From positions 72,171 to 112,206 of the forward strand of contig JAFVSI010000009.1 of the NCBI GenBank assembly GCA_017503865.1: a stretch of DNA of 40,036 nt, written 5' to 3'. Of this stretch, positions 1 through 40,036 are shown in pieces (position 1 is the stretch's first letter; each line of letters begins with the position of its first letter). The position numbers and the translations under genes were made by a program. This DNA comes from Clostridia bacterium (GTDB lineage Bacteria > Bacillota > Clostridia > Oscillospirales > CAG-272). The notes beneath the pieces were generated by a model. It saw nothing but the letters and a program-made list of their open reading frames with translations. It searched no databases and was not told where the DNA came from.

Positions 1-1
1 G

Positions 2-472
2 AGTCGCCTTCTCGACATAAATCCCGAGCTTAAGATAAGAAAATATCTCGATTTCGTTCTCCCCGAGAATATCGGAAAATACGATTTTTCGGAGTATGAC
101 TACGTTATTGACGCGGTTGACACAGTCAGTGCAAAGCTTGCAATAATCGAGGCTGCGAAGCACGCCGACGTAGAGGTGCTTAGCTGTATGGGAACGGGCA
201 ACAAGCTCGATCCTACGGCTCTTACCGTTACCGATATTGCTAAGACCTCGACTTGTCCGCTTGCGAGGGTGATGCGTAGAGAGCTGAAGACAAGGGGAAT
301 ATCTCACGTAAAGGTTATATACTCGACTGAATCCCCCATCAAGATAGAGCAGAATGCCGAAGGGAAAAAGGCTGTCCCCGCAAGTATTTCCTTCGTTCCG
401 TCAGTAGCGGGACTTATTGCGGCGGGTGAGGCTGTAAAGCACATTATAAAAGACGCAAAAGAGGATATTTGA
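2..472 (+). CDS. tcdA: tRNA threonylcarbamoyladenosine dehydratase, C-terminal part
   Basis: The 5' end lies outside the window; the frame is open from base 2. The visible 156 residues match the ThiF/MoeB/UBA-like family member TcdA (CsdL), which cyclises t6A to ct6A at position 37 of ANN-decoding tRNAs using ATP. Visible landmarks are YVIDAVDTVSAK (end of the adenylation Rossmann domain), the SCMGTGNKLDPT motif and TSTCPLARVMRRELK, followed by the usual IKVIYSTE-like strand (here VKVIYSTESP) and a PSVAGLIAAGEAVKHI tail. The stop is 1 nt before the flavin reductase start, so the two are probably co-transcribed. Identification rests on these motifs; the catalytic N-terminal half cannot be seen. 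Confidence 0.88.
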   Translation, partial: SRLLDINPELKIRKYLDFVLPENIGKYDFSEYDYVIDAVDTVSAKLAIIEAAKHADVEVLSCMGTGNKLDPTALTVTDIAKTSTCPLARVMRRELKTRGISHVKVIYSTESPIKIEQNAEGKKAVPASISFVPSVAGLIAAGEAVKHIIKDAKEDI

Positions 473-473
473 T

Positions 474-1082
474 ATGGGAAAGATAAACTGGAGAGGCGGA
501 GCACTCGTTGCCCCAGTGCCACCCGTAATGGTGAGCTGCGGCAGCGATGATAAGACAAATATTATTACTATCGCGTGGACGGGAATTATAAACACCATAC
601 CGCCTAAAACTTATATCTCGGTGCGACCGAAGCGTCATTCCTACAACATAATAAAGGAAAGCGGAGAATTCGTTATAAACCTCACTCCCGCGTCGCTCGT
701 TCGCACGGCAGACTTTTGCGGAATATACACGGGTGCTAAGGTCGACAAATTCAAAAAGTGCGGTCTCACTCCCGCTCCCTCGGCTGCCGTTTCGTGCGTG
801 TCGATTGCAGAGTGCCCTATGTCACTCGAATGCCGCGTTACCGATATTATACCGCTTGGCTCACACGATATGTTCCTTGCCGACATCGTTTCTGTGAGTG
901 TTGACGAGTCGCTTATCGATGAGAAGGGAGCACTCCACCTTGAGTGTGCAAATCTTGCTGCTTTTGCTCACGGAGAGTATTTTGAGCTTGGAAAAAAGCT
1001 CGGAAGCTTCGGTTTTTCGGTGAGAAAAAACAAAAAGGGAAAAAATGTAAACAAAAAAGGGAAAGCCCCCCACAAGGGTTAA
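474..1082 (+). CDS. Flavin reductase family protein (FMN-binding split barrel)
   Basis: A 202-residue protein of the flavin reductase-like (DIM6/NTAB) family, which binds FMN in a split beta-barrel and typically acts as a flavin or flavodoxin-like reductase. Visible family features are the N-terminal PVPPVMVSCG strand, the TIAWTGIINTIPPKTYISVRP segment that contacts the flavin phosphate, SYNIIKESGEFVINL, and a FGFSVRK tail. The last 20 residues are a lysine-rich tail that is not part of the fold. The start ATG lies 1 nt after the tcdA stop, with AGAGGA in the end of tcdA as ribosome site, so translation is probably coupled. Substrate unknown. A strong hairpin terminator follows directly. Confidence 0.85.
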   Translation: MGKINWRGGALVAPVPPVMVSCGSDDKTNIITIAWTGIINTIPPKTYISVRPKRHSYNIIKESGEFVINLTPASLVRTADFCGIYTGAKVDKFKKCGLTPAPSAAVSCVSIAECPMSLECRVTDIIPLGSHDMFLADIVSVSVDESLIDEKGALHLECANLAAFAHGEYFELGKKLGSFGFSVRKNKKGKNVNKKGKAPHKG

Positions 1083-1119
1083 AAAAAGAGGTAAAAACGA
1101 CTTGTTTTTACCTCTTTTT
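1083..1119 (+). terminator. Intrinsic terminator after tcdA-flavin reductase
   Basis: Perfect 16-bp stem (AAAAAGAGGTAAAAAC pairing with GTTTTTACCTCTTTTT) with a 5-nt loop and a T run in the right arm, starting immediately after the stop codon. The A-run on the left side makes it potentially bidirectional. Confidence 0.9.
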
Positions 1120-1173
1120 GTCTATTTTGATGAATATTCCGAAAAAGAAAAAAGATTTAGGTTGACCTAAAAA

Positions 1174-1258
1174 TTGTGGAAAACTCTGTTGATAATGTGG
1201 AAAAGCCATATAATACAAGGCGTTTTTCAACGGTATCAACAATTTTGACTGTGGAAAA
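1174..1258. promoter_or_regulatory. Cluster of DnaA-box-like 9-mers in a convergent gap
   Basis: The 264-bp gap between two convergent genes holds TGTGGAAAA three times (1175-1183, 1196-1204, 1250-1258), plus TGTTGATAA (1187-1195). Each differs by one base from TGTGGATAA, the reverse complement of the DnaA box TTATCCACA; all four point the same way. No promoter is needed in this gap, so the motifs are otherwise unexplained. The neighbouring rpmH-rnpA-yidD-yidC-jag cluster is classically linked to oriC. dnaA and dnaN are not in the window, so an origin or a DnaA-titration site is only inferred. Confidence 0.45.
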
Positions 1259-1346
1259 CTGCTGTCAAGTGCTTTCCCGAAAAAAGCCGAGTTTCTGCGT
1301 TTTGCACAAATGCCCCTAAAAAGTGGTGAAATTCACCCTAAAAGAG

Positions 1347-2393
1347 TTAAATCGTTGAGAGCAATTGCTCGATAACGGCATATCCGCCCGAGAGCTTGAC
1401 TTCCTTGTCGGCAGCTTCGCAAAGCTCGAGTGCTCGTCTTAATTTTTCGATGGATTTTGATGCCGCAGCCGCAATTCTAAGCTCAACCGTATATTCGCTA
1501 AGCTTAAATGGCTCAGGGCGGAGCATTGAGGCTATCTCAATGTGTGTCTTACCGCTGAGAAGCATAGATTTTACGACTAAAAGGTCGCTTATCGTTTTTG
1601 AGATCTCGGCTGAAATGATGACAGGCTCAACTCTGTTAAACTTCATAACCGAGAGAGCCTCAAGAGCCTTTTCGTTGTTTCCGTCAAGAAGTGCATTGGT
1701 AAAGGCAAACGCTTCTTCCTCAATGACCGAACAAGTAACGAGGGGCACGTCGGCTATATCTATGCGGTCTCTGCCCTTTGAGAGGGTATAGTAGGAGAGT
1801 TTATCTATCTCCGAGGCGAGAGTGAACATAGACGTTCCGCATCGCTTGAAAAGCTCGTAGCAGACGTCAGTGCTGCAGAGAACGCCGTTATGCTCAAAAT
1901 GCTTTTCGCACCACGCCGCGAGCTTTCCCTTCGGGGGAGTTACAAAACGCACAGGTCGCAGATACTGCGACAGCTTTTTTAAGAAGGCAGACGGTTTTTT
2001 TACCGAATATCCCTCGTCAATTCCGCCTGCCATAACACTGATTATCAAAACGTTTGACGGATATTCGTCAAGAGACGCGAATACCTCGATCAGCTCTTCA
2101 AGCTCAGTCGGCTTTTTGAAGGTGGAAAAATCGAGACCGCTTACCGATACTATTTTAGCGTCACTCATCATTGGCAGAGGCGTGAGTGCGTCAAGAAGTG
2201 TGTCGGCAGTAAGCTTTAGGGGCTCAATGGTGAGGTCGTTGAAAAATGAGAAGGCCTCGTCACTGCATATGGCACGCCGTGCATTTTTAAGTGCGTTGAG
2301 CTTAAGATAATCCTCGTCACCGAAGAAAAGATACCCGCCGTGAAGTCCTTTTTTAAGCTCACGCTTAAAATCATCACTTGTGTAAAAATCCAT
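1347..2393 (-). CDS. holA: DNA polymerase III subunit delta
   Basis: A 348-residue protein of the HolA (delta) family, the clamp-loader subunit that opens the beta sliding clamp. The N-terminal part (FKRELKKGLHGGYLFFGDEDYLK) and YPSNVLIISV fit domain I; the segment FTLASEIDKLSYYT and the C-terminal helical collar with LRRALELCEAADKEVKLSGG are typical. An upstream in-frame start at 2462 is rejected because a near-perfect promoter (2431-2459) lies inside that extension; the ATG at 2393 has a GGGGGTGAG ribosome site. It is transcribed divergently from rpmH. No terminator is obvious at its 3' end, which faces the DnaA-box-like cluster. Confidence 0.9.
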   Translation of the reverse strand: MDFYTSDDFKRELKKGLHGGYLFFGDEDYLKLNALKNARRAICSDEAFSFFNDLTIEPLKLTADTLLDALTPLPMMSDAKIVSVSGLDFSTFKKPTELEELIEVFASLDEYPSNVLIISVMAGGIDEGYSVKKPSAFLKKLSQYLRPVRFVTPPKGKLAAWCEKHFEHNGVLCSTDVCYELFKRCGTSMFTLASEIDKLSYYTLSKGRDRIDIADVPLVTCSVIEEEAFAFTNALLDGNNEKALEALSVMKFNRVEPVIISAEISKTISDLLVVKSMLLSGKTHIEIASMLRPEPFKLSEYTVELRIAAAASKSIEKLRRALELCEAADKEVKLSGGYAVIEQLLSTI

Positions 2394-2430
2394 AGCAGCT
2401 CTCACCCCCAAGTTCAATAATAATAAATAT

Positions 2431-2459
2431 ATTATATCATAATGAAGAGCTTTCGTCAA
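2431..2459 (-). promoter_or_regulatory. Sigma-A-type promoter of holA
   Basis: On the minus strand TTGACG (2459-2454), 17-bp spacer, TATAAT (2436-2431). The predicted transcription start is near 2424, about 30 bases before the holA ATG, and this excludes the longer reading frame as start. Confidence 0.85.
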
Positions 2460-2519
2460 CAATGGAGGTCAAAAGAGAGAAGAAAAAGGGGATTTTTTAA
2501 CAAAAAAACGAAAAAACTC

Positions 2520-2548
2520 TTGACAAATCGGACAAGTTATGATTTAAT
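2520..2548 (+). promoter_or_regulatory. Sigma-A-type promoter of the rpmH operon
   Basis: TTGACA (2520-2525), 17-bp spacer, TTTAAT (2543-2548), giving a start near 2555 and a leader of about 105 nt before rpmH. The 2463-2519 stretch between the two divergent promoters is A/G-rich and shows nothing else. Confidence 0.8.
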
Positions 2549-2659
2549 ATAAGATGTCATTGTATAAGCGTGTATTTCGCCTATTGGCAAACGCTTCCGG
2601 AAATACAATTCCGGATTTATAATGTCCGGAATTATTCAGAGTTTAAGGAGGTGCAATCA

Positions 2660-2794
2660 ATGCTCAGAACTTACCAGCCTAAAAAGCGTCAGAGAAAGAA
2701 AGAGCACGGCTTCAGAAAGAGAATGGCTACTGCAGACGGAAGAAACGTACTGAAGAGAAGACGTGCAAAAGGCAGAAAAAAACTGACCTACTAA
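2660..2794 (+). CDS. rpmH: Ribosomal protein bL34
   Basis: A 44-residue, very basic protein of the large ribosomal subunit. The sequence starts [20 protein letters not shown] and continues with [20 protein letters not shown], essentially the bL34 consensus at full family length. An in-frame opening begins further upstream at 2570, but the consensus start at 2660 has a strong TAAGGAGGTG ribosome site (2644-2653). It leads the rpmH-rnpA-yidD-yidC-jag cluster, conserved around the replication origin in many bacteria. Confidence 0.98.
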
Positions 2795-2801
2795 TTGATA
2801 G

Positions 2802-2855
2802 AAACCACCGATGATCTTGAGAACAGCATTGCTTTCCGAGTGCATCGGGGTTTTT
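2802..2855 (+). terminator. Attenuator-like hairpin between rpmH and rnpA
   Basis: AAACC-A-CCGATG (2802-2813) can pair with CATCGG-GGTTT (2843-2853) with one bulged A and a 29-nt loop, followed by a T run to 2855. It probably lets only part of the abundant rpmH transcription continue into rnpA, whose product is needed in much smaller amounts. Readthrough is inferred because rnpA has no convincing promoter of its own. Confidence 0.55.
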
Positions 2856-2897
2856 GCTATGATGGACTTTTAACTTTTTAAGTGAGGTGCGTCAAAA

Positions 2898-3281
2898 ATG
2901 AAAAACGTTGCTATAAAAGAAAATCATTTATACAACAAGGCATACAAGAGAGGGCAGAGGAGTGCGGGAAAATACACTGTTGTGTACGTTCTGCGTGACC
3001 TTAAGGCTCGAAGGGTTATGCTTGAGAATCCCGAAAAGAAATATCTCAACCGACTTGGTATTGCGGTATCGAAAAAGCTCGGCAACGCGGTAGTGCGTAA
3101 CCGTGCCAAAAGGATAATACGTGCGGCATACCGCTCGATTGAGTCAGAGCTTAGCACGGGCTTTCTCGTAGTCATAAGTGCGAGAAGCGGAATTGTCGGT
3201 GTCAAGAGCACCGACGTAAAGAGCGAGCTCGAGACGGCATTCTCACGCCTTGATATGTATAAAAACAAAAAAAACCGATGA
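2898..3281 (+). CDS. rnpA: Ribonuclease P protein component
   Basis: A 127-residue basic protein that binds the RNase P RNA and helps cleave the 5' leader of precursor tRNAs. The RNP motif is visible as [20 protein letters not shown] (about residues 64-83), preceded by the N-terminal helix-strand region [10 protein letters not shown] and a RLGIAVSKK strand. The length is usual for the family. The ribosome site is AGTGAGGTG. Its stop overlaps the yidD start by 4 nt (ATGA), so translation is coupled. Confidence 0.96.
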
Positions 3282-3559
3282 AGTACGTTTGCATTTGGCT
3301 TGTACGCTTTTATCAAAAATTTTTATCGCCGTTAAAGGGAGCTCCGACTTGTAGGTTTACGCCTACCTGTTCTGCCTATGCTATCGAAGCATTTAGAAAA
3401 CGTGGCTTTTTTGTGGGATTTGGGCTTACTGTGTGGAGAATACTCCGCTGTAATCCGTTTTGTGTTGCTGGATATGATCCCGTGCCCGACAAAAAGATCC
3501 CCAAATACAGGAGAGAAAAAACGGCAGATTCGAAAAATAACGAAGACAATGACAAATAA
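3278..3559 (+). CDS. yidD: Membrane protein insertion efficiency factor YidD
   Basis: A 93-residue member of the YidD family, small amphipathic membrane-associated proteins that assist insertion of membrane proteins by YidC. Family hallmarks are visible: [13 protein letters not shown], the three-cysteine motif [15 protein letters not shown], and [15 protein letters not shown]. The C-terminal 20 residues are charged. It overlaps rnpA by 4 nt and precedes yidC by 46 nt. Confidence 0.95.
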
Positions 3560-3563
3560 TTTA

Positions 3564-3602
3564 AGAGAGGATTTTCAAGCTTTGAGTATTTCAGCTTGAA
3601 AA
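3564..3602 (+). promoter_or_regulatory. Displaced ribosome site and hairpin in front of yidC
   Basis: The yidC ATG at 3606 has no Shine-Dalgarno sequence at normal distance. AGAGAGG lies at 3564-3570, 35 nt away, and between them is a perfect 10-bp inverted repeat, TTTTCAAGCT (3572-3581) and AGCTTGAAAA (3593-3602). If the hairpin forms, the ribosome site comes within about 4 unpaired nt of the start codon. Folding is inferred, not shown. Confidence 0.5.
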
Positions 3603-3605
3603 TGA

Positions 3606-4835
3606 ATGGGACTAATTGTGGATATTATCAATATTCCCTTGGGGTATGTGATGAGATTTCTCAACAATCTCGTAGGAAATCAGTACCTTTTGGCACTTTT
3701 CCTTTTCGCGTTGGTTTTTGAGATAATTCTTTTACCCTTTGCTATCAAGCAGCAAAAAAACTCCATTAAGCAAGCAAAATTGCGTCCTAAGGAAATGGCT
3801 ATCCGTAAGAAATATGCGGGACGCGATGACAACGTAACGAAGCAGAAGGTACAGCAGGAGATACAAGAGCTCTATAATAAGGAAGGATACAGCCCCTTCG
3901 GCGGATGTTTGCCTCTCCTTATACAGTTACCGATTTTGTTCGCACTTTATGATATCGTTATAAATCCCTTGCGTTACATCTGTCAGTTTACAGAGGAAAC
4001 TATCGCACTACTTCGTGACGTGGTGATAACATTCGGACACGATATTCCTGTCCTTACGGGAAATCACACTAACACCATCAAGCTTATGAATGCTATTGAT
4101 AAGGTGGCAGCTGAGTATCCCGGAGCATTCAACAATATAGAGGGATTCAATCCCGATATCGTTTTCCCTAAGATGACCGTGTTCGGCATAGACTTTTCCG
4201 CTATTCCGAAAGATGCTTTTTTAAGTTTGAGTGAATTCGGCTGGCTCTTAATAGTGCCCGTGCTTACCTTCGTGGTATATTTCTTAAGCTCGAAGATCAA
4301 CCGTAAGCTTATGTATCAGCCCACAACGGCAGACGATGCTGCAACAGGCTGCTCTAACAAGATGATGGACTGGATGATGCCCGTAATGAGCGTGGCTATC
4401 AGCTTTTCCGTTCCTGCGGCTGTAGGTATTTACTGGATCTACAGATGTGTTCTCGGTGTTGTAAAGCAGTTCCTTATCAAGTTGGCTATGCCCCTTCCCG
4501 TATTTACAGAAGAGGATTATAAGGCAGCGGAGAAGGAGTACGGAGCAAAGCCCGAAAAGGCGTCAAAGTCGAAGTCAAACGGACCGAAGCCCGGTGTTCG
4601 TTCGCTTCACCATATAGACGATGAGGATTTCCCTGATACCGCTCCTGCGGCTCTTGCGAGAAAGAAGGCTCTTGAAGAGGCTGAGGCAGAAGAGAAGAAG
4701 GTAGAGGAAAAGAAGCCCTCTTTGATAGCAGAAGCACCCATCAAGGACGATACAAGACTTGATAAGAAGAGCGAAAAAGCCGAAAAGGAAGAAGAAAAGA
4801 CCGATTCGGACGTAAATGACAGTGAAAATAACTAA
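3606..4835 (+). CDS. yidC: Membrane protein insertase YidC/Oxa1 family
   Basis: A 409-residue Oxa1/YidC/Alb3 insertase that inserts and folds proteins in the cytoplasmic membrane. The conserved core is visible: first membrane segment YLLALFLFALVFEIILLPF (about 27-45) followed by the cytoplasmic hairpin QQKNSIKQAKLRPKEMAIRKKY, the YSPFGGCLPLLIQLPILFALY segment (about 95-115), WLLIVPVLTFVVYFLS and the pair of segments around MPVMSVAISFSVPAAVGIYW (about 258-277). A central periplasm-facing insertion (residues 125-205) and a long acidic/lysine-rich cytoplasmic tail (about 310-409) are longer than in classical Bacillus SpoIIIJ. No lipoprotein signal is seen. Jag follows 15 nt downstream. Confidence 0.96.
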   Translation: MGLIVDIINIPLGYVMRFLNNLVGNQYLLALFLFALVFEIILLPFAIKQQKNSIKQAKLRPKEMAIRKKYAGRDDNVTKQKVQQEIQELYNKEGYSPFGGCLPLLIQLPILFALYDIVINPLRYICQFTEETIALLRDVVITFGHDIPVLTGNHTNTIKLMNAIDKVAAEYPGAFNNIEGFNPDIVFPKMTVFGIDFSAIPKDAFLSLSEFGWLLIVPVLTFVVYFLSSKINRKLMYQPTTADDAATGCSNKMMDWMMPVMSVAISFSVPAAVGIYWIYRCVLGVVKQFLIKLAMPLPVFTEEDYKAAEKEYGAKPEKASKSKSNGPKPGVRSLHHIDDEDFPDTAPAALARKKALEEAEAEEKKVEEKKPSLIAEAPIKDDTRLDKKSEKAEKEEEKTDSDVNDSENN

Positions 4836-4850
4836 ATAGGTGGAATAAAA

Positions 4851-5495
4851 ATGAAAAAAGAAGTAGTAGTAAGTGCAAAGACTGTGGAAGAGGCACTCTC
4901 CCTTGCGGCTGAGCAGCTCGGTATCCCTGCTGACGCACTTGAATATACGGTTATTGAAGAGCCCAAGAAGGGACTCTTCGGACTCGGTGCAGTTCCCGCA
5001 AAGATCTCGGCATTTGCACGTGGCGGTGAGTATGATGCACTTGAGTTTATAAAGAAGCTTATGGCTGATATGCAGATCGAGGCTGAGATTGAGATGTGTG
5101 ACGGCGAGAGTGCTGACCACAAGGTTATAAGCGTCAGCGGCGAGGGTGCAGCTGTTCTTATAGGACATCACGGTGAGACTCTTGACTCGCTTCAGTATCT
5201 TGCAAACCTTTCTGCAAATAAGAAGGTAAACGGTGTTAAGCGTGAGTTCGTAAAGATAACGGTTGACGTTGAGGGTTACCGTGCAAAAAGAGAGGAAACC
5301 CTCCGTGCACTTGCAAGAAGAAAGGCACAGCAGGTCCTCAAGTATAAGAAGAGCGTTATGCTCGAGCCTATGAACCCCTACGAGAGAAGAATTATTCACT
5401 CAGAGGTTCAGAAGATCGAAGGCGTTTCTACAAACTCCATCGGTTCTGAAAACAACCGTAAGGTAGTTATGTACCTTGACACAAAGGGCGAGTAA
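4851..5495 (+). CDS. jag: RNA-binding protein KhpB/Jag (Jag-N, KH, R3H domains)
   Basis: A 214-residue Jag (SpoIIIJ-associated, KhpB) protein. The Jag-N domain covers about 1-53 with its EEPKKGLFGLGAVPAKI end, the KH domain about 80-145 with a GHHG loop (ISVSGEGAAVLIGHHGETL), and the R3H domain the C-terminal 65 residues with NPYERRIIHSEVQ. In other Bacillota this protein forms a global RNA-binding complex with KhpA and affects cell division. Its place after yidC is the usual one. The GHHG variant of the GxxG loop keeps both glycines. A double terminator ends the operon. Confidence 0.95.
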   Translation: MKKEVVVSAKTVEEALSLAAEQLGIPADALEYTVIEEPKKGLFGLGAVPAKISAFARGGEYDALEFIKKLMADMQIEAEIEMCDGESADHKVISVSGEGAAVLIGHHGETLDSLQYLANLSANKKVNGVKREFVKITVDVEGYRAKREETLRALARRKAQQVLKYKKSVMLEPMNPYERRIIHSEVQKIEGVSTNSIGSENNRKVVMYLDTKGE

Positions 5496-5503
5496 AAAAC
5501 AAG

Positions 5504-5529
5504 AAAAGGTGTGCTTTGGCACACCTTTT
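5504..5529 (+). terminator. Terminator of the rpmH-jag operon
   Basis: Perfect 11-bp stem AAAAGGTGTGC / GCACACCTTTT around a 4-nt loop, with the T run continuing to 5531, starting 9 nt after the jag stop. Confidence 0.92.
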
Positions 5530-5536
5530 TTGGTGC

Positions 5537-5576
5537 AAAAACGCCTCCGCAACATGTGCGTTGCGGAGGCGTTTTT
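5537..5576. terminator. Bidirectional terminator between convergent operons
   Basis: Perfect 17-bp stem AAAAACGCCTCCGCAAC (5537-5553) / GTTGCGGAGGCGTTTTT (5560-5576) with a 6-nt loop. The A and T runs at the two ends allow termination from both jag and the leftward lipoprotein gene. Confidence 0.92.
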
Positions 5577-5587
5577 ATCTATCATTA

Positions 5588-6301
5588 TTATTCAGTAACA
5601 GGATTTGTCTCGGTAACGTACTTTCCGTTATAAACGTAGAGGTTAGTGATAGTCTTGCCGTCGGCAGTAACGTTTACACGGTACCAATGTCCGTCGTCGC
5701 TGATTCCCGTAACGTCAAGCTTTGCACCGTGCTTTGCAACGAAGCCGATGTTACCTGTGGGGTGGAATTCAGTGTCGGGGGTCGTGCTTGTAAAGGTTCT
5801 GAGGTTTACGTTTCCAAGCTCACCGTTGTTGGGGTCAATATTTGTTATGTAAAGTACCTTGGGTGTATTCTCCTTCATAGAGAAAACAACCTCGTTCGAT
5901 TTATCTGTAAGGAAGTATGTATTGAGGTAGAGGATCTCGCCGTCAACCTCGATTCCTGACCAAAGCTCGTTGACCTTAACTCTCTTGTAGGACTTTCCGA
6001 AATCAACCACACCGACAACGTTCTTTTCGCTCGAAGCATCGGGAGTGGATCTAACCTTGACCTGAACGCAGTTCTGAACGTAAACTGTCTCGTTTACGTC
6101 TGTGAAGGTAAGAGAAACGGGAGCGCTGGTTGTAGGAGCCTCAGTAGGAGCCTCTGTTGTGTCGGGCTCTGAGGACTGGGGATTGAAATCAAGTTCATCG
6201 TTATATGGATTATCGTTGTCGTCATCTTTATCACCACAGGCAACAAACGCAACGGAAGCGATCATAAGAAGTGCGAGTAAAAGGCATAGTAATTTTTTCA
6301 T
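5588..6301 (-). CDS. Lipoprotein with two SH3-like domains
   Basis: A 237-residue exported lipoprotein. The start MKKLLCLLLALLMIASVAFVAC gives a type II signal with lipobox VAFVAC-G, so the mature protein begins at Cys22 and is anchored in the outer leaflet of the membrane. An acidic, Thr/Pro-rich linker (DKDDDNDN to about residue 60) precedes two bacterial SH3-like regions: one around VKVRSTPDASSEKNVVGVVDFGKSYKRV and WSGIEVDGEILYL, a second around VNLRTFTS and HWYRVNVTADG. Such domains usually bind cell wall peptides; the ligand is unknown. The start at 6301 has AAGGAG 9 nt upstream; an upstream in-frame start at 6364 lies at the predicted transcription start and is rejected. Confidence 0.85.
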   Translation of the reverse strand: MKKLLCLLLALLMIASVAFVACGDKDDDNDNPYNDELDFNPQSSEPDTTEAPTEAPTTSAPVSLTFTDVNETVYVQNCVQVKVRSTPDASSEKNVVGVVDFGKSYKRVKVNELWSGIEVDGEILYLNTYFLTDKSNEVVFSMKENTPKVLYITNIDPNNGELGNVNLRTFTSTTPDTEFHPTGNIGFVAKHGAKLDVTGISDDGHWYRVNVTADGKTITNLYVYNGKYVTETNPVTE

Positions 6302-6369
6302 TTTTTGTTCTCCTTGTTTTGTAATTTTTGTTTTTTTGCGGGGTTGCCCACGATTATTTAGCATATATA

Positions 6370-6399
6370 ATTATATCACACGTGTTTCGCTATTGTCAA
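6370..6399 (-). promoter_or_regulatory. Sigma-A-type promoter of the SH3 lipoprotein
   Basis: Minus strand TTGACA (6399-6394), 18-bp spacer, TATAAT (6375-6370); start near 6363, about 60 nt before the ATG. Confidence 0.85.
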
Positions 6400-6464
6400 G
6401 ACGAACCGCATAATATTAGAAAAAATTTTTGTCCAATTTTAGGTAATTTTTTATAAAAACGGAC

Positions 6465-7241
6465 TTAATTCTTTTTGTCGTTTTCGATGATTTTTTTGAG
6501 AGCCTCAACGGCAATCTTTATTGCCTTTTCGGTGTCGTGAGTCTCATCGCTGTCGGTATCGAGTCCCGCGTTGTATCTCTCCTGATTCCAAACCGAAACG
6601 AAGAGAGCACCCGAGCGTGCACCAAGAGTCGCACTTACCGTAAAAAGAGTTGACGCTTCCATTTCGCTTGCAAGCACGCCAAGTCGCTTCCAAGCTTCCC
6701 ATTTTTCAAGTAGAGCAGACGACGTAGGCATACGCTTCGGCGAATGTTGCCCGTAAAACGAGTCCTTGCTCTGTACCACTCCTGCGTGATAGTCAGCTCC
6801 GCTTTCTTTCGCCGCCTCAACGAGCGAGAAGAGAATATTCGTGTCGGGAACAGCAGGAAATTCGGGTGGAGCGTACTCGTGAGAGGTACCGTCCTGTCGT
6901 ACAGCTCCGCTCGCGATAACAACGTCTCCCGATTTTACGTCAAGCGAAATGCCACCGCAGGTGCCGACTCTAATAAAGGTGTCGGCTCCGCACGAGAAAA
7001 GCTCCTCAACTGCAATAGCGGTCGAAGGGCCGCCAATACCTGTTGAGCAAACGCTGACCTTCTCTCCGAGAAGATATCCGCTCCATATATTGTACTCTCT
7101 GTTCATAGAGAGATGCTCTGCCGAGTCGAGATATTTAGCTATCTTTTCGCATCTTCCGGGATCACCGGGAATAATGCAGTATCTTCCAATATCGCCACGC
7201 GTGGCGTCGATATGATACGGCCTTTCTTTGCTATCTAACAT
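6465..7241 (-). CDS. udp: Uridine phosphorylase (nucleoside phosphorylase family I)
   Basis: A 258-residue member of the PNP/UDP family, which splits a nucleoside with phosphate into base and ribose-1-phosphate. The phosphate and nucleoside loops are visible as [10 protein letters not shown] (about 22-31), [19 protein letters not shown] (about 89-98) and SEMEAS (about 191-196), the catalytic acid region is WNQER. The segment [17 protein letters not shown] is characteristic of uridine phosphorylase rather than purine enzymes. The start has AAGGAGTACCT before ATG. It lies 15 nt after a LacX-like epimerase gene and is probably the second gene of that operon; both fit sugar and nucleoside salvage. 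Confidence 0.92.
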
Positions 7242-7256
7242 AGGTACTCCTTAAAT

Positions 7257-8126
7257 TCAGTTGAATTCTATCGAATAGGATACGGTCTTTGTATCGTTTA
7301 CAGCTATATGGAAGAGGTCCTTTTTGGTTTCAAGGTCCTCGGTAGTCTTTCTGTCGTTTGTCGGAGCGGCACACCAGGGCTCAATGCAGATAAAGGGCGT
7401 ATCGGTGCCGTACTCCTGCCATATTCCGAGATATTCCATATCGTCGTAACGCAGTTTTACAGAGCGATTTCCCGCAGTTGAGCGAAGGGTAAGCTCCTTA
7501 GCCATTCCGTACATAAATATTCCGTCGGGGATAAAGAGGTCGTGTCTGAGGCGGAGAATTTTTCCGTCCTCAAGTTCAAGAGGAACGGTCTCGCCCGTAA
7601 CGGGTGCAACGATTATCTTCGTGGGAGTTGCTTTTTCTGAAAATTCAATGTAGTAGTCCTCAAAAACTCCCTCACCGCCAAGAGGCGTGTTGAAGCCCGG
7701 GTGAGCACCGAATGTCGCACAAAGGACGTTGTCTCCCGTGTTCTTTATGTCAGCCTTAACGGAAAGCTTTTTGCCATCAAGTGTATAGGTTATAGTAAGA
7801 ATGAAGTCAAAGGGATAATTCTCACGTGTTTTTTCGTTTGAGGTGAGAGTAAAGACTATTTCGGTCTCGCTCTTTTTGTTTACCGAGAAGATCTCGTACT
7901 GAGCAAAGCCGTGAAGAACCATATTATATTTTTTGCCGCGATAGGTGTATATATCGTTAAAAACGGAGCTGCAAATAGGGAACATGAAGGGAGCACGGTC
8001 TTCCCAATATTTTGCGTCACCCTGCCAGAGATATTCGCAGCCGTCGGGGCTCTTGATCGAGCGAAGCTCAGCACCCTTTTCGGCAATATTTATAGTTAAA
8101 AACTCATTGGATATTGTATGTATCAT
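7257..8126 (-). CDS. Aldose 1-epimerase family protein, LacX type
   Basis: A 289-residue protein of the galactose mutarotase-like fold, closest in look to the LacX/YihR group. The N-terminal strands (ISNEFLTINIAEKGAELRSI), the active-site-like HGFAQ (about residue 73), HPGFN (about 143) and the late FICIEPWC with its glutamate match the family, in which a His and a Glu interconvert alpha and beta anomers of hexoses. The actual sugar cannot be told. AAGGAG precedes the ATG by 11 nt. It heads a two-gene operon with uridine phosphorylase. Confidence 0.88.
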   Translation of the reverse strand: MIHTISNEFLTINIAEKGAELRSIKSPDGCEYLWQGDAKYWEDRAPFMFPICSSVFNDIYTYRGKKYNMVLHGFAQYEIFSVNKKSETEIVFTLTSNEKTRENYPFDFILTITYTLDGKKLSVKADIKNTGDNVLCATFGAHPGFNTPLGGEGVFEDYYIEFSEKATPTKIIVAPVTGETVPLELEDGKILRLRHDLFIPDGIFMYGMAKELTLRSTAGNRSVKLRYDDMEYLGIWQEYGTDTPFICIEPWCAAPTNDRKTTEDLETKKDLFHIAVNDTKTVSYSIEFN

Positions 8127-8158
8127 AATTTTAGTATCTCCTTTCGGTTTATATTTTA

Positions 8159-8187
8159 ATTATAACATACCCTATTTTTTTTCGCAA
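8159..8187 (-). promoter_or_regulatory. Sigma-A-type promoter of the epimerase-udp operon
   Basis: Minus strand TTGCGA (8187-8182), 17-bp spacer, TATAAT (8164-8159), start near 8152 and about 25 nt of leader. Confidence 0.75.
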
Positions 8188-8188
8188 G

Positions 8189-8217
8189 GTATATATATAA
8201 AAATGATGCCAATAATA
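8189..8217 (+). promoter_or_regulatory. Candidate forespore (sigma-G/F type) promoter of spoVAD
   Basis: GTATA (8189-8193), 17-bp spacer, AATAATA (8211-8217), one base off a CATnnTA -10 element. This fits the forespore sigma-factor pattern known for spoVA genes. There is no sigma-A-like pair in this short gap on the plus strand. AT-rich sequence makes chance matches possible. Confidence 0.4.
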
Positions 8218-8249
8218 AACAAAAAAGATGAAATTTTTTGAGGTGAAAA

Positions 8250-9263
8250 ATGCAAAGTAAAACCTTGAGATTTGATGGGGACGTGACGGTCATCTCGAGT
8301 GCCTCGGTGGTTGGTGAGAAGGAGCATACAGGCCCCATAGGCGACGTGTTCGACCTATTTGACGCAACCGATAAATTCGGTAAAAAAACTTGGGAAAAAT
8401 CAGAGGGCGAGATGCAAAGACTCGCTCTAAATATAGCACTTTCAAAGGGAAAAATGAGCGAGAGAGATATAGATGCTATCTTTGCGGGTGACCTTTTAAA
8501 TCAGTGCTCTGCATCGGCGTACGGTCTGCTTGACTATGACGTGCCCTATTTTGGACTTTACGGAGCTTGTTCTACTGCCGCCGAGTCTATGATGCTCTCG
8601 GCTATGGCGGTCTCGGCGGGATTTTTTTCGAGATGTGCCGCCGTTACCTCGTCGCACAATTGCTCGTCTGAAAGGCAATTCCGTACACCGCTTGAATACG
8701 GTGCTCAACGCTCTCCCACAGCACAGTGGACAGTTACAGGCTCAGGGGCATTTATTATCGGTCACGGCGGCTCGGTAAGGATTGCCGAGGCACTCCCGGG
8801 AATCGTTATAGACAAGGGAGTGAACGATGCCTCAAACATGGGGGCGGCTATGGCGCCCGCTGCGGCACACACTATAAAAAGATATTTTGAGCAAGGAGAG
8901 GTAGCACTTGACGACGTCGACCTTATTGTTACGGGCGACCTCGGATACGAAGGCAGTTCGATTTTATGTGAGCTTCTTTTGACCGAGGGGTACGATATCA
9001 AAAATAAGCACAATGACTGCGGAATGATAATATTCAGCAGAGGGGCACAGGATATGCACTCGGGCGGCTCGGGATGCGGCTGCTCTGCCGTTGTTATGGC
9101 GTCGTATATCCTGCCTAAAATTGCGAGAGGGGAATTGAATAACGTCCTCTTTATCGGTACGGGGGCTATGATGAGCCCTTCGAGTATTCAGCAAGGACTT
9201 TCTATTCCCTCAGTCGGTCACCTTTTACGTCTTTGCCCTTCAACTAAAAATAAAGGAGAATAA
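8250..9263 (+). CDS. spoVAD: Stage V sporulation protein AD
   Basis: A 337-residue SpoVAD, a thiolase-fold protein of the forespore inner membrane complex that takes up Ca-dipicolinate during sporulation and releases it at germination. Family stretches are visible: GKKTWEKSEGEMQRLA, IFAGDLLNQCSASAYGLL, LYGACSTAAESM (about 108-119), SSHNCSSERQFRTPLEYG and GSGCGCSAVV near the C-terminus. Ribosome site GAGGTG lies 4 nt before the ATG. spoVAE follows after 6 nt. The usual upstream partner spoVAC is not here; the preceding gene is an unrelated divergent epimerase. Confidence 0.96.
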   Translation: MQSKTLRFDGDVTVISSASVVGEKEHTGPIGDVFDLFDATDKFGKKTWEKSEGEMQRLALNIALSKGKMSERDIDAIFAGDLLNQCSASAYGLLDYDVPYFGLYGACSTAAESMMLSAMAVSAGFFSRCAAVTSSHNCSSERQFRTPLEYGAQRSPTAQWTVTGSGAFIIGHGGSVRIAEALPGIVIDKGVNDASNMGAAMAPAAAHTIKRYFEQGEVALDDVDLIVTGDLGYEGSSILCELLLTEGYDIKNKHNDCGMIIFSRGAQDMHSGGSGCGCSAVVMASYILPKIARGELNNVLFIGTGAMMSPSSIQQGLSIPSVGHLLRLCPSTKNKGE

Positions 9264-9269
9264 GCTTCT

Positions 9270-9638
9270 ATGGATATGTTTATGCAATATTTGTGGGCAT
9301 TCGTGGTCGGCGGTGCGTTTTGTGTGATAGCACAGATACTCATTGACAAAACGAGCCTTACTCCCGCACGAATTCTCGTTTTTTACGTGGTAGCGGGAGT
9401 TATCCTCGGTGCTTTCGGCATTTACGAGCCTATCGTTGATTTTGCAGGTGCGGGAGCGACTACACCTCTTACGGGCTTCGGTTATCTTATATCAAAAGGT
9501 ATCAAAAAGGCAGTTGACGAAAAAGGGCTTCTCGGGGCTCTCACGGGTGCTTTTACCGCCGCTGCGGCAGGAATTTCAGCCGCCCTCGTTTTCGGCTACC
9601 TCGCCACCCTCTTCTCAAGAGGTAAACCCAAGAATTGA
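9270..9638 (+). CDS. spoVAE: Stage V sporulation protein AE
   Basis: A 122-residue polytopic membrane protein of the SpoVAE (AEB) family. At least three to four hydrophobic segments are visible (WAFVVGGAFCVIAQIL, ILVFYVVAGVILGAFGIY, TGAFTAAAAGISAALVFGYLATLF), and the family signature YEPIVDFAGAGATTPLTGFG lies between them. It works with SpoVAD and SpoVAC in dipicolinate transport. It is 6 nt downstream of spoVAD with the ribosome site AAAGGAGAA inside the end of that gene. Confidence 0.95.
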   Translation: MDMFMQYLWAFVVGGAFCVIAQILIDKTSLTPARILVFYVVAGVILGAFGIYEPIVDFAGAGATTPLTGFGYLISKGIKKAVDEKGLLGALTGAFTAAAAGISAALVFGYLATLFSRGKPKN

Positions 9639-9643
9639 TTTAT

Positions 9644-9734
9644 AGAGGTGTTTTTTATGCGGGGGCAGGTGTTTTTTGAAAAAACCACCCGCCCCCGCAC
9701 CCCCACTCTTAAAAACTTTTTTAACCCTTTTATT
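9644..9734 (+). repeat. Structured intergenic repeat, copy A
   Basis: Just after spoVAE: a long hairpin with GCGGGGGC (9659-9666) pairing with GCCCCCGC (9691-9698) and inner AGGTG-T6 / A6-CCACC, followed by a tail ACCCC...AAAAACTTTTTTAACCCTTTT. The same layout occurs in reverse orientation at 9823-9920. It may also serve as terminator of spoVAD-AE. Intervening 9735-9822 shows nothing recognisable. Confidence 0.65.
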
Positions 9735-9822
9735 ACATAATTTAGAGTTTTCGTTTCTACACAAAGTCTCGGCAAATCAAGCAATATCAAGGTGTAATCT
9801 CTCCGTAGAAGTATAAACTTCA

Positions 9823-9920
9823 CCTTTTCTTAAAAAGGGTTTAAAACGTTTTTTTGGAGAGGGGTGCGGGGAGAACCTATTTTGCAAAAAATGGTTCTCC
9901 CCGCATAAACTAACACCCCT
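9823..9920 (-). repeat. Structured intergenic repeat, copy B (inverted)
   Basis: Read on the minus strand it has the same order as copy A: GGGGTGTT, TTTATGCGGGG, a hairpin, CCCCGCACCCC and a tail AAAACGTTTTAAACCCTTTTT. The stem, GCGGGGAGAACC / GGTTCTCCCCGC (9866-9877 and 9893-9904), differs from copy A but keeps full pairing. Confidence 0.65.
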
Positions 9921-9966
9921 AAAAATCAAAATTTGAAGTATTATATAACTAAAAAGAGTTGTCCTT

Positions 9967-9994
9967 GGTGCACCTGCGATAAAGCAGGTGCACC
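9967..9994 (+). terminator. Hairpin terminator before the XRE regulator
   Basis: Perfect 11-bp stem GGTGCACCTGC / GCAGGTGCACC, 6-nt loop, followed by TTTTAT. No gene immediately precedes it on the plus strand, so it may end readthrough from spoVAE. Confidence 0.75.
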
Positions 9995-10043
9995 TTTTAT
10001 ACGTTCCGTTGATATTTTCAACCAAAATTAAACAATGCCGTTA

Positions 10044-10071
10044 TTGAATAACGCTGAATATGTGATATAAT
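10044..10071 (+). promoter_or_regulatory. Promoter of the XRE/TPR-type regulator
   Basis: TTGAAT (10044-10049), 16-bp spacer, TATAAT (10066-10071), start near 10078. Confidence 0.65.
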
Positions 10072-10115
10072 ATAATCAGAACAAGCGCTTGTCACTTTGT
10101 ACCTTGGAGGATAAT

Positions 10116-11171
10116 ATGGAACTAAAAATTAGCGAAAATTTAAGAAATTTACGTAAAGAGCGCGGCAACACGCAAGACGATCTCGCGAATCATCTTGGTA
10201 TTTCTGTGCAGGCAGTATCTAAATGGGAGCGTGGCGATGGCTTTCCCGATATTACGCTTCTTCCGTATCTCGCATCCTATTACGAAGTAACGGTAGACGA
10301 TATTTTGGGGTGTAATTCTATTAGAAAGCAAGGCGACATCGAATCATTTAAGGTTCAGGCACAAGTACTGATCAATAAAGGAAAACGTAGAGAAAGACTT
10401 GCGCTTTGCCGAGAAATGCAAAAGAAATATCCGAATGATGAAACAGTTCTGTTTGAACTGATGTATGATTTGGATGCAGTAGATTTTAAATCAAATAGTG
10501 ATGAAATCATTTCTATTGCTACAAAACTTTTGAAAAGCGATTCGATTGATATTCGCTATGGTGCCATTCAAATGTTGGCATTCACTTATTCAAAATTGGG
10601 CAATGACGAAAAGGCAATAGAATATGCAAAAATGATACCATGCAACAGAGATTTGCTTTCCTCTGTACTAAAGGGAAAGGATTTGGTGGAACATTGTCGT
10701 TGGTATTTTTGGAATGTATGCGATACTATGCTTAGACACTCTCACAATATGATCCAGTGTCATGAGGCTGAATATACCGCAGAAGAACGCCGCTCTATAA
10801 GAAAGACATTGTATCAATTTTACCATTTAATCTTCTCGGATGGTGATTTTGGTTTTTTTGAAAATCGTCTTGGAAGGCTTTGTCGTGATATGGCGATAAG
10901 TTCGGCGGAAATGGGCAAGGTAGATCAAGCCTTTGATGAGCTCGACAAAATGTGTGATCATATGGAAAAATATCAGAAATTCACGAATATAGAACATACA
11001 TCTCTTTTGGTTCGTGGATTAAAATATGATTCTTCGCAGAGCGGTAGCAGTGACGAATATAGTATGGCTTATGGCTTCCTTTGTTCCTTGGATGAAAATC
11101 CTCGGTTTAAGTGCCTTCATACAGATGATAGATTGAAAATAATAAAAAACAGGTTGCAAGCTTTGGGATGA
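10116..11171 (+). CDS. XRE-family regulator with helical C-terminal domain
   Basis: A 351-residue protein. Residues about 3-60 form a Cro/C1-type helix-turn-helix (ISENLRNLRKERGNTQDDLA, ISVQAVSKWERGDGFPDI). The rest is helical and resembles tetratricopeptide repeats, as in many regulators of the Bacillota that respond to a peptide or protein partner; the ligand is unknown. The ATG at 10116 is chosen because GGAGG lies 5 nt upstream; an alternative start at 10089 has none. Base composition is more AT-rich than in the spo genes. It lies right beside the mobile element's recombinase end and could be part of the element or host-encoded. Confidence 0.8.
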   Translation: MELKISENLRNLRKERGNTQDDLANHLGISVQAVSKWERGDGFPDITLLPYLASYYEVTVDDILGCNSIRKQGDIESFKVQAQVLINKGKRRERLALCREMQKKYPNDETVLFELMYDLDAVDFKSNSDEIISIATKLLKSDSIDIRYGAIQMLAFTYSKLGNDEKAIEYAKMIPCNRDLLSSVLKGKDLVEHCRWYFWNVCDTMLRHSHNMIQCHEAEYTAEERRSIRKTLYQFYHLIFSDGDFGFFENRLGRLCRDMAISSAEMGKVDQAFDELDKMCDHMEKYQKFTNIEHTSLLVRGLKYDSSQSGSSDEYSMAYGFLCSLDENPRFKCLHTDDRLKIIKNRLQALG

Positions 11172-11177
11172 TTTTCT

Positions 11178-11195
11178 GCCCCGCTCGCGCGGGGC
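11178..11195 (+). terminator. Terminator of the XRE regulator
   Basis: GCCCCGC-TCGC-GCGGGGC followed by TTTGCTGTT, 6 nt after the stop codon. Confidence 0.75.
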
Positions 11196-11216
11196 TTTGC
11201 TGTTGTGTCCACAAAA

Positions 11217-11259
11217 GCAGTGCTTCGTATGCCTTAATTAAGGACATACGAAGCACTGC
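11217..11259. terminator. Long palindromic hairpin at the left edge of the mobile element
   Basis: GCAGTGCTTCGTATG (11217-11231) pairs perfectly with CATACGAAGCACTGC (11245-11259); the loop holds the palindrome CCTTAATTAAGG. A T6 run follows on the plus strand. It separates the XRE gene from the convergent recombinase gene and may act as terminator for both. Confidence 0.65.
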
Positions 11260-11280
11260 ATTTTTTATATATTCAATTCG

Positions 11281-12894
11281 TTAATCGATTTTACCGATGA
11301 AGCGGTAGTAGATCTCTATCTCTTGGTCGCGGTATCCGTCCTCGGTTGTTGTGCCTTGGTGGATAACGATTTTCTCAATCAGTTCGTTGAGCAGAGGGAC
11401 TGTCAATTCCGTGACCTCGGTGTACTTCCGTATCAGTGAGATCCAACGCTCAGCGTTTCGCTCGGTTTCGGCGTTTTCGGACAGCTTGGTTTTGAGTGCT
11501 GAGATCTTTTCTTCAAGCTCCATCTGCTCGTCTTGATACTTGTGCAAAAGCATATCGTAATTACGCTCGGCAATCTTGCCCATCGCGTGATCCTCATATA
11601 GCTTTGCAAACATCGTATCAATTTCCTTTTGCCGCTTAAGAGATTTGTTAAGCTCTTTTTTTGCAATATCCGTTTCGCTTACCCGTTGCTTTTGACCGTT
11701 TTTCAAGAGATGGTCTAATAGCTGTTTTTCATCTTTTTGCGCCAATGATACCCAATACTGAAGTCTCACAAGAACCACATTACACAAGGTCTTATAATTG
11801 ATAAGATGATTCGTACACCGTTCCTTGCCGTATTGAGCGTAAGTTGAACACTCAAACGCGCGATAAACGCTGTCCTTGTATTTTCTTTGCTTGATCCTCA
11901 TAAAGCTTTCACAATCAGCACAACGGATCAGTCCCGCAAAGATGTGTGTCGAGCCGCTTTTGCATGGCCGCTTTCTTTGATTTACGTGAACCTGTACTTG
12001 CTCCCATACGTCTAAAGAGATCAGAGGTTCGTGTGTGTTCTCCACCCGATACCAATCATCCTCATCTGACAAATACTGCTTTTTGTTCTTAAACGAAACG
12101 TATTTACGTCGGTAATGGATGCTATTACCGATGTAGGTCTCATCTCGCAAGATAAAGCCTATTTGCGGATTTGTCCAAAGATACTTTTGATTTTCGGGTT
12201 TGCCCTCAAACAGATGTGAAAAGAACCCGTATCTTTCGTATTGCCTCCAAGATGGACTGGGTATCTTCTCGGCTTCTAAAGCTCTGCGAATGCGATTCGG
12301 CCCCATCCCCGTGGTCGCAAGGGTAAAAATCTTTCGCACTACCCAAGCGGTCTCCTCATCGGGAACGATCTTTCCCTTAATAGTCTCGTGCTTAACGTAT
12401 CCGTAAGGAGCGCAATATCCCGATCTTGCACCATTCTCAAACCGAACCTTCATCGCGGCTTTCACCTTTTTCGATGTCTGTCTTGCGTGCATCTCATTGA
12501 GAATGTTCAGAAACGGTGCGATCTCACTTTCACCTTTTTCGCTATCCACTCCGTCGCTGATTGCAATATAGCGGACGCCTTTGGATGGAAAATAGATCTC
12601 TGTGTACTGTCCCGTTAGGATATAGTTTCTGCCGAGACGCGAAAGGTCTTTTGTAACAACGCAATTGATCTTTCCGTCCTCAATATCATCGAGCATTCTT
12701 TGAAATCCGGGACGATCAAAATTTGTACCCGAGTAACCGTCATCAACGTACTCGTCAACAAGCCTCAGCCCGTGCTCTCTGCAATATTGGGTAAGCATCT
12801 GCCTTTGGTTGGATATACTGACGCTTTCGCCGTGAACGTCATCGTCACAGCTAAGTCTTAAATAAATTCCTGTATTGTAGATTTGTTGTTTCAA
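11281..12894 (-). CDS. Large serine recombinase, TnpX type
   Basis: A 537-residue site-specific recombinase that excises and integrates mobile elements through a serine-linked DNA intermediate. The resolvase domain covers about 7-155 with nucleophile Ser15 in YLRLSCDDD and SRLGRNYILTGQYTE; the recombinase domain about 175-290 (GYVKHETIKGKIVPDEE, ETYIGNSIHYR); a zinc ribbon with CADC and later two cysteines about 318-365; a charged coiled coil about 390-475. The start is TTG at 12894, supported by AAGGAGGAA 6 nt upstream. It resembles TnpX of Tn4451-like elements. It is transcribed last in the leftward mobilization region, facing the element's left edge. Confidence 0.93.
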   Translation of the reverse strand: MKQQIYNTGIYLRLSCDDDVHGESVSISNQRQMLTQYCREHGLRLVDEYVDDGYSGTNFDRPGFQRMLDDIEDGKINCVVTKDLSRLGRNYILTGQYTEIYFPSKGVRYIAISDGVDSEKGESEIAPFLNILNEMHARQTSKKVKAAMKVRFENGARSGYCAPYGYVKHETIKGKIVPDEETAWVVRKIFTLATTGMGPNRIRRALEAEKIPSPSWRQYERYGFFSHLFEGKPENQKYLWTNPQIGFILRDETYIGNSIHYRRKYVSFKNKKQYLSDEDDWYRVENTHEPLISLDVWEQVQVHVNQRKRPCKSGSTHIFAGLIRCADCESFMRIKQRKYKDSVYRAFECSTYAQYGKERCTNHLINYKTLCNVVLVRLQYWVSLAQKDEKQLLDHLLKNGQKQRVSETDIAKKELNKSLKRQKEIDTMFAKLYEDHAMGKIAERNYDMLLHKYQDEQMELEEKISALKTKLSENAETERNAERWISLIRKYTEVTELTVPLLNELIEKIVIHQGTTTEDGYRDQEIEIYYRFIGKID

Positions 12895-12916
12895 TTAAGT
12901 TCCTCCTTGTAGACTT

Positions 12917-12976
12917 CGAAACAACCCAATGGTACAATACTTGCTTACGCTCATATTATACCATAGGTTGGTTTCG
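12917..12976 (-). promoter_or_regulatory. Recombinase promoter flanked by an 18-bp inverted repeat
   Basis: On the minus strand an extended -10, TGG-TATAAT, has its TATAAT at 12960-12955. It lies between the arms of an imperfect inverted repeat (12917-12934 and 12959-12976, 15 of 18 bases paired), a likely operator or recombinase-binding site. No good -35 box is visible. Confidence 0.5.
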
Positions 12977-12998
12977 TTTTCCATAGCATTTTGTAAAT

Positions 12999-13259
12999 TT
13001 ATGATGCTTTTTCTGTAGAATCGGATTCTATACTTTGAGGGCAAGGCATAGCCGCCGCTTCATTGGATATTACGTTCTCAATCAATTTCCCAACACGCTT
13101 ACCCTTGTCGGGAAAGTGTTCGGTAATACGGATACGTGTTTTGCCCTCGATAAAATACAGAATGTTGTCGATCCACTCTATACTGCCCTCGGCTCTCTTG
13201 TTGTCAAAAGCAATTCGACATCTGCGAAGAAAATCACTTATAAATTCTTTTATTCTCAT
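12999..13259 (-). CDS. Small TnpW-like transposon protein
   Basis: An 86-residue protein whose middle (DNILYFIEGKTRIRITEHFP, DKGKRVGKLIENVISNE) resembles TnpW proteins of Tn4451-like elements, which are about 60-80 residues and have an IGKTTYIV-like strand followed by a helix. Function of the family is unknown. The N-terminal 30 residues are basic. It overlaps the end of the ParB-like gene by 4 nt and is the last gene before the recombinase promoter. The assignment is by weak similarity of pattern and location. Confidence 0.55.
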   Translation of the reverse strand: MRIKEFISDFLRRCRIAFDNKRAEGSIEWIDNILYFIEGKTRIRITEHFPDKGKRVGKLIENVISNEAAAMPCPQSIESDSTEKAS

Positions 13260-14188
13260 CCATTACCTCCATTCATAATGACCGCATCAAGCTCAGTAGG
13301 CTCATTCATTACTGCGTTCTGCTGCGAGTCATACCAAGCGAACAAAATCTCAATAATCTTGTCCTTGACCTCCTTGGGCTTCATATCGGGAAAGAAGTCG
13401 GAGATCTCGTCTAATGCGAATTTTACGCTCTGCTTCTTGGGTGCTTTTTCTTTCGGCTTAGAGGCATTGCATTTGAAGTAGCCGCGAATCTGTTCTTCGT
13501 TGAGCTCTCCTGCTTTACTCGCATTTTTCATTTCTTCGGTCTTGTCTGTGGTAATTGACATAGATTTCTCCATAAGCAGCATCCACACCGTCATCTGCTC
13601 AAATTGACGCAGATAGGAATAGTTCACACCTGCGGTTAGCGAAACGATGCCCTCATCCACCATTTTCAAGAGCTCGGGGATAAGATAGGTTAAGCGGATA
13701 TAACGCTGAATCTGACGAGCACTATCGTCCGTGCTTTCTGCAAGCGCCTCGTCGGAACGCTTCGTGCCATCTTGGCACGAACTTCCTTGATGGCGCAGAA
13801 CGTCCATCTTCATCTTGTAGGCAAACGCCTTCTCCGACGGGAGTATTTTCTCGCGCTGAAGGTTAGCATCGACCATTGTAAGAATGGCTTCTTCATCGGT
13901 AAGATCACGAACGATTACGGGCACATCAAACTTATTGAGTCTCTTACAAGCTTCATATCGTCTGTGACCGGATACGATCTCATAACCGCCGCCCGTAGGT
14001 CTTTTTCTAACAATAATGGGGTTGAGTACGCCGTACTGACGGATGCTCTCAACAAGTGCCTCCATATCCTCATCGTCCTTGACCTTAAAGGGATGGTTCT
14101 CCATCGGGTGAATGTTGGTGAGTGCATATACGCAGGTGTTTTCTGTTCTGCGGGCGTTCAAATCTTTTGTTTCACAAGGGTTTATCAT
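13256..14188 (-). CDS. ParB/Spo0J-family partition protein of the mobile element
   Basis: A 310-residue protein with the ParB N-terminal domain: IHPMENHPFKVKDDEDMEALVESI, GVLNPIIVRK and the signature GYEIVSGHRRYEACKRL (about residues 66-82), then VDANLQREKILPSEKAFAYKMKMDVL and the helix-turn-helix region RQIQRYIRLTYLIPELLKMV (about 160-180). Such ParB homologues accompany relaxases on Clostridia mobile elements, without a ParA here. The nuclease-like CTPase motif GHRR is intact. It overlaps the relaxase gene by 4 nt (ATGA) and the TnpW-like gene by 4 nt. Its coding sequence contains one of three palindromes that could be its binding sites. Confidence 0.9.
   Translation of the reverse strand: MINPCETKDLNARRTENTCVYALTNIHPMENHPFKVKDDEDMEALVESIRQYGVLNPIIVRKRPTGGGYEIVSGHRRYEACKRLNKFDVPVIVRDLTDEEAILTMVDANLQREKILPSEKAFAYKMKMDVLRHQGSSCQDGTKRSDEALAESTDDSARQIQRYIRLTYLIPELLKMVDEGIVSLTAGVNYSYLRQFEQMTVWMLLMEKSMSITTDKTEEMKNASKAGELNEEQIRGYFKCNASKPKEKAPKKQSVKFALDEISDFFPDMKPKEVKDKIIEILFAWYDSQQNAVMNEPTELDAVIMNGGNG
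13761..13781. repeat. Palindrome TTCGTGCCA-TCT-TGGCACGAA inside the ParB-like gene
   Basis: Perfect 9-bp arms around 3 bp. The core CGTGCCA-N3-TGGCACG is found again at 17138-17156 and, with one change, at 16204-16224. It encodes SCQDGTK on the minus strand, so coding constraint alone could explain this copy but not the two non-coding ones. Confidence 0.5.
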
Positions 14189-15576
14189 CTTTGTTTTTCC
14201 TCATTTCTTTTAATTTTAGGTTGTTTTTTTGCTCCCGTTTCTCTCGGGAACATTTCTTGTTCTTGCTCCATCTCAATGCGGAGCTTTTCTTTTAGGTTTT
14301 CGATTATCGGGAATATGCCCTTAGCCAAGTTAATATCGTGGCGAATAGTTTTCAGTTCGGCACTTATGGCTTTGCGCTTACGTGAGCATTCGTCTTTATC
14401 GGCTTCGGTAGTAGCTCTGCGGCGGCGATTATCGATCTTGTTACGTGCTGACAGTAACATAGCCATCTCCGCTTCTTTCTCATCAATAAAGGTTTGAACC
14501 TTGTCGGCAGTACCAAGGTCGTTGCGATTGATGAGATTGACCGTTTCCATATAGCGATCCAAATAGATCTGCTCTTGACGCATTGCGGGTGAAAACGGCT
14601 CTTGGTAGTTTTCAGTTGTTATTAGGTTGCCGCTTGTATCAATGCCGAACAATTCAAGCACGATCATAAAGATCAGTTCTACAGTGTTATGCTGATCGTA
14701 CCTCTTACATCGCTCCCAAATCTCATAAAGCGGTGGACGGCTCGGATAGTACGGTGTTCGATGTTCTCGCCTTGACAATATTCGCTTTTCGATTGCTTCG
14801 GTGGTATAGCGTTCACCGAGGCTATCTATACGAACAGGGCGTTTCCATCCCTTTGCGATCACGCAAGGATGCTTGTACTCCTTACCGCGCAGATAGGTGT
14901 AGCCGCGCCGCGCAAGCGCGAATTGAAAATGACTTGGAAGCATACAATCCGCAATAGCATCGTCAATGTCCATCTTCAATAGCGTCCTGTGAGACGGCTT
15001 GCCTTTCTTCTCAGCCATATACGCGACGTATGGTGCACGTTTCCTCTGTGGTTTCCGGATAACCGAGAGATTGTGTTCAAGACAGAGCTTGTCCGATTCG
15101 GGAGCCATCACCGTGTCATGATAGTACGGCGGGCAATGGAACTTCTCTCCATCCTTGAAGCTCACGCTATTCAGAATAAAGTGGTTATGCAGATGCTCGT
15201 GATCTCGGTGGCTGGCAACCAATACCTCGTATTTGTCACCCCACAATCTTTTGGCAAGCTCCACCCCGAGCGCGTGGCATTGCTCGGGTGTTACCTCACC
15301 GGGTTTGAAGCTTTGGTATCCGTGGTAGGCGACAATACCTCCGTACTTTCCGTACCGTCGCTTGGTCTCCACCATTCGCTCATAGGCAAGCTCGGGCAGG
15401 CAGTTTACTCCACTGATCAGATACCTTTGTTCCGTCTTGTCGGGATTCTCGGCATAATCCATCAACCGGCGGAGATCTTCTTCGTTGGGATTCTCTGTCT
15501 TATCCGGATTAGTGGCATAATCTAAAGCATCCTTAATGGAGCGGTGCACCGCCCATATTGACGTCACTGCCATCAT
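14185..15576 (-). CDS. Relaxase, MobA/VirD2-like (MOBP)
   Basis: A 463-residue relaxase that nicks oriT and leads the strand during mobilization. The metal-binding triad motif is clear as HRDHEHLHNHFILNSV (about residues 123-138). The N-terminal part carries AVTSIWAVHRSIKDALDYATNPDKT and LAYERMVETKRRYGK, typical of relaxases on TnpX-type elements; the C-terminal third is helical and basic. A short internal duplication (YATNPDKT and YAENPDKT, residues 20-27 and 41-48) is noted. It overlaps mobC-like and parB-like genes by 4 nt each, so the three are translationally coupled. Confidence 0.92.
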   Translation of the reverse strand: MMAVTSIWAVHRSIKDALDYATNPDKTENPNEEDLRRLMDYAENPDKTEQRYLISGVNCLPELAYERMVETKRRYGKYGGIVAYHGYQSFKPGEVTPEQCHALGVELAKRLWGDKYEVLVASHRDHEHLHNHFILNSVSFKDGEKFHCPPYYHDTVMAPESDKLCLEHNLSVIRKPQRKRAPYVAYMAEKKGKPSHRTLLKMDIDDAIADCMLPSHFQFALARRGYTYLRGKEYKHPCVIAKGWKRPVRIDSLGERYTTEAIEKRILSRREHRTPYYPSRPPLYEIWERCKRYDQHNTVELIFMIVLELFGIDTSGNLITTENYQEPFSPAMRQEQIYLDRYMETVNLINRNDLGTADKVQTFIDEKEAEMAMLLSARNKIDNRRRRATTEADKDECSRKRKAISAELKTIRHDINLAKGIFPIIENLKEKLRIEMEQEQEMFPRETGAKKQPKIKRNEEKQR

Positions 15577-15812
15577 GCACCTCCCTTGTAGAGATCGCGG
15601 ATGAGATTAACGAGCTCGGCTCTCGTTTCACCATCTGCTCCCGCACAGATTTCTTCAAGCCGTGCTACTGTGGGATACCAATCCATTGGGCGTTCTCGGC
15701 TCATCTTTGAATTGACCGATTGGCGAAGATACTCGGACACCGTAAGTCCTCGCTTCTCAGCAGAACGTTCGATTTTTGCTTTGTGATCCGTCGTTGTCTT
15801 GAAGCGGATCAC
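15573..15812 (-). CDS. MobC-like relaxosome accessory protein
   Basis: At least 79 residues, a ribbon-helix-helix type protein (VIRFKTTTDHKAKIERSAEKRG, LTVSEYLRQSV) of the kind that binds oriT and helps the relaxase. The given start is GTG at 15812, but the only ribosome site (GGAGG, 15845-15849) lies 8 nt before an in-frame ATC at 15836-15834. Starting there would add eight residues (M/I-DNKKKEE), giving the usual basic N-terminus. No ATG, TTG or GTG is available between. The C-terminal half (WYPTVARLEEICAGADGETRAELV) is helical. Confidence 0.82.
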   Translation of the reverse strand: MIRFKTTTDHKAKIERSAEKRGLTVSEYLRQSVNSKMSRERPMDWYPTVARLEEICAGADGETRAELVNLIRDLYKGGA

Positions 15813-15844
15813 TTCTTCTTTCTTTTTGTTGTCGATAGTTTTAT

Positions 15845-15849
15845 CCTCC
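15845..15849 (-). promoter_or_regulatory. Ribosome site pointing to an ATC start of the MobC-like gene
   Basis: CAGGAGGAT on the minus strand; GGAGG ends 8 nt before ATC (15836) but 32 nt before the next possible start GTG (15812). Confidence 0.55.
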
Positions 15850-15869
15850 TGTGTTGTAATTTAGAGGGT

Positions 15870-16000
15870 ATTAGGGATACCTCCCTAAAGTGTCTTTGCG
15901 CCGAAGCAAAGACGGGCAAGCGGGCGTAGCCACGTTTGCTATGCTTGTTACAGTATAGGACAGAGCCCTATACCGTAAGGTGGCGAATCCACTTATCCCC
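15870..16000. other. Candidate oriT region
   Basis: Directly upstream of the mobC-relaxase operon, non-coding, with stacked inverted repeats: TTAGGG/CCCTAA (15871-15888), GTCTTTGC/GCAAAGAC (15892-15913), GTATAGG/CCTATAC (15953-15973) and a short one around GTGG...CCAC (15978-15990). Location and structure fit an origin of transfer; I could not identify the nic site. Confidence 0.4.
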
Positions 16001-16111
16001 TCGTTCTTGCCGTCAACCGTACCGCAGACTATGTTGAGCCTCCTTCCGTGAAGATTCGCGGCGTGGTCTTAGGCGGTGTGCATACGCACTATGTATGGAG
16101 GAGCACCGCGC

Positions 16112-16224
16112 GGACATTTTGTCCACACGGCTATACGGGCATTTGCCCATCGTTTTTTCGTTTTGGTATGGGTCAATTTGACCCATACCACTTCATTTTC
16201 CGCTTCGTACCATCTTGGCACGAG
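16112..16224. repeat. Ladder of four palindromes in the mobilization region
   Basis: GGACA-TTT-TGTCC (16112-16124), GGGCA-TT-TGCCC (16137-16148), a perfect 27-bp palindrome with 13-bp arms TGGTATGGGTCAA around one T (16164-16190), and TTCGTACCA-TCT-TGGCACGAG (16204-16224). All have a CA-(T-rich)-TG style centre. Confidence 0.5.
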
Positions 16225-16382
16225 GTTGCGATTTTGACGTCCTGCAAGTATTTCTCACTTATATACCGAATCGAAAACATCAAATTTGTCCTGCGATAAA
16301 AAGTCCCTTCAATAGGTAGGCAGCGAGAAAGCCTAAAATCCGCAACTTTTTTCAAAAATTCATAAATTTTTTTCAATCTCCT

Positions 16383-16577
16383 ACTATTCGTTGCTGACTT
16401 TTTCGTAAAACTTTGCGTGAGAAATTAAAAGTCCCTCTAAGTAGTAGCCGATAAAAGAACCCCAAATATACCCCTTCACTATACGTTGCTTACTTTTTTT
16501 CGATTTGAGCAACATATTTTTGCTGAATTTACAAATTGTTTTCATATCCGCTCACTATTCGTTGCTTACTTTTTTTC
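16383..16577 (+). repeat. Three direct repeats (ACTATTCGTTGCTTACTTTT type)
   Basis: Near-identical copies at 16383-16405, 16478-16502 and 16554-16577, each about 23-25 bp and ending in a T run. The stretch is AT-rich and non-coding. They look iteron-like, but no replication protein is present. Confidence 0.55.
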
Positions 16578-16651
16578 AAAAAAACAACCTTAAAAATCGA
16601 GAGTTTACAAATTATTTACTTGATCCTCCTACTTATGAGTTGGGAACTTTT

Positions 16652-16744
16652 TCAGCAAATGATAACCTCAAATATGAAAAAATGTTTTACGGCAAAGATT
16701 ATGGGAGTAGTATTCAAATTACTGCGCGTCTCAATTCGAGACAT
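16652..16744 (-). CDS. Short 30-residue reading frame behind the leader peptide
   Basis: ATG lies 2 nt after the stop of the 13-codon frame, so translation could be coupled. The product starts MSRIETRSNLNTTPIIF and ends hydrophobic. No similarity recognised. Behind it is another good ribosome site (TAGGAGGA near 16621-16630) with no reading frame after it, as if the gene it once served had been lost. Confidence 0.3.
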   Translation of the reverse strand: MSRIETRSNLNTTPIIFAVKHFFIFEVIIC

Positions 16745-16746
16745 GG

Positions 16747-16788
16747 TTAGGGGTATTTGGCGATGTAACACATCCACGTCTTTTTCAT
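16747..16788 (-). CDS. Leader peptide candidate, 13 residues
   Basis: MKKTWMCYIAKYP, with ribosome site AAAGGAG 5 nt before the ATG. It follows the terminator-like hairpin at 16823-16876 on the same transcript. The arrangement is that of ribosome-dependent attenuators in front of antibiotic-resistance genes, but no such gene follows. Confidence 0.4.
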   Translation of the reverse strand: MKKTWMCYIAKYP

Positions 16789-16822
16789 TTGGACTCCTTT
16801 CTCCAAGAGGGAAGCTCCAAAC

Positions 16823-16876
16823 AAAAAAGTGGAGCCAATAAATTGCATTAGAAAATGCAGCTTATCGACCCCACTT
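16823..16876 (-). terminator. Attenuator-type terminator in the orphan leader
   Basis: Read on the minus strand: AAGTGG (16876-16871) pairs with CCACTT (16832-16827), an inner stem TGCATT/AATGCA (16859-16844) is perfect, with a GATAA/TTATT step between; a T6 run follows (16828-16823). A second hairpin CATTGATG/CATCAATG lies upstream at 16884-16905. Confidence 0.55.
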
Positions 16877-17021
16877 GGTCCTTCATTGATGCCACTTCAT
16901 CAATGGTTTTTCATATTTAATTGATCATTCTAATATGATGACACGATTGCCCGAACCGCATAAATTAGGTTCACTCTTGGCCTTGTGAAATTTCAACGCA
17001 AAGAGTCCTGTGTCCTCTTAT

Positions 17022-17050
17022 ATTATGCAACAAAATCCATTCTATGTCAA
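17022..17050 (-). promoter_or_regulatory. Strong promoter of the orphan leader
   Basis: Minus strand TTGACA (17050-17045), 17-bp spacer, CATAAT (17027-17022); start near 17015. It drives a leader of about 230 nt with hairpins and short frames, not a recognisable gene. Confidence 0.7.
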
Positions 17051-17067
17051 CCGGTTTTTAGAAATTT

Positions 17068-17093
17068 GAGGTGCGGAAGTTTTTCCGCACCTC
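17068..17093. terminator. Hairpin after the surface-protein operon
   Basis: Perfect 11-bp stem GAGGTGCGGAA / TTCCGCACCTC with 4-nt loop. It lies downstream of the AP2 gene, the last gene of the leftward operon. The T run is poor, so termination is inferred. Confidence 0.6.
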
Positions 17094-17132
17094 ATTGTTT
17101 GACGAAGGAGTTATTGTTATGCATAGATTAGC

Positions 17133-17159
17133 CACCTCGTGCCAAGTTGGCACGAGGTG
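17133..17159. repeat. Perfect 27-bp palindrome downstream of the AP2 gene
   Basis: Arms CACCTCGTGCCAA and TTGGCACGAGGTG around one G. It shares the CGTGCCA-N3-TGGCACG core with the sites at 13761 and 16204, and the 13-1-13 layout with the palindrome at 16164-16190. Confidence 0.6.
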
Positions 17160-17171
17160 CTGTTAATGAGA

Positions 17172-17648
17172 TTATTCAATTTGATCTAAAAATTCGCCGT
17201 AGATCAGCTGCTCGGCTTCTTTTCGAGCCTTGACAGCATCATCAAAATTTGCATATGTACCGAAATTGTAAGTCTTGCCCTTGAAACGAAGTCGAGCGCG
17301 CCATTTGCCTGTTTTGCGCTCTAAATATACACCGCGTGCGCCGCTGGTGTTGGTTGCGATCAGCTTGTTGCTTGTGATACGGCTGATCTGTGTTCCGTCC
17401 ACAAAACCAGCCTTTTCTCGCATCTTTTCGCCTGCATATTTGCCGACGCATTCATTACACATACTTAAATCGAGGTTCGTCAGCGTATCGGTAGCTTTGT
17501 AGGTGATATTGCCACAATCGCACCGACATTCCCACAGAGGAACCGTTCTCGCGCCGCGGGAACCACGCTTGCCCGAGCGACTGATGACCTCTAATTTACC
17601 GAAACGGCGGCCTATCAGATTTTCTTTTGTTGGTAAAGCTCTTGCCAT
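17172..17648 (-). CDS. AP2-domain protein with cysteine pairs
   Basis: A 158-residue probable DNA-binding protein. Residues about 1-75 contain FGKLEVISRSGKRG and four or more cysteines in ECRCDCGN and MCNEC, likely a zinc-binding unit; residues about 101-148 form an AP2/integrase-type DNA-binding domain (SGARGVYLERKTGKWRARL, GTYANFDDAVKARKEAE). Such proteins are common on phages and mobile elements, sometimes fused to HNH nucleases; no nuclease motif is seen. The ATG is 1 nt after the stop of the preceding gene and has no ribosome site of its own, so it depends on translational coupling. It is the last gene of the surface-protein operon. Confidence 0.82.
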   Translation of the reverse strand: MARALPTKENLIGRRFGKLEVISRSGKRGSRGARTVPLWECRCDCGNITYKATDTLTNLDLSMCNECVGKYAGEKMREKAGFVDGTQISRITSNKLIATNTSGARGVYLERKTGKWRARLRFKGKTYNFGTYANFDDAVKARKEAEQLIYGEFLDQIE

Positions 17649-17649
17649 A

Positions 17650-18342
17650 TTATTGAGTTATCTCAGAGGGAGATATGTCGGTCACAACCTCCACTACTGC
17701 CTCAGCAGTATCCGATTCCGTCACTACCTCCGAAGTTGTCGTTACCTCAACAGGTGTTCCGTTGTTGATTGGCTGGGATTCGATTGCTTCTTTAGTTGAA
17801 TTTGTTTCCGGAGTAGATGCTGGTAATGCATCCTTTTTCGTGCAATTCAAATATAACCCACCATTTATAAAAGTCCTATTAGCATCGGGGACGCTTGATG
17901 TCCCCCAACATCTGATAATCTCCACTTCGGTGGTATCAGCTCCAAATTGCAAAGTGAAAGCAATAGATTCTCCTATCGAAATTTGATCAGTATAGTAATT
18001 CGTACCGTCAACATTTAAAACACAGTAGGCGGTCTTAGCATTTCCTTCGGCCGTGATTGTTATCTTATAGGGTGTATCTTTTTCAAAAGTGTACTTTCCG
18101 TCAGAACTGGGGACAATTGCAGTATCGTTATTCTTTACCGAAACGGTGACATCGCAATATGCAGATGTAATATCATTCGGTGACGATGATATTTCCGCAC
18201 TAAACCATGCCCAAGTAACCGAACAAAGAGCCACCATACAGAGTAATATCCCTATAACAGAAATCGTAATGCTCTGCTTAAACGCCTTTTCGGTCAATCT
18301 ATTGCTATCAGAAACGCATATATTCTTCTTATATTCTCTCAT
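17650..18342 (-). CDS. Exported protein with SipW-like signal segment
   Basis: A 230-residue protein. A basic N-terminus is followed by a membrane segment (about 24-45) ending in SVTWAWFSAEIS, which resembles the AWFTD-type signal of the three larger proteins upstream. The following 130 residues are beta-rich (YCDVTVSVKNNDTA, PYKITITAEGN, SIAFTLQFGADTTEVEI), compatible with a TasA/camelysin-like fold; the last 60 are Thr/Glu/Val-rich and probably disordered. Ribosome site GGAGGTC is 7 nt upstream. It is likely another cargo of the encoded signal peptidase, perhaps a minor fibre component; its role is unknown. Confidence 0.65.
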   Translation of the reverse strand: MREYKKNICVSDSNRLTEKAFKQSITISVIGILLCMVALCSVTWAWFSAEISSSPNDITSAYCDVTVSVKNNDTAIVPSSDGKYTFEKDTPYKITITAEGNAKTAYCVLNVDGTNYYTDQISIGESIAFTLQFGADTTEVEIIRCWGTSSVPDANRTFINGGLYLNCTKKDALPASTPETNSTKEAIESQPINNGTPVEVTTTSEVVTESDTAEAVVEVVTDISPSEITQ

Positions 18343-18381
18343 TTAATGACCTCCTATCACGAGAAAGGAAATGAATAACTT

Positions 18382-18450
18382 CGGCAATTAAAACGCACAA
18401 GCAACATTCTTATGCGCTTTAATTGCCGCCTATCCCCCGAGGGGGATAGG
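18382..18450 (-). ncRNA. Double-hairpin RNA element, copy 1
   Basis: Between the 606-residue protein gene and the next gene of the operon. In the transcript: hairpin CCTATCCCCC / GGGGGATAGG, then CGGCAATTAAA...TTTAATTGCCG closing a larger hairpin. The copy at 21907-21972 has the same two hairpins with paired base changes. No U run follows, so it is not a simple terminator; it could protect or process the mRNA. Confidence 0.5.
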
Positions 18451-18472
18451 ACGGACTATAATATACAAGTTA

Positions 18473-20293
18473 TTAGCCTTCCGGATTATAGCTTGCAGGA
18501 TAGTTGACAGTTACGCCTTCGTAGGAAGGAAGTCCCTTAACCCCATACTGATCACCGCCAATAATTTGGTTAAAGGGTATGCATTCATTGTGATGTACAG
18601 TGCATTGGCTATGGTCGTAATCAGCAGGAAGTCCATCATACGAATAACCGGGCTCAACACGCATACCTCTTCCGTTGTTATAACCGGGGGTAGGATCACA
18701 GTAATGATAATTCATCCAGTCTCCGTAGTTTACAGTTACGTTTGTGAATGTAACATTATACTTTGACATATCCGGATAGTTCATTCCATCAATAGTCGTC
18801 GTCTCCTCGCAACGACCGATCAACATACCGCACATACGGTAGTTATAGTAGTCGTAGGAAGCGGTACAATCGTTATAAGCATCAATACGGCAAGCAACGT
18901 TTACATTTTCGAAGTTGTAAGTTGCACCGGGCTCTGCCTGACCGACAATGCCGCCAATGGAGCTGTCAAAAGAACCCCAAAGACCTGCAAGAACACAATC
19001 TTCCTTGATTGTTATGTCTTTGAAAGTATAGTTACCGGCACCGGACCATCCGATGATACCGCCGTTACCGTTGTTGTACGTTGCGGAAATGCTGTCCTCA
19101 ATCGTAATATTCTCGAATACGCAGGTTCCCGTTGCGCTACCTGCGACAAAGGATGTGTCACCGCCTTCGATATAGCTTTCGGAACCGATTATAGTCAAAT
19201 TCTTGATGGTAGCGTTATTTACGTTACCAAACAATCCGTAAGAGCCATATGCCCCCCACTCGTAGCCAAGATCCCAACCATTCTGATAGAGATTGGTAAT
19301 GGCGTGACCTGCGCCATCAAAAGTACCCTCAAAGGTGCCGTCTTTGCTGTGATCACCGATAGGTCTGAAGGTTACGGGATCTCCATCTGCATTTTCAGAG
19401 GTATCTTCGCAGTAAAGGTCAAGATCGTTTGCGAGTGTAAAAGTTACACCAGCAAAAGTGGTATCTCCCGAACACAGTTCAGAAAGACCGGCAAGCTGCT
19501 CAGCGGTTGTAAAGATGTATTCTGTTTGAGGATTTTCGGGATTGTACCATGACGTATCAGCAGTACCGTCCCAAACATCAGCAGTTGCAAGTTCGGGATA
19601 TGTAGAATCCTTATCATACTGGTTGCCGAAGCTATCGTTCTCATAAGTAAATTGAGTTGCAAGAACATTGATGCCGAAGGTGATTGTGGGAATATCGGTG
19701 CCGTTGTGGTTAGCCTCGTTGCCAACGCTTTCAGCCATATCGACCTTTACGATCAGATACTTGGAAGTACCGGGCAGCAGCATTTCGTCAGCTCCAAGAA
19801 CATTTGCGTTTTTAAAGGAAGCTGTATTGGTGTACTGCAATGTGCTTTCGTCGCCGAAAGCCACTCCAAGCAGAACATCGCCCATTGCCCCAGTATCCAT
19901 AATAATCGAATCAACGGTAATAATGTCTGAGAGAACGATATTAGCACCATCTTTAGTCTTACCGATGGTCTCGTTAACAATGTTCATATTGGCATTGTAT
20001 TTCAAAGCCAAAGTACCATTGTTCTTAATACGGAGAGCGACTACCTCTGTGTGACCGGGCTCCCAAAGTCCCTTCTGGAACAGATCGGTTGCACCGTCAA
20101 GTTCGTTCCAGTTTTCACCGTCAAGCGTATACTCAACAACAATGTCAAGATTGCCTGCGGTAATCACGTTGCTGCCGGAAGCAGCACTGTCTGTAAACCA
20201 CGCGAACGTCGTGCTAAGCAGCATGGAAAAGCAAAGGAGTAGTGCCATGACGCTTGCAAGGAGTGCGCGCTTTGTGGATTTTGTGTTAGTCAT
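18473..20293 (-). CDS. TasA-like surface protein with GLUG-type beta-helix tail
   Basis: A 606-residue exported protein. The signal (TKRALLASVMALLLCFSMLL, then STTFAWFTDSAASG) is of the SipW-cognate class. Residues about 36-230 form the TasA/camelysin-like head (GNLDIVVEYTLDGENWNELD, GHTEVVALRIKNNGTLALKY, DIPTITFGINVLATQFTYE). From about 265 the sequence changes to a repeat-rich beta-helix with GLUG-like units (FRPIGDHSKDGTFEGTFDGAG, YGLFGNVNNATIKNLTI, GGIVGQ) seen in bacterial adhesins. The head is almost identical to that of the next gene upstream. Role in a surface fibre or adhesion is inferred. Ribosome site AAAGGAGGTT. Confidence 0.82.
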   Translation of the reverse strand: MTNTKSTKRALLASVMALLLCFSMLLSTTFAWFTDSAASGSNVITAGNLDIVVEYTLDGENWNELDGATDLFQKGLWEPGHTEVVALRIKNNGTLALKYNANMNIVNETIGKTKDGANIVLSDIITVDSIIMDTGAMGDVLLGVAFGDESTLQYTNTASFKNANVLGADEMLLPGTSKYLIVKVDMAESVGNEANHNGTDIPTITFGINVLATQFTYENDSFGNQYDKDSTYPELATADVWDGTADTSWYNPENPQTEYIFTTAEQLAGLSELCSGDTTFAGVTFTLANDLDLYCEDTSENADGDPVTFRPIGDHSKDGTFEGTFDGAGHAITNLYQNGWDLGYEWGAYGSYGLFGNVNNATIKNLTIIGSESYIEGGDTSFVAGSATGTCVFENITIEDSISATYNNGNGGIIGWSGAGNYTFKDITIKEDCVLAGLWGSFDSSIGGIVGQAEPGATYNFENVNVACRIDAYNDCTASYDYYNYRMCGMLIGRCEETTTIDGMNYPDMSKYNVTFTNVTVNYGDWMNYHYCDPTPGYNNGRGMRVEPGYSYDGLPADYDHSQCTVHHNECIPFNQIIGGDQYGVKGLPSYEGVTVNYPASYNPEG

Positions 20294-20325
20294 TTTGTTT
20301 AACCTCCTTTGAAGACAATCAGAGA

Positions 20326-21861
20326 TTAGCCCTTGCGGTAAACTTCAATGCCGTCAATATTGATAATAGCAACACGACCCGAGTTCATCTTGCCGGTAGT
20401 ACCATAGGAACCGTTATAGGTGGTGTTGTTAACATTGATCGTACCGCCAGAGCTGAACACCTGGAATGCCAATGCGTTTGCATCGGAACCTGCGTAGACC
20501 TCACAGTTATTGATAGTCAAAGTAGCTCCGCCTGCGACTGCAACAGCGTGAGACTTTTCTGCCTTGATAATGCAATTTTCGATAGTCATATCACCCATAG
20601 CATATACAGCAGGCTGCATGTTCTTGGTGTTTTTCGCAGTAATGGTAGCATCCTTAACAGAAGAACCTTCGGGCAGAAGCAGACCGGTCGTTGCTTCAAA
20701 AGTACCACCGTTGATCTCTACGCTGAGATTGCTTCCATCATAATAAGAGCAATCCAATACATATCCGTTAGCTGCGGTGCTCGTATAATTAACATCATTC
20801 AGAACAATCTTGATTTCACCGTCACCGTCAGGCTTAATCAAAGTAGAACCTGCATCGTCAGAAATGAAGCTACCGCCATTGATTTCGATAGTAGCATTCG
20901 CCCCTGCGGCAACATCGACCAATCCGTTCTTGCCCAGCTTAACTTCTTCGTCAGTTCCTTCGATTTTTACAGTAACATCGCTTCCAGAAGCTACGAAGAA
21001 AGCACTATCGAGGGCGGAGGCATCCATATCAAAACCGTTCAGATCAATCGTAACATTGTCGGCAACAGCAATAGTTTCCGTCAAGGAAATGTCAGCCTCA
21101 AACTTTACGCTCTTACCCTCTGCAAGAGCATCGGAAAGACCTGCTGCATCAACCACAGGATACTCCGCGTCTGCATCATACTGATTACCGAAGCTATCAT
21201 TTTCATAAGTAAACTGAGTAGCAAGAACATTGATACCGAAGTTGATGGTAGGAATGTCTGTACCATTGTGGTTAGCTTCGTTAGCAACAGCTTCGTCCAT
21301 ATCAACCTTGATGATCAAATAGTGCTCTACACCGGGAGCAAGCTCAACATCACTGCGAAGAATGTTACCTGCTTTGAATGTAGCGGTATTTTCATAAGCC
21401 ACGCTACTTTCACCGTTAAATGCAAGCATAAGTGCAATATCACCAACACCCATATCATCGTTAGCCTGCTGAACAAGAGTACTTACGGTAAGAATGTCTG
21501 AGAGAACGATATCAGCACCATCCTTAGTCTTACCGATGGTCTCGCTGGCAATGTTCATATTGGCAGCATATTTCAGAGCCAAAGAACCATTGTTGGTGAT
21601 ACGGAGAGCGACTACCTCTGTGTGACCGGGCTCCCAAAGTCCCTTCTGGAACAGATCGGTTGCACCGTCAAGAGCGTTCCAGTTTTCACCGTCAAGCGTA
21701 TACTCAACAACAATGTCAAGGTTGCCTGCGGTAATCACGTTGCTGCCGGAAGCAGCACTGTCTGTAAACCACGCGAACGTCGTGCTAAGCAGCATGGAAA
21801 AGCAAAGGAGCATTGCCATGACACTTGCGAGGAGTGCGCGCTTTGTGGATTTGTTTGTCAT
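20326..21861 (-). CDS. TasA-like surface protein with parallel beta-helix tail
   Basis: A 511-residue paralogue of the neighbouring gene. The SipW-cognate signal (CFSMLLSTTFAWFTDSAASG) and head domain are nearly identical to those of the 606-residue protein, up to ATQFTYENDSFGNQYD at about residue 230. The tail (about 232-511) is a different right-handed beta-helix with repeated strands such as VTIDLNGFDMDA, ATIEINGGSF, LSVEINGGTFEA and DATITAKNTKN, like pectate-lyase-type adhesin repeats without an evident catalytic site. It lies 32 nt upstream of the 606-residue gene. Ribosome site AAGGAGGTC. It probably forms part of the same surface fibre or decorates it. Confidence 0.82.
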   Translation of the reverse strand: MTNKSTKRALLASVMAMLLCFSMLLSTTFAWFTDSAASGSNVITAGNLDIVVEYTLDGENWNALDGATDLFQKGLWEPGHTEVVALRITNNGSLALKYAANMNIASETIGKTKDGADIVLSDILTVSTLVQQANDDMGVGDIALMLAFNGESSVAYENTATFKAGNILRSDVELAPGVEHYLIIKVDMDEAVANEANHNGTDIPTINFGINVLATQFTYENDSFGNQYDADAEYPVVDAAGLSDALAEGKSVKFEADISLTETIAVADNVTIDLNGFDMDASALDSAFFVASGSDVTVKIEGTDEEVKLGKNGLVDVAAGANATIEINGGSFISDDAGSTLIKPDGDGEIKIVLNDVNYTSTAANGYVLDCSYYDGSNLSVEINGGTFEATTGLLLPEGSSVKDATITAKNTKNMQPAVYAMGDMTIENCIIKAEKSHAVAVAGGATLTINNCEVYAGSDANALAFQVFSSGGTINVNNTTYNGSYGTTGKMNSGRVAIINIDGIEVYRKG

Positions 21862-21906
21862 TTTTATGACCTCCTTATAAATTTTGCCAATTGATATTTA
21901 TTATTT

Positions 21907-21972
21907 CGGCAATCAAAAAGCACAAACGGATTTATGCCCTTTGATTGCCGCCCAACCCCCGAAGGGGTTGGG
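21907..21972 (-). ncRNA. Double-hairpin RNA element, copy 2
   Basis: In the 126-nt gap between the 735- and 511-residue protein genes. CCCAACCCC / GGGGTTGGG, then CGGCAATCAAA / TTTGATTGCCG. Compared with copy 1 both stems have compensating changes (AATTAAA-TTTAATT against AATCAAA-TTTGATT; CCTATCC against CCCAACC). Confidence 0.5.
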
Positions 21973-21987
21973 TTGAATTTAGTTAAA

Positions 21988-24195
21988 TCACTTTACAACT
22001 ACAAGAGAGATATCGGTTTCATAGAGCAAACCGAGAGTAGCAATGTTGTCGGCAGTGATCAAAGTATCTCCGTAGTAGCAGTTTTCAAAAGTAGCTTCTG
22101 CTCCGGCTACGACCTCAATCTCAAATCCTGCATCGAAGTGGCAGTTCTTAAATTCAGTGGAGTTGTATGCTCTGAGGAACGCATAACCCTGTCCCTCACC
22201 AAAGTTACAGTTATCAAAAACTACTTCCATGTGAACATTGCTATAGCTGGTCCAACCGTTCAAGGTAGAGTTGCTAATATAAACGCCATAGTTTTTGTTT
22301 CCTGCATCAGAGTTGAATGTGTAAACAGTACCGTCGATAATTACGTTATCAATGTAAACGTTATCAGTGGCGCCGCTCATAAAGATACCACGCATACCAC
22401 TGTTGATAACTACGTTCTTGATAGTACCTCCGGTGGTGTTAATAGCACTATCCCAAGTGGTCCAAGCATCTACGCCGATAGAATTGCCGTGGCCATCGAG
22501 ACTCTGACCGTTCTTTACAACAACACCAGTCGCGCCGTAACCATTAGAGCCGGTCTGATTACTTTCTACAAAAACATCGAAAATAAGATCAACGTTTCCA
22601 CCACTTGCGAGAGCGTTCTGCAATGAACCAGCATCAATAGCGAGATCAGTGTTTGCTACGATATCATAGCAGGTGTCATTATCGGCTACGTACGAATTCT
22701 CAAACTTGCCCGCGCCACCATTAATAACATTGTCCTTTACGAGAAGCTGGCACTTGGGAAGAGCATGGAAATACTTGCATCCGATAGCAGTAAGAGTTGC
22801 ACCAGTGGTGTTATAGAACTCGTTCTCAACAATAGCTACGTTAAGAGCATAAGTGCATCCCGCACCATTGTGGGGATTTACCTTTGCGCCACAGTTAAAG
22901 AATGTGTTGCCGCTAATGGTAACATCTGCCTTTGTATAACCAATACGGATTGCCCAGTCATCAACAACGGTATCAAGAGTACCGAAGGTGTTGTTTGTGA
23001 TAGTGAAACCACCCTTATCACCAGCATAGTCGATATAAATATATCTCTCTGCATTGGTGAGGAACTTACAGTTGTCAACAACTATGTTTCCAGCTGCGCC
23101 GGACTTACGGCCGTTCTCATAGAATGCGATCGGAACGTAGTTATCGGTATTCTGGTTGAAATAATTCAAGAACTCACAGTTGCGAATCTGAATATTGGCG
23201 GCACCATATGTGCTCGTCGTAGCACCAACAATGTTTGCAGTAAGGCCGGGGTTCTTGCTTACGCCCTGTACTTCGCGAGGTGCATATGCGTCGAAGGTAA
23301 TACCGTCAAGAACGATATTGTGCTTGGAGTCGAGGTTGATGAAGTCAACCCAAGCCTTATCGGTATCAGGAACGTTGGGGTTAGCGATAAGCGTAATGTC
23401 ATTCTGCTTAATAACGATAGGCTCATAGTATCCACCTGCAGAAAGACCGATAACGGTACCGGGCTCGCAAGTGTCAAGTATCTGCTGAATGGTCTCAGGA
23501 GTTGCGATGATATCGCAGGGGAGAGCTGCAGCGTCGTAATCGCTGCCGTAGCTATCCTCTTCGTGGGTGTACTGAGTAGCCATGAGATTGATACCGAGCT
23601 TGATCTCAGGAACGGCTGTGCCTGTCTTGTAGTTCGCTTCGTTACCAACAGTTTCGGGCATATAAACGATCATAGCGATATAATCGGTTTCGTTATTTTC
23701 CTCAAGAGCGTTTGCTTTGGTATAACCAGCGGAGATGGTCTTGTTGCCTCTCTCAACAGCCTTAAGCGCATCTGCACGATTTGCGAAAGCAGTATCAGTT
23801 TCAACTATACCGTACTTGATATAGTCAGAAAGCTTAAAGGGCTTTTCGTTAACATTAGTACCGGCAGTTTCGGAAACAACATTGATACCAAGCTGATACT
23901 TGAGAGCGAGAGAACCAACGTTCGTAATCTTCAGATAAACTACCTCAGTGTGGCCGGGTTCCCAAAGAGTGTTCTCCTTAAAGATGTTCGTATTCTCCGT
24001 TACTTCGTCCCAATTAGAAGCATCGGTGCTCCATTCGAGCTTAACATCGAGGTTTCCTGCAACAATGATGTTGTTTTCTGAAACAACGCTGTCTGTAAAC
24101 CACGCGAACGTCGTGCTAAGCAGCATGGTGAAGCAAAGGAGCATCGCCATGACGCTTGCGAGGAGTGCGCGCTTTGTGGATTTTGTGTTAGTCAT
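21988..24195 (-). CDS. Large TasA-like surface protein with pectate-lyase-like beta-helix
   Basis: A 735-residue exported protein, the largest of the three paralogues. The SipW-cognate signal STTFAWFTDSVVSENN follows a membrane segment at about 10-30; the head (about 36-235) is a more diverged TasA-like domain (GNLDVKLEWSTDASNWDEVT, GHTEVVYLKITNVGSLALKY, EIKLGINLMATQYTHEEDSY). From about 245 a right-handed parallel beta-helix runs to the end (NIVLDGITFDAYAP, NIQIRNCEFLNYF, NVYIDNVIIDGTVY, FKNCHFDAGFE), as in pectate-lyase-like adhesins. Catalytic residues were not identified. It is the first gene after the signal peptidase and so the likely main substrate. Confidence 0.82.
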   Translation of the reverse strand: MTNTKSTKRALLASVMAMLLCFTMLLSTTFAWFTDSVVSENNIIVAGNLDVKLEWSTDASNWDEVTENTNIFKENTLWEPGHTEVVYLKITNVGSLALKYQLGINVVSETAGTNVNEKPFKLSDYIKYGIVETDTAFANRADALKAVERGNKTISAGYTKANALEENNETDYIAMIVYMPETVGNEANYKTGTAVPEIKLGINLMATQYTHEEDSYGSDYDAAALPCDIIATPETIQQILDTCEPGTVIGLSAGGYYEPIVIKQNDITLIANPNVPDTDKAWVDFINLDSKHNIVLDGITFDAYAPREVQGVSKNPGLTANIVGATTSTYGAANIQIRNCEFLNYFNQNTDNYVPIAFYENGRKSGAAGNIVVDNCKFLTNAERYIYIDYAGDKGGFTITNNTFGTLDTVVDDWAIRIGYTKADVTISGNTFFNCGAKVNPHNGAGCTYALNVAIVENEFYNTTGATLTAIGCKYFHALPKCQLLVKDNVINGGAGKFENSYVADNDTCYDIVANTDLAIDAGSLQNALASGGNVDLIFDVFVESNQTGSNGYGATGVVVKNGQSLDGHGNSIGVDAWTTWDSAINTTGGTIKNVVINSGMRGIFMSGATDNVYIDNVIIDGTVYTFNSDAGNKNYGVYISNSTLNGWTSYSNVHMEVVFDNCNFGEGQGYAFLRAYNSTEFKNCHFDAGFEIEVVAGAEATFENCYYGDTLITADNIATLGLLYETDISLVVVK

Positions 24196-24264
24196 TTTGT
24201 TTAACCTCCTTCTTGGTATATTTTTGTTAGACTAACTATGTAAAGCGGCTTTTCCGCTAAACAC

Positions 24265-24993
24265 CTATTCTGTTTCGTCCGTTGTGCTATCCTCGAACGC
24301 AGGATCGGCGGGAGGCGTTGCCTCGCCGTCTTTTTTGGCAAGCTGAGCTTTGAGCTCCAACAGCTCCGCCATCATACGCTGACTTTCTGCGCGTTCTTGC
24401 TCGATCTTTTCTCTTTCCACCTTCATTTCGTCCATTTGTTCCTTTTTGTATTGACGGAACAGGCGGATGCAATTAAGTCCCTGAGAAAGAATAAGAAGCA
24501 GAAAAGGAAGAAGGATACAAAGAATATAACCGGGTGTCGTTTTAAGAAACATAAAGAACGAGCCCACCTTCGGTATTCTGCCAACGTATTGTCCGACAAC
24601 GTATTCATGTGTCACAACGGTTCTATCATCGGTATCAGTCGTAGTACCGTAGGTCACGAATCCGGGATGTCCGTTTGCATCGGTCGTCAATCTTCTGATC
24701 TTATGTGTGATCACCTCGCCAAAGTTATCGGGGTCTTGCGATAGGAAGGTGATAATGTCGCCCTCTTTCAACGTTTTGGGGTCAACGTTCTTCGATATCG
24801 CAATATCACCCGCATCAAAGTCGGTGGCTGACATGGAATCACTCGTTACGATGAAGAACTTGAAACCGAACAAGTTTCTTTCCGTCTTATCAAAGGTGCT
24901 GACCGAGATCAGAGTGAAGATCATCATACCGATCGCAACGGCGACTACGAGCCAGACCAAAACGGTCTTTGTTATCTGTAATGCTTTTTTCAT
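24265..24993 (-). CDS. sipW: Signal peptidase I, SipW type
   Basis: A 242-residue ER-type signal peptidase. The catalytic serine is Ser53 in IVTSDSMSATDFDAGD, and the general base is a histidine, His97, in GEVITHKIRR, the Ser-His arrangement of SipW and archaeal/eukaryotic enzymes rather than Ser-Lys. A membrane segment lies at about 9-30 and a second at about 153-172; the C-terminal 65 residues are a charged coiled coil that is longer than in Bacillus SipW. The ATG at 24993 has GGGAGG 5 nt upstream and follows the TasA-like gene stop by 11 nt. In Bacillus the operon order tapA-sipW-tasA serves biofilm fibre formation; here it sits in a similar context. Confidence 0.93.
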   Translation of the reverse strand: MKKALQITKTVLVWLVVAVAIGMMIFTLISVSTFDKTERNLFGFKFFIVTSDSMSATDFDAGDIAISKNVDPKTLKEGDIITFLSQDPDNFGEVITHKIRRLTTDANGHPGFVTYGTTTDTDDRTVVTHEYVVGQYVGRIPKVGSFFMFLKTTPGYILCILLPFLLLILSQGLNCIRLFRQYKKEQMDEMKVEREKIEQERAESQRMMAELLELKAQLAKKDGEATPPADPAFEDSTTDETE

Positions 24994-25004
24994 ACCGTCC
25001 TCCC

Positions 25005-25553
25005 TCAATTACCGAAATCCTTATCGGGATTATTTTTCTTCTGCGTTGCGTCTGCCGTGATATTAAAGGACACGGTCTGACCCTGCGCGCTATTATCGGC
25101 ATCGGGAAAGAAATAGAACTCAATGGTAAGCGTTTTACTCTCGCCTGCGGCAAGACTGCCTGTCATTACTTTGTCGGCGGTCAACTGGTTCATCGTACCC
25201 TTGCTGAGAACGGTTCCGTCCTTTTCCTTGATGGTAACGGTGATATCATCCTGTAATTCGCCATTCACGCCCGTAAGATAAACACGATACCACACGTCGA
25301 ACGTGCCGAGGTTGGAAATGGGAAACTCGCTTGTATAAGTTCCACCGGGCTCATAAACCATATCGGTTACGTCAACAATGGGTTTCCCATCGTTAATCGT
25401 AAGATCAACTCCCATACTCATAGTAAAACGGTTGTTCCGTATACTGACGATGGAGCTTGCCAAGGCAAAGCTGGTGATGGTCAGTCCCAGTGAAAGGAGG
25501 ACGACGGTTACGATCATCATTGTCAATTTTTTCTTTAAATTATGTTCATTCAT
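25005..25553 (-). CDS. Small TasA/camelysin-like exported protein
   Basis: A 182-residue exported protein. A membrane segment (about 10-34: TMMIVTVVLLSLGLTITSFA) is followed by a beta-sandwich-like region with features of the TasA/CalY family: VYEPGGTYTSEFPISNLGTF (about 66-85), VWYRVYLTG and AAGESKTLTIEFYFFPDADN. It has no AWFTD motif. It lies directly before sipW, the position TapA or a TasA-like subunit takes in related operons. Ribosome site AAAGGAGGAAA at 25560-25570 region, overlapping the end of the previous gene's spacer. It is probably a minor fibre or anchoring subunit; the family assignment is by pattern. Confidence 0.7.
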   Translation of the reverse strand: MNEHNLKKKLTMMIVTVVLLSLGLTITSFALASSIVSIRNNRFTMSMGVDLTINDGKPIVDVTDMVYEPGGTYTSEFPISNLGTFDVWYRVYLTGVNGELQDDITVTIKEKDGTVLSKGTMNQLTADKVMTGSLAAGESKTLTIEFYFFPDADNSAQGQTVSFNITADATQKKNNPDKDFGN

Positions 25554-25568
25554 ATACCTTTTCCTCCT

Positions 25569-27224
25569 TTACTGTAATTGCCATGAGAAATCGGCGGTAA
25601 GGCTTTCACCTGCGTATTCGTTGCCGACCTCTGCGCCGTTGGTATAAACGGTTATGCGGTAGTAGATGGGTGTGACGGTCTCGGAGCTTGCCGTAACGTT
25701 TACGTCAACAGCGGTGCAGTCCTTCATGAGTCCGTCGTAAAGAATCTTATCTTCTGCATCGGGTATAAGCTGCTCGACCTTCACGCGCATTACTGCGGTT
25801 AGGTTTTGCGCCGTGTCCACGTTGATATAGAAGCGGACAGTCTCGGTGCTGTCGTGTGTGACCGAAACACAGTAATATTGCGTTGCGTTGTCGCCAGGGA
25901 GCATATTGTCAACCGAAAACGGAACGTTATCATATCCGTCCTTCGCCGTCAATTCGATGGACGTTGCCACCTCGGGCGGTGTAGGAGGATCGGGCGGTGT
26001 AGGAGGATCGGGCGGTGTAACGGGCTTATCGTAGGCAACAAAGCTGTTGCTGGGCACTTTAAGCTGTTCACTCGTTCCGTCAAGCGTCCACGAGAGATCG
26101 CATACAAGTTTGGTTTCGCAATAATCTTCCGTCAAACCGTCAGCAATGACAGTAACCTTATAATAAACTGCTGTTTTATTGTTGTCGTTTTTAGTGAGAG
26201 TGTGCTCTACGTTGAGATCTTTGAGCAGACCTTCGTAGAGGGTGGTGTTACCATTCTCACCCACAAGCTCGACCTTGACTTTCAGCACCTCTTTCAGCTT
26301 GCTGTCGGTCACGATGGCGTTCGTAATAGCCATCTTAACATCTTCACCGTGAGTCACCTCAAAGGAAAAATACCTTGTCTGACTATCGCTGTTCATAATA
26401 TGCCGCATATCAAATGCGGTGTTATCGCCTTCATTTTTCGTAATAAAGCTCAAATTCGGTATTATGGCAGGCGGATCGGGCGGTATTGTCTTTGAAATGG
26501 TAGTGAATTCATTGTTGGCAATCGAAATATTGTCCTGCTCTTCGATCCACCAAGACATATCGGCTATCAACTTTTGACCGTAATACTGCTCACTAAGCGG
26601 AGCATCAAGGTACATAGTGATACGGAACAGATACTCGGTCGTAGTATCCTTGTCGGCGTTCAAATCTATTTCAACTGCCGACATATCGGTAAGCAGACCG
26701 TCATACAAAAGCGCATCACCATCTGTTTTCACAAGCTCAACCTTAATTTTCAGTATTTCAGCAAGCTTTTGAAATTCCTCATCCTCACGGATCGTCATAT
26801 CGTATTTCAAGACAAAATCCGAATTGTATGTAGCTTTTACGCGATAAAGAATGCTTTTACTATCGCCTCCGTTCATGCCCTCCACATCGAATGAAAGATT
26901 TTCTTCGGCGTTGGTATTGTTAAACTCCAAATCAGCTTTTGGTGTAACAACGGGCGGTATCGGGTCAATGACGTTGCCTGGGATATCCACCGAGCCGTGC
27001 GGCGGCTCTCCGCCTTGACAGCCACGAAGCAACAAAATAACTATAATAAGCACAAGAATCAGCAGTCCGATCATTACGGCAATTCGCTTCATATTGTTTA
27101 TGCGCTTTATCGGTGCATCCGGGTCTGCATTATCAGTTATTTTTTCAAATTTTGCTATAGCAATAAACTTTGACATTGCCGAACCGACAGAAGACACTAA
27201 TTTTTGAAATATATTATTTGCCAT
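25569..27224 (-). CDS. Membrane-anchored protein with three tandem TasA-like repeats
   Basis: A 551-residue protein of unrecognised family. Residues 1-47 are cytoplasmic and basic, 48-67 a membrane helix (IAVMIGLLILVLIIVILLL), followed by Pro-rich spacer and three homologous outside repeats at about 97-230, 257-382 and 421-551. Each repeat has F-x-V/M-x-x-M-x-x-G/S-D, K-V-E-L/Q, LYDGL-type (LYDGLLTDM, LYEGLLKDL, LYDGLMKDC), YY-R-I-T-V and a final D-x-SW. The repeats are joined by Pro linkers (248-255; 401-417 with PPDPPTPPDPPTPP). The pattern echoes the TasA/camelysin domain of the neighbouring proteins. It could be the cell-surface anchor of the fibre, replacing TapA. No ligand or enzyme motif is seen. 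Confidence 0.75.
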   Translation of the reverse strand: MANNIFQKLVSSVGSAMSKFIAIAKFEKITDNADPDAPIKRINNMKRIAVMIGLLILVLIIVILLLRGCQGGEPPHGSVDIPGNVIDPIPPVVTPKADLEFNNTNAEENLSFDVEGMNGGDSKSILYRVKATYNSDFVLKYDMTIREDEEFQKLAEILKIKVELVKTDGDALLYDGLLTDMSAVEIDLNADKDTTTEYLFRITMYLDAPLSEQYYGQKLIADMSWWIEEQDNISIANNEFTTISKTIPPDPPAIIPNLSFITKNEGDNTAFDMRHIMNSDSQTRYFSFEVTHGEDVKMAITNAIVTDSKLKEVLKVKVELVGENGNTTLYEGLLKDLNVEHTLTKNDNNKTAVYYKVTVIADGLTEDYCETKLVCDLSWTLDGTSEQLKVPSNSFVAYDKPVTPPDPPTPPDPPTPPEVATSIELTAKDGYDNVPFSVDNMLPGDNATQYYCVSVTHDSTETVRFYINVDTAQNLTAVMRVKVEQLIPDAEDKILYDGLMKDCTAVDVNVTASSETVTPIYYRITVYTNGAEVGNEYAGESLTADFSWQLQ

Positions 27225-27240
27225 TACTGTCCTCCTCTCT

Positions 27241-27840
27241 TTAATTTTTAAAATAGGTTATCATCATACAATACAGAACGTTGAAGATGTGCGGTCTGTT
27301 TTCATCGTTATCTTCAAGATCACCGTTATAGACACGAATAGCAAAATCGAACAGTGCAGTAAACACACTATGTAGTATCGAAGAAACGTCGGCTTCTTCT
27401 TTGAATATCGGGGTCATTTCATCGACCATTCCCGCAAACAGTTTTCTGTGAGCTTCAAGAGAAGCGCCTTTGAAGTATATCGAATAATAATACCTAACAT
27501 AGCATCGGCAACGTTCCTCATTACCCAAGATAAATTGCCAAGCCATTGAGAAAAAACTCTCCAGCTTTTCTTTTCTGTTGTCATCAAATCCACCGACGAT
27601 TGCAACGCCGTGCTTGAATGCGTGGAACAACTCTGTATCCAATCGAACAAAAGCAGTTTCATATAGTTTCTCCTTGCTACCGAAGAAACGATAGATATAG
27701 ACTTCGTTCATCTTGAAATCGGGCAGTTGTCCTCCGCAGTGAGTAAGTTCCTTGGTTGTCGCTTTTTCAAAGCCGCCTTCGGCAATAAGATGTATGGCAT
27801 TTTCAATCAGAAGCTCTTTTATTTCCGATTCGTACCTCAT
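27241..27840 (-). CDS. TetR/AcrR-family regulator heading the operon
   Basis: A 199-residue one-component regulator. The helix-turn-helix is at about 5-60 (IKELLIENAIHLIAEGGFEK, TTKELTHCGG..., NEVYIYRFFGSKEKLYETAF), with the family's YIYRFFGSKEKLY recognition pattern; the rest is the helical ligand/dimer domain. An unusual 10-residue insertion (CGGQLPDFKM) sits in the DNA-binding turn. The ATG at 27840 has GGAGGGG 7 nt upstream; the ATG at 27861 has no ribosome site. It is the first gene after the invertible promoter and 16 nt before the anchor gene, so it may autoregulate the operon. Confidence 0.85.
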   Translation of the reverse strand: MRYESEIKELLIENAIHLIAEGGFEKATTKELTHCGGQLPDFKMNEVYIYRFFGSKEKLYETAFVRLDTELFHAFKHGVAIVGGFDDNRKEKLESFFSMAWQFILGNEERCRCYVRYYYSIYFKGASLEAHRKLFAGMVDEMTPIFKEEADVSSILHSVFTALFDFAIRVYNGDLEDNDENRPHIFNVLYCMMITYFKN

Positions 27841-27917
27841 TCGGTTTCCCCTCCATTTCATTTGTAACCGAGCATTTTTGAGTTTAAGGCAATTAGTGAA
27901 CGCTACACGGATGTCTT

Positions 27918-27941
27918 AAAAAAATCCTATCCAATGTAGGA
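27918..27941 (-). terminator. Weak hairpin with T7 run in the operon leader
   Basis: Minus strand TCCTA (27941-27937), 7-nt loop, TAGGA (27929-27925), then seven T. The 5-bp stem is short, so it would at most reduce readthrough from the invertible promoter into the operon. Confidence 0.3.
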
Positions 27942-28043
27942 ATTAGACTTTTAATAATCAAATACAGCGCACATGGGCTAATAAAGCGACATAACGAGAG
28001 TTATGTGATATTAGGTATCCGACAAATTCCAGATACATAAGTG

Positions 28044-28072
28044 ATTATACCACAAAAGCTCGTAAAAATCAA
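28044..28072 (-). promoter_or_regulatory. Promoter inside the invertible segment
   Basis: Minus strand TTGATT (28072-28067), 17-bp spacer, TATAAT (28049-28044) preceded by TGG (extended -10). Predicted start near 28037, so the transcript crosses the left 19-bp site before reaching tetR. Confidence 0.85.
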
Positions 28073-28144
28073 TAGGTTCAACACAATTTATAAGCTTACA
28101 ACGAAATTTTATTGAAATAGATACAAAAAATTGCATAACAACAA

Positions 28145-28195
28145 CGCCTTTCGTATAGTTTTTTCAAAAAAATACGGCGAAAGGCTTTTTGTTGC
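28145..28195. terminator. Hairpin within the invertible segment
   Basis: GCCTTTCG (28146-28153) pairs with CGAAAGGC (28178-28185) around a T/A-rich loop and is followed by TTTTTG on the plus strand. It may stop transcription coming from the recombinase gene or, after inversion, from the opposite side. Confidence 0.5.
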
Positions 28196-28307
28196 GCTTT
28201 TTATTAGATCGCGTTTACGTGAAAATGGTAACGATTCCCACCATTTGACCACATAACTCTCGTTATGTTTCTCTTGGTCTCGGCGTATCCGCGTCGGGCT
28301 TTTATTT

Positions 28308-29147
28308 TTATACAATCAAGCGCATATGTTCCATTTTGCGCTTGTGCTCCGCACCTGTTGTAACAATATAAATACGGGTGGTATTGATGCTGGCGTGTCC
28401 GAGTATATCCGCGAGTTTTGCAATGTCTTTTTCAATGCCGTAAAAAGTACGTGCAAATAAATGACGCAAGTTGTGCGGAAATACCTTGCTCGGTGCTACG
28501 TGCGCCTGCTCACACAAGGCTTTCATTTCTTTCCATATATTATTACGGCTGACGGGTTTACCGTTTCGTGTGATGAATACCGCGCCCGACGATATTTTCT
28601 GCTCCTTAACGTAACGGAGCAGTTTTTTCTTTAATTCGGGAACAATGAATATTCTGCGGTTCTTACCTTTGCAATTCACAACAGCCTCTCCCTTGCCCAA
28701 TGCTTCGACAGTTATATATTGAAGTTCACTTACACGGATACCCGTTCCGCAAATGGTCTGAATGATGAGATTGAGTCGCTCGTTGTGTTTTTTGTTCGCT
28801 GCTTCAAGCAGCCGTAGATATTCGGCGCGTGTCAATTCCTTTTCCTCGGAGCAGTAGGCTTGTCTTTGCACACGAAATTGCTTTACACATAGATCGTGCC
28901 AACCGCAAAAGCGCAGAAAGGAGTTCAGCGCGGCAATCATCGAATTAGCGCTTGCCACCGCGTATGAATTTCCAAGCTTGTTTTTGTAATCCATCACACT
29001 TTGTTTGCTTACTTCCGATGAGCCTATAAAACCAACGAAGCACCTTACATCACGCATATACTTTTCAATCGTCGCTTTGCTTCTTTCCTCGTTTCTTAAA
29101 TAGATTTCAAAGTCTTTTATTTTCTTTGACGTTATAATTCTTTTCAT
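28308..29147 (-). CDS. Tyrosine recombinase, probable invertase of the promoter switch
   Basis: A 279-residue XerC/D-like recombinase. The SAM-like core-binding domain covers about 8-85 (FEIYLRNEERSKATIEKYMR), the catalytic domain about 105-279. All catalytic residues are visible: Arg138 (GTGIRVSEL), Lys160/162 (CKGKNRR), His225-x-x-Arg228 (PHNLRHLFA), His251 (LGHASINTTRIY) and Tyr260. There are no excisionase or attachment-site features of a phage integrase nearby. Its 3' end lies 39 bp from an inverted site pair, which makes DNA inversion its likely job; the element has a separate serine recombinase for transposition. Ribosome site AAGGAG, 8 nt. The 222-bp region upstream (29148-29369) is AT-rich with TGG-TATAAA-like boxes but no clear promoter. 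Confidence 0.92.
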   Translation of the reverse strand: MKRIITSKKIKDFEIYLRNEERSKATIEKYMRDVRCFVGFIGSSEVSKQSVMDYKNKLGNSYAVASANSMIAALNSFLRFCGWHDLCVKQFRVQRQAYCSEEKELTRAEYLRLLEAANKKHNERLNLIIQTICGTGIRVSELQYITVEALGKGEAVVNCKGKNRRIFIVPELKKKLLRYVKEQKISSGAVFITRNGKPVSRNNIWKEMKALCEQAHVAPSKVFPHNLRHLFARTFYGIEKDIAKLADILGHASINTTRIYIVTTGAEHKRKMEHMRLIV

Positions 29148-29369
29148 AAAACACTCTCCTTACGTTAGGTCTTGGTACTATTATTTTACCAAATATTTGC
29201 GAATAATCCCTAAACCTTCGATACAGGCTGTTTTATACCACGATAATATTTTAAGTTTGATTGCAAAAAAATGAAAGAGACGATAGGGTGAGTGGTAGTA
29301 CCGTTGTATCAATTTGCAAAAATAAAGCGAGACGTATATCCATTTTGGACACACATCCCGCTTATTTGT

Positions 29370-29708
29370 TTATGCGTTTTTAATTTGTTTGATTATGTTT
29401 ATGATCTGTATGATACCGTCAACATCTTCGGATGAATATCCTTCAAATGCCTTTTCAATATCTTTATGAAGTGGTACAATATTTGCTTCGCAAAATTCAT
29501 TGAGTAAACAACTGCTTGAAGTATCTAACGCAATCGCGATTTTGCTTAATGATTCTGCACTGAAATTATTGATGCCACGCTCTATTTTGCTAATACAACT
29601 CACTGAAAGGTCGGCAAGTTCCGCCAGTTCTGCTTGACTTTTTCCGGCTGATTTTCTCGCCTTTGCAATTCTTTTGCCAACACTTATAAGGAATTCTGCT
29701 CTATTCAT
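29370..29708 (-). CDS. Small XRE-family regulator
   Basis: A 112-residue protein with a Cro/C1-type helix-turn-helix at about 8-65 (VGKRIAKARKSAGKSQAELA, LADLSVSCISKIERGINNFS) and a short helical C-terminus. The ATG at 29708 has GAGGTG 5 nt upstream. It is the last of a leftward trio with a DUF6809 protein and TnpV, 4 nt apart, and may regulate these or the recombinase gene downstream. Confidence 0.85.
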   Translation of the reverse strand: MNRAEFLISVGKRIAKARKSAGKSQAELAELADLSVSCISKIERGINNFSAESLSKIAIALDTSSSCLLNEFCEANIVPLHKDIEKAFEGYSSEDVDGIIQIINIIKQIKNA

Positions 29709-29712
29709 GCCT

Positions 29713-29994
29713 TCACCTCGTGCTTTCGGTGTTCGACAAAACTTCAAGCATCATCCTTGCACCGAGTTTGAACGCATATGAGAAAATCTCACGCTCGTTA
29801 ATATCGGTCAATTCATTATAGCAATCGTCGAATTTTTCAAGTAACTCTTTTTGCTCATCGTTAAGCATAGAGAGTAGGTTATCGTGGTGATCGGCTATGT
29901 ACCCCATCAACTGCTTCGTTTCTTTATCTTGGCTTCTGCAATCGGTATTGGGGCAGATATTTCCGTAAAACAGTTCTTCAAGGATAGATCTCAT
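29713..29994 (-). CDS. DUF6809-like small protein
   Basis: A 93-residue protein starting MRSILEELFYGNICPN, with DKETKQLMGYIADHHDNLLS, NDEQKELLEKFDDCYNEL and FSYAFKLGARMMLEVL. This pattern is that of DUF6809, small helical proteins of unknown function found on Clostridia mobile elements next to XRE regulators. It overlaps the end of tnpV by 4 nt. Confidence 0.75.
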   Translation of the reverse strand: MRSILEELFYGNICPNTDCRSQDKETKQLMGYIADHHDNLLSMLNDEQKELLEKFDDCYNELTDINEREIFSYAFKLGARMMLEVLSNTESTR

Positions 29995-30374
29995 TTGTAG
30001 ATGACCTCCTTCAGAACAATTTCTTCCGCACTTGCCTTGATATTGTTCATTTCGGCAACCCAACGAAGCATATCACGAGCTTTCAAATCCTCGTCAATAC
30101 CTCTTCCAGCAGCGAGGCTGGGGATGATGCTTTCAAGCATTTCCTTTGCTTCAAGGTCGATGTCGTGTAGCCGAGCATTCAACTTGCCTTCGGTTAAAAG
30201 AGTAGTATACCTTCCGCGACGGTGGTTCTTGATGTAATCAAGGTGCATCAGTCCATATTTGCCAATCTGATAGTCGGTCTGTTCGGGAAGGGTTACGTTA
30301 GGAATAAGGTGTCCGTTTTCCTCGCGGTATGTACCACCGAGCTTTTCATAAAGATTATCAAAGTTCTTTTTCAT
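29991..30374 (-). CDS. Transposon-encoded protein TnpV
   Basis: A 127-residue protein of the TnpV family known from Tn4451-like transposons. The family pattern is clear: YEKLGGTYREENGHLIPNVTLP (about 7-28, partly), GLMHLDYIKNHRRGRYTTLL, LTEGKLNARLHDIDLEA and WVAEMNNIKASAEEIVLKEVIY. Function is unknown. The ATG at 30374 is preferred because GGAG lies 7 nt upstream; the ATG at 30380 is only 1-2 nt from it. It supports the view that the TnpX-like recombinase and this right arm belong to one element. Confidence 0.85.
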   Translation of the reverse strand: MKKNFDNLYEKLGGTYREENGHLIPNVTLPEQTDYQIGKYGLMHLDYIKNHRRGRYTTLLTEGKLNARLHDIDLEAKEMLESIIPSLAAGRGIDEDLKARDMLRWVAEMNNIKASAEEIVLKEVIYK

Positions 30375-30451
30375 TTTCATTCTCCATTACATTTTATTTT
30401 TTATAAGCAAGTATTGTAATGGATTGCTTTTGTGTCTTTAATTAAGTCAGT

Positions 30452-30474
30452 GCTTGTCAGGAAAATTGACAAGC
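30452..30474. repeat. Inverted repeat near the right edge of the element
   Basis: Perfect 8-bp arms GCTTGTCA (30452-30459) and TGACAAGC (30467-30474) with a 7-nt loop. It may be a terminus-associated or regulatory palindrome. Confidence 0.35.
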
Positions 30475-30491
30475 CCTAAATGAACATAAAA

Positions 30492-30627
30492 AGGCTCCCT
30501 CCGGGAGGGAGCTCCCGACGAAGTCGGGTGAGGGAGAGCGCGTTACAATAAAAATAGTGCTTATTTGACAGTCACGCGTGCTCCTTCCGTCACGCTTCGC
30601 GTGCCACCTTCCTCCCGGAGGAAGGCT
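30492..30627. repeat. MITE-like palindromic element
   Basis: A 136-bp unit bounded by similar inverted ends (AGGCTCCCTCCGGGAGGGAG on the left; AGCCTTCCTCCGGGAGGAAG read from the right, 17 of 20 identical). Each half forms two hairpins: CTCCCTCCGGGAGGGAG and CCCGACGAAGTCGGG on the left, CTTCCTCCGGGAGGAAG and CACGCGAAGCGTG on the right. No coding capacity. It lies between the mobile element and chromosomal genes. Confidence 0.65.
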
Positions 30628-30692
30628 ATGTTGCCGCCCGACAGTACACCAAAAAGGTGTAACACACTATACCTTGCAGAGCAAGGCGTGTG

Positions 30693-30728
30693 AAAAGGAG
30701 TACGAACAAAATTGCTCGTACTCCTTTT
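30693..30728. terminator. Terminator of the DUF6106-glpP-DUF2156 operon
   Basis: Perfect 13-bp stem AAAAGGAGTACGA / TCGTACTCCTTTT with a 10-nt loop, 40 nt after the DUF2156 stop in the direction of the operon. Confidence 0.75.
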
Positions 30729-30768
30729 GATTTTTCGGCAGGCAAACCTGCTTTATGGAAGGCGCCCC

Positions 30769-31659
30769 TTAGGACAACTCTTTTATTGTTACTGCGTATT
30801 TTTTGATGAGTTCTATCGGGTGATAGGAGAGCTTTGAGATGCGTAGACCTTCCTTGCCGCAATCTTCCTCGCGGTTGATGAATTTAGCGGTACCGTTTGA
30901 AGCAAATTCTCTTGCAAAGGAGTTTGTTAGCATAGGATATGCCCCCAAAAACGAGGTGTCCGCCTTTTCGGTATGGACGATAAGTGTGTCACCGACTATT
31001 TCACCGACCGAAAGACCGATAACCGTGCCGTCGACCTTAAGCATTCCGCCAAGCTGGTTGTAAATACTCCAATTGTCAAACTGCTCGAGAAGCTGTTTGT
31101 ATTCAACGGTAGCGACACTTGCAGTTTCTTTGCCGATACCTCCAAAATATCTGTGGCAAAATTCCTTTGCTTCTCCCGTGTTAGCTTCGGTTATTATCTC
31201 GAAGCTTGCGTCGGTATAGCTCTTTTTAAACTTGTTTATATGATTTCTTTGTCCCGAAAAACGTCTGCCCGCAAGGGTTATTATGTCATCAGCCGCGTAG
31301 AGATAATCGTCCCAATCCCTTGAGTTTAGTATTTCGGTGACGTCGAATTTTTCTTTTACGGTATCCAATTGCTCCTCAGTAAGATTGGTGAGGCAGACGG
31401 TGCCGTTGCCCATTTCAAGAAGCTTTTTTACGAGCTTTTCAGGCTCATTTGAGACGGGAAAGGAGTAGCAAAACCTCTCTCCCATATTTCCGTACCTCAG
31501 GACAAGACCGTCCCCGTTAAGAGAGTAGGAAATGTCATAATAATCTCTCCAAAATACGATATTTCCCGCCGAGTAGTCGCATATTCTTCCGCTATACTCC
31601 GAGAGCGCCTCGGCAAGAAGAGCGATATCCGACGGCTCTGCTTTTTTAAAGGTAAGCAT
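30769..31659 (-). CDS. DUF2156 (phosphatidylglycerol lysyltransferase-like) protein
   Basis: A 296-residue soluble protein of the DUF2156 family, a double-GNAT fold related to the catalytic domain of MprF. Landmarks are FKKAEPSDIALLAEAL, CDYSAGNIVFWRDYY, GNMGERFCYSFPV, the RRFSGQRNHINKFKKSY motif (about 133-149) and the late FINREEDCGKEGLRISKLSYHP. MprF enzymes transfer amino acids from tRNA to lipids; stand-alone DUF2156 proteins like this one have no membrane domain and their substrate is not known. Last gene of a three-gene leftward operon after glpP. Confidence 0.85.
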   Translation of the reverse strand: MLTFKKAEPSDIALLAEALSEYSGRICDYSAGNIVFWRDYYDISYSLNGDGLVLRYGNMGERFCYSFPVSNEPEKLVKKLLEMGNGTVCLTNLTEEQLDTVKEKFDVTEILNSRDWDDYLYAADDIITLAGRRFSGQRNHINKFKKSYTDASFEIITEANTGEAKEFCHRYFGGIGKETASVATVEYKQLLEQFDNWSIYNQLGGMLKVDGTVIGLSVGEIVGDTLIVHTEKADTSFLGAYPMLTNSFAREFASNGTAKFINREEDCGKEGLRISKLSYHPIELIKKYAVTIKELS

Positions 31660-31682
31660 AAAATTTTAAAAAATCCTTTTGT

Positions 31683-32237
31683 TTATATATTCCACATATT
31701 TTTCGCGGCAGTCGAAACGCCCGAAGCACCTGCGTTGAAGGCGGAAAATATCTCGTTCTTTTCCTCAATAAGTCCCCCCGCAATTATGGGAAGGGAGGTG
31801 CGGTTTTTGATTTTCGTGATAGTCTTATATGCAATTGCAGGCATGACCTCGATCATATCGGGGTGAGACGAGCGAAGCGAGTCAAGTGCGGTGTCTACCG
31901 AACGGGAGTCGACCATAAAAAACCGCTGTACCGTTGTAATTCCTCTGTCGGACGCACATTTGATAACGTTTGAACGAGTGCTTATTATTCCGTCGATATT
32001 TTTTGTGGCGAGGTACGAAACACCTGCCGCGTCCTTGCTTATTCCGTCAAGGAAGTCGATATGTACGAAAAGCTTTTTCTCTGCCTCGTGAGCCTCTTTT
32101 GTGTATCTATCAATAGATAAGAGGTCGCACGATAAAAGAAAAATAGTGCTTACGTTTGACGAGAGGGCACACCTAAAATCCTCGTAGCTTCTTACCGCCG
32201 CAATTATGGGGTTTTCTTCGAAATCAATAATACTCAT
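31683..32237 (-). CDS. glpP: Glycerol-3-phosphate-responsive antiterminator GlpP
   Basis: A 184-residue TIM-barrel protein of the GlpP family, which binds glycerol-3-phosphate and then lets RNA polymerase read through terminators in front of glp genes. Visible family segments are NPIIAAVRSYEDF, STIFLLSCDLLSI, KLFVHIDFLDGISKD, DGIISTRSNVIKCA, TVQRFFMVDSRSV, PDMIEVMPAI and LPIIAGGLIEEKNE. No glpF, glpK or glpD is in the window, so its targets are elsewhere. It lies 2 nt after the DUF6106-like gene. Confidence 0.93.
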   Translation of the reverse strand: MSIIDFEENPIIAAVRSYEDFRCALSSNVSTIFLLSCDLLSIDRYTKEAHEAEKKLFVHIDFLDGISKDAAGVSYLATKNIDGIISTRSNVIKCASDRGITTVQRFFMVDSRSVDTALDSLRSSHPDMIEVMPAIAYKTITKIKNRTSLPIIAGGLIEEKNEIFSAFNAGASGVSTAAKNMWNI

Positions 32238-32239
32238 TT

Positions 32240-32776
32240 TTATCTCCTGTTCGTTACCGTTGAGGTGGAATTGTAGAATTTGAATATGGAAAGAGCACGG
32301 TCGTCAGCCTCAAAAATGAATATCGACTTTTTTCCGTCTCGGTTTTCAAAGAGGGCAAAATACGCGTTTTCGGCATTTTTTGACGAGAGGGCACGGTATT
32401 CTACCTCGGGGGCATACCGCTGAGCCTTGTCAAAATAATCGTCTGTATATGGAGCTATGAGCGTCATAGCCTTTATCTGTGTCTCGAAGATCTGCTTTCT
32501 TGTTCTCGAGCCGTATATTACAGAGAAAGTGAGGTAACCCGAGGTCATCGAATACTCGTAATCGACGTCGGTATATCTCCAAGTGAAAAATATTATCATC
32601 CAAAGCGTAACTGGAACGAGGGCGAGAAGGGGCACGGTTATTTTCGTTGTAAATCCGAGAATAAATGCTGCGAGGACGTAGAAAACGTAGGCGATTATCA
32701 GTACTATTCGTTTTACGAGCCAAGAGCCGTATATTTTTTGATGAGTTGTGACCTCATAGGTTTGAAATTCGTTCAT
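32240..32776 (-). CDS. DUF6106-like membrane protein
   Basis: A 178-residue protein. Two adjacent membrane segments (about 24-42 and 47-67: IVLIIAYVFYVLAAFILGF, VPLLALVPVTLWMIIFFTW) are followed by a cytoplasmic beta-rich domain with YEYSMTSGYLTFSVIYGSRTRK, FDKAQRYAPEV and NAYFALFENRDGKKSIFIFE. This architecture matches small Clostridia proteins named DUF6106; function unknown. It heads the operon with glpP and DUF2156; ribosome site GGGGGAA. Confidence 0.75.
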   Translation of the reverse strand: MNEFQTYEVTTHQKIYGSWLVKRIVLIIAYVFYVLAAFILGFTTKITVPLLALVPVTLWMIIFFTWRYTDVDYEYSMTSGYLTFSVIYGSRTRKQIFETQIKAMTLIAPYTDDYFDKAQRYAPEVEYRALSSKNAENAYFALFENRDGKKSIFIFEADDRALSIFKFYNSTSTVTNRR

Positions 32777-32805
32777 TATATTCCCCCAAACTTAGAATAT
32801 TTATT

Positions 32806-32834
32806 AGTATATCACTAAACGGGGCTTTTTTCAA
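32806..32834 (-). promoter_or_regulatory. Promoter of the DUF6106-glpP operon
   Basis: Minus strand TTGAAA (32834-32829), 17-bp spacer, TATACT (32811-32806). Confidence 0.75.
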
Positions 32835-32855
32835 GGTGGTTTTGGGGATTTTGCC

Positions 32856-32884
32856 TTGACATATTAAAAAAAATATTGTATCAT
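32856..32884 (+). promoter_or_regulatory. Promoter of the DUF1836-PHP pair
   Basis: TTGACA (32856-32861), 17-bp spacer, TATCAT (32879-32884); start near 32891, leader of about 40 nt. Confidence 0.8.
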
Positions 32885-32930
32885 AGTATCGAATACTTCA
32901 TTTTGAGGTGCTGATATTTAGGAGAGGGAT

Positions 32931-33632
32931 ATGAACAGAGAAGAATTTGAAAAGCTTGTGCTTGACGCGGTAAACGACAAGGAGCTTAAAAGCTCGGATA
33001 TACCGCTGGTGGACCTCTACGTTGACCAGATTATAAAGCTTCACAGTGACAGACTTCACGAGGGCTCCGAGCGTTTTTATGACCGTCAGCTTACCAAAAC
33101 AATGATAAATAACTATGCAAAAGACAGAGTTATCACTCCCGTCAAGGGCAAAAAATATACCAAGGAGCAGATAATCCAGATACTCTTTATATATACCCTC
33201 AAGGGTACGCTTTCAATTGGTGAAATAAAGAGATTGCTCGACGGTGCGTATGCAATCGAAGGCTTTGACGGTGAAAGACTTACAGAGCTTTACGACAAAT
33301 ATTCAAGCATAAAGGACGATATTCGCGATTACAGCACGACCGTTGCTTCAAAAATGCTTGAGTCCTGCTCGCTTGACATTGAAAATGACGAGGATTATAT
33401 TGCAACGGTAATGAATTTCGTCGCTATGTCCGCCTTTATGAAAAATATTGCTCAGGCGATGATTGCCGAGCGTTATCCCGAGCCCGAGCCTGAGGACGAT
33501 TCCGAAAAGAAGGAAAAGGACAAGGAGAAAAAGGACAAGAAGGACAAAAAGGAAAAAGAGAAAAAGGAAAAGAAAGAGAAGAAGAAGGGCGACGAGCCTT
33601 CGGAGAAAAAGACCGAAAAGGATAATAAATGA
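32931..33632 (+). CDS. DUF1836 domain protein with lysine-rich tail
   Basis: A 233-residue protein. Residues about 35-180 match DUF1836, a MerR-like helical domain common in Bacillota (FYDRQLTKTMINNYAKDRVI, KYTKEQIIQILFIYTLKGTL, SIGEIKRLLDGAY), so DNA binding is plausible. The last 45 residues are an almost pure Lys/Glu/Asp run, unusual for the family, and probably disordered. Ribosome site AGGAGAGGG. It overlaps the PHP gene by 4 nt. Confidence 0.85.
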   Translation: MNREEFEKLVLDAVNDKELKSSDIPLVDLYVDQIIKLHSDRLHEGSERFYDRQLTKTMINNYAKDRVITPVKGKKYTKEQIIQILFIYTLKGTLSIGEIKRLLDGAYAIEGFDGERLTELYDKYSSIKDDIRDYSTTVASKMLESCSLDIENDEDYIATVMNFVAMSAFMKNIAQAMIAERYPEPEPEDDSEKKEKDKEKKDKKDKKEKEKKEKKEKKKGDEPSEKKTEKDNK

Positions 33633-34696
33633 GACTTACAATTGACAGAGAAAGTGATATTTCACATATAGATTCACTGTACGAGGGACGCCGACTTCTT
33701 TGGGGTGACCTTCACAACCACGCGGCAACGGGCGGAACGAGCGACGGCAAGCGTTCACTTGAAAATCACAAGGGCTCGCTCGAGTCGCTTCAAATGGATT
33801 TCGTTGCAGTGCTTGACCACAGACAAGTAAGGCATATGTATCTTCCCGAATGGGTTGACGGCACCTTTATTTGCGGCACCGAGCCGGGCACGAGAATAGT
33901 CGACTGCAACGCTGCCGAATTGAACAAAAACGAGATGCACTACAATATGCTTTTTCCGTCTCCAAAGCCTCTCGAGGAGCTGCTTTCGGAATTTGAGGAA
34001 TACGAATTTGAGGGCGGACAAGAGGGACACTTCAAGTATAAAAGTTATACGAAGGCGAGATTTACCGAAATAGTAAACGCCGTTTTCGAAAAAGGCGGAT
34101 TTTACGTTCATCCGCACCCGAAGCAGTATATGCGTTCGAGTGATCCGCTTGATTATTTCTTTAGAGACGGAATGGGACTTGAGGTAGTTTACCGCAGCCT
34201 TGACAGCGAATACACTAAGGAAAACTACGAGCTTTGGTGCGACCTTCTTTCGCTCGGTAAAAAAGTGTACGCTACGGCGGGAGAGGACGGACATTCCTTT
34301 ATAAAGGACACAGCCCTCACGGCAATTTATACCGAGGAGAAAAGCTCTGCATCGGTCGTAAAGCATTTAAGAGAGGGCGACTTTGTTTGCGGCTCGGTCG
34401 CAATTCGTGCGTCAGTGGGTGAGGTTAGAATGGGCGGCACTTGCGACTTTGACGGCAAGAGATATACCTTGTCGGTCGACGATTTTCACCGCTCCGTTAA
34501 GGACGCACATCATAAATACCGCATAGATATAATAGACGACAGGGGTGTTGTGTTTTCAAAAAAGATACTGCCCACAAAGCGTACGGTGTTTTCCTTTGCG
34601 GCATCGAAAAAGGCAAAATTCTACCGTGCCGAGATTTTTGACGAGAGTGAGAATTTGCGTATTTCTATCGCAAATCCCATTTGGAACGAAAAATAA
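33629..34696 (+). CDS. PHP-domain phosphoesterase-like protein
   Basis: A 355-residue protein with a PHP metal-dependent phosphoesterase fold. Metal ligands are visible as WGDLHNHAATGG (about 26-37), AVLDHRQ, HYNMLFPS, the HPHPKQY motif (about 166-172), and GEDGHSF (about 226-232). The C-terminal 100 residues form a beta domain. The substrate is unknown. The start codon overlaps the stop of the DUF1836 gene (ATGA), so both are translationally coupled. Confidence 0.85.
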   Translation: MRLTIDRESDISHIDSLYEGRRLLWGDLHNHAATGGTSDGKRSLENHKGSLESLQMDFVAVLDHRQVRHMYLPEWVDGTFICGTEPGTRIVDCNAAELNKNEMHYNMLFPSPKPLEELLSEFEEYEFEGGQEGHFKYKSYTKARFTEIVNAVFEKGGFYVHPHPKQYMRSSDPLDYFFRDGMGLEVVYRSLDSEYTKENYELWCDLLSLGKKVYATAGEDGHSFIKDTALTAIYTEEKSSASVVKHLREGDFVCGSVAIRASVGEVRMGGTCDFDGKRYTLSVDDFHRSVKDAHHKYRIDIIDDRGVVFSKKILPTKRTVFSFAASKKAKFYRAEIFDESENLRISIANPIWNEK

Positions 34697-34714
34697 AATA
34701 TGTTTTAAGATTTT

Positions 34715-34738
34715 AAAGGGAGACGTTGGTCTCCCTTT
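34715..34738 (+). terminator. Terminator after the PHP gene
   Basis: AAAGGGAGAC / GTCTCCCTTT, 4-nt loop, continuing T run. Confidence 0.9.
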
Positions 34739-34845
34739 TTTGTGTCAAAATTTGTCAAACGATTTATTTGCGAGAAGTTTACTATAAAAAGCAAATATCG
34801 GTGATAATAAAGATATCAACACACAAAACGAAAAGAGGTAAAGAT

Positions 34846-35907
34846 ATGTTTAAGAAAATTATGGCACTGTGCCTTGCTTGTGTTATGCTTTCACTTTCTC
34901 TTGCATCTTGCGGCAAGCGTGGAGAAGCAGACGTTCACGTCTTTTATTACACTTACAGCGACACCTACATTTCGAGTGTGAGAAGCTCACTCGACAAGGC
35001 TCTCGATGGAGCAAAAATATCTTATCAGGATTATGACGGTAACGGCAACCAGACCACTCAGACCGAGCAGATACAGACGGCTATAACAAAGGGGGCTAAG
35101 CTCATTCTCGTAAATATCGTAAACACGGGCTCTGACGACGCGGCAAACGGCATCGTGTCTCTTGCAAAGGAAAAGGGTATTCCCGTTGTATTTTTCAACC
35201 GTGAGGTGAGCGACGCGGTTATCAAGAGCTATGATAAATGTGCTTATATCGGTACTCGTGCCGAGGAAGCCGGAAAGCTTCAGGGCGAGATGATAGGTGA
35301 ATATCTCCGCGATAATTTTGAGAAGGTAGACTTAAATGGCGACGGGAAGATATCCTATATTATGTTCAAGGGCGAAGAGGGAAATAACGAGGCAATTTAC
35401 AGAACTCAGTACAGCGTTGAGGAAGCAAATAAGATACTTTCTGCAGCAGGACGCGAAAAGCTTTCCTTTTACGATAAGAGCAATCCTAACAAGTATCTCG
35501 TTGACCGAAACGGACAGTGGTCTGCCGCCGCGGCAAACGAGTATATGACAACGGCACTCACGTCTTATAACGAGCAAAACAAGAATATGATAGAGCTTGT
35601 CATCTGCAACAATGACGGAATGGCTCAGGGTGCTATTACCGCCCTTAATTCGGTTGGCTACAACACGGGCGAGGGTAAGATGATACCCGTCTTTGGTGTT
35701 GACGCAACTACTGCGGCACAGGAACTTATCAAGGGCAAAAAAATGGCGGGAACTATCAAGCAGGACGCCGAGGGAATGGCAGAGGCTCTTCGTCTCGTTG
35801 CGGAAAACGGACTTGCGGGGCGTTCGCTCGTCACGGGTACCGAAAAATATGACGTTGACAGTGACGTTGCAAAAATAAGAATAGCATATTCAAAATATCT
35901 CGGCTAA
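34846..35907 (+). CDS. mglB: Galactose/methyl-galactoside ABC transporter substrate-binding lipoprotein
   Basis: A 353-residue periplasmic-binding-protein-fold lipoprotein. The signal MFKKIMALCLACVMLSLSLA leads to a lipobox LASC with Cys22. The mature part is a type I sugar-binding protein; the calcium loop DLNGDGKIS (about residue 164) is typical of galactose/glucose-binding MglB. Further family segments are LILVNIVNTGSDDAANGIV, IPVVFFNRE and VICNNDGMAQGA. The start at 34846 has AGAGG 8 nt upstream; a longer frame from 34726 overlaps the terminator and is rejected. It heads mglBAC. Confidence 0.92.
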   Translation: MFKKIMALCLACVMLSLSLASCGKRGEADVHVFYYTYSDTYISSVRSSLDKALDGAKISYQDYDGNGNQTTQTEQIQTAITKGAKLILVNIVNTGSDDAANGIVSLAKEKGIPVVFFNREVSDAVIKSYDKCAYIGTRAEEAGKLQGEMIGEYLRDNFEKVDLNGDGKISYIMFKGEEGNNEAIYRTQYSVEEANKILSAAGREKLSFYDKSNPNKYLVDRNGQWSAAAANEYMTTALTSYNEQNKNMIELVICNNDGMAQGAITALNSVGYNTGEGKMIPVFGVDATTAAQELIKGKKMAGTIKQDAEGMAEALRLVAENGLAGRSLVTGTEKYDVDSDVAKIRIAYSKYLG

Positions 35908-35925
35908 GGAAGGAGATTTTTCTTT

Positions 35926-37425
35926 ATGACTAACGAGATATTGCTTGAAATGAAGAATATTTCAAAGTCTTTTCCGGGTGTAAAGGCACTCGACAACGTT
36001 TCCTTAAAGGTGCGAAGAGGAAGTGTTCACGCACTTATGGGCGAAAACGGTGCGGGAAAATCAACTCTAATGAAGTGCCTTTTCGGTATATACTCAAAGG
36101 ATACGGGTAAAATACTTCTCGATGGCAAGGAAGTGTCCTTCAAAAATCCCAAGGAAGCCCTCGAGAGCGGTGTGGCTATGGTGCATCAGGAGCTAAATCA
36201 GGCACTAAAGAGAAACGTGATGGACAACATCTGGCTTGGGCGTTATCCTCGCTCCTTCGGCTTTGTTACGTCTGAGAAAAGAATGTATAAGGACACCAAA
36301 AAAATATTCGACGAGCTTGATATAAAGGTAGATCCCCGTACTCTTATGAGCAAGATGTCGGTGGCTGACAGACAGATGGTGGAGATAGCAAAGGCGGTCT
36401 CTTATCACTCGAAAATAATCGTGCTTGACGAGCCCACCTCGTCTCTTACCGAACAAGAGGTCGAGCATCTTTTCTCAATAATAAATATGTTACGTGACAG
36501 AGGGTGCGGGATAATTTATATCTCACACAAGATGGAAGAGATACTCCGTATTTCAGACGATATTACCGTAATGAGAGACGGAGCACACATCGTCACCGAG
36601 CCTGCCAAAAATTTTACGATGGACAGGATAATCAAGCTTATGGTCGGCAGAGAGCTTGGGGCACGTTTCCCCGAAAACGATGCGAAGATCGGAGAGGTGG
36701 TGCTCGAGGTGCGTGGACTTTCCTCAAGGCATAACGCAGTTGATGACGTCAGCTTCAAGGTGCGTCGAGGTGAGATAGTCGGCCTCGCGGGCCTCGCGGG
36801 GGCTGGACGCACCGAGGTTATTGAAAACATTTTCGGCATATCAGAGCGTAAGGCGGGAAAGATATTTCTTCACGGCAGGGAAGTGAAAAACCGAAATGCC
36901 CGCGAGGCGATAAAAAACGGCTTTGCACTTCTCACCGAGGAAAGACGCTCAACGGGCATTTTCGGTATCCTTGACCTTCGTGAAAACACCACCGTTTCGA
37001 GTCTCAGGAAATACCGAGGACTTTTAGGGCTTATAAGCGAGGGTAAAAGACGGAAGGATACCTCGTGGGCGATGGAGACGATGCGTGTAAAAGCACCCTC
37101 ACAGCGAACGAAGATAAGAGCTCTGTCGGGTGGAAATCAGCAAAAGGTAATACTTGGCAGATGGCTTCTTACCGAGCCCGAGGTGCTTATGCTCGACGAG
37201 CCGACACGAGGCATTGACGTAGGAGCAAAGTTCGAGATATACAAGCTTATCGTCGAGCTTGCAAAGAAGGGAAAGGCAGTTATAATGGTGTCGGGAGAGC
37301 TACCAGAGCTTCTCGGTGTCTGCAATAGGATATGCGTAATGTCGGGCGGCAGACTTGTAGGTGAGGTCGATGCCAAAAACACCTCGCAGGAAGAAATAAT
37401 GCGACTTGCCGCAGAGAACGCCTGA
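35926..37425 (+). CDS. mglA: Galactose/methyl-galactoside ABC transporter ATPase
   Basis: A 499-residue protein with two ABC ATPase domains. The first has Walker [10 protein letters not shown] (about 39-47), signature-region [15 protein letters not shown] and Walker [14 protein letters not shown]; the second has the degenerate P-loop GLAGAGRTE and the signature [15 protein letters not shown] with [13 protein letters not shown]. One intact and one degenerate nucleotide site is normal for MglA/RbsA. Ribosome site AAGGAGA. It lies 18 nt after mglB. Confidence 0.96.
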
Positions 37426-37461
37426 GCAGTGGCAAAGAGGCAAAACAGAAAGGAAAAAGAA

Positions 37462-38511
37462 ATGACCGCAATTAGAAAATACAGAGAAATGAGCAGAACG
37501 CAAAGGAAAGAGTGGATGCGAGAGCTTATTATAAATAACTCGCTTTATGTTTTTCTGATAGCGGCTGTCGTTGTTATACAGTTTATAAGTCCGAACTTTC
37601 TTTCGGGCCCCTCAATAGTTAATATTATCTCGCTCTCGGCGGCAAATTTACCGATAGCACTCGGTATTGCAGGGGCAATAATCCTTACGGGCACAGATCT
37701 CTCTGCAGGACGAATAGTAGGACTTGTCGCCTGCGTGAGTGCCTCGCTCCTTCAGGCATCGGGATATCCTGCTAAGATGTTCCCGAATTTGCCGACAATG
37801 AATTTTTTGCTCGTTTTTCTTATAGCTCTTGCTATAGGCGGAATTATAGGTCTTATAAACGGATTTTGTACGGCAAAATTCAATCTTCACCCATTTATAG
37901 TTACTTTGTCGACACAGCTTATAGTTTATGGCGGACTTCTTATGTACCTCAATATCGGCAACAATAACGGGCAGTCGATTTCGGGGCTTGATCCCTCATA
38001 TACGAGCTTTATTACGGGAAGCTTTATCTCGCTCGGCTCGACACCGATACCGAACTACGTATGGTATTCGCTTGTCATAACGGCAATTATGTGGTTCGTT
38101 TGGAACAAGACCACCTTTGGAAAAAATATGTTTGCGGTGGGCTCCAATCAAGAGGCGGCAAACGTGTCGGGAGTGAACGTTAAGCGAGTTATCGTGCTTG
38201 TCTTTGGACTTGCGGGTATTATGTACGGAATTACGGGATTTATTGAGGCGGCAAGAATAGGCTCAAACTCTGCGGCTACGGGACTTAATTACGAGCTTGA
38301 CGCCATAGCGGCGGCGGTCATAGGCGGAGTTTCCTTTGTGGGCGGTATCGGCAAGATTCGCGGAGTCATACTCGGTGTCGTGCTATTAAGACTTATATTC
38401 GTAGGTCTTACCTTCCTCAGCATCGACGCAAATATGCAGTATATAATAAAAGGACTTATCATTCTCGTTGCCTGTGCAATAGATATGAGAAAGTACCTTG
38501 TTCGTAAATAG
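37462..38511 (+). CDS. mglC: Galactose/methyl-galactoside ABC transporter permease
   Basis: A 349-residue membrane permease of the RbsC/MglC family with about eight to ten hydrophobic segments (SLYVFLIAAVVVIQFI, NLPIALGIAGAIILTGTDLS, FLLVFLIALAIGGIIGLING, IVLVFGLAGIMYGITG). The family signature AVGSNQEAANVSGVNV is the coupling loop for the ATPase. ATG at 37462 with AGAAAGGA upstream is preferred over a GTG at 37429. The C-terminal YIIKGLIILVACAIDMRKY is typical. Confidence 0.95.
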   Translation: MTAIRKYREMSRTQRKEWMRELIINNSLYVFLIAAVVVIQFISPNFLSGPSIVNIISLSAANLPIALGIAGAIILTGTDLSAGRIVGLVACVSASLLQASGYPAKMFPNLPTMNFLLVFLIALAIGGIIGLINGFCTAKFNLHPFIVTLSTQLIVYGGLLMYLNIGNNNGQSISGLDPSYTSFITGSFISLGSTPIPNYVWYSLVITAIMWFVWNKTTFGKNMFAVGSNQEAANVSGVNVKRVIVLVFGLAGIMYGITGFIEAARIGSNSAATGLNYELDAIAAAVIGGVSFVGGIGKIRGVILGVVLLRLIFVGLTFLSIDANMQYIIKGLIILVACAIDMRKYLVRK

Positions 38512-38518
38512 GTGAGAG

Positions 38519-38851
38519 ATGAAAAAGAATATTTACAGCGGTACAAAGGTAAGTGTGCGTTTTCTTGACGTCTTTATTATAGTTGGACTTTTCGCTATTG
38601 CGACAGCTATTATCTATCTTTCAGTGACAGGCGGATTTGACATTTCGTTTGACTCACTTGGCGGAAGCGAGGTCGCCCCTCAAAGACTTCGATACGGTGA
38701 GACGATAGAAGAGCCGACACCGCCGACACGAGAGGGGTATGTATTTCTCGGTTGGTATGAGGATAAGAATTTCACAAAAGAGGTCGATTTTTCCTCGGCA
38801 GTCGCGACGTCAAGCAGGACAGTTTATGCTTGTTGGGAAGAGATTGAATAA
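38519..38851 (+). CDS. Small membrane protein with a Listeria-Bacteroides repeat
   Basis: A 110-residue protein: a basic start, one membrane helix (about 17-36: FIIVGLFAIATAIIYLSVTG), then a single InlB B-repeat-like (Flg_new) unit with FDSLGGSEVAPQRLRYGETI, PTPPTREGYVFLGWYED and TVYACWEE. Such repeats are usually in large surface proteins; here one copy is attached to the membrane. It lies 7 nt after mglC and is probably co-transcribed with the sugar transporter. Role unknown. Confidence 0.8.
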   Translation: MKKNIYSGTKVSVRFLDVFIIVGLFAIATAIIYLSVTGGFDISFDSLGGSEVAPQRLRYGETIEEPTPPTREGYVFLGWYEDKNFTKEVDFSSAVATSSRTVYACWEEIE

Positions 38852-38903
38852 TAAATTACCCCTGCGGGGCAGAAACCTTCGGTTTGCAAAATTTGAAATA
38901 TAA

Positions 38904-38936
38904 AAAAGGATAAGCTTCAAAGAAGCTTATCCTTTT
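38904..38936. terminator. Bidirectional terminator after the mgl operon
   Basis: Perfect 15-bp stem AAAAGGATAAGCTTC / GAAGCTTATCCTTTT around AAA, serving the mgl operon and the convergent permease gene. Confidence 0.9.
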
Positions 38937-38945
38937 AATTTTCAC

Positions 38946-39836
38946 TTAAAACAACGCACCAAGCGGTGTTATGTCAACAATTATTCCCGAAAGGGCACCT
39001 ATGCACCACAAAAGAAGTATTATGCGGAGCGAGTCGCGTAGAGGACGGTTATTGCGAAGAAGAATGGCAACTCCGACACCCGCACCTACGAGGAGTCCCG
39101 AGAGCATAGAGCCTATGCTTATTATGCCATCGAGATAAAGCTCGGTGATAATAATTGACGCGGCACAGTTTGGAATAAGGCCAACCGTTGCCGAAAGAAT
39201 ATTTCCGAGTATCGGGCGGTCAAGGATTATGGCGGAAAGCTTGTCCTCACCGACTCCGTGAATTACAAGATTTAAAATAAACGTAAATATAAGTATAAAA
39301 AGAGTTATGCTTGCCGTGTGGCGAAGTGCCGACACCACAAAATGCTCGTTACAGCGACAGCCTTCACGCTCGCAAAAATCTTCAATGCAAGGCTCGGTGT
39401 CGGGCGAATGTCTCTTTTTTCTTATTGCACTCGTAATAATGTCTATGAGAAATCCTGCAATCAGGGCGACCGTGACCTTTGTGGCAATTACCTTTATAAC
39501 GAGAGAGAAGGGAGCCCCCCTTGAAATAAGTATCGGGAGCATTTCGTCGGACGTTGAGAGCCATATGGCAATAAGAGTTCCTGCCGTTATGACACGTCCC
39601 GTATATAGACCGGTCGAGGCGGCGGAAAAACCGCATTGCGGAAGCACGCCCAAAAGAGAGCCGACAAGAGGGCCAAATTTTCCTGAGCGGTTGAGCCATA
39701 TTTCAGCCGCGTTTCCCGACTTGTGCTCGAGAAATTCCATAAATAAATACGTTAAAAACAAAAAGGGAATTACAATGACAGTATCTTTAAGCGTATGTAA
39801 TAGTATCTCTGGTATATGATGTAAAAGCTCTTCCAA
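38946..39836 (-). CDS. Putative manganese/arsenic-type efflux permease
   Basis: A 296-residue polytopic membrane protein of the group annotated as putative manganese transporter or arsenic efflux protein. The hallmarks FLTYLFMEFLEHKSG, FGPLVGSLLGVLPQCGFSAA (about 52-71), WLSTSDEMLPILIS and the second-half mirror GLIPNCAASIIITELYLDG show an internal duplication. A cytoplasmic loop with CIEDFCEREGCRCNEH (about 149-164) has four cysteines and could bind metal. The start is TTG at 39836 with AAGGAGA 8 nt upstream. The ion transported is unknown. Confidence 0.8.
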   Translation of the reverse strand: MEELLHHIPEILLHTLKDTVIVIPFLFLTYLFMEFLEHKSGNAAEIWLNRSGKFGPLVGSLLGVLPQCGFSAASTGLYTGRVITAGTLIAIWLSTSDEMLPILISRGAPFSLVIKVIATKVTVALIAGFLIDIITSAIRKKRHSPDTEPCIEDFCEREGCRCNEHFVVSALRHTASITLFILIFTFILNLVIHGVGEDKLSAIILDRPILGNILSATVGLIPNCAASIIITELYLDGIISIGSMLSGLLVGAGVGVAILLRNNRPLRDSLRIILLLWCIGALSGIIVDITPLGALF

Positions 39837-39899
39837 GCTGTTGTCTCCTTTCAGTGTTATTTATGTTTTTTTCAAATTTTGATTTATCGAACGGATTGG

Positions 39900-40036
39900 G
39901 AAAAGGATTAAAAAGTTTTGGTCGAGCTTTTTCAAAAGCTCGCGGAGCTCGAGGTAGCGAAGCGGCATTTCGGTAGTGAATGACAACCCTGTGCGGTTGT
40001 CAGAGCCGAAATGTGACCGAGCCGCAGCGAGAAGAG
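39900..40036. repeat. Structured repeat running off the window
   Basis: Hairpin CGAGCTTTT/AAAAGCTCG (39923-39942) preceded on the minus-strand side by a tail AAAACTTTTTAATCCTTTTCC like that of the repeats at 9644-9920, and a nested palindrome: CATTTCGG (39966-39973) / CCGAAATG (40006-40013) around TGACAACC / GGTTGTCA (39981-40002). No coding potential seen; the end is not in the window. Confidence 0.55.

Follow-up and report, generated by a model that had tools for sequence, protein, structure and literature searches.

The DNA analyzed here, a 40,036-nt stretch from a Clostridia bacterium (referred to below as the window), contains a short promoter-bearing segment between inverted repeats, with a tyrosine recombinase gene on one side and an operon with TasA- and SipW-type genes on the other, and poses the question of whether the segment is a DNA switch for the operon. 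Judging from sequence comparisons, we consider this very probable, and propose a phase-variation switch in which the adjacent recombinase would invert the 242-bp segment and toggle the TasA/SipW-type operon from cell to cell. The features concerned are listed in Table 1.

Table 1. Features of the window relevant to the proposed switch, its operon, and the surrounding element genes
Feature	Coordinates	Strand	Basis
Tyrosine recombinase, 279 aa, complete; proposed invertase of the switch	28308..29147	-	PF00589, E 2.5e-26
Recombinase-proximal site, CACATAACTCTCGTTATGT	28250..28268	+	Repeat search, uniqueness in window and genome, site comparison
Operon-proximal site, inverted copy of the recombinase-proximal sequence	27989..28007	-	Repeat search, uniqueness in window and genome, site comparison
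Putative invertible segment, 242 bp, bounded by both sites	28008..28249	.	Relatives show both orientations
Extended -10 promoter, TTGATT-17-TATAAT with TGG before the -10, directed at the operon (ON)	28044..28072	-	Sequence, promoter scan, relatives
T2, terminator-like hairpin within the segment; its U-run is on the strand not carrying the promoter	28146..28185	+	Folding; hairpins in relatives
T1, hairpin resembling a terminator, located between the recombinase-proximal site and the 3' end of the recombinase gene, reads towards the recombinase	28279..28298	+	Folding, z -3.0
T3, weak hairpin in the tetR leader, followed by a T-run; possible attenuator	27925..27941	-	Folding
Recurring TGTAG motif ahead of tetR, possible TetR operator	27890..27909	-	Leader comparison
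TetR-like regulator, first gene of the operon	27241..27861	-	TetR_N, E 5.9e-05, 23.2 bits, just under the Pfam cut-off of 24
551-aa protein, no family match, relative in L017	25569..27224	-	Family scans, locus comparison
TasA/camelysin-type protein, 182 aa	25005..25553	-	PF12389, E 8.9e-11, above cut-off
SipW-type signal peptidase	24265..25008	-	sigpep_I_arch, 65.3 bits (cut-off 51.85, above); SipW equivalog, 79.3 bits (cut-off 190, below)
735-aa protein, SipW-dependent-type signal	21988..24195	-	TIGR04088, 20.5 bits, cut-off 19
511-aa protein, SipW-dependent-type signal and TasA-type domain	20326..21861	-	PF12389, 25.3 bits, above cut-off; TIGR04088, 20.5 bits
606-aa protein, SipW-dependent-type signal	18473..20293	-	TIGR04088, 21.7 bits
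230-aa protein, related to a late gene of sister operons	17650..18342	-	Relatives in L022 and L011
158-aa protein, 77% identical to one behind the L018 TasA-type gene	17172..17648	-	Locus comparison
Large serine recombinase with DUF4368	11281..12894	-	Family match
MobA/VirD2-type relaxase	14185..15576	-	Family match
TnpV	29991..30380	-	PF14198, E 2.8e-39

The two 19-bp inverted repeats, ACATAACGAGAGTTATGTG and CACATAACTCTCGTTATGT, are 100% complementary, with 242 nt in between. When up to three mismatches are allowed, these are the only two matches in the window, with none in 100 shuffles, and the same two stand alone across the 2.14-Mb draft genome of the window. The identical pair reported in a first-pass annotation is thus borne out, as is its enclosure of a segment, the length of which is 242 bp and not the 244 bp then given; the proposed division of each site into 7-bp arms and a 4-bp centre gives way, on comparison of relatives, to 6-bp arms (ACATAA/TTATGT) around an asymmetric 6-bp centre, which in the window is CGAGAG. 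The recombinase gene was also described correctly as complete: the 279-aa frame is intact, its 3' end (28308) is 39 bp away from the outer boundary of the proximal site, and residues R138, K160, H225, R228, H251, and Y260, which we take to be the catalytic residues of a tyrosine recombinase, are invariant across 14 recombinase sequences.

The solved structures nearest to the recombinase are a XerC-like protein, XerA, and XerD, and the gene sits among element genes in the window, both of which would suit sites at which an element is resolved or excised in Xer-like fashion, with the enclosed promoter being incidental. We regard this as extremely improbable: inverted sites give inversion rather than excision, the promoter-bearing segment is kept in both orientations among relatives (see below), the Xer equivalog cut-offs are missed (116.5 versus 329.6 bits for XerD, and 115.4 versus 335.15 bits for XerC), and four relatives (G015, L019, L025, and G180) showed no element genes of the window's kind in the neighbourhoods inspected.

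Relatives of the recombinase (E up to 1e-40) occur in 6 of 30 genomes of the genus, the window's own included; all 11 named relative loci are from metagenome-assembled genomes (MAGs), nine of them from sheep, roe deer, or water deer gut, and no relatives were found in the viral contigs searched. A profile of the 14 recombinases (E up to 1e-75) matches 105 of 395 family, 109 of 394 order, and 25 of 392 class genomes, in samples that overlap and include the window's genome, the class sample being of genomes at least 98% complete. An inverted repeat pair lies beside the recombinase at all 73 distinct loci judged, the window included (32/32 in the family set and 42/42 in the order/class set; locus L098 of the latter is L017 again, giving 73 loci and not 74). 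As a control, the rule used for the order/class set finds a repeat of at least 12 bp in 58 of 2000 random 720-nt stretches of related DNA. Segments are 201 to 286 nt long in the family set, and 131 to 387 nt lie between the repeats in the order/class set. The judged loci are the better-scoring recombinases returned with downstream DNA, and are not a random sample, because judging was possible only where a search returned DNA, for at most 30 loci each time. The family set leaves out loci that repeat others (L001-L005, L009-L014, L033-L038, L040, L041, and L048) and those ending before the second site (L023, L024, L047, and L055); the order/class set leaves out 7 of 49 loci ending within 300 nt (L100, L102, L104, L109, L112, L113, and L130). 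Genomes G821 and G439 have six profile matches each, and repeat pairs are present in all of the loci read from them (three and two, respectively); with so many matches apiece, some species may hold many such switches.

The related loci carry the promoter in both directions. The best-scoring promoter is close to one segment end (17 to 71 nt) in the 32 family loci, and among the 73 distinct loci it points away from the recombinase (ON) in 20 and towards it (OFF) in 53; by set, 9/32 and 11/42 point away, and 23/32 and 31/42 towards. These calls use a simple promoter score, with close calls at L124, L134, L128, and L110. The evidence for orientation goes beyond the promoter score, as pairwise segment alignments show: for the 12 close loci, 66 of 66 segment pairs align better in the direction that the promoters predict, as do 453 of 496 pairs for all 32 family loci, and 193 of 207 pairs of opposite orientation align better when one segment is inverted. 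The other 43 pairs, 14 of them of opposite orientation, depart from the predicted direction and count against inversion. In the closest ON/OFF pairs, the flanks align directly and the segments inverted. The segments of the window (ON) and L039 (OFF) are 48.5% identical directly and 74.1% when inverted, and direct identity is 73.0% over the first 110 nt past the operon-side site and 79.7% over the recombinase end; L006 (ON) and L039 share 78.8% of the flank, and 48.9% (direct) or 75.4% (inverted) of the segment. For L016 (ON) and L019 (OFF), segment identity rises from 50.9% to 87.3% upon inversion; the terminal 300 nt of their recombinase genes are 88.7% identical, and the flank, which in L019 contains an additional site, 44.9%. 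The opposite orientations that the first-pass annotation had proposed to seek in homologous loci are thus found, and the occurrence of both forms between related genomes and species strongly supports inversion of the segment. For the window's own strain a single assembled form is known, as would be expected if a formerly active switch were now fixed ON; the perfect sites and the complete recombinase frame with its catalytic residues make this very improbable, and we infer that the segment flips in this strain also.

Across the 32 family loci the consensus of the sites is ACATAA-N6-TTATGT, with positions 1-6 and 13-18 almost invariant and 7-12 variable. There are 22 types of centre, none self-complementary, and at every locus (32/32) the 6-bp centre is identical in both sites; the two sites are unequal at six loci, with the mismatches confined to the arms. 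When 4-bp centres are reshuffled among loci as a control, they match 5.1 times on average, with a maximum of 13 of 32. Strand exchange by tyrosine recombinases over a 6-bp overlap demands matching centres, and asymmetric centres in inverted sites lead to inversion; that centres match within each locus despite being of 22 types fits this requirement. Of the 42 order/class loci, 39 match the consensus with two mismatches or fewer; the repeats of the other three are unlike it at that threshold, which is a point against the switch reading.

Seven loci (L015, L016, L006, L019, L042, L050, and L058) have one or two extra site copies downstream of the recombinase, giving nested invertible units, and in six of the seven these are at the promoter-distal end of the segment. 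They are on the recombinase side in L015, L016, and L006, which are ON, and on the operon side in L019, which is OFF; the extra copies apparently travelled together with the segment, as would happen in a recombination between the outermost sites.

The enzyme responsible for inversion could also be another cellular recombinase, the adjacent gene serving something else such as a mobile element. A first look at the window's genome gave 11 candidates (one matching at 1e-40), and RecV of Clostridioides difficile inverts some, although not all, switches, according to the part of the report available to us (PMC5903667). We think this very improbable, since the switch lies beside the recombinase at all 73 distinct loci judged (themselves found through the recombinase), including loci with no element genes in view, and no further copy of the site lies elsewhere in the window's genome. 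The adjacent recombinase is the putative invertase.

Within the segment, the promoter has the extended -10 sequence and the direction towards tetR given in the first-pass annotation, and because it faces away from the recombinase and into the operon, the form given is ON, as also stated there. Judged by consensus alone, the promoter is unremarkable: a scan of 12.7 kb finds 26 promoter-like sites against 25.0 in shuffles, and this lack of excess is a point against the switch reading. Two hairpins could insulate the cassette. The stretch around T2 (28135-28200) folds with -21.2 kcal/mol (z -4.5) on the plus strand and -18.7 kcal/mol (z -3.1) on the minus strand, and T2 may act both ways given that the fold is stable on both; in relatives, where folding had no shuffle control, just 24 of 32 loci have the more stable T2 fold on the strand opposing the promoter, which tells against the model. 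By the same uncontrolled folding, T1 is at least as stable as -6 kcal/mol at 22 loci out of 32 and weak or missing at 10, another point against; nine of these 10 belong to the set with 53 to 55% recombinase identity.

We propose that the recombinase pairs the two sites (ACATAA-CGAGAG-TTATGT) and would exchange strands across the asymmetric 6-bp centre, inverting the 242-bp segment. In the ON form, transcription from the promoter would cross the operon-side site and continue into tetR and the rest of the TasA/SipW-type operon. In the OFF form it would face the recombinase 3' end, where T1 would terminate its transcript, and T2, inverted together with the segment, would keep transcription of the recombinase gene from running on into the operon; cells would then differ in fibre production. 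If this is correct, TasA/SipW-type operons of uncultured gut Clostridia would be under bet-hedging by DNA inversion, pairs of ACATAA-N6-TTATGT sites beside one recombinase family would provide a search handle for such switches, and the ON/OFF state could be read from existing metagenomes.

A second control layer is possible at the tetR leader (27862-27988), where the ON transcript crosses a T-run with a weak hairpin and the TGTAG motif before reaching tetR. These recur in eight of eight tetR-type leaders inspected; all six base pairs of the motif's symmetry are present only in L020. As an attenuator, T3 is only a lead: its fold does not exceed chance, since 31 of 60 shuffles fold equally well (5 to 39 of 60 across the eight leaders). 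The switch model does not account for T3, which the ON transcript would have to traverse, and this is a further point against the model.

In Bacillus subtilis, the tapA-sipW-tasA operon likewise joins a TasA/camelysin-type protein and a SipW-type peptidase, and Bacillus operons of this type are known from regulated biofilm control; the window's operon differs in its gene set, its large SipW-signal proteins, and its TetR-like first gene. We know of no inversion switch at tapA-sipW-tasA. A literature search, partly by titles and abstract openings, found no DNA-inversion switch of a TasA/SipW operon, in agreement with the first-pass annotation, to which no described switch of a TasA/SipW locus was known. 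The kind of switch is already known, given the published read-based flipping of Clostridia invertons beside tyrosine recombinases; a TasA/SipW target and a portable layout with its own hairpins are without a report in the sources searched. In the accessible part of that study, sequencing reads from a defined gut community show such invertons shifting orientation in culture, and inverton group 139 (invertase group 35) of gut bacteria comprises 33 invertons, of which 32 belong to the class Clostridia; a tyrosine-type recombinase lies no more than 5 kb away from nearly all of the 33, oriented so that the segment promoter would not drive it (PMC11892184). Two printed examples have repeats of 26 and 14 bp with spacings of 205 and 227 bp. 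Group 139 resembles the window family in its class, nearby tyrosine recombinase, and repeat spacing, whereas the named relatives of the window are MAGs, mostly from sheep and deer gut. The group may, at a guess, be the window's switch family, although none of its printed coordinates, as far as available, coincides with the recombinase matches listed in the order and class searches, and TasA is absent from the main text of the paper (PMC11892184).

Two known systems share parts of the design. The cwpV/RecV switches of C. difficile have short inverted repeats, a segment of about 200 bp, a site-specific recombinase, a surface product, and an involved terminator (PMC2784873, PMC5903667, PMC7446863); for cwpV, the promoter lies beyond the segment, and the OFF transcript is proposed to form a terminator (PMC2784873), whereas in the window the promoter is inside and the recombinase adjacent. 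The fim switch of Escherichia coli has its promoter inside the inverted segment, as in the window, and its product is a surface fibre, which for the window is predicted from protein families; fim uses FimB and FimE (PMC2784873), whereas the window has a single recombinase nearest to XerA, XerC, and XerD, and a TasA/SipW-type operon.

The cassette of recombinase and switch looks portable, and in the window is set among integrative-element genes: a serine recombinase, a ParB-like protein, and a relaxase on one side of the operon, and HTH, DUF6809, and TnpV genes beyond the tyrosine recombinase. The gene set of Tn4451-type elements (a large serine recombinase, TnpV, and a mobilisation gene around accessory genes) is present around the window's operon; gene order differs from the Tn4451-type elements described in the accessible text, and the cargo is the switch with its operon (PMC3158075). 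Genome G138 has the same gene order as the window, with identities of 36% (serine recombinase), 29% (relaxase), 60% (HTH), 78% (DUF6809), and 79% (TnpV), and no match there to the ParB-like protein; L021 has distant serine recombinases (21%) upstream. TnpV is present in five of nine genomes, and beside the switch only in G000 and G138.

We compared identities of the recombinase with those of two chromosomal genes, encoding SpoVAD and a 60KD_IMP protein. G424 (locus L017) belongs to a different family of the same order; identity to the window's genome is 84% for its tyrosine recombinase, 55% for SpoVAD, and 29% for the 60KD_IMP protein, a match that may be a paralogue; other genomes with about 80 to 87% recombinase identity have 50 to 63% for SpoVAD and 38 to 59% for 60KD_IMP where found, with no match for SpoVAD in three of 12 genomes and for 60KD_IMP in one of 12. 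For G023, of the window's own genus, the values are 54% for the recombinase and 65% for SpoVAD. From these values, the cassette seems to move horizontally, subject to the caveat of misbinned contigs in MAGs. An empty site was sought via the genes of both flanks, which are well conserved as neighbours (SpoVAD and SpoVAEB together in 19/19 relatives on the left, and G3P_antiterm and DUF6106 in 9/10 on the right; the LPG-synthase neighbour showed no synteny in four stretches); none of the stretches examined from relatives joins the flanks, and the element's ends and its excision were not found. The term "mobile" in the first-pass annotation is supported by the element genes on both sides, in the window and one relative, and by the recombinase identities.

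The operon behind the switch comprises tetR (27241-27861) and, as annotated before, eight further genes on the same strand down to 17172. PF12389 (cut-off, 22.5 bits) matches two of its proteins at 42.4 and 25.3 bits, and two more below the cut-off at 21.0 and 21.4 bits; no PDB chain matched the 182-aa TasA-type protein in a search by sequence. The protein families point to a fibre as the putative product. Relatives of the TetR-like protein are 61 to 86% identical, and operons that begin with tetR and encode a relative of the SipW-type peptidase of the window are found in L015, L011 (G015), L019, L025, and L148 (G180); L022 has the same operon with an apparent tetR remnant, and L017 the same kind of operon without tetR.

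The switch cassette precedes many different operons. Among the first genes scanned against families (20 of the 30 non-window loci that yielded one), others encode SipW-signal proteins (L018 and L060), SipW-type peptidases (L043, and L045 below the cut-off), an LRR_5 protein (L021, and weakly L059), and a VWA protein (L051). We lean slightly towards a broader interpretation, that a self-contained cassette of recombinase and switch with insulating hairpins spreads through Clostridia, placing unrelated operons (TasA/SipW fibres, BspA-type LRR, MACPF-domain, VWA, condensation-domain, and others) under ON/OFF control by inversion, sometimes with its cargo on mobilisable elements.

Several smaller observations concern these operons. 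A MACPF-domain protein (L062:3-1172) and a condensation-domain NRPS-type protein (L054:1-1221) are encoded by first genes behind switches, and the frame of the tetR-like first gene is apparently broken in the L020 and L022 assemblies. Relatives of the window's 158-aa protein are last or first in switch-led units (L018, 2747-3226 past the recombinase end; L046:2036-2512), that of L046 having a weak AP2 match. Directly past the operon's last gene, at 16861-16908 on the minus strand of the window, there is a gut-2 RNA (RF02990, 58.5 bits).
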